Positions 1 through 64,000 of a DNA stretch of 64,000 bases are shown one piece after another. Below the pieces are notes generated by a model. The model was not told the DNA's origin and searched no databases. It saw only the letters and a list, made by a program, of their open reading frames with translations. Positions within the stretch are counted from its first letter, which is position 1; every line of letters starts with the position of its first letter. Origin of the DNA: Pycnococcus provasolii (Eukaryota > Chlorophyta > Pseudoscourfieldiophyceae > Pseudoscourfieldiales > Pycnococcaceae); contig OW568870.1 in the NCBI GenBank assembly GCA_938743325.2, forward strand, positions 248,001 through 312,000. Reading direction: 5' to 3'. A program made the position numbers and the translations under genes.

Positions 1-789
1 GGAGGCGCCGATCAGCTGGAGATTGACTTCGACATCGATCTGAGCGTCGACGATGCGACGGCTGCGGACACCGGCGACGCAACCGGTGGTGAAGCGCCTG
101 TTGACATTAAGTGGGACATTGACGTTGGCGGCGACGGCGATGGAGTGCAGGTCATCGACGACAACGACGACGACGTGGTAATTGTCGAGAGTTCCGATGC
201 CGAGGCTGGGAATCCGGCTGCGGATGGCACGCCGGCGGCGATGCTTGCACGCAACGACGACAACCTTCGCGTAAAGTTGGCATGCGACTTAACGGAGCTT
301 GCCAGCTTTCTCGCGACAAGGGCGAGGGAGAGCACCGCCGCAACTGCAGCATCTCTGGAGTCGGCTCTGGCCACGCGCCTGTCCTCCGAGGCACAGGCGA
401 GCGGTGCACACGCTGCGCCAGCGATGCACGCTGATGCGGTGCAGGCGGCACTCGATGCACTGTCCGGTGGCACATGCCGCGACCTTCTCTTGATCAAAAC
501 GAGCAGGAGGTACGCTAAGCGATTGGCCAGTGCGCTTACGGCTCAGGGTGGCCAGGAGAAGAGACTGCTCACGCAGTCGGAGGATGCGCAGGACAGGCGC
601 CGCGATGCTCTCAGCCGCCGCGAGGAGGCGAGAGAGAAACTCGCGGCTGCGCAGAAGCGTGGGTCGGAACGGCAGGTATTCCTGGAGAAGGCGATCGCTT
701 CCATGCTCGCGTCGATTACGCGCTCGGGAGCCAATGTGACTGTTCGTCTTGTTGGCGAAATTCGCACCGCACTTGAGAGTGCTTCGTGA
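1..789 (+). CDS. CDK5RAP3: CDK5RAP3 (C53/LZAP) homologue, C-terminal part
   Basis: The frame is open from base 1, so the N-terminus lies outside the window; 262 codons remain before the stop at 787-789. The first ~50 residues are acidic and disordered and hold two motifs of the shuffled ATG8-interacting type, EIDFDIDL (residues 7-14) and DIKWDIDV. A helical region follows, beginning VKLACDLTELASFLATRARE, which parallels the C-terminal coiled region of animal and plant CDK5RAP3 (LMELEIFLAQRA). A charged coiled coil precedes the end. CDK5RAP3 is the substrate adaptor of the UFL1-DDRGK1 UFMylation ligase at the ER and an ER-phagy receptor. Identification rests on residue pattern across the whole segment. 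The gene converges on the protease gene with a 66-nt gap. Confidence 0.8.
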   Translation, partial: GGADQLEIDFDIDLSVDDATAADTGDATGGEAPVDIKWDIDVGGDGDGVQVIDDNDDDVVIVESSDAEAGNPAADGTPAAMLARNDDNLRVKLACDLTELASFLATRARESTAATAASLESALATRLSSEAQASGAHAAPAMHADAVQAALDALSGGTCRDLLLIKTSRRYAKRLASALTAQGGQEKRLLTQSEDAQDRRRDALSRREEAREKLAAAQKRGSERQVFLEKAIASMLASITRSGANVTVRLVGEIRTALESAS

Positions 790-855
790 ATTATGAATAA
801 TTCATGTCGTGTTTTGTAAAAGATACCAGATAGAACAAAAAAATTGTTTTGCTTA

Positions 856-2886
856 CTAAGAGCAGTAATCCCAGGCTACGGACGGTGCACGAATGGCGCC
901 AAAGGGCACAGCTTTCTGAGGATCTGACGCGGGCGATGCAAGGCATGAGCGCGCGTCGACAAAGCATCGACTTATCCGTAAAGAAAGCTGTGAAGTAGGT
1001 GGGCAGAGCTGATCGCGATTCTGCAAAACTGGCGACGGCGACGACGACGATGCAGGAGAAGTAGAAGATCCTCCACCACGCATGCGCATCCGAGCAACCA
1101 TTTTTTCCGGACCATCAGGCCACAAATCGGGTGGGTCGCACAGGCATCCGTGTTGTGTCACGATGCGATCGCAAAGCGTTCCATTGTAGCCTTCGTTGCA
1201 GCTGCACGTAAACTTCTCTGAGTCCACGAGCGTGCCACGGCCATTGCAGATCGGATCGTCGGGTGATTGTTGTTGTTGTGGTGGTGGTGGTGGTGACGAT
1301 TTTTCCGTTCCAATCCACGGAGCGAAGTATGAGGCATCGTGCATCACCTCTCCCGCACTTAAGCTACCATCGTCGCAGCGCACAGCAGCAGCCAATTTTC
1401 CCGTCACCATCTCTCGGCAATGGTTGGTGCGCAGGCATCCTCCTGGCTCTTCGTCAGATACAAGGTAATCGTACGTATGTCCTCCCGTGAGAATACCAGC
1501 AAGTCCCAGCACTCGGTTGTTCGTATACGCAATCACAGGGCCACCGCTTGAGCCGCGGAACGCATCCACGCTAACCACGTGGCGCGTGGGTTTGCGCGGA
1601 GTCATGATGGCGGCGGAGGAGGAGTCAGTCGAAGACGAAAGTGCTGATGATTGAGCAATCGTAAGAACTCGAGACCACAAATTCACGACGTCGTTTGGCG
1701 ATGCGTTGCCGTTGTCGTCTCCTTGATTCTTGCGACTGCTGACGATGGGTGGCTCCGGATCGATGCGTGAAATCCAGCGACCGTCGAGGCCGTACTTGCG
1801 TGGCATTCCACTTGGATGTCCAATTGCAAGCAGTCTTAGCGATTGCAAGTTGCTATTAGTAGCACTAAAAACAGCTGCCGGATCAAAGATATCGAGCGGT
1901 GGCAGCATTGCGTCGTCGACGGTGGTGGGAAGCAAAGGCTTGTCTAGGCGGAGAACTGCATAATCAAGATGAATACCTGCGGAGGGAGATTTGCCACGCG
2001 CGTATGCCACCACCTCCTTGCATCGTGCAATTGGACCCATGTTCGCCTGTACTACACCCTCCTCCTCATCGTCGTCGTTCGAACGACTGACGTTCCCAGG
2101 TTGTTCGCCCCCACCACCATTTGTCTTCGTCGTCACCGCGTAGTTGCGAGCAAAGACGAGCCTGCCAGAGCTGCAAAATTGCGACGCGGCTGCCATCCCT
2201 CCATCGAGGCAGTGCGCAGCGGTTGCAACGAGCGATTCCGTAAGCAAAATGCCGCTGCAGAATGCACCCAACGGCTGGACCACCTGCTTTTGTTCGCTCT
2301 GACAGAATGGATACTTCTGTGATGATGATCCCATGACTGTGCGTGCACGAAGAACCTTGTAGGAGGATGTTTGAGGAGTCGGCTGCAGACGATCTGCCTC
2401 AAACAACGCCACGGTACGTTGTCCGATCGCCATCAATGATGCCACGACATTTGGTGCAAGTGCTTGTAATGATGCTGATGAGGCTGCTCCTGCTTGTGTT
2501 GGTAATGAATATGCTTTTACGACACGACGTGGACTATTTTTTTGTGATTGTGAACGCGAGCTGGATCCCCCCCTCCTCCCCGTGTCTTCTGCGGCTGACG
2601 ACGGTGTCGGCGGCGGCTCGACCGGTGGTGATGCTGGGTTGTTGTTGACGAGTGCGCTCATTTCAAACTCGTCAAGCAGGCTGAGAGGACCGTACGAAAC
2701 TAGCCGACGTCGTTCGTAGTATTCCTCCTTTTTTTCAGCAGTTGCTGCGCGTTTTGTGCGCGTTGTTGTCATCGTCAGTGGTAGTAGCAACAGCACCAAC
2801 GCGAACGTTATAGCGAGTACCAAAAACTCTCGCTTGGCTGCCGCTGTTGTAAGCCTGTTGTTGATGTTGATGTTGCTCATCGTCAT
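856..2886 (-). CDS. Trypsin-fold serine protease with EGF-like domain, membrane-anchored or secreted
   Basis: A 676-residue protein. A hydrophobic stretch at about residues 20-40 (FLVLAITFALVLLLLPL) acts as signal peptide or type II anchor. A disordered Ser/Pro-rich segment runs to ~residue 165, then a chymotrypsin-fold domain with a complete triad: His225 in TAAHC, Asp308 in LDYAVLRL, Ser447 in GSSGGPV. The serine-loop style is closer to the V8/glutamyl-endopeptidase branch than to digestive trypsin. After it come an EGF-like unit (CNGRG...CSCNEGYNGTLC) and a second Cys-rich tail. It probably acts outside the cell or in the secretory pathway; the substrate is not predictable. The start chosen is the first Met of the frame, directly upstream of the hydrophobic segment. 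Confidence 0.85.
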   Translation of the reverse strand: MTMSNININNRLTTAAAKREFLVLAITFALVLLLLPLTMTTTRTKRAATAEKKEEYYERRRLVSYGPLSLLDEFEMSALVNNNPASPPVEPPPTPSSAAEDTGRRGGSSSRSQSQKNSPRRVVKAYSLPTQAGAASSASLQALAPNVVASLMAIGQRTVALFEADRLQPTPQTSSYKVLRARTVMGSSSQKYPFCQSEQKQVVQPLGAFCSGILLTESLVATAAHCLDGGMAAASQFCSSGRLVFARNYAVTTKTNGGGGEQPGNVSRSNDDDEEEGVVQANMGPIARCKEVVAYARGKSPSAGIHLDYAVLRLDKPLLPTTVDDAMLPPLDIFDPAAVFSATNSNLQSLRLLAIGHPSGMPRKYGLDGRWISRIDPEPPIVSSRKNQGDDNGNASPNDVVNLWSRVLTIAQSSALSSSTDSSSAAIMTPRKPTRHVVSVDAFRGSSGGPVIAYTNNRVLGLAGILTGGHTYDYLVSDEEPGGCLRTNHCREMVTGKLAAAVRCDDGSLSAGEVMHDASYFAPWIGTEKSSPPPPPQQQQSPDDPICNGRGTLVDSEKFTCSCNEGYNGTLCDRIVTQHGCLCDPPDLWPDGPEKMVARMRMRGGGSSTSPASSSSPSPVLQNRDQLCPPTSQLSLRISRCFVDARSCLASPASDPQKAVPFGAIRAPSVAWDYCS

Positions 2887-3631
2887 CGATGCCAGCAGTT
2901 GCCAACAGCAAACTCCTTCTTCTCACTTGTAAACTCGCCAATCGCTCGCTCGTGAACCACGACGAAGAATGCATCGTCGTCTCGTCGTGTAAACCGTCAA
3001 CCACCAGGGAGGCAAGAAAGGGAAAGCAGCTGTCACTACTACTACTAAGTGATGAAAGAAAGCAAGAGTGAACATCATCATAGATACTACTTTGTAGAGT
3101 GATTGATGTAAAAGTGGTAGACATAGGTTGGTACATGGACATGGACAAATGGGTGAGGTGAGCGATGAGGAATATTTTCAACCACGCCTCGGGAGCTGTC
3201 AATTTCTCAATTCGGGTTTTGTGTGCAAGTTCTCCCGTTCTCACTTCTCCGACCGATGGGTAAAACCCGAAATCCCGACCGAACGGCCACGCTCTGCGAG
3301 TGCGATCCAACCCGGCCCAACCCCGAGTCCTGAGATGGCTCCTGTTTGAATCTGATAAGTTCTTAAGTTCTTCAACTACCAACGGCGAGGCGGTGCGCGT
3401 GTACTTTATAACTTTCCTGAGTGATTAAAGGTGATAAACCACAGAGATGGGTGTTGATTAATACTATGTATTAACTATGCGTCGATGTCACTTGTCAGTT
3501 GACATTCTTCAAATTTCTTTTTAAATTTTAAAAAATGGTTGAACTTTTTTATTGACACAAGAACACCGCTAATCGCCTTCACAGAATTGAGAAGGACCTT
3601 CGTTTAGTAGTAAGGATTCTGATCATGATTA
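2887..3631. other. Intergenic region, 745 nt
   Basis: This stretch lies between the 5' end of the protease gene and the 3' end of the U-box gene, both on the minus strand. Reading frames here are short or are shadows, and I see no conserved protein. The part from 3248 to 3345 is a copy of a dispersed repeat (separate entry). 3400-3600 is AT-rich and probably holds the 3' untranslated region of the U-box gene. Confidence 0.6.
3248..3345 (+). repeat. Dispersed ~100-nt repeat, copy 1
   Basis: The segment begins CCGACCGATG and ends CCCCGAGTCCTGA, and matches 10022-10130 in the same orientation with small indels. The two copies lie just outside the two ends of the U-box gene. Function unknown; it may be a short interspersed element or a deletion derivative of a larger one. 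Confidence 0.65.
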
Positions 3632-6600
3632 TTAGGTGGTGCGAGGACCAACGTTGTACACCCGCACATGCCCGGAGTACGTGCCGCCGCCGTCGTTACG
3701 AATAGCACCGATCGCGACGCTCGACCCGTCCGACGACAAGGACACCGAGGCGCCAGATAGATCGCCCTCCGCTTCTCCGTCCAGATCGGCACCCAGCTGC
3801 GTCCACCCCGAGCCCGCCCTGTACTCATACACGCGCACATGCCCTGAGTCCGTGCCGCCGCCGTCGTTCCAGTAAGCCCCGATCGCGACGCGCGACCCGT
3901 CCGACGACAAGGACACCGACCTGCCAGATTCATCGCCTGCGGCTTCTCCGTCCAGATCGGCGCCGAGCTGCGTCCACCCTGAGCCCGCCGCGTACTGATA
4001 GACGCGCACATGCCCGGAGTTCCTGCCGCCGCCGAAGTTGTAAGGAGCCCCGATCGCGACGCGCGACCCGTCCGACGACAAGGACACCGAGGTGCCAAAT
4101 CGATCGCCCTCCGCTTCTCCGTCCAGATCGGCGCCTAGCTGCGTCCACCCCGAGCTCGCCGTGTACTCGTACACGCGCACATGCCCGGAGTTCGAGCCGT
4201 TGCCACTGTTCCCAGTAGCACCGATCGCGACGCGTGACCCGTCCGATGACAAGGACACCGAGGCGCCAGAGTAATCGCCCGCCGCTTCTCCGTTCAGATC
4301 GGCGCCTAGCTGCGTCCACCCCGAGCCTGCCGCGTACTGATACACGCGCACATGCCCGGAGTCCGTGCCGCTGCCGTCGTTCCCACTAGCCCCGATCGCG
4401 ACGCGCGACCCGTCTGACGACAAGGACACCGAGGTGCCAGATCCATCGTACGCCGCTTCTCCGTCCAGATCGGCGCCTAGCTGCGTCCACCCGGAGCCCG
4501 CCGTGTACTCGTACACGCGCACGTGACCGGACCATGAGCCGTTGGATCGGTTAAAAGTAGAACCGATCGCGACGCGTGACCCGTCCGACGACAAGGACAC
4601 CGAGGTGCCAGAGTAATCGCCCGCTGCTTCTCCGTCCAGATCGGCGCCGAGCTGCGTCCACCCTGAGCCTGCCGCGTACTGATACACGCGCACATGCCCG
4701 GTCGTTCCGCCGTTATTTGAAGCCCCGATCGCGACGCGCGACCCGTCAGAAGACAAGGACACCGCCCTGCCAGATTCATCGTACGCCGCTTCTCCGTCCA
4801 GATCGGTGCCCACCTGAACGAAGAATGGTGGTGGAGGAGGAGAAGGAGGAGGAGGTGGTGACGGTGGAGGTGACGGTGGAGGAGGTGGTGGTGGAGGTGA
4901 CGGCGGCGGCGGCGGTGGTGATGGAAGAGCGGGCATAGACGTCGTTCCGAGATCGACGGTGGGCAAGTTGTCTCCCATCTGATTCGGAATGTCGCCAACA
5001 AAGTGGTCGTTTCCATATCCGAGTTGGCCTTGCCCACCTGATCCCCAGCACTTGACGCCTCCATTGTCGAGCAGGACGCACGTATGTTGAGAGCCAAGCG
5101 CAATCTGCACGGCTGTACGGCCTGTCCCTAGATCCACGATGGGCAAGTTGTCGCCGACTTCACCTGGATCGTCGCCGATGTTCATCCGGTTGCCGTATCC
5201 TAGCTGACCACTATCTCCTCTTCCCCAACATTTCACAGCACCGGTATCGAGCACTGCACACGTGTGATATTCACCCGCCGCGATCATCCTCGCGGTTCGA
5301 CCCGTGCCGAGAAGAACCACGTCGCGAGGTGGCGGTGCACTCAGCGAGTTGCGGTTGCCATACCCAAGTTGACCGTAGCCTCCGCTTCCCCAGCACTTGA
5401 CTGTGTTATCATCCAGCAATGCGCACGAATGGCCATTGCCTAGCGCAACTTGTTTCGCAGTGCGCCCGGTGCCCAGAGCTATGACAGGTAAGTTGTCGCC
5501 CATCTCGTCTGGATCATCTCCGATGGCATTTCCCCAGCACTTGAGCGAGGCATCGTCAAGAATTGCGCATGCGTAATAGTGATATCCCAGCGCGATGTGC
5601 TTGGCGGTGCGACCACTTCCAAGATCCACGCAAGGTAGGCGATCTCCCATTTCATTGGGACTATCGCCAAGATTGTTTCGATGTCCATAGCCAAGCTGGC
5701 CTCGATTGTTGGATCCCCAACACTTCAAGCACCCATCATCAAGCAAGGCACAGGAAAATTCAAAGCCTGCAACAACAAGCTTGGCTTTGCGTCCTGTACC
5801 GAGGTCAATATCAGGCGGACTCTCCCACACGTTATTTTTATTGCCATAACCGAGTCTACCGCTGGTTCCGTATCCGACGCATTTCACGACTCCGTGGGTT
5901 GATACAAAGCACACGTGACGTGAACTAGTAGAGATGTGAGCAACGACTGGTTCCGCGAAAACACGAAGATTGTTGCCCATTTCAGCTGACTCGTCTCCAA
6001 TAGTTCCTCTAATGGTAACTTTATACCCCCAGCACTTTGCACTTCCCTCGTCGAGCACTGCACATGTTCGTTGAAAATTAGCAGATAGAGATATCACGCG
6101 GTAAGGCCTTTGAGGCGGCGGAGACAGTGGCGGCGGTGGCGGGCTCGGAGGCGGCGGGTTCGGCGGCGGCGGGCTCGGCGGCGGGCTTGGTGGCGGGCTC
6201 GGCGGCGGGCTCGGCGGCGGCGGGCTCGGCGGCGGGCTCGGCGGCGGGCTCGGCGGCGGCGGGCTCGGCGGTGGGCTCGGCGGTGGGCTCGGCGGTGGGC
6301 TCGGCGGATTGCCGAGCGTCACCTTCACGGTCTTCACCGGAAGACTCGGAGACGTGGCGATTGGCGGATTGCCTGGAATGCCCGAGACGTGCAGGTCATA
6401 CGTATTTGTCGCGATGCCCGTGACGGTGACCGTTGCAACGTGGCGCGACGTTACCCATGCATGCAGGCGTCGTCGTCCACCCATTCCCCCAACAAACCCG
6501 GCATTTGATGGAGGATTTGACGACGGAGTGGATGACGGAGCCACGAATTGTGTTGTGGTTGTTGTGGTTGTCGTTGCCGGCGGAGGCGGTGGCGACTGCT

Positions 6601-9600
6601 TCGCGGGCGGTGCAGGAACATTTGTTTGAAGGGAACCCTTCGATCCCAGCGCCACGCACGGCGTTGTCAGCTTCGTGGGATAGGACTGCAGGATGTGACG
6701 ACGACTGCCGGCACCACCTCGTGACGAACCACCTGAATTCATGTTGCACCAGTACATCAGGTAAGACGACTTTGTCAACCAACCAGCCTCAGGCGGGTTC
6801 TGGCCAAGCGGCACCAAGGCGTACATGAGTGTCGCAGGCTGGTTCGTGTGAACCTCGAAGGTGACAGAGGTGGTCGTGAATGTCTTGACATAAACACCAG
6901 CATCAAGGTAGTCGAGCAGCGCAGGATTCGGCACGCCAGTCGGCGGTGGCGGTGGTGACGGCGGGCTCGGCGGCGGCGGGCTCGGCGGCGGACTCACCGT
7001 CGACGGCGGAGGCGGTGGTGCAAGGGTGCTAGGTGGCTCTCTGATCATCATGCCAGTAAGCGAGGTCAGTCCAGCCGCTTGCAGCTTCTGAAGAATAGAA
7101 GTCGTCTGCGTAAAGCCCAAGCTTGTTGACGCCTGGTTCACCGCCGACACCGTGTTCAGCTCCACCTTGTAGTCAACAACAGCATTCGTTGCGAGTAGAT
7201 GCCTCGCCTTACGAGTTTCGAGGTCAGTCACGCTGTTGATGATCACGTCAGTGCTTTGGATCGTGATTCCGCCCTGCGCCATCTGCGCCTTGACACCATC
7301 TTTGAAAGCCGACTTGGCAGCGTCGTTGAACGTCGCGGCCGTGTATCCCACGAGCATAATCTTGCTCTTCACGGCGTACCCAGCAGCCGGCGATTGCGGG
7401 GACGCCAGCGTCGTGGGCGGCGGTGGCGCCGGCGCCTGCGTCGTGGCAGGCCGCGGCAGCGGTGGAGGAGGAGGAGGAGGGGGAGGTGGTGGTGGAGAAG
7501 TAGAACGAGGAGGCGGCGGAGAAGGAGGAGGAGGAGGCGGAGGAGTAGATGGCCGTAGGAATGGTGGTAGGCTCGGTGGCGATGGTAGCGGTGCCGGTGA
7601 AGGAAGAGCCTGGCTCGGTGGTGGCGACGCTACCAACGTCACGGGCGGCGTCAATACCGTCAGCTTTGAGAGACTCGTCATGCCGGCACTGACGAGAGCC
7701 GTTTGCAATGTTGCAGCACCCGGCGCCGATAGTAGATAGCTGGCTGCGCTCGCGAGCTGCAAGTTGGCCACTGCCACCTTGTACGTGACGTTCGTGGTCG
7801 AGGCAAGAATACGACGACGAAGTACAAGACGAACACCTTCACCGCCAGTCTCTGAGGTGGGAGAAATATCCGTCACCGAGACGATCGTTACGGCATTCGG
7901 ATCCGTCGCAATGTCTCCGCTGTTAAGGTACTTGGCAATTCCGATTCGAAAGGGCATCTGTTTGTGCAGCAGAAATGTTGTTAGCGTATACCCCTCGAGG
8001 GAAACGGCAGATTGTACGAACACCTTAGCTGGTAGCGTTGACGGAGTCGTCGGCGATGGCGGCGGCGATGCCGCTATCGTCGATGTCGTGGCAGTCGTTG
8101 TAGTGGCTGGAGGCTGCTGCTGTGGTGGTGGTAAGATTAGTGGTGAGGGTGGAGGTAGCAGTATCGGCAAGGAAGGACCTCCGCCGCCGTTGCGATCATC
8201 ATTCGGGTTGATGACATCTCTCAGCAAGGTCAAGGTGGTGGCAAGGATCGCAGCAAGCATAATGATGCTTGCAATAACAGCGACGACGAGGATCTGACTT
8301 CTTCTCCGTCTTGAATGGTCGACGATATCCTCCTGCACTTCGCGGGCGTCGCCGGGCTGACGAACGGGTGCTATCTTCTCATTCGTCTCCACATCAACGT
8401 CCAACTGGAACATCTCGTTGTCATGGATTTGTGTCATGTCGGACTGCAGCTTGTTCATCATCTCAGACGGAAGGGGAGGTGCCGATGGCTGCGAATTCTC
8501 CTGCGCCGCCTCCACCGCTGACGAGATGCTCGTGGCTGTTGCAGAGCGATGACTCGTGGTCGTCGACGATCTGAATCTCTTGCTTGCGCGCATGGAAGCG
8601 GACGAGTGCTTCCGTTGCAGCTCGCGCCACTCGTTCGCCTGATTTTTGAGCGCGTAGTTCGGAATGAGCTTCGTAGACGACAGCTCCACGTTCGTCACGG
8701 GGTCGCGACGGTGGCCACGCGCGAACCACTCCTCGATGGCCGATCTCTCGTACGTCGTACCCGTCTCCGCGACGATGCACGGTTCCTCCATCAACTCGCC
8801 GGAGATGGGGCAGAAGAATGAACGTGGAAGCTCAAGCACGGACGAGCCGGACGAGCCGCTTCCGGTGCTTGCAGCACCGTCGTCGTCGTCGTCGTCGCCC
8901 GCACTTGCCGCTCGCCGTGCCTTCTCCTCCTCTTCGAGTGCGGCGATGCCCGCAATCACCTGCTCGAGCCAATACGCCTCGAGACGTTCCTTCTTTTCGC
9001 GCGCGTCTGCAAGCTCCACCTGTAGCTTGGCGCGGTCCTTGACGTCGAGCACAGCTGAGACGCCTTCGTCACGACTGGCTGACGCGGTCGTCGACGCCGC
9101 GCTTGTGTCGCGTTCGCGTCCGTCGAGTTGTTGCACTCTGCCGAGAAGCTCGACGAGAAGGCGCTTCACCTCCTCATTATCCTGCTGTCCTTGGTGGAAG
9201 CCGATATCCACCTGCCTTCTCAGTTGCGCCGTTTCGGCGAGCAGTTGACCGGTTTGCTCGAACTGCGCGTTGCGCAAGTCGGCGACGAGCTGCTTGACTT
9301 CGTCCGCTCGTTCGTCGCGACGTCTTCCGAGCGCCGCGAGCGGGAGCATGTCGAGCGCCATGGCGAGCTCTGTCGTCGCAGTTTTGAGGTTGTTGTGATG
9401 TCGCGTCGCAAGGACGACCGTGGACACGAGGCTCGCGTTGGCTGTCGCGTCGACGGTCTCTTTCGTTTTCTTGATTGCGTCGTGTATTGCGTCAATCGCG
9501 GCCCACGCGGCCGGCGTCAACGGCGAGGAGTCGTGGTCACCACGTTCCCGGGAGCTTGCATTACTCGCAGTGGTACTGATGTCGTCGTTGATGAGCTGCA

Positions 9601-9718
9601 GGATGTCAATCAACTTACGGACGACGCGCGCGAGCACGAGGCAGTCTCTCCTGTTCGCGCGCGCGCTTTCCGCACTGAGAGCGACGGCGTTCGCGACGGC
9701 GAGGATGTCCGTGAGCAT
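3632..9718 (-). CDS. Receptor-like membrane U-box E3 ligase: helical bundle, U-box, TM, paired SEA-like domains, RCC1 and FG-GAP propellers
   Basis: One uninterrupted 2028-residue frame. In order: an all-helical N-terminus (~1-190) resembling the four-helix MLKL-NTD/MCAfunc type; charged coiled coil (~215-290); U-box (~297-366; FFCPISGELMEEPC, then YERSAIEEW); tetra-Arg followed by one TM helix (~475-497). The Arg cluster on the N-side puts the U-box in the cytosol and the rest outside (type II). The outer part has two related ~120-residue domains (~564-691, ~778-894) separated by Pro-rich linkers, a further beta-type domain (~930-1020), a PPSPPP stalk (~1138-1202), seven RCC1-type units (CAVLD...KCWG, ~1206-1594), another Pro linker, and seven FG-GAP-like units (VSLSSDGSRVAIGA, ~1636-2022). 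A U-box recruits E2 to ubiquitylate targets; the outer propellers suggest ligand or matrix sensing. I know of no family with this full order. Domain calls are strong; the receptor role is inference. Confidence 0.85.
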   Translation of the reverse strand: MLTDILAVANAVALSAESARANRRDCLVLARVVRKLIDILQLINDDISTTASNASSRERGDHDSSPLTPAAWAAIDAIHDAIKKTKETVDATANASLVSTVVLATRHHNNLKTATTELAMALDMLPLAALGRRRDERADEVKQLVADLRNAQFEQTGQLLAETAQLRRQVDIGFHQGQQDNEEVKRLLVELLGRVQQLDGRERDTSAASTTASASRDEGVSAVLDVKDRAKLQVELADAREKKERLEAYWLEQVIAGIAALEEEEKARRAASAGDDDDDDGAASTGSGSSGSSVLELPRSFFCPISGELMEEPCIVAETGTTYERSAIEEWFARGHRRDPVTNVELSSTKLIPNYALKNQANEWRELQRKHSSASMRASKRFRSSTTTSHRSATATSISSAVEAAQENSQPSAPPLPSEMMNKLQSDMTQIHDNEMFQLDVDVETNEKIAPVRQPGDAREVQEDIVDHSRRRRSQILVVAVIASIIMLAAILATTLTLLRDVINPNDDRNGGGGPSLPILLPPPSPLILPPPQQQPPATTTTATTSTIAASPPPSPTTPSTLPAKVFVQSAVSLEGYTLTTFLLHKQMPFRIGIAKYLNSGDIATDPNAVTIVSVTDISPTSETGGEGVRLVLRRRILASTTNVTYKVAVANLQLASAASYLLSAPGAATLQTALVSAGMTSLSKLTVLTPPVTLVASPPPSQALPSPAPLPSPPSLPPFLRPSTPPPPPPPSPPPPRSTSPPPPPPPPPPPPLPRPATTQAPAPPPPTTLASPQSPAAGYAVKSKIMLVGYTAATFNDAAKSAFKDGVKAQMAQGGITIQSTDVIINSVTDLETRKARHLLATNAVVDYKVELNTVSAVNQASTSLGFTQTTSILQKLQAAGLTSLTGMMIREPPSTLAPPPPPSTVSPPPSPPPPSPPSPPPPPTGVPNPALLDYLDAGVYVKTFTTTSVTFEVHTNQPATLMYALVPLGQNPPEAGWLTKSSYLMYWCNMNSGGSSRGGAGSRRHILQSYPTKLTTPCVALGSKGSLQTNVPAPPAKQSPPPPPATTTTTTTTQFVAPSSTPSSNPPSNAGFVGGMGGRRRLHAWVTSRHVATVTVTGIATNTYDLHVSGIPGNPPIATSPSLPVKTVKVTLGNPPSPPPSPPPSPPPSPPPPSPPPSPPPSPPPPSPPPSPPPSPPPSPPPPNPPPPSPPPPPLSPPPQRPYRVISLSANFQRTCAVLDEGSAKCWGYKVTIRGTIGDESAEMGNNLRVFAEPVVAHISTSSRHVCFVSTHGVVKCVGYGTSGRLGYGNKNNVWESPPDIDLGTGRKAKLVVAGFEFSCALLDDGCLKCWGSNNRGQLGYGHRNNLGDSPNEMGDRLPCVDLGSGRTAKHIALGYHYYACAILDDASLKCWGNAIGDDPDEMGDNLPVIALGTGRTAKQVALGNGHSCALLDDNTVKCWGSGGYGQLGYGNRNSLSAPPPRDVVLLGTGRTARMIAAGEYHTCAVLDTGAVKCWGRGDSGQLGYGNRMNIGDDPGEVGDNLPIVDLGTGRTAVQIALGSQHTCVLLDNGGVKCWGSGGQGQLGYGNDHFVGDIPNQMGDNLPTVDLGTTSMPALPSPPPPPPSPPPPPPPPSPPPSPPPPPSPPPPPFFVQVGTDLDGEAAYDESGRAVSLSSDGSRVAIGASNNGGTTGHVRVYQYAAGSGWTQLGADLDGEAAGDYSGTSVSLSSDGSRVAIGSTFNRSNGSWSGHVRVYEYTAGSGWTQLGADLDGEAAYDGSGTSVSLSSDGSRVAIGASGNDGSGTDSGHVRVYQYAAGSGWTQLGADLNGEAAGDYSGASVSLSSDGSRVAIGATGNSGNGSNSGHVRVYEYTASSGWTQLGADLDGEAEGDRFGTSVSLSSDGSRVAIGAPYNFGGGRNSGHVRVYQYAAGSGWTQLGADLDGEAAGDESGRSVSLSSDGSRVAIGAYWNDGGGTDSGHVRVYEYRAGSGWTQLGADLDGEAEGDLSGASVSLSSDGSSVAIGAIRNDGGGTYSGHVRVYNVGPRTT
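3640..4815 (-). repeat. Seven tandem FG-GAP-coding repeats, ~165 nt each
   Basis: Seven units encode GADLDGEA..D.SG.SVSLSSDGSRVAIGA....SGHVRVY. Protein and DNA are highly similar between units. Units 1, 3 and 5 end in YQYAAGSGW, while 2, 4 and 6 end in YEY followed by T or R, so the array has a two-unit period. Seven units fit one closed integrin-alpha-type propeller. Confidence 0.9.
4936..6098 (-). repeat. Seven RCC1-type repeats
   Basis: Seven copies of a C-x-x-x-D-x-G-x-x-K-C-W-G core at ~50-65-residue spacing, most followed by GQLGYGN. The paired Cys in each unit suggests disulfides, which fits an extracytoplasmic position. These repeats are more diverged from each other than the FG-GAP units. 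Confidence 0.85.
6110..6305 (-). repeat. PPSPPP-type stalk coding repeat
   Basis: A tandem (CCGCCGAGCCCG)-type array encodes Ser-Pro(n) repeats like those of hydroxyproline-rich wall glycoproteins (pherophorin/extensin style) of green algae. Similar shorter Pro tracts occur at about 7390-7600, 6935-7030 and 4812-4930 in the same gene. Confidence 0.85.
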
Positions 9719-10148
9719 CGTTCGCAGGATGAAGCTTAAGCTTAAGGGCAGTGCGCTGATGGATCCACCCCAACCTTTCTTTGCTTGTAAACTTTACGGT
9801 ACGGTACCGCTCAGCGACGCGACTACGTTTAGGCACGTACAGTATGGTTCAGTCAGAGTCCAGAGGAGTAAGCTTCTGACAGGCCGCTGTTTCGTTTTGT
9901 TTGGGGCACCCAGCCACCGTGACTGGTTGAGGTCCGCGTGCACCAAGAGTGCACCCTCCTCCTGCACAGGTCTCATGCACCCTTCCCCAGGTCCCTTCCC
10001 CTCCCTTCCCCAGGTCCCTTCCCCGACCGATGTGGAAACCCCGACCGAACTGCCTCGCTCTGGTGAGTGGTGAGTGCGTGTCCGACCAACCCCAACCCAG
10101 GTCCCCAACCCCGAGTCCTGAAATAAATGGGCTCCTTCCTGGTGAAGA
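9719..10148. other. Divergent intergenic region between U-box gene and hydrolase
   Basis: About 430 nt shared by the two divergent 5' ends, so promoters of both genes should lie here. It contains a pyrimidine-rich tandem of CAGGTCCCTTCCC-like units (about 9970-10025) running directly into copy 2 of the dispersed repeat. No coding sequence recognised. Confidence 0.6.
10022..10130 (+). repeat. Dispersed ~100-nt repeat, copy 2
   Basis: This matches 3248-3345 in the same orientation (CCGACCGATG at the start, CCCCGAGTCCTGA at the end) with an expanded middle. It lies 19 nt upstream of the hydrolase ATG and so falls in its promoter or 5' leader. Confidence 0.65.
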
Positions 10149-11191
10149 ATGAAAATCCAGGAATCTCATGATGACGGTCATTCTTCACATCTTCATCATG
10201 GCGCCACGATGCGCGAGCAGTCCACGGCTCTTGTTGCTGATCCGCTCGGCGAATCAGCAGAAGTACGTGTTTGGTGGCCGACGACGACTCCCACAACAAC
10301 AACAACAACAACATCATCATCATCATCAGGAGCATCATCGACGAGAAGATCGTTGCCCGCAATCCTATTTCACCATGGCACAGCTCTCGGGCCGAGCGAC
10401 TACACCTCTCTGTGCTCGCACATCGCCTCGTACGGTTTCGTCGTGGTATGCCGACGTCACTACAACGGACCGATTGGCCTGCTACGTTGGCAGAACGAAG
10501 TTCGCGCCGCACGACACATGCTGACATGCAAGCATTCGTCACAGACACCGGAATCTATTATGCTGGAGAACATTCATTCCACGCACAGCTACTTCGTGCA
10601 GTTGGAGGGGCTGAAGAACAAGCACCAGTGGTGGACACCACAAAAGGCTTGCTATTGGCTGGGCATTCGCGTGGTGCAGCAATCGCATTCCTAGCGGCAT
10701 CGACGCTACGTGTTTGCAACAACGACGACCACAACGTCGCTCTCGAGCTGTCATCGCAGGTACGCCTCATCGGCGTCGTCGCTATGGATCCTGTGGATGC
10801 AAGTGCCGCCCCATTCTACGCCGGTCGTGGATGCAGCCTCCTCGAGAATAAGCAACTGCAGAATCTCACACGTGTTCCTCGTGCTCTCATACTCGCAAGC
10901 GAAATCCAAGATTTAAGAAGTGCACCTCCGGACAAGTCGTTCGATCGATTCCGCGAAGATCTCCAAGATGCACGCAGCGTCACGCGTTGCGAGTTTCGCA
11001 TCATGACAGGTGCATGTCACGCATCATTCTGTGACGACCGAGTGCCCACCTTTCCGTTCCGTGGCACAGATCAGCCAAGAGTGCAAGCTCATGAAAAAAC
11101 GGCTCAATTCATTCACATGTTTTTCAACGACGAAGGATGGGGAAAGAAGGAGGTGGAGCGCGAATGCGCAAGCGAGCTCATCCTGACATAA
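10149..11191 (+). CDS. Chlorophyllase-like alpha/beta hydrolase (frame changes once)
   Basis: The N-terminal part (from ATG 10149) gives a disordered leader and LPAILFHHGTALGPSDY, the oxyanion-loop region of chlorophyllase/PAF-acetylhydrolase-type hydrolases. The C-terminal part, read in the +2-shifted frame to the stop at 11189-11191, gives the nucleophile elbow LLLAGHSRGAA, then VVAMDPVDAS with the acid Asp, and a late His in GACHASFCDD. GHSRG and DPV are hallmarks of chlorophyllase, which removes phytol from chlorophyll. The switch falls around 10515-10540. No GT-AG intron of the right length fits there, so a one-base assembly error or a real frameshift (pseudogene) is more likely than splicing. 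Family call is fair; the exact substrate is uncertain. Confidence 0.65.
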
Positions 11192-11470
11192 GATCGCTCA
11201 TGCAGTAATAGAGTTACTTCGTCCATTCTTCACACCTACATTCTTCACGCACATTCACCATAAAGGGGGCGCCCCGAGCAGCGTGATGCCACGTCAACGC
11301 GAGGGCCACGTGCCCCTCCAGGCTCCCTAGTTCGGGGTTCCGTCAGACAGGGAACTCCCGCTACACGACCGATTTTATTTTTTCTCGGGTGTGCACTGAA
11401 CTGAACGTTACAAATCGCACAAATCGCCACCACGCAGCTTCCTCCTCCTCCTCCTCCGCTTTCACCAAAG

Positions 11471-13030
11471 ATGGCGACGCCGACGCCGAGTAACTTGCTC
11501 AGGGACAAGATGGCGACGTCGCAGCCTTACACCGTTGAAGATGTTGAAAATGCCATGTCCGAAGAAGGTAATAACAGCAAGAAAACGTCCAACGTCCAAA
11601 ATGGTCGTCCACCTTGGTGGCGGTGGTGGTGCTATCCACTCATAGCTCTGATGATGGTCGTCGTTGTCTTGGTCGTGATCATTGGGTCCGTATGGTACGT
11701 CAACGCGGGTCAGGCTGTGCCAGCCATTCGGATTGACTTCAACAACAACAGCTCCGCGAAGTCAGAGGCTACTGCTGCGATGGACAACTCCGCATGGGCA
11801 TTTGTGCTCGCCAAGTACACGTACCCCAACCAGATCTCGCCGACTAATAACGTGTCGTACGTCGCTGTCGACTACGCTCGTTTGGGTATGGACAGAGGCA
11901 AGCTCGACGAATACATTGATCAGCTGAAGAATCTGAATTCTTCCGCAATTTCGTCAATGTCTCGCGATGAAGCGCTCGCACTCTACATCAACGCATACAA
12001 CGCTTTTGCGATTAGTAAAGTTCTCAGCAGCGGTGACAACAAGATTGCATCGATTCGCGATCTCGGAACTTTCCTTTCTCCGGTGTGGAGGCAGCCAGCC
12101 GGCGAAATCGCGGGGCAAACGTTGAGCTTGGACCAGATTGAACATGGCATCATTCGTGCGAATTGGCCAGACGAGCCGCGCATTCACGCTGCTGTGAACT
12201 GCGCGAGCGTAAGCTGCCCGGATTTGCGCCAGGAACCATACACGGGCAAAGATCTGCAGAATCAACTCGACGACCAAACCTGTCTGTGGCTCTCCAACGC
12301 TGGCAAGGGCGTTGCTGTGACGGCGGACGGCGGGCTTGCTGTTTCGAAACTCTTTGATTGGTACGGTGGCGACTTCTCGAGGCAAGCAGGAGGATCCGTG
12401 GTAGCATGGATTGTCGAGACGATGAACAAATGCCAATCGAATCTGCTTTCGATGGCGGCGGACGTCGAGATCAAGACGTACCTTCCGTACGACTGGAATC
12501 TGAATAATGCGGTTTCATCGACGACGACGACGACCACCACGGTCGCGCCTACGACGACAACGACGACGACGACCACCACGGTCGCGCCTACGACGACGAC
12601 GACGACGACGACGACCACGGTCGCGCCTACGACCACCTCGACGACGACCACCACGGTCGCATCTACGACGACGACGACGACGACGACCACGGTCGCGCCT
12701 ACGACCACCTCGACGACGACCACCACGGTCGCGCCTACGACGACGACGACGACGACGACCACGACCACGACGGTCGCGCCTACGACCACCTCGACGACGA
12801 CCACCACGGTCGCGCCTACGACGACGACGACGACGACCACGACCACAACGGTCGCGCCTACGACCACCTCGACGACGACCACGACGGTCGCGCCTACGAC
12901 CAACTCGACGACCACCACCAGGGTAGCGCCGCCGCCGCCGCCGCCTTCGACGACGACCACGACGGTCGCGCCTACGACCAACTCGACGAACACCACCACG
13001 GTAACGCCTCCGCCTCCGCCGCCGCCGCCT

Positions 13031-13062
<32 letters not shown>

Positions 13063-13072
13063 AACACAGTAA
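11471..13072 (+). CDS. DUF547 type II membrane protein with Thr-rich mucin-like tail
   Basis: A 533-residue protein. A short cytoplasmic N-terminus is followed by WWRWWCYPLIALMM and a TM helix (~53-76), suggesting type II topology. The body (~100-335) is a DUF547 domain: LALYINAYNAFAISKVL, DQIEHGIIRANW, HAAVNCASVSCPDLR and KLFDWYGGDF are its signature blocks. In plants DUF547 proteins are widespread and of unknown biochemistry. From ~352 to the end the protein is only (T)n-VAP-(T)n and Pro tracts, a tail expected to be heavily O-glycosylated at the cell surface. The start is the ATG at 11471; a second in-frame Met is at residue 14. The gene converges on the GT29-like gene. Confidence 0.85.
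12520..13065 (+). repeat. Coding minisatellite of the Thr-rich tail
   Basis: ACG/ACC-rich units, each ending GGTCGCGCCT (VAP), recur about a dozen times with variable Thr run lengths. The frame is kept throughout. Length variation between strains is expected. Confidence 0.85.
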
Positions 13073-13209
13073 TTCAATGTGTAATACTCCAAGCAAGAGA
13101 GGTTCTTTCCCAAAACTAATCTGCTGATGTACAACACCACTTCAACTTCATTCATATGTTACAGTAACGTACAATAGTACATAACGTGTATAGAAACAAC
13201 TACCTTTAG

Positions 13210-14334
13210 TCATCGCCGTCCATGTTGTATCCACGGCTTTGGTCTTTGGCGGAGTGCAGCGAGCTTGCCGCGCAGCGAGTCGCGCCGTGCTACAGCGGCG
13301 CTGTGCGCTGCATGCACGTTCGTTTTCACATTTTTGAAGAGCTCCTCCCTTTTCAACTGCGCGCCGTGGAAGACGCACTTCGTGCAGCACTGTCTCACGA
13401 TCGGCGCGAGGAAGTCTATGTGAAAGTCGTAGCCATACTTTTCTTGCAGCTCGAACGTCATGCCGTACGTGTCGATGCGCTCCACCGCGCTGGCACTCTG
13501 CAGATACGAGACGAACGCCGCGCCCGTCGACGGCCCGTTTCTTCCACTGCCGTGCGCGCACGGGTTCCCAGCCGCGGTGTTGCAGAACGGACAGCCTGGA
13601 AAGAGGCGCGTGTTTGGTTTTGCGACGTGGTCTGGATACTCGCGCGTTGACAGCGCAAGGTACTTCTCGTAAATCCATATGGGGTCGAGATATCCACCCG
13701 TCCAGAACCTGTGATTTTTCCGTACGATGGATGAGTTGTGGTGCAGGATGGGGCATAGTGGCGTGTTTGTCGGTATGCGACTCCACCCTTCCCGTTCCTC
13801 CGCGTGTCGCGACACGAGCAAGCTAATTTTGTTTCCCGCCATGTACTTTCTTAGTTTGCTGAACCACGCCACGCACCCATCCGCGCTGTCGATGGTGCGG
13901 TACTCCTCCATGGTGATTTTGCCTGAGCCGACTATAGTCCACTTCTTGCAGTTGAGGTGGCACGGTTTTTGCAGCCACGGAATGGACGAGACGCTAGCAA
14001 AACCTCGAGGGGGAGGTGCTGCTGGTGCTGCCACTTCTGCTGCTGTTGAGGCGTCCTCCACAGGGGCATCCTCATCGTCGTGGTGAGCAGAGAAAGGCGG
14101 AATAACGGCGGCATCATCACTGCTGTACCCTAACTCTCCTGGTGCAGCAGTATCCGCAGGTGTGTCGAGGATTTGCGCCGAGGACTGGTGAAGCGACAAG
14201 AATAGAATAAGCACAAGTGGGAACCCACACAGCACGCACTGGAAGGACATGAGACGCATGTCGTGTGCCCGCGGGCGCGGGGGAGGGACGGCGGCTGCAA
14301 AATGAGCATCGTCCCACCTTGCACACACAACCAT
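13210..14334 (-). CDS. Divergent GT29 (sialyltransferase-like) glycosyltransferase
   Basis: A 374-residue frame; the more likely start is the Met at 14259 or 14250, directly before the hydrophobic anchor SFQCVLCGFPLVLILFLSL, giving a type II Golgi protein of ~345 residues. Three blocks line up with the sialylmotifs: KWTIVGSGKITMEEYRTIDS (L motif, cf. C-VVGNG...ID-D), GPSTGAAFVSYLQS then IDTYGM (S motif, cf. PSTG...VYGF), and YDFHIDF (VS region). Cys residues are plentiful. In green algae and plants GT29-like enzymes are Golgi transferases, and sialic acid as the donor sugar is not established, so the substrate is open. The call is from motif order, without alignment. Confidence 0.65.
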   Translation of the reverse strand: MVVCARWDDAHFAAAVPPPRPRAHDMRLMSFQCVLCGFPLVLILFLSLHQSSAQILDTPADTAAPGELGYSSDDAAVIPPFSAHHDDEDAPVEDASTAAEVAAPAAPPPRGFASVSSIPWLQKPCHLNCKKWTIVGSGKITMEEYRTIDSADGCVAWFSKLRKYMAGNKISLLVSRHAEEREGWSRIPTNTPLCPILHHNSSIVRKNHRFWTGGYLDPIWIYEKYLALSTREYPDHVAKPNTRLFPGCPFCNTAAGNPCAHGSGRNGPSTGAAFVSYLQSASAVERIDTYGMTFELQEKYGYDFHIDFLAPIVRQCCTKCVFHGAQLKREELFKNVKTNVHAAHSAAVARRDSLRGKLAALRQRPKPWIQHGRR

Positions 14335-14676
14335 CCTTGCACACCGAGAGGCCGCGAGCCTTGATGAGCGAGGCCTTCATCAGGAAAGAGCATAGTACTA
14401 GGTACACGACTTTCACGTGAGGTCATTGGACCCACCGCTGTTGCATCACGTGCATTAAGGTGGTACTTCCTACCAGCAAGAATACGACCCGAACGCGAAC
14501 CTGAAAGCTGGTTGCAAGCTCTTTGCAAGAAACACTCGCGGTTTCTCACTCGCGGCCGGTGTGCAAGGGACGGGGTCTTTTTTCCTGGCCGAGGTGGTAC
14601 GACTATTTGGTACCACCCTACGTTTCGGAACGCGCACCTCGGTGGATGGCGCCGCGCGCTGTGGAAGGTGTGGATA
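14335..14676. other. Divergent intergenic region
   Basis: 342 nt separate the GT29-like gene (-) and the WD40 gene (+). Both promoters must lie here. The frame of the WD40 gene stays open upstream to about 14512, but I see no conserved sequence there, so the ATG at 14677 is preferred. Confidence 0.5.
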
Positions 14677-15681
14677 ATGGCGTCGCATCAGGGGCACGGC
14701 GGGACGCATTTCACGTCGTGGGCGCAGTGCCTGGTATTGGCACGCAACACAACGGGCGGCGCGGCGGCAGCAGTGGCGTTCTCGCCAGACTCGTCGCACG
14801 TCGCCGCGGGAACGGCGGGCGGCGCGCTGCGGGTGATGCGGGCGGCGACGCTGGAGGTGACGATGGAAGTGGCGGCGACGCACGACGGCGAGGCGATCCA
14901 CGACGTGTGCTTCGCAGGCAGCGCTCAGGTGGTGGTGACGGGCGGCGGCGACGGGCGCGCGTGTGCGTTTGAGACGAGGGGTGGAGGGCGGGTGCTTGAG
15001 TGCGTGCGCGGCGGCGGCGGCGAGGAGGAGGACGACGACGAACGCTACGCGTGCCTCGCGGTAGCGTTCGGGACCACTGGTGGGAAGCCAGTGCTCGCGG
15101 CGGCGTACGCCGACGGAGTCGCGGTGCTGTGGGGGTGGGACGGCGTGGTGCTGCGAGAGCTGCGTGGGCACGGCGGAGCGGCGCTGGGCGTGGATCTCTC
15201 GCGCGACGGCGCGTTGGTGGCTACCACCTCCTCGGACGGCACTGCACGCGTGTGGCGCGCCGCCGACGGCGCGTGCGCCGCGGTGCTGCGCGTAGGCGGC
15301 GGTGGCGTGGAGGCGCGCCGCGTCCGCTTCGGTGCCGTGCGTACGCACGGGCTGGTGCTAGTGGGGTGTTCAGACGGATCGACGCGAGCGTACCGCGTGC
15401 CGCCGGCGGGTGACGCCGCGGAGGTGGCGCCGCTCTTCGAATGCGGCGGTCACAGCGGACCGGTGTGCGACGTCGCGGTGGGGGAGAACGGGGAGGTGCT
15501 CGCCACCGGCTCCTCCGACAAGACCGTCCGTCTCTGGACGCTGCGCGACGGGGAACTGTGCCGCACGCTACCCGCCGGCGGGCCCGTGGCGGCGCTCGCG
15601 TTTGCCTCGCAAGGCTCGCCACGCCTCCTCTCCGCCACCGCGAAGGGTACCCTCAAGCTGTGGGGCATCGTGCCCCGGTAG
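14677..15681 (+). CDS. WD40-repeat protein
   Basis: From the ATG at 14677 the protein has 334 residues, enough for one seven-bladed propeller and little else. WD-type units are visible as VAFSPDSSHVAAGTAGG, VVTGGGDGRACAF, AAYADGVAVLWGW, GVDLSRDGALVATTSSDGTARVW, CDVAVGENGEVLATGSSDKTVRLW and a closing GTLKLWG. No extra domain identifies a subfamily, so the partner complex is unknown. Codon use is extremely GC-rich. The gene converges on the G3BP-like gene. Confidence 0.8.
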   Translation: MASHQGHGGTHFTSWAQCLVLARNTTGGAAAAVAFSPDSSHVAAGTAGGALRVMRAATLEVTMEVAATHDGEAIHDVCFAGSAQVVVTGGGDGRACAFETRGGGRVLECVRGGGGEEEDDDERYACLAVAFGTTGGKPVLAAAYADGVAVLWGWDGVVLRELRGHGGAALGVDLSRDGALVATTSSDGTARVWRAADGACAAVLRVGGGGVEARRVRFGAVRTHGLVLVGCSDGSTRAYRVPPAGDAAEVAPLFECGGHSGPVCDVAVGENGEVLATGSSDKTVRLWTLRDGELCRTLPAGGPVAALAFASQGSPRLLSATAKGTLKLWGIVPR

Positions 15682-16081
15682 CTAATTCGCCCCCCAAAAA
15701 ACAACACTGTAACATATGTAGCACGCGTCATTATGCAAGGAGTATGTGACGACTCACGAGTTAGCATGACGTTGACACGTTGTGGCGACTGCTCCGCTCT
15801 CACACCGGACGCCAACGAGAACCACTTTCCTAAACACAACCTTCGAAAGGAAGGAAACCATTCATGAAGATATTCCAAAAACTGACACTTGATACAGACT
15901 TTCGTCGTGTGATAACCCCCACGACCCCTGTAGACTCTCCGCTCCAACCTCCCGCGCCCTCCGCACGCCACGCACACTCACACTTCACACACCCTCACTT
16001 CCCCTCTCCGCTCATCGTACAGCTTCCCCGCGATATAATGGCCCAGCCCAGCCCGAACCCTCAAACCCACCGTAAGACACC
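15682..16081. other. Convergent intergenic region, 400 nt
   Basis: 3' flanks of the WD40 (+) and G3BP-like (-) genes. No coding or repeat structure seen. Confidence 0.5.
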
Positions 16082-17798
16082 CTAAGCATCCGCCTTGGCG
16101 GGTGCAGACGATCCCACACCCCGTCCACGTCCACGTCCACGTCCACCGTCGCTACGGCCACGCCCACCGCGACCGCCCGCGGGGCTGTCACGCGCACGCG
16201 GCGGCTTGCTGTCGCCACCCTCGGCGCTCGTTCCGTTGCTTTCAGGCCGGGCTCCCCGGGGGGCGCCACGCGCAGGCGTTGCACCTCCAGGACCTGCGCT
16301 GCGGGCCGGTTGCGGCGCCTTGCGCTGCGCCATCGGCTTCTTCGCTTCAGCTTGGACCTCCTTCCCATTCACCACGCATGGCGCCTCCGTCGCCGCCTTG
16401 GCCGACGCCGCCGTCTCAAACTCGATGAACGCGTAGCACCCTCCCTTGCGCGCCGTGAGATTAATCCCAGCCACCCCTCCCGCCAGCTTCCCAAACTTGC
16501 CGTAGCTCGCCTCAAGCATCGGCGCCGTGGTATCGGCCGGAAGCTCGCGCACGAAGATGCTTCGTGTCACGTCCTCCATCGCCTTGGAATCCCCGTCCCC
16601 TGCCGTGCCTGCGGGTGCCGACGGCGTCTCCAGCGGCACAGGCGCCGCCAAGGGCGCCGGACTGGGCGCCGCGGCAGCGGCTACCGGAGCTGCTGCTGCC
16701 GCCGCCGCCGCCTGCTGCTTGTTCCTTCGCTTGAGCATGTCGGCGAAGCTGAGGGGCTTGCCATCGTTGTCATCCTCCTCAACCTCCTCCACCGCCGGTG
16801 CCGCTGGCGCCGCGGACGCCGCAGGAGCAGCTCGCGCCGCCGCAGCAGCCTTGGCAGCACGCGGCGGCGGCACCACGGCAGCAGCATCACTGGACATAGC
16901 ACGCGGCGGCGGCACCACGGCAGCCGGGGCAGCAGCCTCCGCGGCTGGCGTGGGAGCTGGCGACGGCGCGGCGTACACGGGTGCGGCGGGCACAACGCCC
17001 TCTGACGTGGGCAGGTATCGGAAGATGTCGTTGTGCACGTAGTATCCCTTGGTAGGGGCCACCATCTCAGCGAGGAAGAACGTCTGGACGAATTTCCGCT
17101 TCGTGCCATCCTTCATCGTGAGTCCGCCAACCACTTGCACGATCACGCCTCCTTCGTGGCTGTACTGCGAGTCCACCGAGGAGATTTCCGCCCGCGCGCC
17201 GTCCAGGCCGAGCTGAATCACCTTGTTGTGGATGTCCTTCAAGCTCGTGACGGTCTCCACCTTGTTGGATTCGGGTCCACCGTGCGTGAGCACACTCCTG
17301 TCCTGATAGAAGCGGTGCATGAGCTTCGTATTGTGCTGCAGCACCGTGTAGTACTGGTTCACGAACGAGTTTCCCACCTTTAAACCGTGTATTTTTTTTG
17401 TTTGGGGTGAGTTTTTTTTAAATGATTTTGTTTCGCTGGATCCATCCTGACCAAACGACGCGCACAGCCCACCCACCCACCCTAGATGTGTGAAAAACCC
17501 AACACGTATGTATGTGTCTTGTACGTCCATCCTTCCCAAGCGCGGTTTGGATCACGGGAAGGATTCCCGCCACATCAAAGAAGAAAAGCAAGGCGATCCA
17601 AAGCGAGGCAAATATGTGCGCGAAAACACCAGTCGCCCAGCAAAAGACAGAGTAGGACAAGAATAAGAAAAAGGACAAGCAAACCAAGCAACCACGTACC
17701 ACGTGCGCGGGAGGTCGAGACGCTGACGAAGCAGCGGGGGCGGTAGAACCAGGGGCAGGAGGAGCCACGGAAGGCGGTGCGACGACTGTACTACTCAT
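16082..17798 (-). CDS. G3BP: G3BP-like stress-granule protein (NTF2 + RRM), two exons
   Basis: Exon 1 is 17798-17700 (33 codons, MSSTVV...PPAHV) and exon 2 is 17377-16082. Splicing at GTACGT/AG gives AHV-VGNSFVNQYY, the standard entry to the NTF2 domain in this family. The product has 464 residues: NTF2-like domain (~34-150), a long Ala/Pro-rich acidic linker with repeated VVPPPRA, an RRM (~335-410; RSIFVRELP as RNP2, GCYAFIEF as RNP1), and an Arg/Gly-rich tail with RGGRGRSDGGRGRGRGRG. This is the architecture of animal G3BP and plant NTF2-RRM proteins, cytoplasmic RNA-binding factors that nucleate stress granules. A (CA)n tract lies 11 nt upstream of the ATG. Confidence 0.88.
17378..17699 (-). 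other. Spliceosomal intron of the G3BP-like gene
   Basis: 322 nt, donor GTACGT, acceptor TTTAAAG preceded by a loosely pyrimidine-mixed stretch. The exon junction restores the conserved VVGN.F start of the NTF2 domain in frame, which is strong support. It is the only intron I can defend in the window. Confidence 0.85.
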
Positions 17799-17808
17799 AC
17801 TTATTACT

Positions 17809-17830
17809 ACACACACACACACACACACAA
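17809..17830. repeat. (AC)n microsatellite
   Basis: Eleven AC dinucleotides in the 5' leader region of the G3BP-like gene. Confidence 0.95.
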
Positions 17831-18459
17831 GAAGCAGGATCAAAGCTGATCCTGTGGGTCCTTCTCCCGAGATGGAACGCGAGAGGGAAAGGGACGGAGC
17901 ACGGCAATGGCGGATCTGGAGGGACTCGGAGGGGAGGGGGCCCGGGGGGGGGAGAGACGAGAGAAAGGAAGAGAAAGGAGACAATACGACCTGGGATCCC
18001 AGGACCAGGGAAGGGAGTCAGTGAGACCGCGCCTCCTTTCCTTTCTGTCTCTGGTCGCATCAGTGATCAGGGCGGATCCTTCATTCAGTAGACGAATTTG
18101 GTCGACGAGTTTGGTCACAAGGACCTTGGACCTTTCGTGTTCTTGTTTTTAGGTTTCCGGTTTGGGGCTCCGGACAGCCGGAGGGGTTTACTGTTTGGGG
18201 GTACCGGGTAGGGTTTGGCGTGAGCCTCGTCTGAGGGTTTGGTACAGGTGTTTGGTACCCGGTAGCCTCCCTCACCTGCCTCCCTCCCATTCGACGAATC
18301 GAGTCCTCTCGCGCTCTTCTTGAGCCTCCCTCACCTTCGCCTTCGTTCTCTCCGCACGACACAAGAGACGGGAGAAAGCGGAGATTATGCGCGAGAACTG
18401 AGAGGCTCTGGAAAGAGAGAGCAAAAGAGAGCAGGAACGTTAGGGTTTCACACGACCAC

Positions 18460-18511
18460 TAGGAAGGCCTACCCGAGTACGGTACGACTCCACCTACCTT
18501 AGGCCTTCCTA
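18460..18511. repeat. Inverted repeat, 12-bp stem
   Basis: TAGGAAGGCCTA at 18460-18471 pairs with TAGGCCTTCCTA at 18500-18511 around a 28-nt loop. It is non-coding and may be the relic of a short inverted-repeat element. Confidence 0.7.
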
Positions 18512-18691
18512 AAGGCACTTCCTACCCACACAAAGCGAGGAAAGCCCTCCCTCCCCATAAACCTTCGGTATCTTAGAATCGTACATAAAAAATAACTTTG
18601 TACACAAGGGAAGGTAGTATTTAATACTATATATACTGAAAGCGAAAGTAGCAAATCGTCGCAAAGTGTGCTCGCTCACTCACTCGCTCGC

Positions 18692-20434
18692 TCAATCAGA
18701 ATCGGCGTCGCTGTCCATGACGCTTGCGTCGAAGTCAATCGGCACGTCACGCGCACGGCCGGATGGTGCAACGTCGCCGTAGTGCTTCGTCGGCCTGCCG
18801 AGAGGCATAATCTCGTCGTCGTGCGTGCACCGATCGATCGTGTCACTGCTGCACAAGCGAATCGAGCCATACGAATCAAGCAGGCGCAGCAGGTTGTGCT
18901 CAAACTCCGTCGCGCGAGGCTCCGCAGGCTCGCTCTTGTCGAAGTAGTGGTACCTCATTCGCGATGTCTTGCCCGCCGTGAGCGCCGGCTCGTCAAAGCC
19001 GTACACATCCACGCGATCGCAAATCTGCACCAGAAATGCGACGCCGACGAACCCGGTGGGTGCCGTCTGGCCGCTGGACCAAGTAATGTTCTTCTGCTCC
19101 ATGCGGAACATCACCGTCTTATACAGCGTGATGATCGGGATCAGAAACTCGGGCGAAAGGAGGTAAATCTGCTCATCCGGGAACTTCTTGCGCAGCATGC
19201 TGTAGTAGTGGTAGCTCTCCGCACGCCAGAGAAGCGTGGTTGGCCGCCTCCTGCGCTTCTTCTCCGGTATCCCCCCGTACAGCTCTGCAGGCGTCTTGAC
19301 GAGGAGCGTGTCCGCCCACTTCCGATTCAGCAGCTTGAACGTGGTCTTGCCGCCCACGAAGTCCTCGAACGTTCGGGTCGGGGCGTTGTTGAAGCGCAGC
19401 ACGACATCGTGATCGTCAATCGTGTCACCAATCTTCGCCTTCAGTAAGCCTCCGGAGTTGCCCACCGCTGCGCACCTGCGAAACCGTTTTTCCGTCGCCT
19501 TGACAATCGTGTCGTTCAGCGGGATGCCCTCCGTGAAGCGGCTGCGGCCAAACCGCCACTGCGGCTGCAGGTGCGCGGTCCACTTGCGAATAGCGCTCCA
19601 CCCGTCGCGCAGGAACTGATCACTCTTGTGAACCACCATGGCGGGCAGGTGCCTGACACGCAAGGCGAGGCCTTCCATGATGTCCTCGGCAAGCTCCGCC
19701 ATCTGGTCCACGGAGCAGTCGCCACCATCCCACCCGCTGTGGCACTGGCAGACGTTCGGGGCGGTGCAGTCGCCGTGCACGCACCCGGTGGTGTTGCACA
19801 GCGCGTGCACACAGTCGCGGCCGCTCCACCCGGCGTCGCACTCGCACACCTGCGAGCTCTGCCTGAACATACCGTGCACGCACTGCCTGTCGCACGTGTA
19901 CCCGAACCAGTCTGAGTCGCAGCGGCAGAACTCCGGCTGCACGCACTGTCCGTGACCGCAGCCGCGCGTGCACACCGGCTCGTCACACGCGCGTCCCTTG
20001 TACCCTTCCTCGCACGTGCAGTAGCTCGGCCTGAGGCACTTTCCTCGCATGCAACCCTGTTCGCAGATGGCCTGTTCGCAGTGCTCTCCTGTGTACCCCT
20101 TGTCGCACGTGCACGAGCCGCCATCCGCGTCGCAGTGCTGGTGTCCCGGCGTTCTCTTGCGAGGTTGCAAGGCTGGCGCCTCTCCCGGCGCGCGCAGTTC
20201 CTGCACGCCCGCGCCTGCGCTTGTGCCGCTTCGACTCGTTTCGTCGGAGAGCAGGAAGGCGGATCCGAACACGAGCACGACGGCCCACACTGCTAGAACC
20301 AGCCTATATCTGTTGAGGACGGATCCGGTTCCTCCCCGCGCGCTCGCGCTTGATCCCTGCATCGATGCGGCGGCCATCATATGCGATCGTCCCAAGGCAA
20401 TCATATGCGGCCTCTGCGTCTTCGGCAACATCAT
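18692..20434 (-). CDS. GT29 sialyltransferase-like protein with tandem EGF/tenascin-type repeats
   Basis: 580 residues. A short N-terminus and one TM helix (~45-62, LVLAVWAVVLVFGSAF) make it a type II Golgi protein. About five EGF/tenascin-type units follow (~98-245; CTCDKGYTGEHC, CTCEEGYKGRAC, CRCDSDWFGYTC, CECDAGWSGRDC, CQCHSGWDGGDC). The catalytic domain has a clear L sialylmotif, CAAVGNSGGLLKAKIGDTID then DHDVVLRFNNAP, an S motif (APTGFVGVAF..DRVDVYGFD), RYHYFDK, and a VS-type FEHNLL. GT29 enzymes transfer sialic acid or a related sugar from a CMP donor in the Golgi. Fusion to EGF units is unusual for animal sialyltransferases and may tether the enzyme to glycoprotein substrates. It is divergent from the lumen-protein gene. 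Confidence 0.85.
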   Translation of the reverse strand: MMLPKTQRPHMIALGRSHMMAAASMQGSSASARGGTGSVLNRYRLVLAVWAVVLVFGSAFLLSDETSRSGTSAGAGVQELRAPGEAPALQPRKRTPGHQHCDADGGSCTCDKGYTGEHCEQAICEQGCMRGKCLRPSYCTCEEGYKGRACDEPVCTRGCGHGQCVQPEFCRCDSDWFGYTCDRQCVHGMFRQSSQVCECDAGWSGRDCVHALCNTTGCVHGDCTAPNVCQCHSGWDGGDCSVDQMAELAEDIMEGLALRVRHLPAMVVHKSDQFLRDGWSAIRKWTAHLQPQWRFGRSRFTEGIPLNDTIVKATEKRFRRCAAVGNSGGLLKAKIGDTIDDHDVVLRFNNAPTRTFEDFVGGKTTFKLLNRKWADTLLVKTPAELYGGIPEKKRRRRPTTLLWRAESYHYYSMLRKKFPDEQIYLLSPEFLIPIITLYKTVMFRMEQKNITWSSGQTAPTGFVGVAFLVQICDRVDVYGFDEPALTAGKTSRMRYHYFDKSEPAEPRATEFEHNLLRLLDSYGSIRLCSSDTIDRCTHDDEIMPLGRPTKHYGDVAPSGRARDVPIDFDASVMDSDADSD

Positions 20435-20973
20435 AAAAACAAAAACAATAAGAGAAAACCTTACGTAAGAAAAGAAGGAAACTTACAGTAAGTTTGCACC
20501 AACGAAACGAGGCGGATGCCGATGCGAGAATCTAATAAAAAGACTTTTGATGAGGATGTTGGAAAAAGAAAAAAGAGGGGTGAAAACAACAACAAAAGAA
20601 ACCCCTCTTTGAGCTTTGGTTTTGGTCGAAGGGTTAGGGCGACAAACAACTTTAACTTCTTAGTTCTTATGGTACTGTATGGTAAGGTTAGTTGGTACGA
20701 AGTACGCTCAAAGCCGCGGGAGCCGGGAGGGAGGGAGGGATCCCGCCGAACAAGAGGCCGAGAAGGCAGGCCGAGAAGGCAGGACGAGGGAGCAAGGAGG
20801 GAAGAAGGAGGGAGGCGGAAACAACGTTTTCGGGGTTAGGAAGTTAGGGTTAGGGTTAGGCAGTTAGGGTTGTTGGCTCTCTGCGCCTCTCCTACCCTTA
20901 TGTAAAGGTATGATATCGATCTGTGATCGGTGTGAAATTCCCAAACTTGTTTTTTTTCATTCTTGCTTAACTG
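20435..20973. other. Divergent intergenic region, 539 nt
   Basis: Promoter space for the EGF/GT29 gene (-) and the lumen-protein gene (+). It contains a purine-rich GGGAGG block (20718-20815) and TTAGGG-type repeats (20843-20870). No coding sequence recognised. Confidence 0.55.
20843..20870 (+). repeat. Short TTAGGG telomere-type repeat
   Basis: Four TTAGGG-like units with one interruption, about 100 nt upstream of the lumen-protein ATG. Confidence 0.8.
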
Positions 20974-21504
20974 ATGACGGTCGCACGTACGACGACTACA
21001 AGTATTAGTACAAGAGCAGTGACGACTACAAAAGGCCGCACGCACTTGAACAAAGCAAGTGTGACGCGCACTTGCTCTTCGCGTGACCTGTTGGCGCACG
21101 TGCGTGATGATGAACACGAACAGGTCAGCGCCCTGTCGCAGCATTCTGCTGCTCAGCCACTGTCGTCTCGACGACTCTTATTGAGTAGCACAATCGCCTT
21201 GTCGCTTGGTGCCTTCAGTCTCTCAACAAGCTCGGCGCAGGCGGCAACAACCAGACAGAAGGGACCCGCGGAGGAAGTTGTGCCTGACGCAGACTCCGCG
21301 CTTGTACAGAAACTACTCGAGAGAACGCGCGAAAACAAGGAGGCGTACGACCAGCAAAGACTCGACAACTACTACAATCGCAAATATCGAATCAACGAAA
21401 TCACAGGCATGGAAATCTTACCCGAACCGTGCGATCCGAGAGACCCAGAGTTCAGGAACAAGTGTACCACTCTGCCGCGCCTGCCGCAAGACCGACTCTT
21501 CTAA
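20974..21504 (+). CDS. Predicted thylakoid-lumen protein with twin-arginine-type transit sequence
   Basis: 176 residues from ATG 20974. The N-terminus is rich in Thr, Ser and Arg without acidic residues, as in a chloroplast transit peptide. It is followed by SSRRLLLSSTIALSLGAF and a cleavage-type SSAQA at ~90: two Arg ahead of a hydrophobic core with an A-x-A end, typical of Tat-routed lumen proteins. The mature part (~85 residues) is charged and helical (LLERTRENKEAYDQQRLDNY), then has two Cys (EPCDPRDPEF, NKCTT) that could form a disulfide. I recognise the style of a green-lineage lumen protein but not a named family. Function unknown. Its presence supports a plastid-bearing organism. Confidence 0.7.
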   Translation: MTVARTTTTSISTRAVTTTKGRTHLNKASVTRTCSSRDLLAHVRDDEHEQVSALSQHSAAQPLSSRRLLLSSTIALSLGAFSLSTSSAQAATTRQKGPAEEVVPDADSALVQKLLERTRENKEAYDQQRLDNYYNRKYRINEITGMEILPEPCDPRDPEFRNKCTTLPRLPQDRLF

Positions 21505-21577
21505 ACTGTAACGCACTACTAGTAGAAAGTTTTCCATCTTTGTTTTGTTCACAACTCAACCTCACTGCCGCACTTCC

Positions 21578-22603
21578 TCACCGCAGTTTTGCACGAGCCG
21601 CAAGGAGCTCGCTCGCACGCGCAATGTGCTTAGGAGCCGCGCCACAGCAACCACCGACGATGTTCGCACCGGCATCCGCGCAAGCGCAAACGTGCTTTGC
21701 GAACGCGTCGGGTGTCATCGCACGAGCTCCGCGACGTTTTAGCCAGCGCAGCGGTGCAAGGATCAGACGGCGAATTCGAATGTGCAGACCTCCTCCTCTC
21801 GCGCCGAAGTGCGCGCTCGTGGGACTCGGAAATACGTTCGCGTAGCCACCAACAAGACGAGCTGCGGCGAGCTCGCGTCGAAGAGCCTTGACGCCACTGA
21901 GAACCATGGCAGCGTCGCTGCAGTTCACAGAGTAGCCGTCTGGCGGTTCCACGCCCGCGGACGTGCACGCCGCATCCACCGCGCGGACGGCATCTTCGAG
22001 GCGCTCGTTACTTCCGCGTAGCGTAGGCCGATCCGCGTACCCCGTGTCGTGGCAGGTGAAAGAGACAAGCAGCGGGAGGTTGGGACATTCACGACGAGCT
22101 GCAAGTGCCGCCGCCACTCCTTCCTCGCTCGTCGTGAGCGTCTCGGCGATCAAACCGTCTGCGTCTTGCATGCCCGCAAGCATCGCGCCGTATGACTCGT
22201 TCGCGTATGCGAGCAACTCCTCAGTCGCCCTCTCATACGACTCCCCGAGCGGCGGCAGAGATGCCAGCACCGTGCGCGCACCGGTGTTCCTCGCGCACGA
22301 GCACGCCGCCGTGCACACGTCCGTCACGGTCATATCGCGGTTCTTCGTCCGGTATATGTGCACGCCAGCTTTTGCGAGGTGATGTGGCGTCGCTCCATAA
22401 CAATTGGCCGTGACTGCTGTTGCACCGGCGCGCACGAACGCGGAGTGCACGTCAGTGACAACGCCGGGTTCCTGCACGTTCATGAGGCTCGTGTAGACGA
22501 ACGCCTTCGCATCTGTGCGCAGCTTGAGTTCGTGGCCGGTGCCGCCGTCGAGGAGCAGGCAGGTGCCGTACCGCGCGTCGCACGAGAACGGCGCCGAGGG
22601 CAT
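21578..22603 (-). CDS. HMT: Homocysteine S-methyltransferase
   Basis: 341 residues from the Met at 22603 (MPSAPFSCD); the frame is open further upstream but without conserved sequence. It begins with LLLDGGTGHELK, the first strand of the family barrel, then TANCYGAT, GLIAETLTT, SVNCSDAAM with the first zinc Cys, and GGCCGAAPKHI near the C-terminus with the zinc Cys pair. The enzyme transfers a methyl group from S-methylmethionine or S-adenosylmethionine to homocysteine to make methionine, in the cytosol. Length fits the single-domain plant/bacterial HMT (MmuM) type. It lies 136 nt downstream of the MORN gene stop on the same strand and converges on the lumen-protein gene. Confidence 0.88.
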   Translation of the reverse strand: MPSAPFSCDARYGTCLLLDGGTGHELKLRTDAKAFVYTSLMNVQEPGVVTDVHSAFVRAGATAVTANCYGATPHHLAKAGVHIYRTKNRDMTVTDVCTAACSCARNTGARTVLASLPPLGESYERATEELLAYANESYGAMLAGMQDADGLIAETLTTSEEGVAAALAARRECPNLPLLVSFTCHDTGYADRPTLRGSNERLEDAVRAVDAACTSAGVEPPDGYSVNCSDAAMVLSGVKALRRELAAARLVGGYANVFPSPTSAHFGARGGGLHIRIRRLILAPLRWLKRRGARAMTPDAFAKHVCACADAGANIVGGCCGAAPKHIARASELLAARAKLR

Positions 22604-22738
22604 GATAAAGGTACAATAGGATAGGACTATGATATCTTTTTGAGACGCTGACGTGGAGTCCTTCTGGGGAACCCTAAAATTGGAATTTCGGGGTTCAACA
22701 ATCAGTGTACTCATAGTCTTAGTCTTACACACTACAAA

Positions 22739-25213
22739 TCAATGCGTGACGCACTGCTTGCGGAGGGAATGAACCGCCTGGAAGACCGCCGTCACCTCGC
22801 TCATGATGCGCGCGCGGTCAGGCTCGTGCAGGCGTCGGCCCTGCCACTTGTCAGGGTGCCAGCGACTCTTCAAGCGCAGCAGAAGCTTGCGGTGCGCCGT
22901 GCTGTTCGGGCCGACGACGCCAAGGGCGATGCCCTTCGCACCGATACTGTCGGCGATGCCCGCGAGTGCCGCGCGCGGTGGCCACGGGATGTCGTCGAAG
23001 CGAATAGCTCGCGTCGAAGATGCCGTGCACATCGTGCTCTCGAATGCTTCGAACGCCTCGATGTGCTGATCGAGCGCCTTTTTGCTCGTTGCCTTGACGG
23101 AGTCGAACGGGTCACCATCATCTCGTTGCGACCAGGCTCCCTTGCGAAATTCTGGTATCGGGCTAGGTGGCGGAGCACGAGCGAAAGGAACGTTGTGCCC
23201 CTTGAACTCCTCGTAAGCCTTCTCCAGGTGGCTGCGTGCACGGCTCACATGATCACGCCACCGCGCCTTCTTGTAGTCCTTCCTCCACGATGACTCGAGG
23301 TCCAGCCGACGCCGCCGCTCCTCGTGCGCACGCTTCTCGCTGTCCGTCATGCCTATCGGCGTGTTGACATTCGGGGAAGATATGCCGCCACCATTATGCA
23401 CAGCCTCGTCCATCGAGCTGTTGTCGCTGGAATCGGGGCTGCTCGCGCTCGACGCGCCGATGGGGTTGTACGAACTGCGCATGAAGCTTGGTTTCTTCAC
23501 CTGTGAAGCTGGAGGGCTCGTGTCCGGAGACGACGGCGTCGACGTCTTCACGCCGTTGTGAAGGTCGCCGTAGTGCGTCTCTCGCGCAGCCTGAAGGATT
23601 TGCTCTAGTTCGCCAGCCACCAACCTCTTTCGCAATTTGTTCTTGAGCTCCTCGTGCGCATTCGGCGTGAGCTTGCTCCTTGTGTCCTGAGATGGCGCCT
23701 TCGATGCGGGTGCAGCACTTTCGCCACGAGCCGGAGGCTGTGGCTGCGCGGATGTTGTCTCCGGCGCAGTCGTGCCATTCTTCCCACCGCGCGTGCCATT
23801 CTGCTCTGGACGTGCTGGGCGCGACGGGCTGGATGATGGACTTGCCGCGAATTCGGCAGCCAGCGAGTCCCAGGTGTCGCGGCTTATCAGCCTTCCTTTT
23901 TCGTACTGCTCAACCCAAGCAGTTCCGTTCGCCTCCGTCAGCACTCCATCGCCATCCCTCGCATCATCACACCACGTGCCCTGGTAGACGTCTCCATTCG
24001 TGTACGTGTACGTTCCGTCGCCGTGGTACCCGCCTTGCTTCCACCCTCCGACGTAGCGATTCCCCAGCGCGAAGGTGCATGTGCCGAATCCGTCGGGCAC
24101 GCCGTCGCGCCAGCTTCCCTGGTACCTGTCTCCATTTCCGTAGCGGCAGACGCCGAAGTACTGCGGCGTCTTGCCGTCGACGCTCAGGAAGCCTTCGTAC
24201 ACGTCCGCGCCATCCACTCGTTCGCCGTGCATGATGCCGCGGTCGCGGCTGACGTGCTGGCGAAGTGCCGCGAGCTCCTCCTTGGCCGCGTCGCGTTCCG
24301 ACGTGCAGGTAGCGAGTTCCGCCTCCGCACGTCGCAGCCGCCTTGCGAGCTCGACGGAAAGCTTCTCCGCCAGCTCAGCACGCGCGTTGAACGCGTCGCC
24401 TTCGGAACCCTTTCGCGACCCTTCAGCGCCAGGCGACAGGGACGACTCTGGCGACGAAGAGGAGGTGCTCGCAAGCTGCACCTCCGCCGTCGTTTGCTTG
24501 TGGGAAGTCTCCTCGCGCGACTCAGCCGTCTCTGTTGCTGTCGCGGCCGCCGCTGCGGCAACGTCTTGCACGACCGTCGTTCTGTCGTTCGCGGGCTTGG
24601 CCGTGGCTCCCACGTCCATCGGCTCCGCAGGTTGTGCGCAGTCGTCTCCGCTGCTCGTCGTGCCGCTCGTGCTTCCGTCGTCGACGAGGTCGAAGATCGG
24701 ATTATTTGCACTCGAGAAGGCTGCGGAAGCCGCGGCGAGCGATCTGTTTCTTCGCAGCCTTGCCGCTGCGAGCCACGTGGGCTGCTCGCGAGCGCTCGTC
24801 GTCGTCGTCGTCGTCGTCGTCGCCGCGTTTGTTTTGCGATCGGGGGAGGGCGCTGCGCTCCAAGGTCTCGTCGGCCACATGCTCCTTTGCGCCGCAGTCT
24901 TGGAGACTGGCGACGCCGATCCCGACGCGGGTTTTCTCGGCCGATCGTACGTTTGCCCTTGCGTCGTTTGCGACGTATACTCACGTGAGTCGCGTCGCGT
25001 GCTTGACCAAGACGCGACGAACCACGTTCCTCCAACCGTGTGAGGATGGTCCTTATGGTCACGGGAACCCGGCTTAGATTCCCTTGACTTGCGGTTAAGA
25101 TCCCCTGAACCCAAGGAGGTACTAAGGTTATTAGGCACAGCAGCACCACCACCACCACCATATTGAGGCATGCTTGAAGAAGGTGCGCTATTACTGAGAA
25201 GGCCACGCGACAT
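22739..25213 (-). CDS. MORN-repeat protein with IkBL-type (J-like) C-terminal domain
   Basis: 824 residues from the ATG at 25213 (MSRGLLSN); earlier in-frame codons lack an ATG. The first ~250 residues are disordered. A short coiled coil (~290-325) precedes three to four MORN units (~340-436; GVCRYGNGDRYQGSWRDG, TCTFALGNRYVGGWKQG, TYTYTNGDVYQGTW). After a long disordered stretch come a basic helix (SSWRKDYKKARWRDH) and a C-terminal domain (~735-820) with DDIPWPPRAAL, LKSRWHPDKW and MSEVTAVFQAVHSL. That block matches the C-terminus of NFKBIL1 (IkBL), which has a degenerate J-domain-like WHPD motif. IkBL proteins act in the nucleus and in splicing; MORN units often bind membranes or scaffold. 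Joint function unknown. Confidence 0.75.
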   Translation of the reverse strand: MSRGLLSNSAPSSSMPQYGGGGGAAVPNNLSTSLGSGDLNRKSRESKPGSRDHKDHPHTVGGTWFVASWSSTRRDSREYTSQTTQGQTYDRPRKPASGSASPVSKTAAQRSMWPTRPWSAAPSPDRKTNAATTTTTTTTSAREQPTWLAAARLRRNRSLAAASAAFSSANNPIFDLVDDGSTSGTTSSGDDCAQPAEPMDVGATAKPANDRTTVVQDVAAAAAATATETAESREETSHKQTTAEVQLASTSSSSPESSLSPGAEGSRKGSEGDAFNARAELAEKLSVELARRLRRAEAELATCTSERDAAKEELAALRQHVSRDRGIMHGERVDGADVYEGFLSVDGKTPQYFGVCRYGNGDRYQGSWRDGVPDGFGTCTFALGNRYVGGWKQGGYHGDGTYTYTNGDVYQGTWCDDARDGDGVLTEANGTAWVEQYEKGRLISRDTWDSLAAEFAASPSSSPSRPARPEQNGTRGGKNGTTAPETTSAQPQPPARGESAAPASKAPSQDTRSKLTPNAHEELKNKLRKRLVAGELEQILQAARETHYGDLHNGVKTSTPSSPDTSPPASQVKKPSFMRSSYNPIGASSASSPDSSDNSSMDEAVHNGGGISSPNVNTPIGMTDSEKRAHEERRRRLDLESSWRKDYKKARWRDHVSRARSHLEKAYEEFKGHNVPFARAPPPSPIPEFRKGAWSQRDDGDPFDSVKATSKKALDQHIEAFEAFESTMCTASSTRAIRFDDIPWPPRAALAGIADSIGAKGIALGVVGPNSTAHRKLLLRLKSRWHPDKWQGRRLHEPDRARIMSEVTAVFQAVHSLRKQCVTH

Positions 25214-26171
25214 CACGCACGCGCCTAAGGCCAGAGTGCTTGTCAGAGATTCAAAAGCAAAAGCAAAAGGAAGGGAAGGGAAGGGAAGAGAGGAGGTTGA
25301 ATTCAAGTGCTATCGTAGGAAGGTCCCGAGCACCCAATGAGAGTCCGAGACGAGACGGGACATCAGGGAGGAGGGAGACGGGAGGAGACGTGATGAGACG
25401 TGTGGAAAACTTTTTGGCGTACCATTAAATCAGTTTTATAAATATAATAACATATAAAATGTATCGTATGGAAACGACGTGTGCCTTTTCCGTTTTCCCA
25501 GAACCACTTTAGTTATTCATCATCATTCCTCAAGATTGGGGCAAGCTAGTTGGTACGATAGCATAGTCTACATAAGGTTAGTTGGGTTCAAGTGTCAAGG
25601 GCATGCAAGGGCGGCAAAAGCTTGGTTCAAGCTTGGTGGTGGGGGCCAGTGAAGGAATGATTGATTGCGGCTTGGGGAAAACGGAACCCAACAAGCCTTG
25701 AACGGGGATACATCAATGGTCATATACACTGTACCGATTACAAATGCAAAACCGGGCCCTTTGTGGGCCCTTTCTTAAGTCGAGAGTTTGTAACGGGGCC
25801 TTGTACACGTTCGTCACGTAACGTCCCCCATTACTACTTTAAGGTTACAGATGCTAGCATATTGTCGCATATACTTGTGAAGCTTCTCAAGGGCTCTCGT
25901 TTGACCATAAAATGAGGCTAGTCCTTGAATGGCACAATTGTGTTTTCGGGGATGCTTCCGGCCGGGGGAGCGAGATTCCGGTCTCGATAGGGAGCTATAT
26001 GGGTCAAAGCATCTCGCTCTCCAATAGCGGCACACGGTTTGCTGTCGGCGCACCATATGATAACAAAAAGGGTGCTGTGACGTCGAGCGCGGAGACGACG
26101 GGAAACCGTTAGATCCAGACGGAGACGCCCTGGTTAACTTCAACGAGCTGAACAAGAAGATTGCGAAGATT
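25214..26171. other. Intergenic region, 958 nt, with gene relics at its right end
   Basis: The first ~650 nt show no gene (a GGAAGG tandem lies at 25270-25300). At 25912-26112 there is an FG-GAP-like relic (separate entry). The last 80 nt before the retroelement block read as a short acidic coding-like stretch of unknown identity. Confidence 0.5.
25912..26112 (+). pseudogene. FG-GAP-like gene fragment
   Basis: A 66-residue open stretch contains GQSISLSNSGTRFAVGAPYD, the FG-GAP motif in the style of the 3632-9718 gene (SVSLSSDGSRVAIGA). It is one repeat with no proper start or surrounding domain, so it looks like the remnant of a related gene. It ends ~60 nt before the retroelement block. Confidence 0.45.
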
Positions 26172-27292
26172 GTGTCACGACGCACTACCGCGTCACAGCG
26201 TCACCTTCGACCAAAAAGAAATGTAACTAACTCACGTCACACACTACTCACAATCTCCCTCCACACCACCAGCGCCACCACCACCACCCCAGGCGAGCCC
26301 ACGAGGCTCGACCAGGCGACAACGGACAACCCTAGTTGTTTTACCACCCTAACTCCACAAGGCCGGAGCCAAGTTACACTTAAAACTCTCTCTCTCTCTC
26401 TCTCTCTTCACCGGTCAACAAGCGTACGCCACTCGTGCGTACACAAAAACGCGTTGACAATGGCAGCAGGGAAACCCATACAACCACAGCCCACCACACA
26501 CAACCGTGGGGCCACCTTGCAATAGGCAACCTCCACACGGGGCCGCCTTGCAACGGGCAACCTCCACTCGGGGCACCTCACCTGTCCACATCACGTGACC
26601 TTGCAAGTCCCCATGAACAGCGGACAAAAATGACATTAATGTCATTTTTGTCCGCACTTCACGGGGACCAAGAAAATCCACATTAATGTGGATTTTCTTG
26701 CTGATACGTCATCCTGATAACGTATCCCCGAATCATCCACACTCACCCATATTTATCTTGAGGGGGCCCAAACCCTCACCAACTCTAGAAGGTTGGAGGC
26801 ACTTATTCCACACACACACCACTCACCACCGCACCACTGCGCCACCACACCGCCATGCCGCGCGACAGCTGTCACGACGCACTACCGCGTCACAGCGTCA
26901 CCTTCGACCCCACCGCCTCGGTTGTGATATCGCTGGAAATGTCACACCGTATCAGCGTACAACCGAAACCAACTCAGGGTATGGCCACGGTACGCATTCA
27001 CCACACACATTTGTTCAAATCACTAACGCCATTGGCGCTTCTGGGTCGGCCACGAACAGCCACCCCACTTCACTAGACTCTCGTCTCACCAATTGTTTGC
27101 GTATAGCCACGGAGGCAAATATACACAACCACGCACATTGCCGCTGACGGCCAACTCTAGGCAAGTTGCTAATCACTGCAACCCTGCCTTCGTCCATCCA
27201 TTGTTTCAGCATACTTGCTCGAGCACGGGGCATCGTAGCATAATAGCTGTACGACACGTGCACACACACCACCTTGGCAGTTGCCTTCACCA
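26172..27292 (-). repeat. Left 1.12-kb inverted repeat
   Basis: Reverse complement of 40057-41175, with about seven mismatches and one CT-tract length difference noted by eye. It carries the last ~93 codons of the gypsy-type polyprotein plus ~840 nt of 3' non-coding sequence. The outer end is GTGTCACGACGCAC; the inner end meets the minisatellite at 27292/27293. Confidence 0.92.
26620..26700. repeat. Two adjacent perfect palindromes (left copy)
   Basis: 26620-26655 is a perfect 36-nt palindrome and 26669-26700 a perfect 32-nt palindrome, 13 nt apart. Both have ATTAAT at the centre. The same pair occurs in the right inverted repeat. Confidence 0.95.
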
Positions 27293-27369
27293 GGAGAGGA
27301 ATCCCAAAGGGACAACGATCGCAGCAGCAGCAGCAGCAGCAGGAGAGGAATCCCAAAGGGACAACGATC

Positions 27370-27400
<31 letters not shown>

Positions 27401-27424
27401 GAGGATCCCAAAGGGACCACGATC

Positions 27425-27459
<35 letters not shown>

Positions 27460-27583
27460 GGAATCCCAAAGGGACAACGATCGCAGCAGCAGCAGCAGCA
27501 GGAGGAGGATCCCAAAGGGACAACGATCGCAGCAGCAGCAGCAGCGGCAGCAGCAGGAGGAGGATCCCAAAGGGACCACGATC

Positions 27584-27615
<32 letters not shown>

Positions 27616-27638
27616 GGAATCCCAAAGGGACCACGATC

Positions 27639-27691
<53 letters not shown>

Positions 27692-27766
27692 GGAATCCCA
27701 AAGGGACCACGATCGCAGCAGCAGCAGCAGCAGCAGCAGGAGAGGAATCCCAAAGGGACAACGATC

Positions 27767-27801
<35 letters not shown>

Positions 27802-27805
27802 ATCC
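27293..27805 (+). repeat. Minisatellite with embedded (CAG)n tracts
   Basis: Nine units, each with an AATCCCAAAGGGAC or GATCCCAAAGGGAC core, then AACGATCG or CACGATCG and a (CAG)n run of about 5 to 17, ending AGGAG. The unit length keeps several frames open on both strands (Gln, Ala and Ser on plus; Leu, Cys and Ala on minus), so the long open frames here are not evidence of genes. Confidence 0.95.
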
Positions 27806-28483
27806 CACACGACCACAACGACAGCAGTCAGCAGTTGGCGCGCACGCGCGTATAAATTAGTGTATAAATTAGTTGGGGTCCCTGAGGAAGTGGGCGAACC
27901 AACCTCGTAAAAAAAACGGGCTCGGGGGCTTTTATCAAAGCCTCCTCCACTATAAAACCCGAGAAGGCAACTCGTTAGAATAAATCCAAAACCCGAACTT
28001 GAAGACACTTGTCTCGTTCCAAAACCCGAACTGAGAAAAGGGTGGAAAACCCTTTGTCGTTTGCTTGTAACGAGGGGATCCACAGTTGGTCCTGAGCATA
28101 AGACCTACAGGGAAGGGGGTACACCTAAGACCTACACAAGGGGGACAAGGTCCCGACAACTGAGTAAGGTTCGGACCAGGGTTTCTGACTAGGGTTTCTG
28201 CTAGGGTTACCGTCAGGGTTTCTACTAGGGTTACCGTTAGGGTCTCTGATTAGGGTTTCTGTTAGGGTTACGAACGCAACCCTAACCCTAAACCTGACAG
28301 GGAGCGGGCCGAGTTGGTTTCCAAAAAGGAACTGACAGGTGGCCCCGGGATCCTCAGATCCACGTGTGAGATCACCAGTTGGGGAGGCAGAAAGTAGGTT
28401 CCCCACGGCCTAAGGCTGCGGCTTACGCATAGTAGGTCAGCGCCAGGCGAGGATCACGGCCCACACTCGGAGGATCCCAGTGC
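27806..28483 (+). other. Leader region of the retroelement block
   Basis: Non-coding sequence between the minisatellite and the gag-like frame. From 28160 to 28300 it has about nine TAGGGTT(T/A)C-type motifs, a degenerate telomere-like array. No long terminal repeat partner of the 3' region was found here. Confidence 0.5.
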
Positions 28484-30994
28484 ATGCTCACGAGATCACA
28501 ACGTCGTCAAAGACAGATCTCCAACGAGCAAGAGGGACGCGACGTCACTGACGAGGCACCAAGCGTAGACGGCGAGGGTACCGAAGAGCCGACAGCGATG
28601 AGCGACGGTGGAGATGCAAACGCGAGCGGTAGCAGGTCGTCGCACCTGAGTCCGCTCACGGGATCCGAGACATCGGAGGAGGCGGCGAGGTGGTTGGCCA
28701 ACTTCCAACAGTTGTATCAACCGAAGTTGCATAACGCCAATTACCAAACGGTGTTGACGTTCTTGGTGGCGAACACGGCTCAAGGCACGCCGGCGTGGAC
28801 ACTACTGCAGGACACGCAGCACGACGCCGATTGGCTCAAGAAAGCGCTTGCCGCCAGCAAAGATGCCGAGACGGGAAGCGAGAGACAGGCAGTGGCGAAA
28901 GCGGCGGCGGAGCTGTTCACTAAATGGGACGGCGCCGTACGTAAAGAATTTGTTACTAAGCGTAACAAGTTAGAGAGTTCCCAACTTCACACGATTAAGG
29001 TGAGTGGGAAGAAGGACCGCCCTGAACACATGGCCAAGTTGATGGAGCAGGAGGTCGAACGCGTCGCGCCGGAGTACAACATGGAGCAACTCCAGCGTGT
29101 CGTGGTAGACGCGTACACTAAGCATTCAGAGCTTCACCAGTACCTGCGGGAGTGGGTGAAGAGCTCCGAAGGGATGGAGGCCGTCTCGACACACGACGAG
29201 GCGCATTCAGACATGTCCGACGTAACACTCCAACCAGAGGAGGTGCAGGACTTGCTCGCAGAGAATGCGCGGCGAGTTAAGGCGGAAGGTGAACACCCTG
29301 AGCTGTTTGCCATGGCGACACGTACGCGCCGGCTCACAACGCGACAGGGCATAGCCATTGGGTTAATAAGGGCCATCTCCAAGCAGGCCCAGATCAAGTG
29401 GAACAGGCTCAACCGAAGTGAAGCTGCCGTAGGTGGCGCTCGTCGCGAGGAGGTGAACATCACGCCATACCAATTGGTGAAACAACTCCAGTCGCTCGTG
29501 AAACCAAAGTTTGGCGACACGGCGTGGGAAAACGCAACGTGCGAACTACATCCAGAGGGCAAGCACACCAATGGTAATTGTTCTGTCCACAAGCAAGTGC
29601 ACGCCATGTCACAGACTACGCGGCGGAACAGGGTAGCGGCGGTGGCAGAAATTGACACGGCAGCGGTGGCCGCGCCAGTCGGAGGTGGGAGGTGGAACCC
29701 GAACGCAGCCACGGGGCGCGTAGGGGAAGGTGCTCAGCCCACAGGTCAAGTGCCAAGACCAGGTGATTGGGAATGTGGAGTCATAGGGTGCCGAGCCAAA
29801 GGCAACCGAGCGAATTTCGCGTCAAAGACTCAATGTTACATGTGTAACACTCCCAAGGACAAAGCTATGTCAGGAGGGCTCATGCTCGACACTGAGGGCA
29901 AGGTTGTCCCGGTCGGAAGCAAGCCTGGCATTGCCGCCACGGCGTCTGCGGAAGAGGGACGCAAGCAACGTATCGATGCGGCGGTGGCAGCCGCATTGGC
30001 TGAGAGGGACGAAGAGGCGGCGGTGGCGGCAGCCGTTGCCGCGGCGTTAGCTGACGCCGACTTGCAAGGTCACCAGGGTGGCACGCAAGGTAGGAAGACG
30101 GCTAGCGTGTGCGTGTCAGGTGGGCACGACGAGCCTATGATCAGCACGGCGGCCGCAGCGGACTCCCGAGTCAACGCGCAGCCGTTACCTGAATCATTCC
30201 TCACGCGAGGAGAGAAGCCAGCGCAGAGCCAACCAATAGTGAAGGAATTGGCAGCGGTGCGTGCGCATGGCGTACGTGCAGTGGTGAGCTTACAACTCCA
30301 CAGCGAGGTGGTGGGCGTAGATGAGGCGTCAGTGGGTGCACTCGCAACGAAAGAGTTACCCACAGAGACACCGGAGGCGCCGGAGACGAATGCCAAGGTA
30401 ATGGCGGCTGCAGAATTGGTGCGCCAAATTGTCAAGGGCGAAATTAAGGTGCCTCCACACCGTCTCCCTGAGGGCACGGTTGAGTTCCGCCTAGGGAAGG
30501 CGGCGGTACGGGCGCGACGTCCGCTGTCCGATACCGGGTGTAACGTGTGGGTTATTACCGCAAGTTTGTGGAAGAAACTTGAAGGCGCACTTCCACGGGG
30601 TGTACCCACTCTGTCCCACGATCTCACCACAGCGATGGGAGAGGGGAAGGGCGAAGAAGTACCACTCGAGGCGGGCATGACGTGTGCAGTGGCGCCCGGG
30701 ACGGAGAACGAAACCTGGATGCCATGTTCAGTGGTGGTGGCGGAGGACAATGCGGTATTTGATTGCCTCATACCCACGTTGTTCCACTACGCCTATAATG
30801 CGTACGTGGTACCTGCGAAAGGGGTCATGTATTGGAACCCTGACGGTTTGGGCACGACGAGGGTGGCGACGTTGCCGGTGCGAATCAGCAGCCACGCAAC
30901 TTGCACGGCAGTCGACGAGCCGGAACACAACTCACAGGATGGCTCGGGAAACGAGGAGCTCGCGCGCCTACTGGTGGATGCGCTGCGAGCGTAA
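28484..30994 (+). mobile_element. Gypsy-type gag/protease block
   Basis: An 836-codon frame. The first half is a helical gag-like region. It is followed by a Cys finger of RanBP2 type (GDWECGVIGCRAKGNRANF, then CYMC) where elements of this class normally have a CCHC knuckle, an Ala/Glu-rich coil, and a retropepsin-like segment with LSDTGCNVWVI near the C-terminus. It belongs to the Ty3/gypsy-type part of the composite. Fossil or recently active state cannot be judged from this block alone. Confidence 0.65.
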
Positions 30995-33900
30995 AGACCT
31001 CGCCATCGGCTGAGGGAAGTAGGGAAGGGGGGAAAACACGAAGGGTTTATGGTTTGAAGAGATGGATAATGTGGCTCGGAGTGCTGTGGGTACTGGCGGT
31101 GGCAATGTCCACACCCAGCACGGGCACGTCCGCAAGTAACGTCAACGAAGACGCGACCACGTGGGCCGAGAGTACAGGTGGAGGCACGTTCGAAGACGAG
31201 GCGAGAAGGAATGGCTGGACGCATCCACCGCGGCGCATCAAGTGGAACAAGTCCCAAGCCAGGAGGATAACTTGCACAACCATCTCACGAAATCTTCTGT
31301 CGCTCGTGCAGCTCGCGGCTAACGGCTGGGACGTCTCGCTCAGCAGACTCGAGCTCTACGACAACAGAGGAAACACGTACCCCATCAAGATCGTCGACAA
31401 CTTCTTCTGCGTCGAGGTGGCACCGCCACTCGACTTCGACATGACGATCGACACCACATTCCATCAATCCCCAGCAGCTGCATACGCTATCCATGCGCTA
31501 GAGGGACTACGTCTGCTGCATCTGCGACTCGCTCATTTCAACGAAACGAAAATCAAGGCTAGCATTGCGGCCGGAGCAAAATTCGGCGAACATAAGACAT
31601 CAGCAGACACCGCCACCAAGAAACTCACGCACCTCTGTCGAGGCTGCGTTGAAGGGAAAGCACACGACATCCCCAAACATCGTCAATCAGAACGAACGGA
31701 CCGCGTCGGCGGCGCACTCGTTCACACGGACATCAAGACCGATGTTCCGACACCATCATATCGAGGCGACAAGTACTTCATTCACTTCACGGACGACAAG
31801 ACCCGTCATACTGTGCCGTACGCATTGCGGAAGAAGAGCGATTCTGCAAACGCACTTCTGCAGTACGTCGCATTCATGCGCAGCAAGGGCATCGAAATCA
31901 AAGAATTGCGCGCTGACAGCGAAAAAGTCCTGAATGAAGGCGAAATGAAGAAAACTGCTCTCGCCAACAACATTCATACCAGCACTACGCCGCCGTACGA
32001 CAAGAAGGCGGGCGGCAGGCACGAGCGAATCATTGATACTCTCTGGACGCATGTCATGGCCATATTATTCGCAGCACCGCACGTGCCGCGCAAATACTGG
32101 CCCATCGTCCTCAAGACCGTCGCGATCATCTACAACAACATGACGCACGGTGCTACCGATAAAATTCCATCCATCGAACTCTTTCGGTCTGCCGACGATC
32201 TCTCTGCGCTCCGCATTATCGGCAGCCTCATCTACGTGTACATACCCAAGCAGCTCCGCAACGCAATGCAGCCGCATGGGAAGCAGTACATCTATCTAGG
32301 TTTCAAAGACGCGCACAGCGCATACGTCTACGATCCCGTAACAGATACAGTATACATCCGCGGACATCGCCTTCTCTCCGTCGAACTCGCCACGAGTTCC
32401 GACAACACCATCTCGGGCGTCGACAGCCACACCGTTTCTGGCACGGCTGCGCCTGTCGAGGGTGGTGGAGGAGATGGTTTGGACGAGGTCGACAAGTTCA
32501 TCCATGACGCGCTCAATCAAGCACCGCCAACTGAGGGTGGTGCATCGCCAATTGAGGGTGGTGGCGAACCCGACCTCGGCGCATTGGGCATCCACGGTCA
32601 CAGCGAACAGATGGTCAACGACCGGGTGTACAAGCGCATCACGCGGATAACTGGCGACCACACCTACGAAGCTTACAACCGTACGGATGGAGCCAACCAA
32701 CGCCTTGCACGCGGCTCCAATCCTGACACACCATTCGCAGAATCCATAGATCGGCTCAAAAACTATGATTCCATATTTGCCAATCCACCATTTCCGAGTG
32801 TCACCGAACTTCAGCTGCACATCCGAGATTGTGAGGCCGTATTCGACGCAAACAAGACACTCAGCATTACCCTTGTGATACCGGACTGGGAGTCCGTCAC
32901 CGTTGACCGCTGGGAATACCTCTTCAGCATTCCAGCAGGAGAAGAGGTATACCGTCACCCAAATGGCAAGTCATGCGGCAAGACGCGATGGGATGTCGCG
33001 GTTTACCGACTCTGCAGATCCTCACATGACGGACTTACTCCTGCCGTCATCCGCAGGAACACTCGTTTAGAGGACATCAGAGTCAAAGATGTGTTCCTCT
33101 GGCAAGAGGGCGATTTCATCAATTCAGTTGCAGAGATACACACCGCAAACAAAGGTACCACCTTCGTTTATCTCATTGGACTTCTCGAGTATCATCCAGA
33201 GGTATGGGATCAAGTACTGCAGCACGCAAAGCCTGAGCAGAACATGTTCCGCAAGGTTGAACTGCACGCCTGGCCCGGATGGGATGGACTCATCGTTGGA
33301 TACGATACGAATACGCAAGTCTACGAGATCGCTTTCTCGAATGGAGAATTCGACGATGCGAAGAAAAATGAATTCGATGTCAAGGGCAGCGCAGCACTTA
33401 TGACGGCACAGACTGCAGACACGAATCCAATTCTCACATCGGAGAATCGCAAGAACATATTTGTTCCGACGAATAGCCGCGAGCTCATGGCTATGAAACC
33501 TGGTCCGCTCAAGTCACTGTACCTTGAGGCTATGGGCACCGAGATCAGTAACATGGAACGGAACGGCGTATACCGCTGGGTGTACCTTCCAGCTGGACAA
33601 CATACGATCAGAGGTCGCGTCATATTTGAGATCAAGTTCGACCCAATCACTGGACTTCTTCTCAAAGCTAAGGCTCGATTGGTGGCTCAAGGTTTTACTC
33701 AGATCTTTGGTGTGGATTTCTTTGAGACATACGCATCTACTCCGAAGGTATCTACCATGCGGATGTTTATGTTTATCGTGGTAACGTATGAAATGAAGAT
33801 GGACGAGTTCGATGTCCGCGCTGCTTACCTTCATAGCTACCTGACTGAGACGATTTACATGAAGCCGCCACATGGTCTGGAGCGCTACGATGAAAATGGA

Positions 33901-35145
33901 AACGAATTGATATGGCTGTTAGTCAAGTCTCTTTACGGATTGCGTCAGAGCGGGCACAACTGGATGGTTGACTTCTTCTCTTTCTTGGAAGGGTATGGCA
34001 TGTCTCAGTCACCCGCCGACACCAGTCTCTGGTTCCTTCACAAGAATGGAGTTCCCATCATTGCATTGTTTGTGCATACGGACGATGGAAAGATCGCCTA
34101 CTCCGATCACTTAGAACGTGACAGATTCATGGATGCACTCTGCAAGCGATTCGATATTGGCTCGCAGCAGGAGCAGCTCACCCGAATGTTCAACATAAAG
34201 GTTAACTATCTACCTGATGGATCATTTCTGCTAAACCAAAAGGCATACATAATGGATTTGGCTCGCACCTACAATTTGGAGCAGAACCCGGAAATTAATA
34301 CTCCTATGTCATCTCATTTCGTCATTAAGGTTAAGTCTGAGCTGACCGAGGCTGAAAAGCTCAAGATGAAGACTAGGCCTTTCCTTTCTTTATTCTCAGC
34401 TCTTCTGTGGGTGAATAGATGCACACGTCATGATATCAGCGTTGCGCTGATTGTTATTTCTCGGGCGTTAAGTAATCCTGATCCCACGCATTGGAATCAG
34501 TTGATTCGGATTCTTACTTACCTGGTCAACACATGTGAAGAAGGTCTGGAGTATAAGGCTATCGATCAGCCACTGGCCCTATCAGTTCTGGTTGATGCGA
34601 GTCACGCAAGCTGTCCTATAACTGGGCGAAGTATTTCTGGATTGTATGTTACATGTGGCAATTGTCTTTTGGATTGGTACTGCAAGCATCAGCCGTATAC
34701 TACTCTGAGCAGTGGAGAGGCCGAGACCGTCGCCGGAGCGACCGCAGTCACTCATCTTCTCTATTGGAAGCAGTTGTTTCTTCATGCTTTTCAACTAAGT
34801 GTGCAAACTTTCCTCTTCAGCGACTCAACTACGTGCAGAAATATCTTGACCAATCCGATTCACAACACGTCCATGAAGCATATCAGGACGCGATTGTTCT
34901 TTACGCGCGAGCACGCTCGTGCTGGAGTCTTCAAGCTCCTTCATACTCCAGGTGACGATAACCCATCTGATGCACTCACAAAACCTTTGTCTTTTCAACG
35001 AATTCAACACCTCATGCAGGTACTTAAGTCGTGGGGTTACCGCGTACTAAATTTCATTAGGACTTCAGCGCAGGCATCGGCCGATGAGCCGTCAGCCAAA
35101 CGCATGAAGCAGACCACAGCACACGCCGATGGCGATGCATTCTAA
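30995..35145 (+). mobile_element. Ty1/copia-type pol block nested in the gypsy-type element
   Basis: The frame carries, in copia order, a GAG-pre-integrase zinc motif (HLRLAHFN...CRGCVEGKAH), integrase core (HTDIK..., FTDDKTRHTVPY), reverse transcriptase (KARLVAQGFTQIFGVDFFET, DVRAAYLHSYL) and RNase H (DASHASCPITGRSISG, SSGEAETVAG). Integrase before reverse transcriptase is diagnostic of Ty1/copia. It lies between two gypsy-type blocks, so it inserted into or recombined with that element. Incomplete. I could not find its terminal repeats. Confidence 0.8.
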
Positions 35146-35534
35146 TGCGCAGGACTGATCACCCTGACGCTCTCTCATCTTTTCTTTTCTTTTCTTTTTG
35201 TTTATACGCCTTCGTGGCAATTTTGGGTCCATGCATGGCATTGGCCGGACAGTGTCCTCATCGGTTTCATTTTCGTTTTCGGTTTCTTTTCCACCTTTTG
35301 TGGTTTTTCTTTTACCTTCAGTTTTACCTTACACGTGCAGCACCTTCGCCTGTTCGGCGTGGGTGGTGTGTGGCTTAACCCCTAATTCAGGTGGTTAACG
35401 CCGAACGAGGCTCTTGACCCCTAAGGCCCCCGGGGAAGTCCCCGGGGATAGCCGCCTTAGGAACGGTTGTCTTTGTTTCCCTTTACGTGTAACTCTCACC
35501 TTTTTTCCGGTTTACCTTAAGTACTCCTTCGTAA
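35146..35534 (+). other. Non-coding stretch between copia-type and gypsy-type blocks
   Basis: Pyrimidine- and T-rich (TTTTCTTTTC, then TTTCGTTTTCGG), with a GC hairpin CCCCGGGGAAGTCCCCGGGG at 35428-35447. It probably includes the 3' tail of the copia-type part. Confidence 0.5.
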
Positions 35535-38500
35535 GTGTACGCGCGGCAGAGCGTACCGCGGCAACTCAAGGCGCCACCTGCCACACAGTTGGATGAGTTG
35601 AAAGAGAAGTTGGCAACGCCCGGCGTAGGGTTGTTCCACTTCGACGATGAGCTGGAGACGCACGTCTATACCGACTTTAGTTCGTACGGCATAGCTGCCG
35701 TGCTAGCTCAAGTGGGACCAGACGGGAAGGAGAGGCTGTGCGCGTGTATCTCGCGTAGCCTAAACGTACATGAAGCTAAGTATCCATCGTATTATGGCGA
35801 ATTGCTCGCTGTGACGTGGGCGTTACGTACGTTTCACCCCTACATCTGGGGAAGGCATATCAAGTTGATCACGGACCACCAACCTTTAGTTTGGTTGATG
35901 GACTCCTCTCAGAAGAAAAATGCACACCACACGAGGTGGGCATTAATGGTGGAACAATATGACTTGGTGGTCATTCACAGGGCTGGAGCGTCGCATGCTA
36001 ATGCCGACGTGCCCTCGCGATTCCCCTTGGCAACGGAGGAAGATAACTCTGGAGCAAGGTTGGATGACGGGGAGGAACGCAACCTGGGCGGACAAGTGAG
36101 GCTTGCGACGCCTGAAGAGTATGCCGAGTGGTACACAGCAGTTGCTCGTAACCCAGGTAACAAGGCAACTCAAAGTGACCTCAATCTTGACGGAGTCCCC
36201 GTCACAATTCCCAATCCCAGTCCGGACATGGCGAGTACGGTAGGGAACGGAAAGGGTGAAGAGGTGGGGCGCGCAGTGGCAGGCGCGTTAATTAAGGGCG
36301 AACCTTATGGTGCAGTAGCACCGCTCAGGGTCACCATGCGCGCGAGCGTGTGCGTGAGCCCCGCTGACAAGGTTAGCCACGAAGTGTGTGCTATGGTCAA
36401 TGACGCCGTAGAAGATGAGACGGTGGAAACGCCGCTGACGGAGTGGAGGCGCCGGCTGAAACATGTCGTGCGAGGCGAATTGTTGCCGTCAACGGATCAT
36501 GTTGGCAACGCAATATGGAGTTCTCCTGTAGTGGTGGTTGAAGGACCGGGCGTGTGCGGACGAGGCGTTCACGCCGCGTGGCAGTCAGGACTACAAGTGA
36601 ACATGTGCGTTTCTGTGGAGACGTACCAGCTGAGAGAGCAGATGCGTGACGAGTACGTGCGCGCAAGGCTTCCACCTGGATGGGTGGCGCAACGCACTGA
36701 TTCGGGCGTCGAGCAACTGTGGTGCCAAGCGTGGCAAGACAAAAACGCCAACGTCACGGAACTCGTTGAGCGCACACGGGCGGTGGCCTGTGGCGCCGAA
36801 GTGGTGGTGGCTGGTTTGATGGCGGACGAGGCGGAGCTCGACGCAGACACTCGGTGGTGGAAGCGAATAGCGAGCGCCAACGCCGCAGTGGTAATCGAGA
36901 CGCATGCCCGACATGCGAGAGGGAATTGGTGGGATGGTTGGATTGAGAGCTGTAACCGGCGCCCTGTAATCACCAACGTTGAACGCATGGACCTCCTTGC
37001 GGCTGTCTTAGCCGACGAAGGTGACGCGACGACAAGCGTGGCAGAGCGAGGCACGTCCGCACACCAAGAAAACAAAGAACCCTCCATGAGGAAAGGTGAC
37101 GCAACGGCCAGGCAGATGGCTGCGGTTGCGCGCAACGTGGCTGACGGGACTAGCATGCGAGACATGTTGCAGCTCGCCCGAGAAGTCAGCGAAGCGAGAG
37201 ATGAATGGGAGAGGAGCACCGGCACCGAAGCACAGCAAGTGGGGTTGGCCGCAAAACTGTGGTCACGCAACGTCATGCCGTGGCAAGGCAATCGTCCCAA
37301 TGGAGCGGCGGTGGCGTCTTTAGTCTGCAATTGGGATTGGTGTCTGAGGAACCCAATGCCTAGCGGCCAAGAAGGAGTTAAGGAGCGGCTGGACAAGAAG
37401 GGATTAGGCTACGTGGACGCCAACCCGGAGGTTTCCGCAGCTCGAAAGTGCATGGCTCGATGGGCGCGCTGTCGAGTGCAAGATGAGGAAGGCAAGGCTA
37501 TTGCGGCCGTATGCCAGCACGAGAAGCGCAATTTGAGTCAACAACCTGTAACCAAAACAAGGTTACCAGGTTGGCCCAAAGAGTTGAGGGATAGGTTCGT
37601 CCATGCCATAGATGGTGGCTCAGAACTCTTGGTGCAACAATATGAGACGGGCACGGAGTACCGTGTCTTCGTGCCAAGGCGTGAAGAAAACAACGCTGAG
37701 GTTGCGGCGGCAATAGCAAGTGAAGTCACCTCCACGACTGCAAGCGCAGACCCGTGGGAGGATGAGGAACTCATGCTAGCCATGCGTGAAGGTGGCGCTG
37801 GAGCGGTTACCGACGTCGCAAAGCGCAGCCGAGTGGCAAGGCGCATGAGGTCGTATGCCACTAAACAACGAGACGGCGAGATGGTGCTCTTGTTTGTGCC
37901 TGACGGCCGGAGACCAAGAGAAGTGCCTCCGCCAGGCAAGCGTGAAGAAGTCATTGACTTGTACCACCGTAAGACAGGCCACTTCGGAGTACGGCGTACG
38001 TACGAACTGGTCAAGCTACATTATTGGTGGCCCGGCATGTATCGCCAAGTGGCTACAGTGGTTGGGAAGTGTGCGGCTTGCGATTTGGCGAAAGCACGGC
38101 CGAACCGCAAGGCAGGTGGAACGGAGTTACAATCCTTGCCAATTCAAGGATTGTTCTTCAGGTGGCATGTTGATTTTGCTGGCCCGTTCAATGAGACTGA
38201 ACGCGGTAACAAATACATCTTAATCTTCATTGATGCATTCAGCAAAGAACTTGTCGCGGTCCCCACTCCCGACAGGACGTCCTCTAATGTTGCGTATGCG
38301 TTCTTGCAACATGTCTTGAGTCGATACGGTGCTCCAGCCGTAGTGACGTCGGACAACGGACAAGAGTTCGTGGGAGGAGAGTTTGCGGAATTGTTAAGGG
38401 AGGCGTGCATCGACCACCGGACAACGTCACGCAACCATCCTCAGGCCAATGGCCAAGTGGAGCGTGTGGTACAGACGGTTAAGGAGTCTTTGAAACGTCT

Positions 38501-40334
38501 TACTGTAGACGCGGAGGAACACCGCGACTGGGACGTCTTGTTGATGTGGGTGGTACTCGGATACCGCTGCAGTAAGCAAGCGTCATCGGGTATGAGCCCG
38601 TTCGAAGTGGTGTACGGCACGGAGCCTCAGTTGGCCATTGGTCACGGCGGTGCCTTCGCTGACGAGTTAGTCTATGAAGGAGTGGAGGAAGATGACGCGA
38701 GACGAGCGACTGAGGCGACGGCCGTCAGCTTGCTCAAACGTGCGGTGGCCATGAAGAAGATGGTGGCTACCATCGATTCGAATTTGAAGGTGGCGCAACA
38801 CCGAGATTCGTTACGATACGCTCAGCTACGCGACGGTACGTACTGGCGTAAGCTCAGGAAGTTTGAGGTGGGTGATTTCGTTTATGTGGCGCGAGCTCAT
38901 GCGAAAGGTTTGGAAGCGAAGGTAATGAGGACGGTGCTCCGAGTCAAGGAGGCACGCAGTGAAGATGTGTTTGTGTTGGAGGGTCGCGATGGCGCAACCA
39001 TCGTGGAGCAGGCGGTAAACATGGCGCCGTGCCATTTGCCTGACCTGGACGGGACCGTTGACGGCACGCTACTCAAGGCTGCGTGGCGGTGCCAAGGGTG
39101 CAATGGTGACCGAGAACACAGCAAGATGATTGTGTGTGACGGGTGTGGGAAGGCGTGGCACATCTGGTGTGTAACGCCACCACTTAAGGTCGTACCACAG
39201 ACCACGTGGGTGTGCGAGGCATGCTCAATGCTGGGGTATCAACCATCCCCAAGCACGTTTGGTGACGGGGCGTATCGTCCACCTCCAACTGTGACCGCGA
39301 GGTTGCGAGACGAACGAGGTTTGGCGCTGCATGGGCGACGCGTAATGAAGGAGTTTGACGTGGGACCTGGTGTGAAGGAGCAACATGAAGGCACGGTGCT
39401 CTTCGAGGCTACTGCGCACCCGCCGTACCGATTCCGGATCAGGTACGACGATGGCGATGAAGAAACGATGTACGAGGCAGAAGTACGCAAGTACTTGCTT
39501 CCATCGAGTGGTGAAGTGAACAAAGATAAAAGTGATAATGTGAAACAAGATACTCGTGTGACAAGACTCAGGTCCACGCGTGGTAGTCATGTGGCAGCTG
39601 CATTGGCTTGGAAGAACGAGACAATGTTGTGCAAGTCCAAAGAGGTCTTACCTTTGATGGACAATGTGGTGTTGGCGAAACTGATGCAAGAGCTCCAGCC
39701 CGGATGCTCAGCGCGCACGGTAAGCAATATGGCGAGGGCGGTGGCGCTTATGCAGACGCCACGAGCGTTGCCTTGCGTCACGACAGTGCCCGGTGCACTC
39801 GAACAGCTGTGGGAGCATGTGGCTCTTGATAAATTTGAGTGGGTGTTGGATCCGTTCGCGGGTACCAAAGCGGTGGCTTCATACCTCAGCGGGCAAGAAG
39901 TACGCGTAGTTAGCAATGACCTGAACCCTGGGCATGGCGCAGAGTTGTGCATGAATGCGTGTCAGCCGGTATTTTGGCAACGCATGGCGAAACAAGGTGT
40001 CGAGGCAGTAGTATGTAGCCCTTGGTTCGACTGCTTAGATTTGGTGGTGCCACTCATGGTGAAGGCAACTGCCAAGGTGGTGTGTGTGCACGTGTCGTAC
40101 AGCTATTATGCTACGATGCCCCGTGCTCGAGCAAGTATGCTGAAACAATGGATGGACGAAGGCAGGGTTGCAGTGATTAGCAACTTGCCTAGAGTTGGCC
40201 GTCAGCGGCAATGTGCGTGGTTGTGTATATTTGCCTCCGTGGCTATACGCAAACAATTGGTGAGACGAGAGTCTAGTGAAGTGGGGTGGCTGTTCGTGGC
40301 CGACCCAGAAGCGCCAATGGCGTTAGTGATTTGA
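35535..40334 (+). mobile_element. Gypsy-type RNase H/integrase block with PHD finger and methyltransferase-like tail
   Basis: A 1599-codon frame. The N-terminal part is a Ty3/gypsy RNase H (VYTDFSSYGIAAVLAQ, ITDHQPLVWLM, SHANADVPSR). After a long linker come the integrase zinc finger (HRKTGHFGVRRT...CAACDLAK), integrase core (WHVDFAGPF, VVTSDNGQEFVGG, NHPQANGQVERV), a PHD finger (CQGCNGDREHSKMIVCDGCG, HIWCVTPP, CEAC), a Tudor/chromo-like basic segment, and a C-terminal Rossmann-type segment (LDPFAGTKAVASYL, VVSNDLNPG, AVVCSPWFD) resembling DNA methyltransferases. Its last ~93 codons are duplicated in the left inverted repeat. Confidence 0.8.
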
Positions 40335-41175
40335 ACAAATGTGTGTGGTGAGTGCGTACCGTGGCCATACCCTGAGTTGGTTTCGGTTGTGCGCTGATAC
40401 GGTGTGACATTTCCAGCGATATCACAACCGAGGCGGTGGGGTCGAAGGTGACGCTGTGACGCGGTAGTGCGTCGTGACAGCTGTCGCGCGGCATGGCGGT
40501 GTGGTGGCGCAGTGGTGCGGTGGTGAGTGGTGTGTGTGTGGAATAAGTGCCTCCAACCTTCTAGAGTTGGTGAGGGTTTGGGCCCCCTCAAGATAAATAT
40601 GGGTGAGTGTGGATGATTCGGGGATACGTTATCAGGATGACGTATCAGCAAGAAAATCCACATTAATGTGGATTTTCTTGGTCCCCGTGAAGTGCGGACA
40701 AAAATGACATTAATGTCATTTTTGTCCGCTGTTCGTGGGGACTTGCAAGGTCACGTGATGTGGACAGGTGAGGGGCCCCGAGTGGAGGTTGCCCGTTGCA
40801 AGGCGGCCCCGTGTGGAGGTTGCCTATTGCAAGGTGGCCCCACGGTTGTGTGTGGTGGGCTGTGGTTGTATGGGTTTCCCTGCTGCCATTGTCAACGCGT
40901 TTTTGTGTACGCACGAGTGGCGTACGCTTGTTGACCGGTGAAGAGAGAGAGAGAGAGAGAGTTTTAAGTGTAACTTGGCTCCGGCCTTGTGGAGTTAGGG
41001 TGGTAAAACAACTAGGGTTGTCCGTTGTCGCCTGGTCGAGCCTCGTGGGCTCGCCTGTGGTGGTGGTGGTGGCGCTGGTGGTGTGGAGGGAGATTGTGAG
41101 TAGTGTGTGACGTGAGTTAGTTACATTTCATTTTGGTCGAAGGTGACGCTGTGACGCGGTAGTGCGTCGTGACAC
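40057..41175 (+). repeat. Right 1.12-kb inverted repeat (polyprotein 3' end and 3' non-coding region)
   Basis: Inverted partner of 26172-27292. Inside it a 40-nt direct repeat (40440-40479 and 41135-41174) brackets a 655-nt segment with both palindromes and a (GA)n tract near 40945. The 40-nt repeat forms the outer end of the block. Confidence 0.92.
40649..40729. repeat. Two adjacent perfect palindromes (right copy)
   Basis: 40649-40680 (32 nt) and 40694-40729 (36 nt) are each perfect palindromes centred on ATTAAT, 13 nt apart, the mirror image of the pair at 26620-26700. Confidence 0.95.
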
Positions 41176-41438
41176 GCAACACGCTCACAAGCGTCCTGGA
41201 GCTCGCCGCGGAGCTTGAGGATTTCTTTGTCGCGAACAAAGGGCCGCGCACCGTCATCACAAAGGAGACGGCCGACGCCACGGTGGCACAGCTGCTGGAG
41301 GAGACAACCGCCTACCCGCCGCGCTCGAAGCGCACAACAAGGATCCAGAAAGAAATACGCTCTAACAGAGCCACTCAGATCGCCAAGCAAGCACCAGTTA
41401 AGTCGGTGGCTTCCGACAAAAAGCCGGGCAAACCTTAG
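41169..41438 (+). other. Short coding-like stretch of unknown identity
   Basis: An open stretch of ~88 codons beginning at the outer edge of the retroelement block, helical and acidic then basic (LELAAELEDFFVANKGPRTV, later RTTRIQKEI). No family recognised. It may be part of an old gene or of another retroelement into which the block inserted. Confidence 0.35.
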
Positions 41439-42294
41439 CGGCGCATGCTGCGCAGCTGGGGGAGGATTGGAGGGCGGTGTGACGACGTTTGGGACAGTCG
41501 GCGTCGTGCGGCGTCCAGTAGCCACGACGCCACTGACGGAGAGAACAAGTAAGGTAGAAGTGTGTTCGGTTACATGGGGAAGGGAAGGTCGGGGACCCTG
41601 GGGAAGGGGACCCGAGGAAGTCGGGACGACCGGGGAAGGTCGACCGAGACCAAGGCGTCGAAGGCTGGGAAGCCTAAGAACCGTTCACGTGATGTCTAGC
41701 CAGGATATCACGTGATCCCGTCTCCATAACGTTATCACCATATATTATTCCAAAGACAATGTATGAAACCCCATTGTCCACAAGGGCCAGTTAGGGGTTT
41801 GCACCACACACCACCCCAATGGGCGTGAGTACATTGTTAAGAAAACCGAAAATGTAGTTAAGAGTCTGCTGAAAAGAAAAACCTGTAAGGGAGCATGATC
41901 CAATGCAGGAGTGGCGCCGGATCGGCGCGGGCCCGCAGCTGTTGCACTGGATTGCCAAGGGAGTGGCAATCAAGTTTACAAACGGTCCTCCCCCGTCGTA
42001 CGACTTGGGCGCGAGCCTAACGTCGATGACGGAGGAGGAGAACAGTTTCATGGAGGCGGAGACGTTGTTGTAGGTAGAAGACCTTAAGGTAGAGAAAGTG
42101 CTTAAGGTAAAAAGGTTTGTTACTAGAATGAATGGCCCAATCTCAGGACGGTAGAGACACCGTTCAAGAGTGGGTCCATAAACAAAAAGAAAGAAACCAA
42201 GAAAAGAAAAGGAAAGAAAACCCAAAGAAACCAAAGAAAAGAGTTAGGGTTAGGGTTAACCGTAACAGACGTCACGCCTGCTGAAGCTGGGAGC
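41439..42294. other. Intergenic or retroelement-derived region
   Basis: No convincing gene. Contains G/A-rich tandem motifs (GGGGAAGG, 41575-41660) and, at 42243-42258, GTTAGGGTTAGGGTTA. It leads into the reverse transcriptase fragment. Confidence 0.45.
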
Positions 42295-42679
42295 ATGGGA
42301 GGAGATCGACGGCGGAGCGGCGCACTGCGTCAACCGCGTTCATCTGGTCCCAAAGGTGGGATCGAAGAAGTTCAGGCTGGTCATCGATCTGAGACCACTG
42401 AATTTATTCTGCGGGGAAGCTACCTGCAACGTCGAAGGGCTGCGAGAGCTGAACCATATCCTGCAGCCTCGGGATTTTATGGTGGCGCTGGACCTTACAG
42501 ACGGATACTTCCACCTGGATATGTCTGAAGAGTCAAGGACATACATGGCCTTCCGCATCGGGAAACGGCTGTTCAGAATGGCGGCGGTCCCCTTCGGGTG
42601 GAATCACGCCCCAAGCGCCTTCACGAAACTGCTGGAGCCAGTTGGTTTTACTGGAGCAGGAGACCTACTTTTGGTTTAA
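42295..42679 (+). mobile_element. DIRS-like retroelement fragment (reverse transcriptase)
   Basis: A ~107-codon fragment with KFRLVIDLRPLN, FMVALDLTDGYFHLDM and VPFGWNHAPSAFTKLL, the early reverse-transcriptase blocks in the style of DIRS/PAT tyrosine-recombinase retroelements. It is only a fragment and clearly broken; age not determinable. Confidence 0.65.
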
Positions 42680-42862
42680 TTTCGGTTTGTGTAAAAGATG
42701 ACCTTCATTGGCAATACTGGCCCCCCCCCTAAAACCCTAACCGGGCTAACCCTCCGGCCACGTCGTCCCAAACGAAACCAAACCAGCTGGCTGTTTGTCT
42801 TCTTGATGCCCGTGACGTGTGTACGTCGCGCACGCGGTGGGTGACCGGCAACCATAGCTACC

Positions 42863-45800
42863 ATGTCGTCGTCTTCTCATGGTCTTCGCCGCATTAATGT
42901 TCGCCGGTTCGCTTTCTTGGGTGGTGTCGCTGCTGTTGGCTCAATCTCGCTCCTCCGTGGGAAAAAAATACTTGCCTCTCTCATAGGAAAACAGAAACGA
43001 AAAGAACAACAACTTGTTGGCAGTGACTATGATGCAGGATTTTTCGGCGTGCTTGCGAAAATCATACGAATCAAAAACTGGATCACGCGCAACAGGGGTT
43101 TTCAAAGACTCAGAAGAAGCATACTCTTCAGGAGCAGGCGGGGCAATATCACGTACCTCGACCACGCAGGCGCGGCGCTGTACCACGAGCAGGATGTCAG
43201 AACCTTCCACGCGCAGGTGCTCGCAAGAGAAGTGCTCGGAAACCCGCACAGCGCACACAGCACGACGCTCTCCGAGTTTGCAAGCCGAAGCGCGGGGGAG
43301 GTGGGTGGCGCGAGGAGTGCGGCGATCGTCGACGAAGCGAGACGATTCGTGCTGTCTTTTGTTGGCGCAAGCCACGACTACGTGTGCGTCTTCACGGCTG
43401 GCGCAACGGACGGCATGCGCGCCGTCGCAGACGCCTTTCCGTGGCTTGCGGGAGAGTCGCGGCTCGTGCATGTCGATGAGGTGCACGCATCACTGCTTGG
43501 CATCTGTGCACCGGCACGGCGGTACGGCGCACGTGTGAGCGCCGCGCACGTGGTTGCGGATGGCGCGGGAGGGTGGCGAGCCGAACTTGGCGACGACGGC
43601 GGTGACGTCAACGTCGACACTGCCGGCCCGCACCTGTTCGCGCTGCCCGCCGAATGCAACGTCACCGGTGAGCGCTATCCCACGGCGTGTGTTGCACCAC
43701 CACCAAACTTGGCACGGCGAGGTAGCATGCAGCGAGGCGGCGAAGGTGCGTGGGGTCGCAACGACGATGATAATGATGGCATCGACGATAACGACAGCAG
43801 TGGCTGGTACGTGCTCCTGGATGCGTCGAAGTACGTCGCCACTTCACCTCTGCGACTTGCGGAGCAATTCCCGCATGCCGACTTTGTCGTTCTGTCCTTC
43901 TACAAAATTTTTGGTTACCCCACGGGACTTGGCGCGCTCATATGCTCGCCGCGAGGCGCACGGGCACTTAGCCGCGGTGCGAGAGAAGACGGACGCTTTC
44001 GCGGCGGTGGGAGTGTGCACTGGCGAGCAGACGCGACGGCGGTGCCACGCGGCTTACCGGACGGCATCGAGGACGGCACGGATCACTTCCTGGGCATCGC
44101 GAGCTTAAAGTACATGGGCCGGCGTCTGCTTCGCATGGGATATGACAGCGACGACGAGGCGGTGCATTTCCACACGCAACGATTGGCGCGTTCCTTTGCT
44201 AACGGGCTCAGGAGCATGCGACATGCCGATGGCAGTCCTGTTGCGGAGCTATACGGCGCGGCGTGGCAAAGTCATCCGAACGCCGTGTCGACAGATCTCC
44301 GCCAGCACGCGAACGGCGCGAGTGTCGCCGGCGTCGGAGGCCAGGGCGGTGTCGTCGCATTCAATCTGCTACTGCCTCGGAGTCGATGGAAAGGTGCACG
44401 TCGACATGTCGGTCACGCGGAGGCGGAGGGTGTACTTGCCAGTGCCGGCGTTATTGTGCGATCGGGGCAGCACTGCAACCCTCGTGCTGTGCTGCGCGTG
44501 CTGCACGATGCCGAACAGGCGCGCTTCGAGAGCGTGGAACGCCGCGGCGAGGATGACGTCGTTGCAGATCGAAGACTTTGCTGGGGTGGATGGGGGGCTG
44601 CCGGTGCAGGCCTCGCTCCTGACGGCTCGCCAACTGGCGTGCTCCGCGCGTCGTTTGGTCTCGCATCGACAAATGCGGATGTGCATCGTGCCCTGCTTGT
44701 GATCCGGCGCGCTTTCGCGGCTGTGGACGGCCCGGAGGCACGAAATCTCGTCGCACGACCCAGCTGGCTTAGTGGGGAACACGCGGAGGAGGAGCATCGC
44801 ACGCGCATCTCGGCACTTTGCGTGTACCCGCTGAAGGGTGCGGGTGGTTGGCTGATATCCCATTCATGTGAGACTTGGCCCATCGATCATGGCGGCAAGC
44901 TCGCAGGGGATCGCGAGCTTTGCATCGTCGATGGCAGCTCAACCTCCGTCTCTCGTGTCATCACCCAGCGCGACTGCCCGTGCCTCGCTGCAGTTCGCGT
45001 GAAGAAGCTCGAGGTGCTCTCCGGTGGGCGTCGTCGCGCTCATCTTGCATGCCCAGGCTGGGCTGGGCGAGGAGGTCGTATTGATGTGACTTGGGCGGCG
45101 CCGGAAATGGGTGGTGACAACGGATCCACGTTTTCTTCCGGAATCTCCGCCATCGCGTGCGGCACGGAGATTCGTGTGCGTGCGGTGGGTAGCGGGCCAG
45201 AGGCAACGGAGGCTTTTTGCCGGAGAGCCACCGGAGGACGACGCGGGTGCTTCTTGGCATGTCTACTGTCGCGTGACGAGGATGACAGCGGCGGTGGCGG
45301 AAATGACACGTCCGTCACTCGCTCGCTCGCGAACGAGGCACCTCTCCTGCTCCTGGGGCGCAGCGCCGCGGTTGCTGCGGCGCAGTACGCGGGTGTGGTG
45401 TCAAAATATGCTCCCAATTCGAGCATCCCGGTGGAGGTGCTTGCGCACTTTCGCTGGAATGTTCTCGTCGAGGGCGAGCCGCATAGTTTTGCGGAAGACA
45501 AGTGGATCGGAAGCGATGTCGCCGTGCTTCGCCGGTCGCGCTCACCTCCGGACCCGTCTTTCGAATCGCCGAAGTCGGAGCCGTCGCCAGACCCACTGGA
45601 ATATGATGAGATTTGCAAGCTGAACATCACGGCGTCGTGCGATCGGTGTCCGGTGGTGAACGTGGACCAGCGCAATGGGCGCATCCTTCCATCACAGCCT
45701 CTCATCAGCCTTGGCCGTGTTCGCCGTGGTGCTGTTGCAGGCTCACGCGGCGTTCCAGTCGGTGTGCTCGCAAGCGCCATTGTACCGTACGGCATCATCG

Positions 45801-45892
45801 ACGATGCGACGCGCAACAATGGTCTTTGGGGCGAAGGACCAGCTCGCCTGCAGATTGGTGACAGCCTGCACGTTCGCACACGCACAGCCTGA
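42863..45892 (+). CDS. MOCOS: Molybdenum cofactor sulfurase (MOCOS/ABA3)
   Basis: 1009 residues from ATG 42863; ABA3 has about 820, and the excess is an N-terminal basic/hydrophobic leader (possible targeting) and internal acidic inserts. The NifS-like half starts with ITYLDHAGAALY and contains FTAGATDGMRAV, SFYKIFGYPTGLGALI with the PLP lysine at residue 348, and VRSGQHCNPRAV with the conserved Cys538. The C-terminal half is the MOSC part (ISALCVYPLKGAGGW, RWNVLVEGEPHSFAEDKWIG, CDRCPVVNVDQRNG). The enzyme takes sulfur from L-cysteine and puts the terminal sulfido ligand on the molybdenum cofactor of xanthine dehydrogenase and aldehyde oxidase. It is the first host gene right of the retroelements and converges on the kinesin gene. 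Confidence 0.92.
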   Translation: MSSSSHGLRRINVRRFAFLGGVAAVGSISLLRGKKILASLIGKQKRKEQQLVGSDYDAGFFGVLAKIIRIKNWITRNRGFQRLRRSILFRSRRGNITYLDHAGAALYHEQDVRTFHAQVLAREVLGNPHSAHSTTLSEFASRSAGEVGGARSAAIVDEARRFVLSFVGASHDYVCVFTAGATDGMRAVADAFPWLAGESRLVHVDEVHASLLGICAPARRYGARVSAAHVVADGAGGWRAELGDDGGDVNVDTAGPHLFALPAECNVTGERYPTACVAPPPNLARRGSMQRGGEGAWGRNDDDNDGIDDNDSSGWYVLLDASKYVATSPLRLAEQFPHADFVVLSFYKIFGYPTGLGALICSPRGARALSRGAREDGRFRGGGSVHWRADATAVPRGLPDGIEDGTDHFLGIASLKYMGRRLLRMGYDSDDEAVHFHTQRLARSFANGLRSMRHADGSPVAELYGAAWQSHPNAVSTDLRQHANGASVAGVGGQGGVVAFNLLLPRSRWKGARRHVGHAEAEGVLASAGVIVRSGQHCNPRAVLRVLHDAEQARFESVERRGEDDVVADRRLCWGGWGAAGAGLAPDGSPTGVLRASFGLASTNADVHRALLVIRRAFAAVDGPEARNLVARPSWLSGEHAEEEHRTRISALCVYPLKGAGGWLISHSCETWPIDHGGKLAGDRELCIVDGSSTSVSRVITQRDCPCLAAVRVKKLEVLSGGRRRAHLACPGWAGRGGRIDVTWAAPEMGGDNGSTFSSGISAIACGTEIRVRAVGSGPEATEAFCRRATGGRRGCFLACLLSRDEDDSGGGGNDTSVTRSLANEAPLLLLGRSAAVAAAQYAGVVSKYAPNSSIPVEVLAHFRWNVLVEGEPHSFAEDKWIGSDVAVLRRSRSPPDPSFESPKSEPSPDPLEYDEICKLNITASCDRCPVVNVDQRNGRILPSQPLISLGRVRRGAVAGSRGVPVGVLASAIVPYGIIDDATRNNGLWGEGPARLQIGDSLHVRTRTA

Positions 45893-46207
45893 GATCCCTC
45901 ATTCAGTAATGAAGTGTATGTACTTTACTCTGTCCAGCGGTTGTCCATTCACACCATTCACGTTTCACCATTCAGCCCATTCACCGGTGCCATTCACTGC
46001 GCGTTTTTGTACACTGCGCAGGTGATTTCGAAGGTTGTATCACTCTATCAGGGCGCTTTCGTTGGCGTAGTCAGGTCTCCGGTTGCGACTTGTTTTCGTT
46101 GATGTCGTTGCCATCGCCACCAACCGTGCAACAACACGACGACTCAATTGATTTCAACGGAGGTCAATTGATTGTGAAATTGTAATGTTACAAAATGTAC
46201 GTTAGCT
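45893..46207. other. Convergent intergenic region, 315 nt
   Basis: 3' flanks of MOCOS (+) and the kinesin (-). A CATTCAC/CCATTCA tandem-like stretch lies at 45945-46000. No gene seen. Confidence 0.5.
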
Positions 46208-48643
46208 TCAACCGGCATTCGCGCGGGTCAGCAGGCGTTCGCGCGCCTCGTAGAACGCCAAGATGTCCTGGTCAGCCTGAGCATTGCCAGTCAAAAGCGG
46301 CGCCGCACGGGCGCGCGCCGTCGGCGACGCCACTTGAGCGAGCGACGGACCCTGCCGCGGCGGTGTGAGCTGCGGCACCACAACGGGCGGCGCGGCTCCC
46401 CAAGCCTGTCGCGGCGCCGCAACTCCGGGATGAGGAGGTGTCGACCCGCCCGATGCCGTTGGTGCGCCCGATGCCGCTGAGCCGCCGACAACCGCGCCAC
46501 GCACGCCGCCGTGAGCCTGCTGCCTCAGCATGACTGTCAGCCATGCCTCGAAGTCTCCCGTGAGCTTCTTGCGGCTCTGCTCAAGCATCACCGTGAGGCG
46601 CTCGATATCCGCCTTGAGCTCTCGCAGCGTGGCAAACTTCGCCTTGTACTGCGCCTTCTCCGCGTCAATCTCCTTGCGCGCGCGCGTCACCTCCTGCTCC
46701 TCCTGCTCCTCCTCGCCGCCCATCGCGCCGCGCACACTCCTCTGCACGCGGCTTTGCTCGACCATAGCCTTCAGCTGTTCGATCTTTCGCTTGTGTTCGT
46801 TCACCGATTCGCCGATGGCCTTCGCCTGCCTGTACTTCTCCTTGAGCATTGCCTTGTTCTCCTCAATCGCCTCATTCTTTCGGTATGACTTACGAAATAG
46901 CTCGAATGCGCTCGCGCGGTCCGCAAGGATGTCGGTGTTTGCGAGAATGTCGCCACCACCGCCGCCTGCGGCTGAGGATGTCGACGACCCGGCGGGCGAG
47001 TGCGGTGTCAGAGAGCCATTGCTCGCCGAGGGGGGTCCCGAGGGCAGCAGCGGTCCTTCGCCGCTGCGCCGAAGTGCCGCCGCACCACCACCACCGCCGC
47101 CGCCGCCACCACCACCACCTCCACCACCCTTATTCCGCATCATGCCAACAAGGATGTTGATTTCGTTGTCGCGCTGCTGCACCTGAAGCCGTAGCTTGCG
47201 TACCTCCTCCTTCATTCCCTCCAGCGCCGACGCATCCTCCTCGCTCATCACCACGCGGCCTTTTCGGCCACCGCCACCACCCTCGCGGGCAATCTGCCTG
47301 AGACTGCTCATCGCAGCGCGGATGTGCTCCATGGTACCCACCGCCAAGTCCGGCCTGCTTTCTTCGTCTTCGTCGTCCACCCAGCGGAGCATGTTGTCTT
47401 TCATGCGAGCAATTTCGTCCTCCGTGAGAGGCCCGCGCTCATCCCCCTCGCCGCGTAGCATGCGGATCTCCTCCTTGAGGTCGCGAATCTCCTGCTTCAG
47501 GCGCTTGATCACCAGGGTCGGGTCGAGGTCCTCGTTCACCATGACGACGTTGCTGACCATCGCGACACGCTGAGCGAAACGGCACGTGGAGATGGACTCG
47601 TCGATGTTCCCATCCTCGCAGCTCACGTTGGCAACCATGACGGTTCTGCAGTTTCCGCCCAGGCTATCGCGCAGGCACATCGTCAGCATCGAGTTACGGT
47701 ACGGGATGTGAGGCCTGCTCACGCCCATGGAGCGCTCCTGCAGCGCGACGATCACCTGCTCTAGGTAGTGCAAGCTGACGTTGATGTACTTCGCCTCCTG
47801 CATGAGCGTTCCCGTGACGCCCGTCTTGTTGACGCGCTCGCTACCCGCGAGGTCGACGAGGTTAAACTTCGAGCGCCTCACGGTGTCCGACCCGTGCTTG
47901 CGTGCCTCGACGTGTATGGTGAAGATGCAGTGGCTACGGCTGGATGCGAGGTTCATCGGCGTCTCGGCGATCGTCCTGTTCGTGTCGCCAAGGAACAGCA
48001 GGTTGAGCGCCTCCTCCTCGTTCGTCGCGCGGTGTATGCCCAGGTTGCGCATGTGCAGCGCGCCCGCCTCATCCTCCTGCACGGACACCTTGGGCAGGTC
48101 CTCTATTCTCTTCACCTCGTGCTCCGGGTCGAGCAGGTCGTATCCGTAGTCTTGGTAAATCTCCAGATAGCTGACGCCCACCGTATAGCTCGTGTCACTT
48201 CGCTTTCCCATTTCCTCGAAGAGCACACTCAGCGCTCGCGGTATGATACCTCTGTCGACATACCTCTCTGCACCTCCGGTGATGGTGAACGTCTTACCGC
48301 TTCCCGTCTGTCCGTACGCGAACACCGTCCCGTTGATTCCCTCGAGCGCACCTTGCACGGCCGGCCTCGCGACGCGCTCAAACACCTCGTCCTGCTTCGC
48401 CTCTGGTGGTAGGATTCCGTTGAATCTGAACTCGTACGTTTCGCGTTGGTTGTTGACGTATCCTGCGAGCTCGTCGCGAGGTATGTGGTACGCGACTCGT
48501 GCGTCGCCTTGGTCCAGCGCGAACTTCGGCGACGTGCGTTTGCTCGGGCGCACACGCAGGAAGATGTTGATGTGCGACGCACCACCACCACCACCACCAC
48601 CACCCCCGGCGCCTGCCGCAGAGCCCGCGGCGGCCTCAGCCAT
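46208..48643 (-). CDS. KIF6: Kinesin-9 family motor, KIF6 type
   Basis: 811 residues from the Met at 48643, close to the ~814 of human KIF6. The N-terminal motor has P-loop GQTGSGKT (111-118), SSRSHCIFTIH (switch I) and LVDLAGSER (switch II). Agreement with KIF6 is near word-for-word in AYGQTGSGKTFTITGGAERY, EEALNLLFLGDTNR, IAETPMN and KYINVSLHYLEQVI, and continues outside the motor (RFAQRVAMVSN, QRDNEINILVGMM, LKEKYRQAKAIGESVNEH, DFEAWL), so orthology rather than family membership is supported. A Gly-rich insert sits in the stalk. Kinesin-9 motors act in cilia and flagella on axonemal microtubules. The upstream 69 codons are open but lack conservation. Confidence 0.92.
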   Translation of the reverse strand: MAEAAAGSAAGAGGGGGGGGGASHINIFLRVRPSKRTSPKFALDQGDARVAYHIPRDELAGYVNNQRETYEFRFNGILPPEAKQDEVFERVARPAVQGALEGINGTVFAYGQTGSGKTFTITGGAERYVDRGIIPRALSVLFEEMGKRSDTSYTVGVSYLEIYQDYGYDLLDPEHEVKRIEDLPKVSVQEDEAGALHMRNLGIHRATNEEEALNLLFLGDTNRTIAETPMNLASSRSHCIFTIHVEARKHGSDTVRRSKFNLVDLAGSERVNKTGVTGTLMQEAKYINVSLHYLEQVIVALQERSMGVSRPHIPYRNSMLTMCLRDSLGGNCRTVMVANVSCEDGNIDESISTCRFAQRVAMVSNVVMVNEDLDPTLVIKRLKQEIRDLKEEIRMLRGEGDERGPLTEDEIARMKDNMLRWVDDEDEESRPDLAVGTMEHIRAAMSSLRQIAREGGGGGRKGRVVMSEEDASALEGMKEEVRKLRLQVQQRDNEINILVGMMRNKGGGGGGGGGGGGGGGAAALRRSGEGPLLPSGPPSASNGSLTPHSPAGSSTSSAAGGGGGDILANTDILADRASAFELFRKSYRKNEAIEENKAMLKEKYRQAKAIGESVNEHKRKIEQLKAMVEQSRVQRSVRGAMGGEEEQEEQEVTRARKEIDAEKAQYKAKFATLRELKADIERLTVMLEQSRKKLTGDFEAWLTVMLRQQAHGGVRGAVVGGSAASGAPTASGGSTPPHPGVAAPRQAWGAAPPVVVPQLTPPRQGPSLAQVASPTARARAAPLLTGNAQADQDILAFYEARERLLTRANAG

Positions 48644-49248
48644 GTCAACAAACAAGAGGAGGGCGGATCCACCGGGTACCCAAAAAGGTTTGTTTAAAAA
48701 GGAGGCCGGACGCTGCCTGCTCCGAGGGCTAATAGAATACCTACGAGAAAGGCCGCGGACTGGCAAGTGGACCACAACTGGACTGGACTGGTGTGGCCCT
48801 GGGAATGATGTGCGGGAATCACGTTCGAACTTTCTTGAACCCGTACCCAACCAGACCAGGCCGCGGTGTTTTTCCCTCTAGCTAAGGTTATTACCGTAGG
48901 AAGACCGCTTGCGAGGACTTGCGAGTCCTCTTGCGAAATGCCAATAATGTGCAAAAAAAACACGTGACGGTGAACTTTCCTGACTGGGCCGACAGGCGAC
49001 GGCGACAGGCCCTCCTCCTTCAAGCCATTCAACTTTCAAGGCCTGTCCTTGAGGCCTGGAAGCTCAATCAACGTGGTCAAGAGCTCCCAAGGCCTCTCTC
49101 TCTACGATAGCTAGCTACGATAATTTCCCCACCTGTGACGGGTGGGAGGCCAAGGAGGAGCACACGCACGTTGAATTCAGCACAGGTCTCGTTGAAGCTC
49201 ATTAATGGCTCGGGGAGAACCTCGCGGGACTGTGTCTCGGGATCCCAG
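48644..49248. other. Intergenic region, 605 nt
   Basis: 5' flank of the kinesin gene up to the outer repeat of the DIRS/PAT-like element. No gene or ordered repeat recognised. Confidence 0.5.
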
Positions 49249-49277
49249 ACGTGCCTCCTGACCGGCACTGTTGGCGG
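49249..49277. repeat. Split direct repeat B2
   Basis: 29 nt, ACGTGCCTCCTGACCGGCAC at its start, identical to 49511-49539. Confidence 0.95.
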
Positions 49278-49430
49278 CTTAAACTGTGCTTTGAGTTACA
49301 AGAATGAAAAAAGTTGGAAAAAGTCGAATTCTTGTAGCGAGAAAAGGGAAAAAACTGTTTAGGTCCAGAACGACAAAGCAAACAAAAGTCGGTCAGGAGG
49401 CAAAATTGGGTGGGAGCGAAAGAGGGTGGG

Positions 49431-49539
49431 AGTCGAACGACAAAGCAATGGTAGGGCGAAGCCCTAGCAGGATAGGTGCCGGCAGGCACCAGGGTTACCA
49501 AGAAACCCTAACGTGCCTCCTGACCGGCACTGTTGGCGG
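49431..49539. repeat. Central repeat junction A2/B1
   Basis: A2 is 49431-49514 (identical to 51273-51356) and B1 is 49511-49539 (identical to 49249-49277). They share the ACGT at 49511-49514, as expected if the element passed through a circle closed at that point. Confidence 0.93.
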
Positions 49540-49629
49540 TCTGGTTGGAGAGAGCCACGTAGAGCGGGGCTGAGTCAGGAGCCCGCAGAAGGTGGCCAAA
49601 AAAGAGATGAGCGTGAGGATCGGCGGGCA

Positions 49630-51249
49630 TCAGAGGATCGAGATAGACCTGAATGGCTTCCAGGCTGAGCCAGATGCCCCAGCGCATGATGCGTGGAAGG
49701 GACACGCCAATTGCGAGTGCAGAGCTGGCGGCACCCTGGCGGATGGATTTCTTGGTCCAGCGGCCGAACGGAGAAGGGCGGTGCGGCAGGCGGGGCAGCA
49801 CGTTGGTGAGAGCAGCGTCCATGAGGCGTGCGGGTAGAACGGATTCGCGGACGCCGTGTTCGACGACGGGCACGAGGGTATCGTTGGGAAGGCGGAAGAG
49901 CTGAGCAGGCGGCGAGTAGCCGCGATCGGCCCAGGCAGCAGCGGATCGCGTAAAGAAGAGGCGCAGCAGATCGTGCGGTGCGCGTCCGGCAGAATTAGCG
50001 GGCCAGGGTGGTGGTGGAAAGCCTGAAGGGCGAATTCGACGGCGAACGCTTCTTTGACGCCGATGTGAGACGAGCGGAGAGCGGCGCCGAAGTGTCCGTG
50101 TGCAGTGAAGCGGTGGGAGCCGATTTGAAGGACTGCACCCCAGCCGTAATCCGACGCGTCCGTGTAGAGGGTAGCAGTAGTCGGAGAGGGCCAGAGTGGG
50201 GCGGTAGCTGACGGCGAGGCACGGTCGAGGTGGCGCCACCAGGTGATGTCGGAGATAGCTGCGGTGGTGAGGCGAACGTCGCGGTTGAAGTGAGCGACGC
50301 CGCGCAGGGCGTCGAAGGAAGTGCGCGTGAACAGCTGGGCAGCGGTCACGGCGGCAGAGGTGCTGATGCACGTGCCGAGGAATGAGGCGAGATGCGCTGC
50401 AGACGCCAGGATGTCGTATCTGCCGCGGGCGACGTGGGAGGCGGCGGCGATGTGGTCAGAAATCGTGTCCAGGTCAGGCTGAGGAGCGGAAAGAGCGTCC
50501 AGGGCGGCGGCCAGTTCGTAAGAAATCGTGTAGAGATGCTTGGCCTCCTGGCGCTCTCGCGCGGCGTCAGAGCGCGCGAATTTCCCCGCTTCGTGAGGTG
50601 GCAACTCACTGACGAAGGTTACGTTTGCGTTATACGCTTCGTCGGTGACGAAGGAAGTGGCACCGCCTTGGACAGCGGGAAACGGTGGCGCTTGCTGATT
50701 AGGATCGGGTGGCGGCGGAAGGAACGGCTGAGGGAGCGGCGGATTAGGATTAGGTGGAGGGGGAGGTGGAGCAGTGCGGTCGACAAGGTCGGGATGAGCA
50801 GCGAGTGCAGCGTCACGAGATGGAAATGAAGTGAGCTGAATATGAGGCGGAAGAGGGTCAGCCGGGGCAACGTTGAAGTGTTGCCGGAGGGCTGCTTCGC
50901 TAAGGAAGAGGAGCCTGCTGGTTTCGTCAAAGGCGAGATGAGGCGGCGGCTGTTGAGGTGCCGGGGCCTGATTGAGCAGGTTGAGCTGTGCTTGAAGAGC
51001 AGCAAGCTGTTGATGCACGGCACCAAGGTCGGGAGGAGCTGCAGCAGCAGCAGCGGCAGCAGCAGCAGCGGCAGCACCAGGGTTGTTAAGGCCGGGTTGA
51101 GAATTGGGCGCGCCGGGAACCGGCGCGGACGGAGGCCCACTGCGATTGCCGCGGACCATGCGATGTCGGAGCGACACGCGAAGCTGAAAGCGTAGAGGGA
51201 GGAGCTGAGAGCAGGGGTGAGTAGGAGCACAGAGAACGCGTACGTGCAA
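49630..51249 (-). mobile_element. Internal coding region of the DIRS/PAT-like element
   Basis: A long open region. The N-terminal part is Ala- and Pro-rich with a short coiled coil (HQQLAALQAQLNLLNQ) and a helical gag-like segment (YNANVTFVSELPPHEAGKFA). The C-terminal part holds an RNase H-like domain of DIRS style (TATLYTDASDYGWGAVLQIG, HIGVKEAFAVEFAL). The polymerase core and recombinase are not recognised here, in keeping with a reduced copy. Confidence 0.7.
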
Positions 51250-51272
51250 GACGACGCGGCGGCGATGTCGTT

Positions 51273-51356
51273 AGTCGAACGACAAAGCAATGGTAGGGCG
51301 AAGCCCTAGCAGGATAGGTGCCGGCAGGCACCAGGGTTACCAAGAAACCCTAACGT
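51273..51356. repeat. Split direct repeat A1
   Basis: 84 nt identical to 49431-49514, from AGTCGAACGACAAAG to AAACCCTAACGT. This is the outer end of the element before its coding region. Confidence 0.95.
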
Positions 51357-51889
51357 TTCAAGATTTCGTTTCTTTCTCACGTGAACTCCAGCTTTGCTTT
51401 GCAAGCTCACCTTTTTGAAAGAAGACCATTCCCTGTCAAGGCGACGTCGCGACGAGCTTCCCCCCACCTGGAGCCTGGAGGTCACCTAATAAGGGGTGGA
51501 GGTGGGGCTCCTTCGCTTCCCTGTTCTCCTTGCCCCAAAAATGGAAGGGAAAAAAATTAAAAAACCCAGGCAGGCAGGAGAGGAGGGCGAATTGAAAGGT
51601 GCGAGGTGAAATCCCGTCTTTAATTTCATAAATAAACTTTAAAGTTAGACATTTTTACAATTGGAACTTCATTATTGGCGCCACGTCAGGTTTTAGAACC
51701 AAAAGCCCGCAAATTCACCACAGAGGTCAGGGGGAAAAATCTTCCAAAACGCGTCTTGTATCGTATAGTGTGTCACGTCCCTTCCCTTCCCCGGTTCCCC
51801 CCGCCTTATTTTCTTGTCGACCACCTGGATGATTCCCATCAGTCAGAAGCACCTCCATTACGCTCCTTCGTTCATCCACGTCTTCAGGG
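51357..51889. other. Intergenic region upstream of the tryptophanase gene
   Basis: 533 nt from the outer end of the DIRS/PAT-like element to the first possible start of the tryptophanase gene; the promoter of that gene should be here. The part 51500-51660 is A-rich. No further gene seen. Confidence 0.5.
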
Positions 51890-53578
51890 ATGCTTGCTCA
51901 CTCTCCGTCTCGGCTCCACCAGTCTCATCCTCCTCGGCTTGCTCCTCCTCAGGCTCAGGCTCGTGCTCGTGCACCATCTTCCCCGTGTGGGGGTGGTGGT
52001 CGTCATCTTCGTCATACCTTTCATCATAAGAAGAATGGGAACTGCTGGTCATCTTCTTCGCGTTCGCGTTCGCGTTCGCGGATATTGCGATTATGCGCAA
52101 GCACGCAAAGTAGCAGCAGCAGCATGGATAGCTCCGTCCCTGTACCTGTTGACGCAGAGTTGCAGCAACAGCGGCAACGCGACTCGCTGCTCGCCCTCGA
52201 GGACGAGAACGGCGAACCCATCTACGCCACTGTCATCGAGCCGTTTCGCATCAAAACGGTCGAGCCGCTGTACACCTACACACGCAAACAAAGAAAAGAG
52301 TTCCTACGCGACGCAGACTACAACCTCTTCAAACTGTCCAGCGAAAACGTCACGCTCGACTTTCTCACAGACTCAGGAACGGGCGCCATGTCCGCGAACC
52401 AGTGGGGTGCCATGATGATTGGCGACGAAAGCTACGCAGGAAGTCCGAGCTTCGTGCGTTTCGAACAAGCTGTGAAACATCTCTTCCCGTTCAAGCACGT
52501 GCTTCCCACACACCAAGGGCGGGCGGCGGAGAAAGTGCTGTTCAGCGCGCTGGGAGGAAAAGGACGCGTCGTTCCGAACAACACGCACTTCGACACCACG
52601 AGGGCGCACGTCGAGGCAAGCGGCGCGCAGGCTCTCGACCTCATCGTCACGTTCGAAAGCACCTCGCAGAAGCACCCTTTCAAGGGAAACATGGACGTCG
52701 ACGCGCTGCGCAGCCTGCTCGAGGGACCGCGTGGCAAGGACGTTCCGTGCGTGATGCTCACAGTCACCAACAACTCCGCGGGTGGACAGCCAGTGAGCCT
52801 CGAGAATATGAAGCTGGTGAGCGAGCTGGCGCACGCGCACGGCAAGCCGCTCATCATGGATGCGTGCAGATTCGCGGAGAACGCCTTCTTCATCCAGCGC
52901 CGCGAGCCAGGACAGCGCGACCGATCCATTGAAGATATCGTGCGTGACATGGCGTCGCTGTGCGACGGCATGACGATGAGCGCAAAAAAAGATGGTTTGG
53001 CAAACATTGGCGGCTGGCTCGCCATAAACGACGACAAGCTAGCGGCGAGCTGTCGCGAACAGCTCATCCTCACGGAGGGGTATACTACCTACGGAGGACT
53101 CGCCGGTCGAGATCTTGATGCGATCGCCGTCGGGCTTGAGGAGGTTGTTCAGGAGCCTTATCTCGAGTACCGCATACGCACCATCGACTACTTTGGAAAG
53201 GCGCTCATCGCCAGGGGAATCCCGTGCGTCGAGCCGCTCGGGGGGCATGCCATCTACCTCGACGCGTCGCGCATGCTCCCGTCAATGCCACGCGAACAGC
53301 TGCCAGGTCACAGCGTGGCATGTGCCCTGTACGTCGAGGGTGGCATCCGAGCATGCGAAATTGGCACGCTGATGTTTGGTGGAGCGGCAAAAAACGAGCT
53401 CGTTCGCATGGCCATTCCACGACGCATGTACACTCAGAGCCACGTCGACTACGCCATCGAGGTGTGCGAACGTGTCGCGGCGCTCGCACGTCGTGGGTCG
53501 CTACCTGGGTATAAAATCGTCGAGCAGCCACCGAGCTTGCGTCACTTCAGTGCCAAACTTCGTCCCTTTACTCTATAG
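51890..53578 (+). CDS. tnaA: Tryptophanase (beta-eliminating lyase)
   Basis: The enzyme core starts at Met 52124 (484 residues; bacterial TnaA 471). An in-frame ATG at 51890 adds 78 residues rich in Arg, Ser and His (RSRSRSRILRLCAS) that could be an organelle-targeting peptide. Core motifs: FLTDSGTGAMSANQWGAMM, PTHQGRAAEKV, TNNSAGGQPVSLENMK, DACRFAENAFF, MSAKKDGLANIGG with PLP lysine 289 (counting from 52124), and GGLAGRDLDAIAVGL. Tyrosine phenol-lyase has an Arg in VRSMERG for its substrate; here the site reads IRACEIG as in TnaA (IRAVEIG), so L-tryptophan is favoured, giving indole, pyruvate and ammonia. Eukaryotic cases are sparse, so bacterial origin is plausible. Confidence 0.87.
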   Translation: MLAHSPSRLHQSHPPRLAPPQAQARARAPSSPCGGGGRHLRHTFHHKKNGNCWSSSSRSRSRSRILRLCASTQSSSSSMDSSVPVPVDAELQQQRQRDSLLALEDENGEPIYATVIEPFRIKTVEPLYTYTRKQRKEFLRDADYNLFKLSSENVTLDFLTDSGTGAMSANQWGAMMIGDESYAGSPSFVRFEQAVKHLFPFKHVLPTHQGRAAEKVLFSALGGKGRVVPNNTHFDTTRAHVEASGAQALDLIVTFESTSQKHPFKGNMDVDALRSLLEGPRGKDVPCVMLTVTNNSAGGQPVSLENMKLVSELAHAHGKPLIMDACRFAENAFFIQRREPGQRDRSIEDIVRDMASLCDGMTMSAKKDGLANIGGWLAINDDKLAASCREQLILTEGYTTYGGLAGRDLDAIAVGLEEVVQEPYLEYRIRTIDYFGKALIARGIPCVEPLGGHAIYLDASRMLPSMPREQLPGHSVACALYVEGGIRACEIGTLMFGGAAKNELVRMAIPRRMYTQSHVDYAIEVCERVAALARRGSLPGYKIVEQPPSLRHFSAKLRPFTL

Positions 53579-53754
53579 ACCAAAGGAGATGGTGGCGCAC
53601 ATAGTCATATTATGTAGTGGGTAGATCGAGAACAGGAAAGATGGAGTTGTGCCGGTGATACAGAAGATTTTATTTTTTCTCTCCTCTTTTTCATTATTCA
53701 CCCGAACCCAGTACCCGCCTTTTCTGCTTTCTGCATTCTGCTACCCCCCCTTCT

Positions 53755-55440
53755 TCACCTGCCTGCTGTGAGCGCTGCCGCACCCACCTGTCCCCACGAC
53801 GTGCATCGCCACCATTCCTCCGAGTGGCACTTCGTAACACCCTCCATAGCTGGGTAGTACGAGATGAATGTATAGCACATTTCCTCACGGGCACTGAGAC
53901 CACCGCGCGTGTATTCCGTACGTCCCGTGGTGTCGAACAGGCATACCGTTTCCAGCGTGTCTGTTTCTCCGCGTACTGTGATCGTCTCGTTGAGCGTGAC
54001 GAATGGCTGGCGCGCAAAGTCGAATGCAAAATCCGAGAGGCGTCCCACCTCATCTTTCCGTCCTGTAACCCGATTCTCGCGCAGCACACGCGTCATGATG
54101 CGCCGCCCAGTCAGATGCATATGTAGCCAGTACCCTGTGATGAAGATCTGAGGCAGGCGGGCCATGCACATCTCGGGGCACACGTCATCGACGAGGTAGC
54201 GCGGCTGTCCCGGCGGCAACGAAAGTTCGCTCATTGGAACGCCGACGCGCATCATACCCTGGTCGTGCTGTCGCAGCTTTGGCGTGTAGTGAATGCGAAG
54301 ACCCGTCGTGTCCGTCTCACCAGATACGCGTCCCTCCGGATTGTCCCAGTGCAAAATCATGAGTCCCACCTTGCTGTGAGGCACGCCACGGCCGAACGGA
54401 TGTCCGGTGGCTGGATGCAGGCAGTGTCCGTCGCCGCCGATCGCCCATCCGGTTAGGATACGCTGGCAGCTTTCTGTGGCACGTACGCTGTCGTCCACCG
54501 CCGCCGGGCCACCTGAACTGGCGACGTTTCCCAGTGTGCCGACGATACCTGCACCTTGTCGGAACCCAAGTTGGCTGAGCAGATTCGACGCACCACGCAT
54601 CGTCTGTCCCGTGAGGTCCGCAAGCACACCGGCGCCGTCGTTTGTCGTCGCTGACTGCTGCTGATCGTCGCTCGTCGACGTCGACGAAGACACGCCTTCG
54701 TCGGTAAGGTCCTTGTACACCTCGAATGCCTTTCCACCGTTGACATCCACCGGTCGGTCGCACATGTAGAAGAGAAAGTGGTGCGCGGAGATGACGTTGT
54801 CTACGACAGGCTCGAAGTACACGGCGTGGTACTTCTGATCGTCGGGAAGTTCGAAGAATTTGGCGATGTACGTCGTTCGTTTATCTGGAATTTTCTCCTC
54901 CGCATTCATGCGTACTTCGAGCGTTCGCGTTTCCGGTTCCTCCGCCGCAGCGCAGTCCATCTTCTTTGGGCACATCGACTGGTCGATAGTCGTTCCCGGC
55001 GCATCCTTGATGCCCGGGTGACCTTTTGCGGGAAGCAGCTGCGTTGGTTTTTCAACAGTCCACTGGCACGATGGATCGCCAAGTTCCTGTCCATTCGTCA
55101 ACCCGTCGCCGTCGGAGTCGAGCGCGCACACCGCGGGCCACGACATGCCCGCCTTGGCGAAATCCATTCCGAACGGATTGAGTTGACCTCCTCCCGATGA
55201 CGCGACGTGTCCCACCCCAGGCCAACTTCGTCCTGGTTCGCACGGCGAGGGAACCTGTTCGCCGTTCGGGATGCGCTGCGCGTAGAACGGGCGCGCTGAG
55301 ACCACATCATCATCACGACAACAACAACTAATCAGGAGCATCACCAGCATCACCAGCATGCGCGATGACGAAATCATCGTCATCACCACGGGTTTGGTGA
55401 TTGCGATTTGCGGCGCCATGAAAATCGCTACGGAAATCAT
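53755..55440 (-). CDS. Copper type II ascorbate-dependent monooxygenase with temptin-like N-terminal domain
   Basis: 561 residues from ATG 55440. A signal sequence (MLVMLVMLLISCCC) is followed by a Cys-containing domain (GGGQLNPFGMDFAKAGMSWP, CALDSDGDGLTNGQELGDP) of the temptin type. The rest is the dopamine beta-monooxygenase/PHM fold: ISAHHFLFYMC supplies the paired His of CuH, LMILHWDNP the third, YWLHMHLTGR the His-x-His of CuM, and REEMCYTFISYYP the Met ligand. All copper ligands appear present, so it should be an active secreted or lumenal hydroxylase; substrate unknown. A ~130-residue insert lies between the two Cu-site halves. It converges on the tryptophanase gene and precedes no co-directional partner closely. 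Confidence 0.85.
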   Translation of the reverse strand: MISVAIFMAPQIAITKPVVMTMISSSRMLVMLVMLLISCCCRDDDVVSARPFYAQRIPNGEQVPSPCEPGRSWPGVGHVASSGGGQLNPFGMDFAKAGMSWPAVCALDSDGDGLTNGQELGDPSCQWTVEKPTQLLPAKGHPGIKDAPGTTIDQSMCPKKMDCAAAEEPETRTLEVRMNAEEKIPDKRTTYIAKFFELPDDQKYHAVYFEPVVDNVISAHHFLFYMCDRPVDVNGGKAFEVYKDLTDEGVSSSTSTSDDQQQSATTNDGAGVLADLTGQTMRGASNLLSQLGFRQGAGIVGTLGNVASSGGPAAVDDSVRATESCQRILTGWAIGGDGHCLHPATGHPFGRGVPHSKVGLMILHWDNPEGRVSGETDTTGLRIHYTPKLRQHDQGMMRVGVPMSELSLPPGQPRYLVDDVCPEMCMARLPQIFITGYWLHMHLTGRRIMTRVLRENRVTGRKDEVGRLSDFAFDFARQPFVTLNETITVRGETDTLETVCLFDTTGRTEYTRGGLSAREEMCYTFISYYPAMEGVTKCHSEEWWRCTSWGQVGAAALTAGR

Positions 55441-55815
55441 CGGACGGATTTCCTTTCCGAATTCCGAAACGAGGCAGAGGCAGAGGGAGAGGCAGAGGCA
55501 GAGGGGGGTCCAACCAAGGGTCCAAAAGCACGGAGGAGGAAACAGGGTCCACCGGGAATTGGGTTCTAACCTAGTACTACTCTATCATAGTACCGTACCG
55601 TACAATTTCCCCCCTCAAATAATCTTCGATCGGGTCGAGAGAACCTAACCTTAAGCCTTAGAAAAAGGACAGACTCGAATAATCGGGGGTTACGGTTTTC
55701 GGGTTTGGCCCTGTTTGGCCACTGGGGAGGTCCACTGGGGATGTTGTCAGTGGAAAGGTTTTATTCAAGTCAATTACATAAATCACTCAGTCAGAGTCAT
55801 GAGTCAGTCAGTCAG
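55441..55815. other. Intergenic region, 375 nt
   Basis: 5' flank of the monooxygenase gene and 3' flank of GCN5, both minus strand. A GCAGAG/GGCAGA tandem (55475-55505) and a GTCA tandem (55790-55825, reaching the GCN5 3' end) are visible. No gene. Confidence 0.5.
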
Positions 55816-57117
55816 TCAGTCCACAGTCAGGCTAGAAGAAAGCATGTGGTCGAAGTGCGCCTCCAGGCGATTCGCGCACTTCACGTACACCGTATCCGGC
55901 GCGTTGTACAAGCGCGCGTTCGTGAAAATGCGACGAATGTCCTCCGCAAACGACTCCAGCTCGCGGTAAAAGCAGCCGCCGTCTAAACGGCTTCGGATCG
56001 TGCTCAGGTCGACCGGGTCACGAATAATTTCGTGGTAGTCGGGAACCTCGGCAGGGTCCACGGGATACAAGAACGGCCAGGCATCCGCATGCGCACACCC
56101 ATCTCGCAAAATGCGGCGCATGAAAGAATCCAGTTGAGCCTGCGTGGGAGCGCCGGATCCCACGGGAGCACCCACGAGGCGGTAGCGAAGTGGCCTGCTC
56201 ACATAGCCAGCATCCACGACTCCGGGAATTTCCGAAGGCTCGTACACAGCCGCGGGATCGCCGAGCTCGCACTCGCCGCCCTGATCACCTCTCATCGACG
56301 CTTGCACAGCGGCGGACGGCGAGGGCGCAATACGTCCAAACTTCGTCAAGCCTGAGAACACCTCGTGGCTTGTCGAACGCTTGCGCACGAGAGCCTCAAG
56401 AGCCTTCTTCTGCTTGCGTATCACGGACGGAAAGTCGGTGTACGGAATGCGATTGTCCAAGCAGCAATCCATGAGAGTGCCTCCGTCGTAGTCCTTGATG
56501 AAGCCATACCAGCGCTCGCGCTCGAGCAAAATGTCCTTGGAAAATCCCTGCTTCGAGAAGTAGCCAACAGCGTTGTTGTCGGCGTACGTGAGAAGGTGCG
56601 TTATGGTGTGCGCCGGGTTCTCCTTCGCCTCGTCCTTCAAGATCTCCTTCAGCCGATTCATCAGGCGCGTGCCGTATCCCTTTACCTGGTCACTGCTCGA
56701 AACAGCACAGAATGCAACCTCGCCGAAGCGCTGTGCGTAAAAAGGCCTCCAGGTGATCCCACCCACGACTTCGTACTCCAGCGCCGACTCGCTTGGCTGT
56801 TTCGTGGTCTTCACGCCAGGTCGTGGGCGAAGAAGAAGCAGAGAGCGGTGTCGTGGATCCATGACGAGCTTTACGATGTACTCCTTGGGCATGTTCGGGA
56901 GCTGCATGCTGAACACGTTCTTGAGGTCCACGAGCAGGATGGCGTGCTCGAGTGAAGCGTCGTTGTGAATCACCAGGAACTGGATCGAGCCCGTCTGCTC
57001 TTGCTGCGAGAGCCACTGTTCTCTCCGCGCGTAATGGCCAGCCGCCTCGGGGGAGGGCACGTCGGCGGCGGCAGCAGCATTCTTCTTCTTCTCTGCGGAC
57101 GCAGACGCGCGCGGCAT
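55816..57117 (-). CDS. GCN5: GCN5-type histone acetyltransferase with bromodomain
   Basis: 433 residues from the Met at 57117 (MPRASASAEKKK); upstream in-frame codons begin only with GTG and show no conservation. The acetyltransferase domain has VVGGITWRPFYAQRFGEVAF with the catalytic Glu133, the acetyl-CoA loop QVKGYGTRLMN, and YADNNAVGYFSKQGF. A linker with YTDFPSVIRKQK follows, as in yeast and plant GCN5. The C-terminal bromodomain (~320-430) has AWPFLYPVDPAEVPDYHEII and ends NARLYN with the acetyl-lysine-binding Asn. It is the catalytic subunit of SAGA-type complexes, acetylating histone H3 in the nucleus. Length is close to yeast Gcn5 (439). Confidence 0.95.
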   Translation of the reverse strand: MPRASASAEKKKNAAAAADVPSPEAAGHYARREQWLSQQEQTGSIQFLVIHNDASLEHAILLVDLKNVFSMQLPNMPKEYIVKLVMDPRHRSLLLLRPRPGVKTTKQPSESALEYEVVGGITWRPFYAQRFGEVAFCAVSSSDQVKGYGTRLMNRLKEILKDEAKENPAHTITHLLTYADNNAVGYFSKQGFSKDILLERERWYGFIKDYDGGTLMDCCLDNRIPYTDFPSVIRKQKKALEALVRKRSTSHEVFSGLTKFGRIAPSPSAAVQASMRGDQGGECELGDPAAVYEPSEIPGVVDAGYVSRPLRYRLVGAPVGSGAPTQAQLDSFMRRILRDGCAHADAWPFLYPVDPAEVPDYHEIIRDPVDLSTIRSRLDGGCFYRELESFAEDIRRIFTNARLYNAPDTVYVKCANRLEAHFDHMLSSSLTVD

Positions 57118-57734
57118 GGTGGAGGAGTGCGTGCGTGCGAGCGAGCAGGGGCTGCTTGCTCTTCCCGCTGCTGCTCCTCCCCTCTGCGAGCAGGCAGGCT
57201 CACGGGGCTTCGAAGGCGAAGTATGGCGGCTGGGGAGACCTGGAAAAAAGGGAGAAGAAGAAGAGGGGACAGGGGACCTCGAAAGAAAAAAAAGAAAAAT
57301 CCAAAACCCGAACCTCAATTGTTGTCGGGGTGAGCACCTGGTGAGCACCTGGTGAGCACCTCGTGACAGGTGAGACCTTGGGGCTTGCCCTCACCAGTCA
57401 CCACTCAGGCTCGAGTCTTGAGACCGGTCGGTGTGTGACAATCATGGCTATTGGCGGAAGGGACCTGGAAACAAAAACAAACGAACAGAAGAAACTAATA
57501 TGTAGTACTTGCTTACTTACTCAGTCTAGTCACATCATCAAAAAATATATTTTATCCCCTCCTCACTAGTCACTCCTCCTCCTCCCGTCTTACTTGACTA
57601 CTTGACTAGTCTCGTTAAGAAGAGGATATAGACTCCATCACTAATTATTATTGTGTGTGGATGATACGTAATACCCACCTCTGCGCACCCCAAACAAAAA
57701 AAGACCGTAGTAGTCCTTATGTATCACGTTTCAG
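57118..57734. other. Intergenic region, 617 nt
   Basis: 5' flank of GCN5 and 3' flank of the BCCT gene, both minus strand. A GGTGAGCACCT tandem of three units lies at 57329-57360. No gene recognised. Confidence 0.55.
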
Positions 57735-60281
57735 TTAGACGCCCGCAGGCAGCGAGTTCACGCCGTTGCTGGTGCTGAAGTCGTCGAGCATCAGCTGCGA
57801 GCACACCATCGGATACATCATCATCGTCGTAAAGAAGTCTGAGATCAAGCTTCCGTTAATCTTCTTGGCAGTACGCACGCCCGAGCGCACCGCGGCGACG
57901 ATGAGGCAGAACATGAGATAGAAGACCCATCCCATCGTTGCCGTTGTTTTCTTGTTTTTCTTATCGTCTTTAGCCGCAGCCGCGATGTGCAGGATCGGCC
58001 AGAGCAAGAAGAAGCAGGCGATAACGATGTTCGTGAGAGCTCCGGAAATCTTGTTGTTTTCGAACATCTTGTTGACCGCCCTGAACACAGCCACGAAAGG
58101 AGCGAACGTTCCCACGACGAGGCTGGTGAGGCGAGCCATGGCATTAGGGCCACCCAGTTGCCTCATTTCCATCATCTCGAATACGTCGAGCACGTGCGTC
58201 GTAAAGTCGCCCTGGTTGGCGAGCAGGTCTTCCTCCTGGTAGTCCATGCGGCACGCCTCCCACAGTGACGTGCAAGCAAAGCAGATGACAAACGTGTAAG
58301 GCATTCCCGCGACGATCGAGACGGACTGCAGGGCGCCGAGCGCGGCTGATCCTCCGGAAACGAGAAGGGCGGTGGCGCACGCACCCTCGGTGAAGCACCA
58401 GAACACCTTTTGGGCCACCGGCGGGTGCTCGAGACCGCCGGCGGAGAGGAGGTCGTCGATGTACGAGCCGCTGTCAGAGCTCGTGATGAAGTAGAGCACA
58501 ACACTGATGAGGCCAATGACGACAAGGAACTTCCAGACCTCACCGTAGCTCATCATGACGTCCCAGATGCGATCCGCGCTTTCGCGGCAGGAGAGTGCGT
58601 AGTAGCCAGCGCTCGCGAGGGCGTGGGCGGGCGATCCCTCGACCGGCTGCTTGCCACTGTAGTTCATCGCGGAGCAGCTCACCTTGCCCGCGGCGTAGTT
58701 GAGGAGTCCTTTCTCCTTGGCATCCGACGGGAGGAGCGCAAGCTCCGCCACGCGCTGCATCTTGATGGCAAGGCCGCCGTACACAGCCTGCCAGAAGAAC
58801 GTGTAGATCGTGGGAGCCATGAACGCGCCAACCACAACCTGGCGAATCGTGCGTCCGCGGGAGATTTTCGCGATGAAGGTGCCGACGAACGGTCCCCAGC
58901 TGATCCACCATCCCCAGTAGAAGATGGTCCACCAGTCCATCCACTGCTTGTTGTGGCTGTCATAGAACGAGGTGGGGTTGTTCATGCCCTTGCCCGTGGC
59001 GGACGTGACCTTGTCGTAGAGCGTTCCCACGGATCCCCACAGCTGGTTCGCGTTTCCCGCGTCTTCCGCGTAGTCGAATCCATCCATGGTAGACTGCAGG
59101 CGCGCGTCACCAGCCGTCTTAAACTCGTAGGAAAGCTGCTGCCAGCTGTCCGTCTCAGCTCCAATCTGGATGATGTACTGGAAGTAGTAGCCCACGTTCT
59201 GAACGAACGAGTTGAGAATGAACCACGTGTTGTCGAGCAGCAGCAGAGCCAGCAACACGAAGCATCCGAGCAGGAACGTAAAGACGGACAGCCACTTGAT
59301 GCCACGGTGAAGTCCGGAGATGACGCTGGCTGTCGCGATCGCCGTGATGATCCAGATGATGCCAACCTGCCAGTCGGTGGCAGCGTCGCCCGACGTCGGG
59401 ATCTTGCACGGGAAGGTTGGAACGCCGTTCTTGTCGCTGCAGTGCAGGCGAACGATGCCGCTGTGGATGAGGAACACACCGAGGCCGAGAGACGTGCAAA
59501 CGCCGAACGTCGTGCACGCGATGGAGATGGCGTCGATGAAGTCTCCGACAAGGCCGTAGACGTGGTTTCCGATGAGCGGGAAGAAGCACATGCGCATCGT
59601 CATGGGCTTGTCCCAGCGGTAGCAGACGAAGCTCAGGAGAACGGCGATGATGATGTAGCACACCCAGCCGTGGATTCCCCAGTGGAAGTACGTGACGTTC
59701 ATGGCCTGCTGCGCACGCTCGTCGTCGTTGTCAAAGCCAATCTTGTCCAGAGCGCCGGAGCCACGGTAGTAGTAGATGGGCTCAGACGCGCCCCAGTACC
59801 AGATGCCGCTTCCAATGCCGCAGGCGAAGAGCATGGCGAACCACGAGAGGTTGGAGAACTCGGGCTGTTCGTCCCTCTTGCCGAGCTTGAGGGTGCCGTA
59901 CTTGCTGAAAGCGATGAAGAGGATGAAGATGATCCACACGTCCTGCGTTCCAATGTACAGCCACGTGAAGTTCTGCGTGATCCAGCGCTGCCAGCTCTTG
60001 AACTCTCCCTGTGCGCGGCAGTGCGTGAGCTTGTCCTGGTCGTCGTTGCACCCGTCCATGACAAGAGAGGAGAGCACGAACGCGAAGAGCATGAGGGCGC
60101 CGGCGACGCTCACCACCCAGTTGACAGCGATCGCGGGCGCGTTTTCGGCGCCGAGCACGAGGTACTTCCACGGGCGCACAAAGCTGCGGATAGTGGGCAC
60201 CTGGGCGAAGTCGACATTGGGCGTGTCGTAGTGCACGGCGTGCGCCTGTCCGGTGACGGCGTTGGCCGCTCCCTTGGACAT
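57735..60281 (-). CDS. BCCT-family osmolyte transporter
   Basis: 848 residues with about twelve TM helices. Family marks include FACGIGSGIWYWGASEPIYY (the glycine-rich helix and WG.SEP box), HWGIHGWVCYIIIAV, and YWGWWISWGPFVGTFIAKIS with the conserved aromatic run and GRTIRQVV next to it. BCCT carriers move betaine, choline, carnitine or DMSP, driven by sodium or protons; marine algae use such solutes as osmolytes, so betaine or DMSP uptake at the plasma membrane is likely. There is a large insert with two Cys between helices in the second half. The exact substrate is not readable from motifs. Divergent from the TEL2 gene. Confidence 0.92.
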   Translation of the reverse strand: MSKGAANAVTGQAHAVHYDTPNVDFAQVPTIRSFVRPWKYLVLGAENAPAIAVNWVVSVAGALMLFAFVLSSLVMDGCNDDQDKLTHCRAQGEFKSWQRWITQNFTWLYIGTQDVWIIFILFIAFSKYGTLKLGKRDEQPEFSNLSWFAMLFACGIGSGIWYWGASEPIYYYRGSGALDKIGFDNDDERAQQAMNVTYFHWGIHGWVCYIIIAVLLSFVCYRWDKPMTMRMCFFPLIGNHVYGLVGDFIDAISIACTTFGVCTSLGLGVFLIHSGIVRLHCSDKNGVPTFPCKIPTSGDAATDWQVGIIWIITAIATASVISGLHRGIKWLSVFTFLLGCFVLLALLLLDNTWFILNSFVQNVGYYFQYIIQIGAETDSWQQLSYEFKTAGDARLQSTMDGFDYAEDAGNANQLWGSVGTLYDKVTSATGKGMNNPTSFYDSHNKQWMDWWTIFYWGWWISWGPFVGTFIAKISRGRTIRQVVVGAFMAPTIYTFFWQAVYGGLAIKMQRVAELALLPSDAKEKGLLNYAAGKVSCSAMNYSGKQPVEGSPAHALASAGYYALSCRESADRIWDVMMSYGEVWKFLVVIGLISVVLYFITSSDSGSYIDDLLSAGGLEHPPVAQKVFWCFTEGACATALLVSGGSAALGALQSVSIVAGMPYTFVICFACTSLWEACRMDYQEEDLLANQGDFTTHVLDVFEMMEMRQLGGPNAMARLTSLVVGTFAPFVAVFRAVNKMFENNKISGALTNIVIACFFLLWPILHIAAAAKDDKKNKKTTATMGWVFYLMFCLIVAAVRSGVRTAKKINGSLISDFFTTMMMYPMVCSQLMLDDFSTSNGVNSLPAGV

Positions 60282-61267
60282 GGTCGGTGGCCTACTGACG
60301 TAACCTTAAGACGTAGTCAAGTCACCTACGACCCTCGAGGAAGGGAGGTGGGTGGAATGGCGCGCGAGGTGGAGGGGAGCAGGTGAGCAGGGTGACGCGG
60401 ATGGCGGGAGAGGGGCTGCTGGACTTGCAGAAGCACACGAGCGTTGGCGGGGGCCGGGTCAGCCACCTCGGGCAACGTTGCAACTTGCACACTTACGTGT
60501 CGTCGCCGGTCGTCTTCCCGCCGTCCGCGGCAGATTTCGTGCGATTTTATTGGGGCTTGGCGGCTGGATATTTGGCGGGGCGAGCGGCGATGGGGAGCTG
60601 GCAGCTGGCGTGGCAGACCAACCTTGTCGTTTATTACATCACACCCACGACGATGATGCAATGCCTCCGCCCGCTTCGTTGGGCACGTGGAACTCAACTC
60701 AACAAAACGAGAACGAGAAAACTAAATTATCTCGATCACGGCAGATTTCAGGATTTCACATCATCACGCAGATACTTTGCCTGGCCGGCCTGTGGATTCT
60801 AACGCCCAGCTCATGCATGTTCAGTCCGAATTCAATCCAGTTTGCCAGCTGGTCACCCGCTCGAGGCAAACCCAGTCAGATGCAATGCTTCTATCCAATG
60901 GGCCAATGCGCCAATGCCAATGCATGGGATATTTCGACTCATTATGTACTCATAAACCTTGGCTTCGAAAGGCTTGCGAGCAGCAAGGTGGTACAAGTCC
61001 ATGTAGACGAATCAGATGTTCCGCACATGACGTCAACCATACAGTACATAAAGTTTACCAGGATGGGGATGGCGAGCACCAGGTTCATGGACACAGCCGG
61101 TCTCACCTCTCTCACCTCACTCCCTCCATGGCTCCATCCACATGAAAGGGAAAGAGGAAAGGACCCGAACCCTAACCCTAACCCTAACCCTAACCCTAAC
61201 CCTGTTCGGGGTTTTCCCAAAGCAGACAGGCTGGGCGCTTTCGCATTTCCCCCCTCTCCACTGTGCC
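60282..61267. other. Divergent intergenic region, 986 nt
   Basis: Space between the BCCT gene (-) and TEL2 (+); both promoters lie here. An open frame crosses it but has no recognisable domain and unlike codon use, so I do not call a gene. A telomeric repeat sits at 61170-61203. Confidence 0.55.
61170..61203. repeat. Interstitial telomeric repeat (CCCTAA)5.7
   Basis: Five perfect CCCTAA units and a partial sixth, 65 nt upstream of the TEL2 ATG. On the minus strand this is TTAGGG. It is the longest such array in the window. Confidence 0.95.
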
Positions 61268-64000
61268 ATGGCGGACACGGACGCTGCCGTCGCCGTCGAT
61301 GTCGACGTCGCGCGACACCTGCTCCAGTACGTGCACGCGCCCCCCAGTGCACGCGCCGCACGAGGATCGCTCGACGATGTCATACGCGACATTATGACAC
61401 CCGCAACCTCCACCTCCACCTCCACCTCCGAGGAAGTTTTTGATTTTGGGTCTGCCACTTCGCAAAAAACACAAATCATCGCAAACGCTCTCATCGAGGC
61501 TGTGCACATCGCATCCGAGTCGGCGTCCGCGGCGTCACCCACGTCAGGTGCGGCGTGCCCACTCGCCACATCCATGCTCGACAAAACAATCAAAGCGCTG
61601 AAACCGTGGTCAGTGCTAAACATCGTCGCCACGAGCCAGACGCACCCAACTACACAAAACGTAATACGCACCACGTTCGTCGACGCCGATGGTGCGCGAG
61701 AGACTGTCGAGTACTTCGCAGCGACGCAGGCAGCCGCCACGCGTGGAGAGGCGGCACTCGCGGCGCTGCCAGACCGCATGGGGCAAGACGCGGAGGACGT
61801 TGCGCAGCGCATAGCGGAGCAGATGCTTGCTGCAGCCGCCACAAACGACAAAGCACCCGCTCTTGCTGGGCGCATACTCGCACGAATTGCAAGGAGAGGA
61901 TACGTCGCTGCCGTCGTCACCCCACTGCTCATGCAAGCTGCCGTCACTGGCGAAACCAAAGCCTGGCTTTGTGACACAACCATGGCACTTCTTGAGGATG
62001 CCAACCTTGGCGCGCGCATTCTTGCCGCAGCCATGCACGTCGCCGACGAGCGAGCCGAAGCGAACGAGGCGTCCAGCCTGCGTGACGACGACGACGAGCA
62101 CAAGCTTCTGCCGTCAGGCGCGCGCGCAATTTGCCGAATCTTCGCCGCCTGCCCGTCGCGCGCATGCCGCGTGCTGGAAATGGGCGCTCTTTACCGGCTG
62201 AACGACGCCGAGCATGCGCCCGGTCGGGCTATTGCGTGGGCTGCGGACCTGCTGCGCAAGCACGGCGACTCGGACACGCTGCGTCGGCTTGCCACAGCTT
62301 GGCAGCCACGCGGGAACCAGTCGCCAACGGGAGGCGCCATTGGTGTGCCTGCTACAGCACGACTCGGCACGGATGCACGCGCGAGAGAAATACGCCTCTC
62401 CCGTGTACTCGTGCGTATGATTGCCGAATCGGGTGACGAGACACAAAGCGTCGCGTCCGCGCTCCTGATGGGAGTTTCCCATCGCCTCGCATCCGTGGAC
62501 CCGTGGGAGCGTCATGCCGCATTCCAGGTTGGGCGCGCTCTTGCCGCGAGGCTTGCACACGACGGCATTGGCGGCGACACGGCGGAACGTGGCGCCAACT
62601 CGCTGTTTGCTGAGGAGCTCGCGGACCTCGTAGAAAGTTCTCCTGGCGTTGTGGAGGAGTGGAATGGGCGCCGCCCGACAGTGCGCGTTTCGATGGCACC
62701 CGCTCCACTCGCGAAGGCGTCAACGACGGCGCAAGCGACTCCCTTAGCAACATCGAATGAGGATGCCGAGGAGGGCGACTCTGATGATGAGTCGGATTAC
62801 GACGACGATCCTAGCGGTGAAGGTGGAGATGCATCCTCCTCACCACAGACTCCTTTCGCGGCGCTTTTGCGTCGACACTGGGAACACAATGGCAGCAGCG
62901 ACGAGAGCGACGACGACGACGCCTTTGAGCGACGAGGCCACGAAATTGAGGGTGAGAGCGAAGCGGAGCGCGCACGTCGCGTGGCTCCTCGCGACATCGC
63001 TGCAATGGTCGCGGCCATCCGCAAGGGTTCCGACGCAAGCGGCGGCGCCGAGGCGCTGTCCGCGGCCGAGCGCGCGCTCGAGGAGGCGGATGCGATGATT
63101 CGCGGCCGTCCGCGAGGCTTGAAGAATCGCGCCGCGGACGTGGCAGCAGCGCTACTTCACTGCCGGTGTCCTGACGCGGAGGACGAGTCGGATGGTGGCT
63201 ACGAGGGCATGCGCCTTCGCGCACTGACGGGCATCATCGAGATGCACCCCGCGCGAGCTCTGCGTGAAACTTCGATGAAGCTATTCGGACCACATCTCGA
63301 CTCGCACCAGCGCTGCATTGTGCTCGAAGCTGTGGCACAGGCAGCGCTTGCGATGAGCGGCAAGCGCATCGAGGATTCGTCATCACCTGCGTCTTCGTCT
63401 GCGTCGTCGAAGGCGACGAGGGTCGCCGACAATGAGGCGACGGAGGCAACAACAGCAGCAAAGCATGGTGCTGGTCGTACACGTGTGTTTGCTCCCGCGT
63501 CCTTGCGCCGACTGCGCAATGGAGGCCGGGAACCCGTCATCACTCGAAATCGCTTCGCCGCTCACTGGGAGCAATTTGTGCTTCCGCTGCTGTACACGTA
63601 CGACGGGCGTGGGCTTCCACATGGCGATGGTATCAAGCTGCTCCGTCCACGATCGAGTACCCGCTCTGGCTCGTCGGCGTCCGACGCCCCACTCCTCGAG
63701 GATGTGGACAACACGCATATCGTTCTCTCAGCTCTGCTGCGCACGCTCGCGGTGTGCGCGCGTGCCTCTGGCGGCGATGCCGGACGCTCCGAGGCGGCTG
63801 GTCCCGTGAGTTCCGCTTTGCTCCGCTTCCTGCTCGCGGAATCTAGCGGCCTATTTGCACACCGCGAGCCGGGCATCCGCCTCGGGGCTCTCGTATGCCT
63901 TGGCGAGGTGCTTTCGGCGTTACCCGCGACGTCTCTCGCTGGGTGGATGCTGGAGGCTGAGCGCGATCCGATGCACCCTCCCGCCGAGGCGCGGGCTCTT
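61268..64000 (+). CDS. TELO2: TEL2/TELO2 homologue (PIKK-stability factor), 5' part
   Basis: From ATG 61268 the frame is open for 911 codons to the window end with no stop, so the gene is cut by the edge. The body is a run of Ala-rich helices (HEAT-like). A Ser/Asp/Glu-rich acidic stretch (~497-515, GDSDDESDYDDDPSGEGGD) matches the position and nature of the CK2-site linker in TELO2, and is followed by a block with DIAAMVAAIR, ALEEADAMIRGRP, VAAALLHC and LRALTGIIEMHPARALRETS, which parallels the conserved C-terminal half (PDELQEVS, LLHL, LRQKAL). TEL2 works with TTI1/TTI2 and HSP90 to fold ATM, ATR and mTOR-type kinases. Family call from pattern only. Confidence 0.72.
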   Translation, partial: MADTDAAVAVDVDVARHLLQYVHAPPSARAARGSLDDVIRDIMTPATSTSTSTSEEVFDFGSATSQKTQIIANALIEAVHIASESASAASPTSGAACPLATSMLDKTIKALKPWSVLNIVATSQTHPTTQNVIRTTFVDADGARETVEYFAATQAAATRGEAALAALPDRMGQDAEDVAQRIAEQMLAAAATNDKAPALAGRILARIARRGYVAAVVTPLLMQAAVTGETKAWLCDTTMALLEDANLGARILAAAMHVADERAEANEASSLRDDDDEHKLLPSGARAICRIFAACPSRACRVLEMGALYRLNDAEHAPGRAIAWAADLLRKHGDSDTLRRLATAWQPRGNQSPTGGAIGVPATARLGTDARAREIRLSRVLVRMIAESGDETQSVASALLMGVSHRLASVDPWERHAAFQVGRALAARLAHDGIGGDTAERGANSLFAEELADLVESSPGVVEEWNGRRPTVRVSMAPAPLAKASTTAQATPLATSNEDAEEGDSDDESDYDDDPSGEGGDASSSPQTPFAALLRRHWEHNGSSDESDDDDAFERRGHEIEGESEAERARRVAPRDIAAMVAAIRKGSDASGGAEALSAAERALEEADAMIRGRPRGLKNRAADVAAALLHCRCPDAEDESDGGYEGMRLRALTGIIEMHPARALRETSMKLFGPHLDSHQRCIVLEAVAQAALAMSGKRIEDSSSPASSSASSKATRVADNEATEATTAAKHGAGRTRVFAPASLRRLRNGGREPVITRNRFAAHWEQFVLPLLYTYDGRGLPHGDGIKLLRPRSSTRSGSSASDAPLLEDVDNTHIVLSALLRTLAVCARASGGDAGRSEAAGPVSSALLRFLLAESSGLFAHREPGIRLGALVCLGEVLSALPATSLAGWMLEAERDPMHPPAEARAL

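Follow-up and report, generated by a model that had tools for sequence, protein, structure and literature searches.

The window, the whole stretch of 64,000 nucleotides analysed here, carries on its reverse strand one frame that runs uninterrupted from ATG to stop, encoding 2028 residues with zero internal stops and bearing out the single 2028-codon frame proposed in the preliminary description of this DNA. Its features are collected in Table 1. Of 40 overlapping codon-usage windows, 27 favour the frame, among them all 10 that lie over residues 1-525, whereas residues 501-575, directly after the membrane segment, fall outside those 27. GC3 ranges from 0.67 to 0.85 in windows of the N-terminal domain and the U-box, versus 0.39-0.57 in those of the RCC1 part.

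Table 1. Features of the 2028-residue frame and its 3' flank, with window coordinates and the evidence for each.
Feature	Residues	Position	Strand	Evidence
Whole frame, 2028 aa + stop		3632..9718	-	ORF read
Helical N-domain	1-215	9074..9718	-	All-helix model, pLDDT 64.4
U-box	298-369	8612..8827	-	Pfam E=3.4e-17; PDB sequence match
RRRR preceding membrane segment	469-472	8303..8314	-	Sequence
Membrane segment	475-498 (about)	8225..8296	-	Hydropathy 2.94
SEA/ferredoxin-like domain 1	562-697	7628..8035	-	31% identical to domain 2
Proline-rich stalk	698-777	7388..7627	-	Sequence
SEA/ferredoxin-like domain 2	778-898	7025..7387	-	Model pLDDT 88.3
Block with ~96% DNA identity to contig C3	(ORF nt 2273-3428)	6291..7446	-	95.8% over 1156 columns
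Module 3, unclassified	925-1137	6308..6946	-	Other copy on C3
SPPPSPPP stalk	1139-1204	6107..6304	-	Sequence
RCC1-type propeller of seven Cys-pair units	1205-1590	4949..6106	-	Pfam, PDB matches, Cys pairs
Proline-rich stalk	1599-1631	4826..4924	-	Sequence
FG-GAP_2 repeats, seven units	1632-2023	3650..4825	-	Pfam, motif counts
AATAAA 3' of stop codon, putative polyadenylation signal		3548..3553	-	Sequence reading

The whole-protein Pfam search that the preliminary description had called for placed U-box, RCC1_2 (E=4.2e-48) and FG-GAP_2 (E=5.7e-26) above their curated cut-offs, supporting the domain content and order that had been listed along the single frame. The U-box reached 62.8 bits against a cut-off of 21.4, and a false U-box call was rejected on this score. 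Its top PDB sequence match is 'U-box domain-containing protein 12' (E=4.6e-17), and next to it stand a 'RING-type E3 ubiquitin transferase' and an 'armadillo repeat containing protein', with CHIP ranking after these. Neither a RING family nor a PA domain appeared for the whole protein at E<=0.1, and the same Pfam search returned no kinase domain and no ARM repeats.

Both repeat arrays contain the seven units previously described, as confirmed by counting their motifs: C-X9-C occurs in 7/7 RCC1 units, followed by WG in six of them and by VG in one, and the FG-GAP part holds 7 SLSSDG and 7 GHVRVY. PDB sequence matches of the RCC1 part are UVR8, HERC1/2 and RCC1. Its Cys-pair motif is also found seven times in a proline-stalk frame (L071) and zero times in two RCC1-U-box frames (L041 and L042). 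Across the 32.3 Mb of genome searched (46 contigs), the RCC1 part matched at least 95 places, its own copies included (104 of 223 candidates scored; many of the low-scoring ones may be distant), and the FG-GAP part matched 73, again with its own copies. Kinship with integrins through the name 'FG-GAP' was rejected, the match being to FG-GAP_2, which among 14 control genomes gave matches only in Synechococcus elongatus.

The two duplicated beta-type domains noted earlier are real, and the model of the second one displays a beta-alpha-beta-beta-alpha-beta arrangement of SEA/ferredoxin-like type (pTM 0.83). Domain 1 matched 11 places in the genome and domain 2 matched 15, in each case with 2 of them within the 2028-residue frame itself; from the remaining 9 and 13 places, which overlap, four loci (L036-L039) were read. 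The copy of domain 2 on contig C3 is 99% identical. Downstream lies an extra module absent from the preliminary description, module 3, which showed zero Pfam matches and has one further copy in the genome, on C3, 97% identical.

The membrane segment is the sole strong hydrophobic segment of the protein, its best 19-residue Kyte-Doolittle mean being 2.94 and that of the next separate stretch 1.37, and it is placed as a single predicted helix between the ligase domain and the predicted outer part. The Arg-flanked helix described before was recovered with RRRR on its N side. Net charge over 15 residues is 0 before the segment and -2 after it, so that the positive-inside signal is only modest. Placement of related modules in other genes of this genome is informative here. 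L037 and L039 show a signal-peptide-like start, then the SEA-like domain, then a membrane segment (2.78 and 2.43). In L038, a hydrophobic segment (2.11), with equal charge on both sides, precedes the SEA-like domain, in what looks like type II order, and L072, with a membrane segment (2.34) followed by FG-GAP_2 repeats, also looks type II. The C3 gene, a paralogue, looks type I: an upstream frame, connected through an inferred joining intron, starts like a signal peptide, and a hydrophobic segment (2.0) with a long tail follows far downstream of the block common to both genes; since this block is preceded by the one and followed by the other, it should be outside in that gene. Module placement, the Cys pairs of the RCC1 units and RRRR, taken together, favour a type II protein with the U-box inside and the repeats outside. 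The N-in/C-out order put forward in the preliminary description gains support from these three lines, the flank charge bias being modest.

The search for U-boxes in the genome gave 17 places, and all 17 were read, ignoring introns; the ends of the fetched pieces truncated six frames N-terminally and two C-terminally. Introns are present in this genome. With 1.9 as the hydropathy threshold over 19 residues, a hydrophobic segment was found in 6 of the 17 frames (L003, L004, L005, L006, L074 and the one described here), L047 being borderline with a peak of 1.89; the short L044 frame, dropped by the first-Met rule, contained no segment in a separate reading. The stretch in L003 was judged a probable intron or read-through and was dropped, leaving a convincing membrane segment in 5 of the 17. 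The general statement that U-box E3s are normally soluble therefore fails in this genome. L004 and L074 are multi-segment membrane frames, and L041 and L042 yielded no membrane call. L005 consists of a start that by eye resembles a signal peptide, an EGF match just over the cut-off, a membrane segment, an acidic stretch and the U-box, and as read it is the type I mirror image of the gene under study.

The frame, its domain order, its hydrophobic segment, the modules it has in common with other genes and its Cys pairs are best explained by a mosaic U-box ligase that crosses the membrane once in type II orientation and carries a large outer part, as a variant of the receptor-like transmembrane E3s, and we give this reading an even chance of being correct; it would entail the topology favoured above, one transcript, E3 activity and coupling to a ligand. 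In such a protein, the helical N-domain and the PUB-like U-box would face inside, and the U-box would bring in an E2 there so as to ubiquitylate partner receptors or other targets close to the membrane. Outside, the two SEA/ferredoxin-like domains and module 3 would be carried on proline stalks and followed by the two propellers, the RCC1-type one being probably braced by disulphides. Both the RCC1-type and the FG-GAP-type propellers would have ligands or adjacent surface proteins as binding partners, and such outer binding would make the ligase cluster, keep it in place or drive its turnover. The gene itself has the look of a mosaic, its stalk-linked outer modules belonging to a pool spread over the genome, and the block nearly identical to C3 points to a recent exchange of receptor outer modules. 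On the sequence features considered, a receptor coupling outer binding to ubiquitylation, as first proposed, is plausible and partly supported.

The main competing reading starts from the ~1.16 kb block common to C3, which holds SEA-like domain 2 and module 3. Ka/Ks for the full set of 384 aligned codons comes to 0.39. For SEA-like domain 2 Ka is 0.0038 and Ks 0.060 (1 and 5 changes), values consistent with constraint, whereas for module 3 they are 0.0154 and 0.0168 (7 and 3 changes, few in number), with no constraint visible. Together with the uneven GC3 between the N-domain/U-box and RCC1 parts and with the different arrangement of the relative described below, the near identity of the block and the neutral look of module 3 could reflect a recent unstable chimera, in which shuffling at repeat-rich stalks joined U-box, membrane segment and outer modules in this strain into a full-length protein without settled function. 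We regard this as unlikely: 2028 codons remain open, codon usage fits the frame throughout residues 1-525, and SEA-like domain 2 shows signs of constraint.

The only near-identical relative found in the protein search, P0001 (371 aa; three member sequences, two contigs, longest 6286), agrees at 325 of 335 aligned positions (97%) with residues 28-361, spanning N-domain and U-box. The preliminary description had made the presence of the membrane helix in homologues a test of its proposal, and here the outcome goes partly against it: P0001 departs from the frame right after the U-box and continues, without the membrane helix, into an out-of-frame RCC1 reading (best match at window positions 5571-5485), thereby missing ~3.07 kb of window sequence that hold the membrane segment, the SEA-like domains and module 3. 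Such a sequence may come from an allele that has been rearranged, from an assembly error or from an unusual transcript; that P0001 is an ordinary splice product was rejected, the reference having no GT/AG at that join. By its alignment, it indicates that N-domain and U-box are kept elsewhere, the link from U-box to membrane segment being known from this genome alone. Homologue searches found no orthologue with the full domain order. That P0001 reads as an N-domain/U-box protein ending soon after the U-box, that introns exist in the genome and that L041 and L042 combine RCC1 and U-box free of any membrane call would all suit a split into two products, in which splicing, promoters inside the gene or premature termination yield a soluble N-domain/U-box protein on the one hand and a distinct surface protein on the other. 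This is rather improbable, given that no stop or frame break separates the U-box from the membrane segment, that a search restricted to strong splice donors found none with an in-frame partner spanning that segment, and that the P0001 join lacks splice signals on the reference.

All the topology evidence treats lumen and outside alike, so that a protein of identical topology could instead serve quality control in the ER or Golgi, as a ligase that uses its propellers and stalks to inspect or bind cargo of the secretory pathway in the lumen; the genome does contain multi-segment membrane U-box frames, L004 and L074, whose layout recalls ER ligases. The long, many-module proline stalks nevertheless resemble those of surface proteins, and we consider the ER/Golgi assignment improbable.

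The helical character ascribed to the N-domain in the preliminary description is reproduced by an all-helical model, albeit at the low mean confidence given in Table 1. No second copy of this domain was found elsewhere in the genome, PDB searches gave zero significant matches for it, and the PUB N-terminal Pfam model did not match at E up to 10. The all-helical model and a weak MLKL_N match to residues 4-128 (E=0.0066) might evoke a MLKL/HeLo-like four-helix bundle, and hence a membrane-bound cell-death switch under control of the U-box and an outer sensor, which is very improbable given that the match scores 16.4 bits where the cut-off is 27, that the model is poor and the PDB gave no significant match, and that plant PUBs also carry helical N-domains.

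The preferred reading, a type II membrane U-box ligase, can be set against known systems. Plant PUB ligases provide the closest solved U-boxes by sequence and likewise have a helical domain before the U-box, the present protein differing in the absence of ARM repeats and in the presence of a membrane segment and a predicted outer part. The PA-TM-RING E3 ligases RNF43/ZNRF3 are described as type I proteins with a signal peptide, an outer PA domain, one membrane helix and an inner RING, their surface level being set by the outer ligand R-spondin (PMC7291719). On that description they offer an earlier example of a ligase inside the cell fused to a domain outside it, and they share with the 2028-residue protein a predicted outer recognition part, one membrane helix and an inner E2-recruiting domain; the latter protein, on the contrary, has a U-box in place of the RING, the opposite order and predicted outer propellers. 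Similarly, the plant receptor CRINKLY4, in the account of PMC4617170, has an outer propeller of seven RCC1-like repeats whose Cys residues lie in likely disulphide-forming C(X~10)CWG motifs, and the predicted outer propeller found here likewise consists of seven RCC1-type units, each with its Cys pair. CRINKLY4 combines its propeller with an inner kinase, type I order and a TNFR-like region, in contrast to the U-box and the SEA-like and FG-GAP modules of the 2028-residue protein. By domain content, the latter belongs to the U-box family and falls outside the PA-TM-RING ligases, the CRINKLY4 kinases and the PUB-ARM ligases, although it may work in a mode like that of PA-TM-RING ligases and CRINKLY4 kinases.

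Receptor-like transmembrane E3s are already known with RING domains, and no transmembrane U-box receptor was found in titles and abstract starts of the open-licence literature searched. If the preferred reading is true, direct coupling between a signal outside and ubiquitin would have evolved once more on another type of ligase domain, a U-box combined with CRINKLY4-like and FG-GAP propellers outside. Within this genome, related outer modules on stalks occur in other FG-GAP_2/RCC1_2 proline-stalk proteins, most of their long frames having been read in part, and L005 likewise relies on a single membrane segment to connect its U-box with what is probably an outer part, differing in its type I order, its EGF-like match and its lack of propellers. 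A broader and more tentative proposal is that U-box ligases became cell-surface receptors both ways, through the type II two-propeller gene and the type I EGF-like form (C36), out of a shuffled pool of stalk-linked modules, wiring outer recognition directly to inner ubiquitylation. Among the 17 U-box places, FG-GAP units occur in the present gene only.

The frame of L005, one of the U-box loci fetched from the same genome and read here without regard to introns, displays a signal-peptide-like start, an EGF match, a TM segment, an acidic stretch and a U-box, its layout being that of a receptor-like U-box protein, type I by appearance. At least one hydrophobic segment is also exhibited by the U-box frames of L004 (C3), L006 (C28), L047 (C27) and L074 (C2), L047 being borderline (hydropathy peak of 1.89 for a cut-off of 1.9). 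The U-box is additionally joined to other domains in this genome (see table), and in L041 (C13) and L042 (C37) it lies C-terminal to RCC1 repeats, no TM segment being called in either of these proteins.

Other frames of the window and U-box frames elsewhere in the genome
Frame	Coordinates	Strand	Contig
Trypsin-like peptidase domain, neighbour of study gene	window 856-2886	-	
DUF547	window 11471-13072	+	
WD40-repeat	window 14512-15681	+	
U-box then Dynamin_N GTPase domain, single frame	L045:1556-4000	+	C15
LRR-U-box	L008:1480-2925	-	C42
U-box-WD40	L003:820-2727	+	C37
U-box with EGF match	L005:1216-2964	-	C36

Regarding the other frames of the window, the trypsin-like peptidase one contains an EGF match slightly under the EGF cut-off. 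The DUF547 one carries a stretch of hydrophobic residues on its N side and has a long tail rich in threonine and proline. In the frames of L036-L039, four loci with relatives of the SEA/ferredoxin-like domains of the study gene, an SFYG(I/V/L)-type motif occurs repeatedly immediately ahead of proline stalks.
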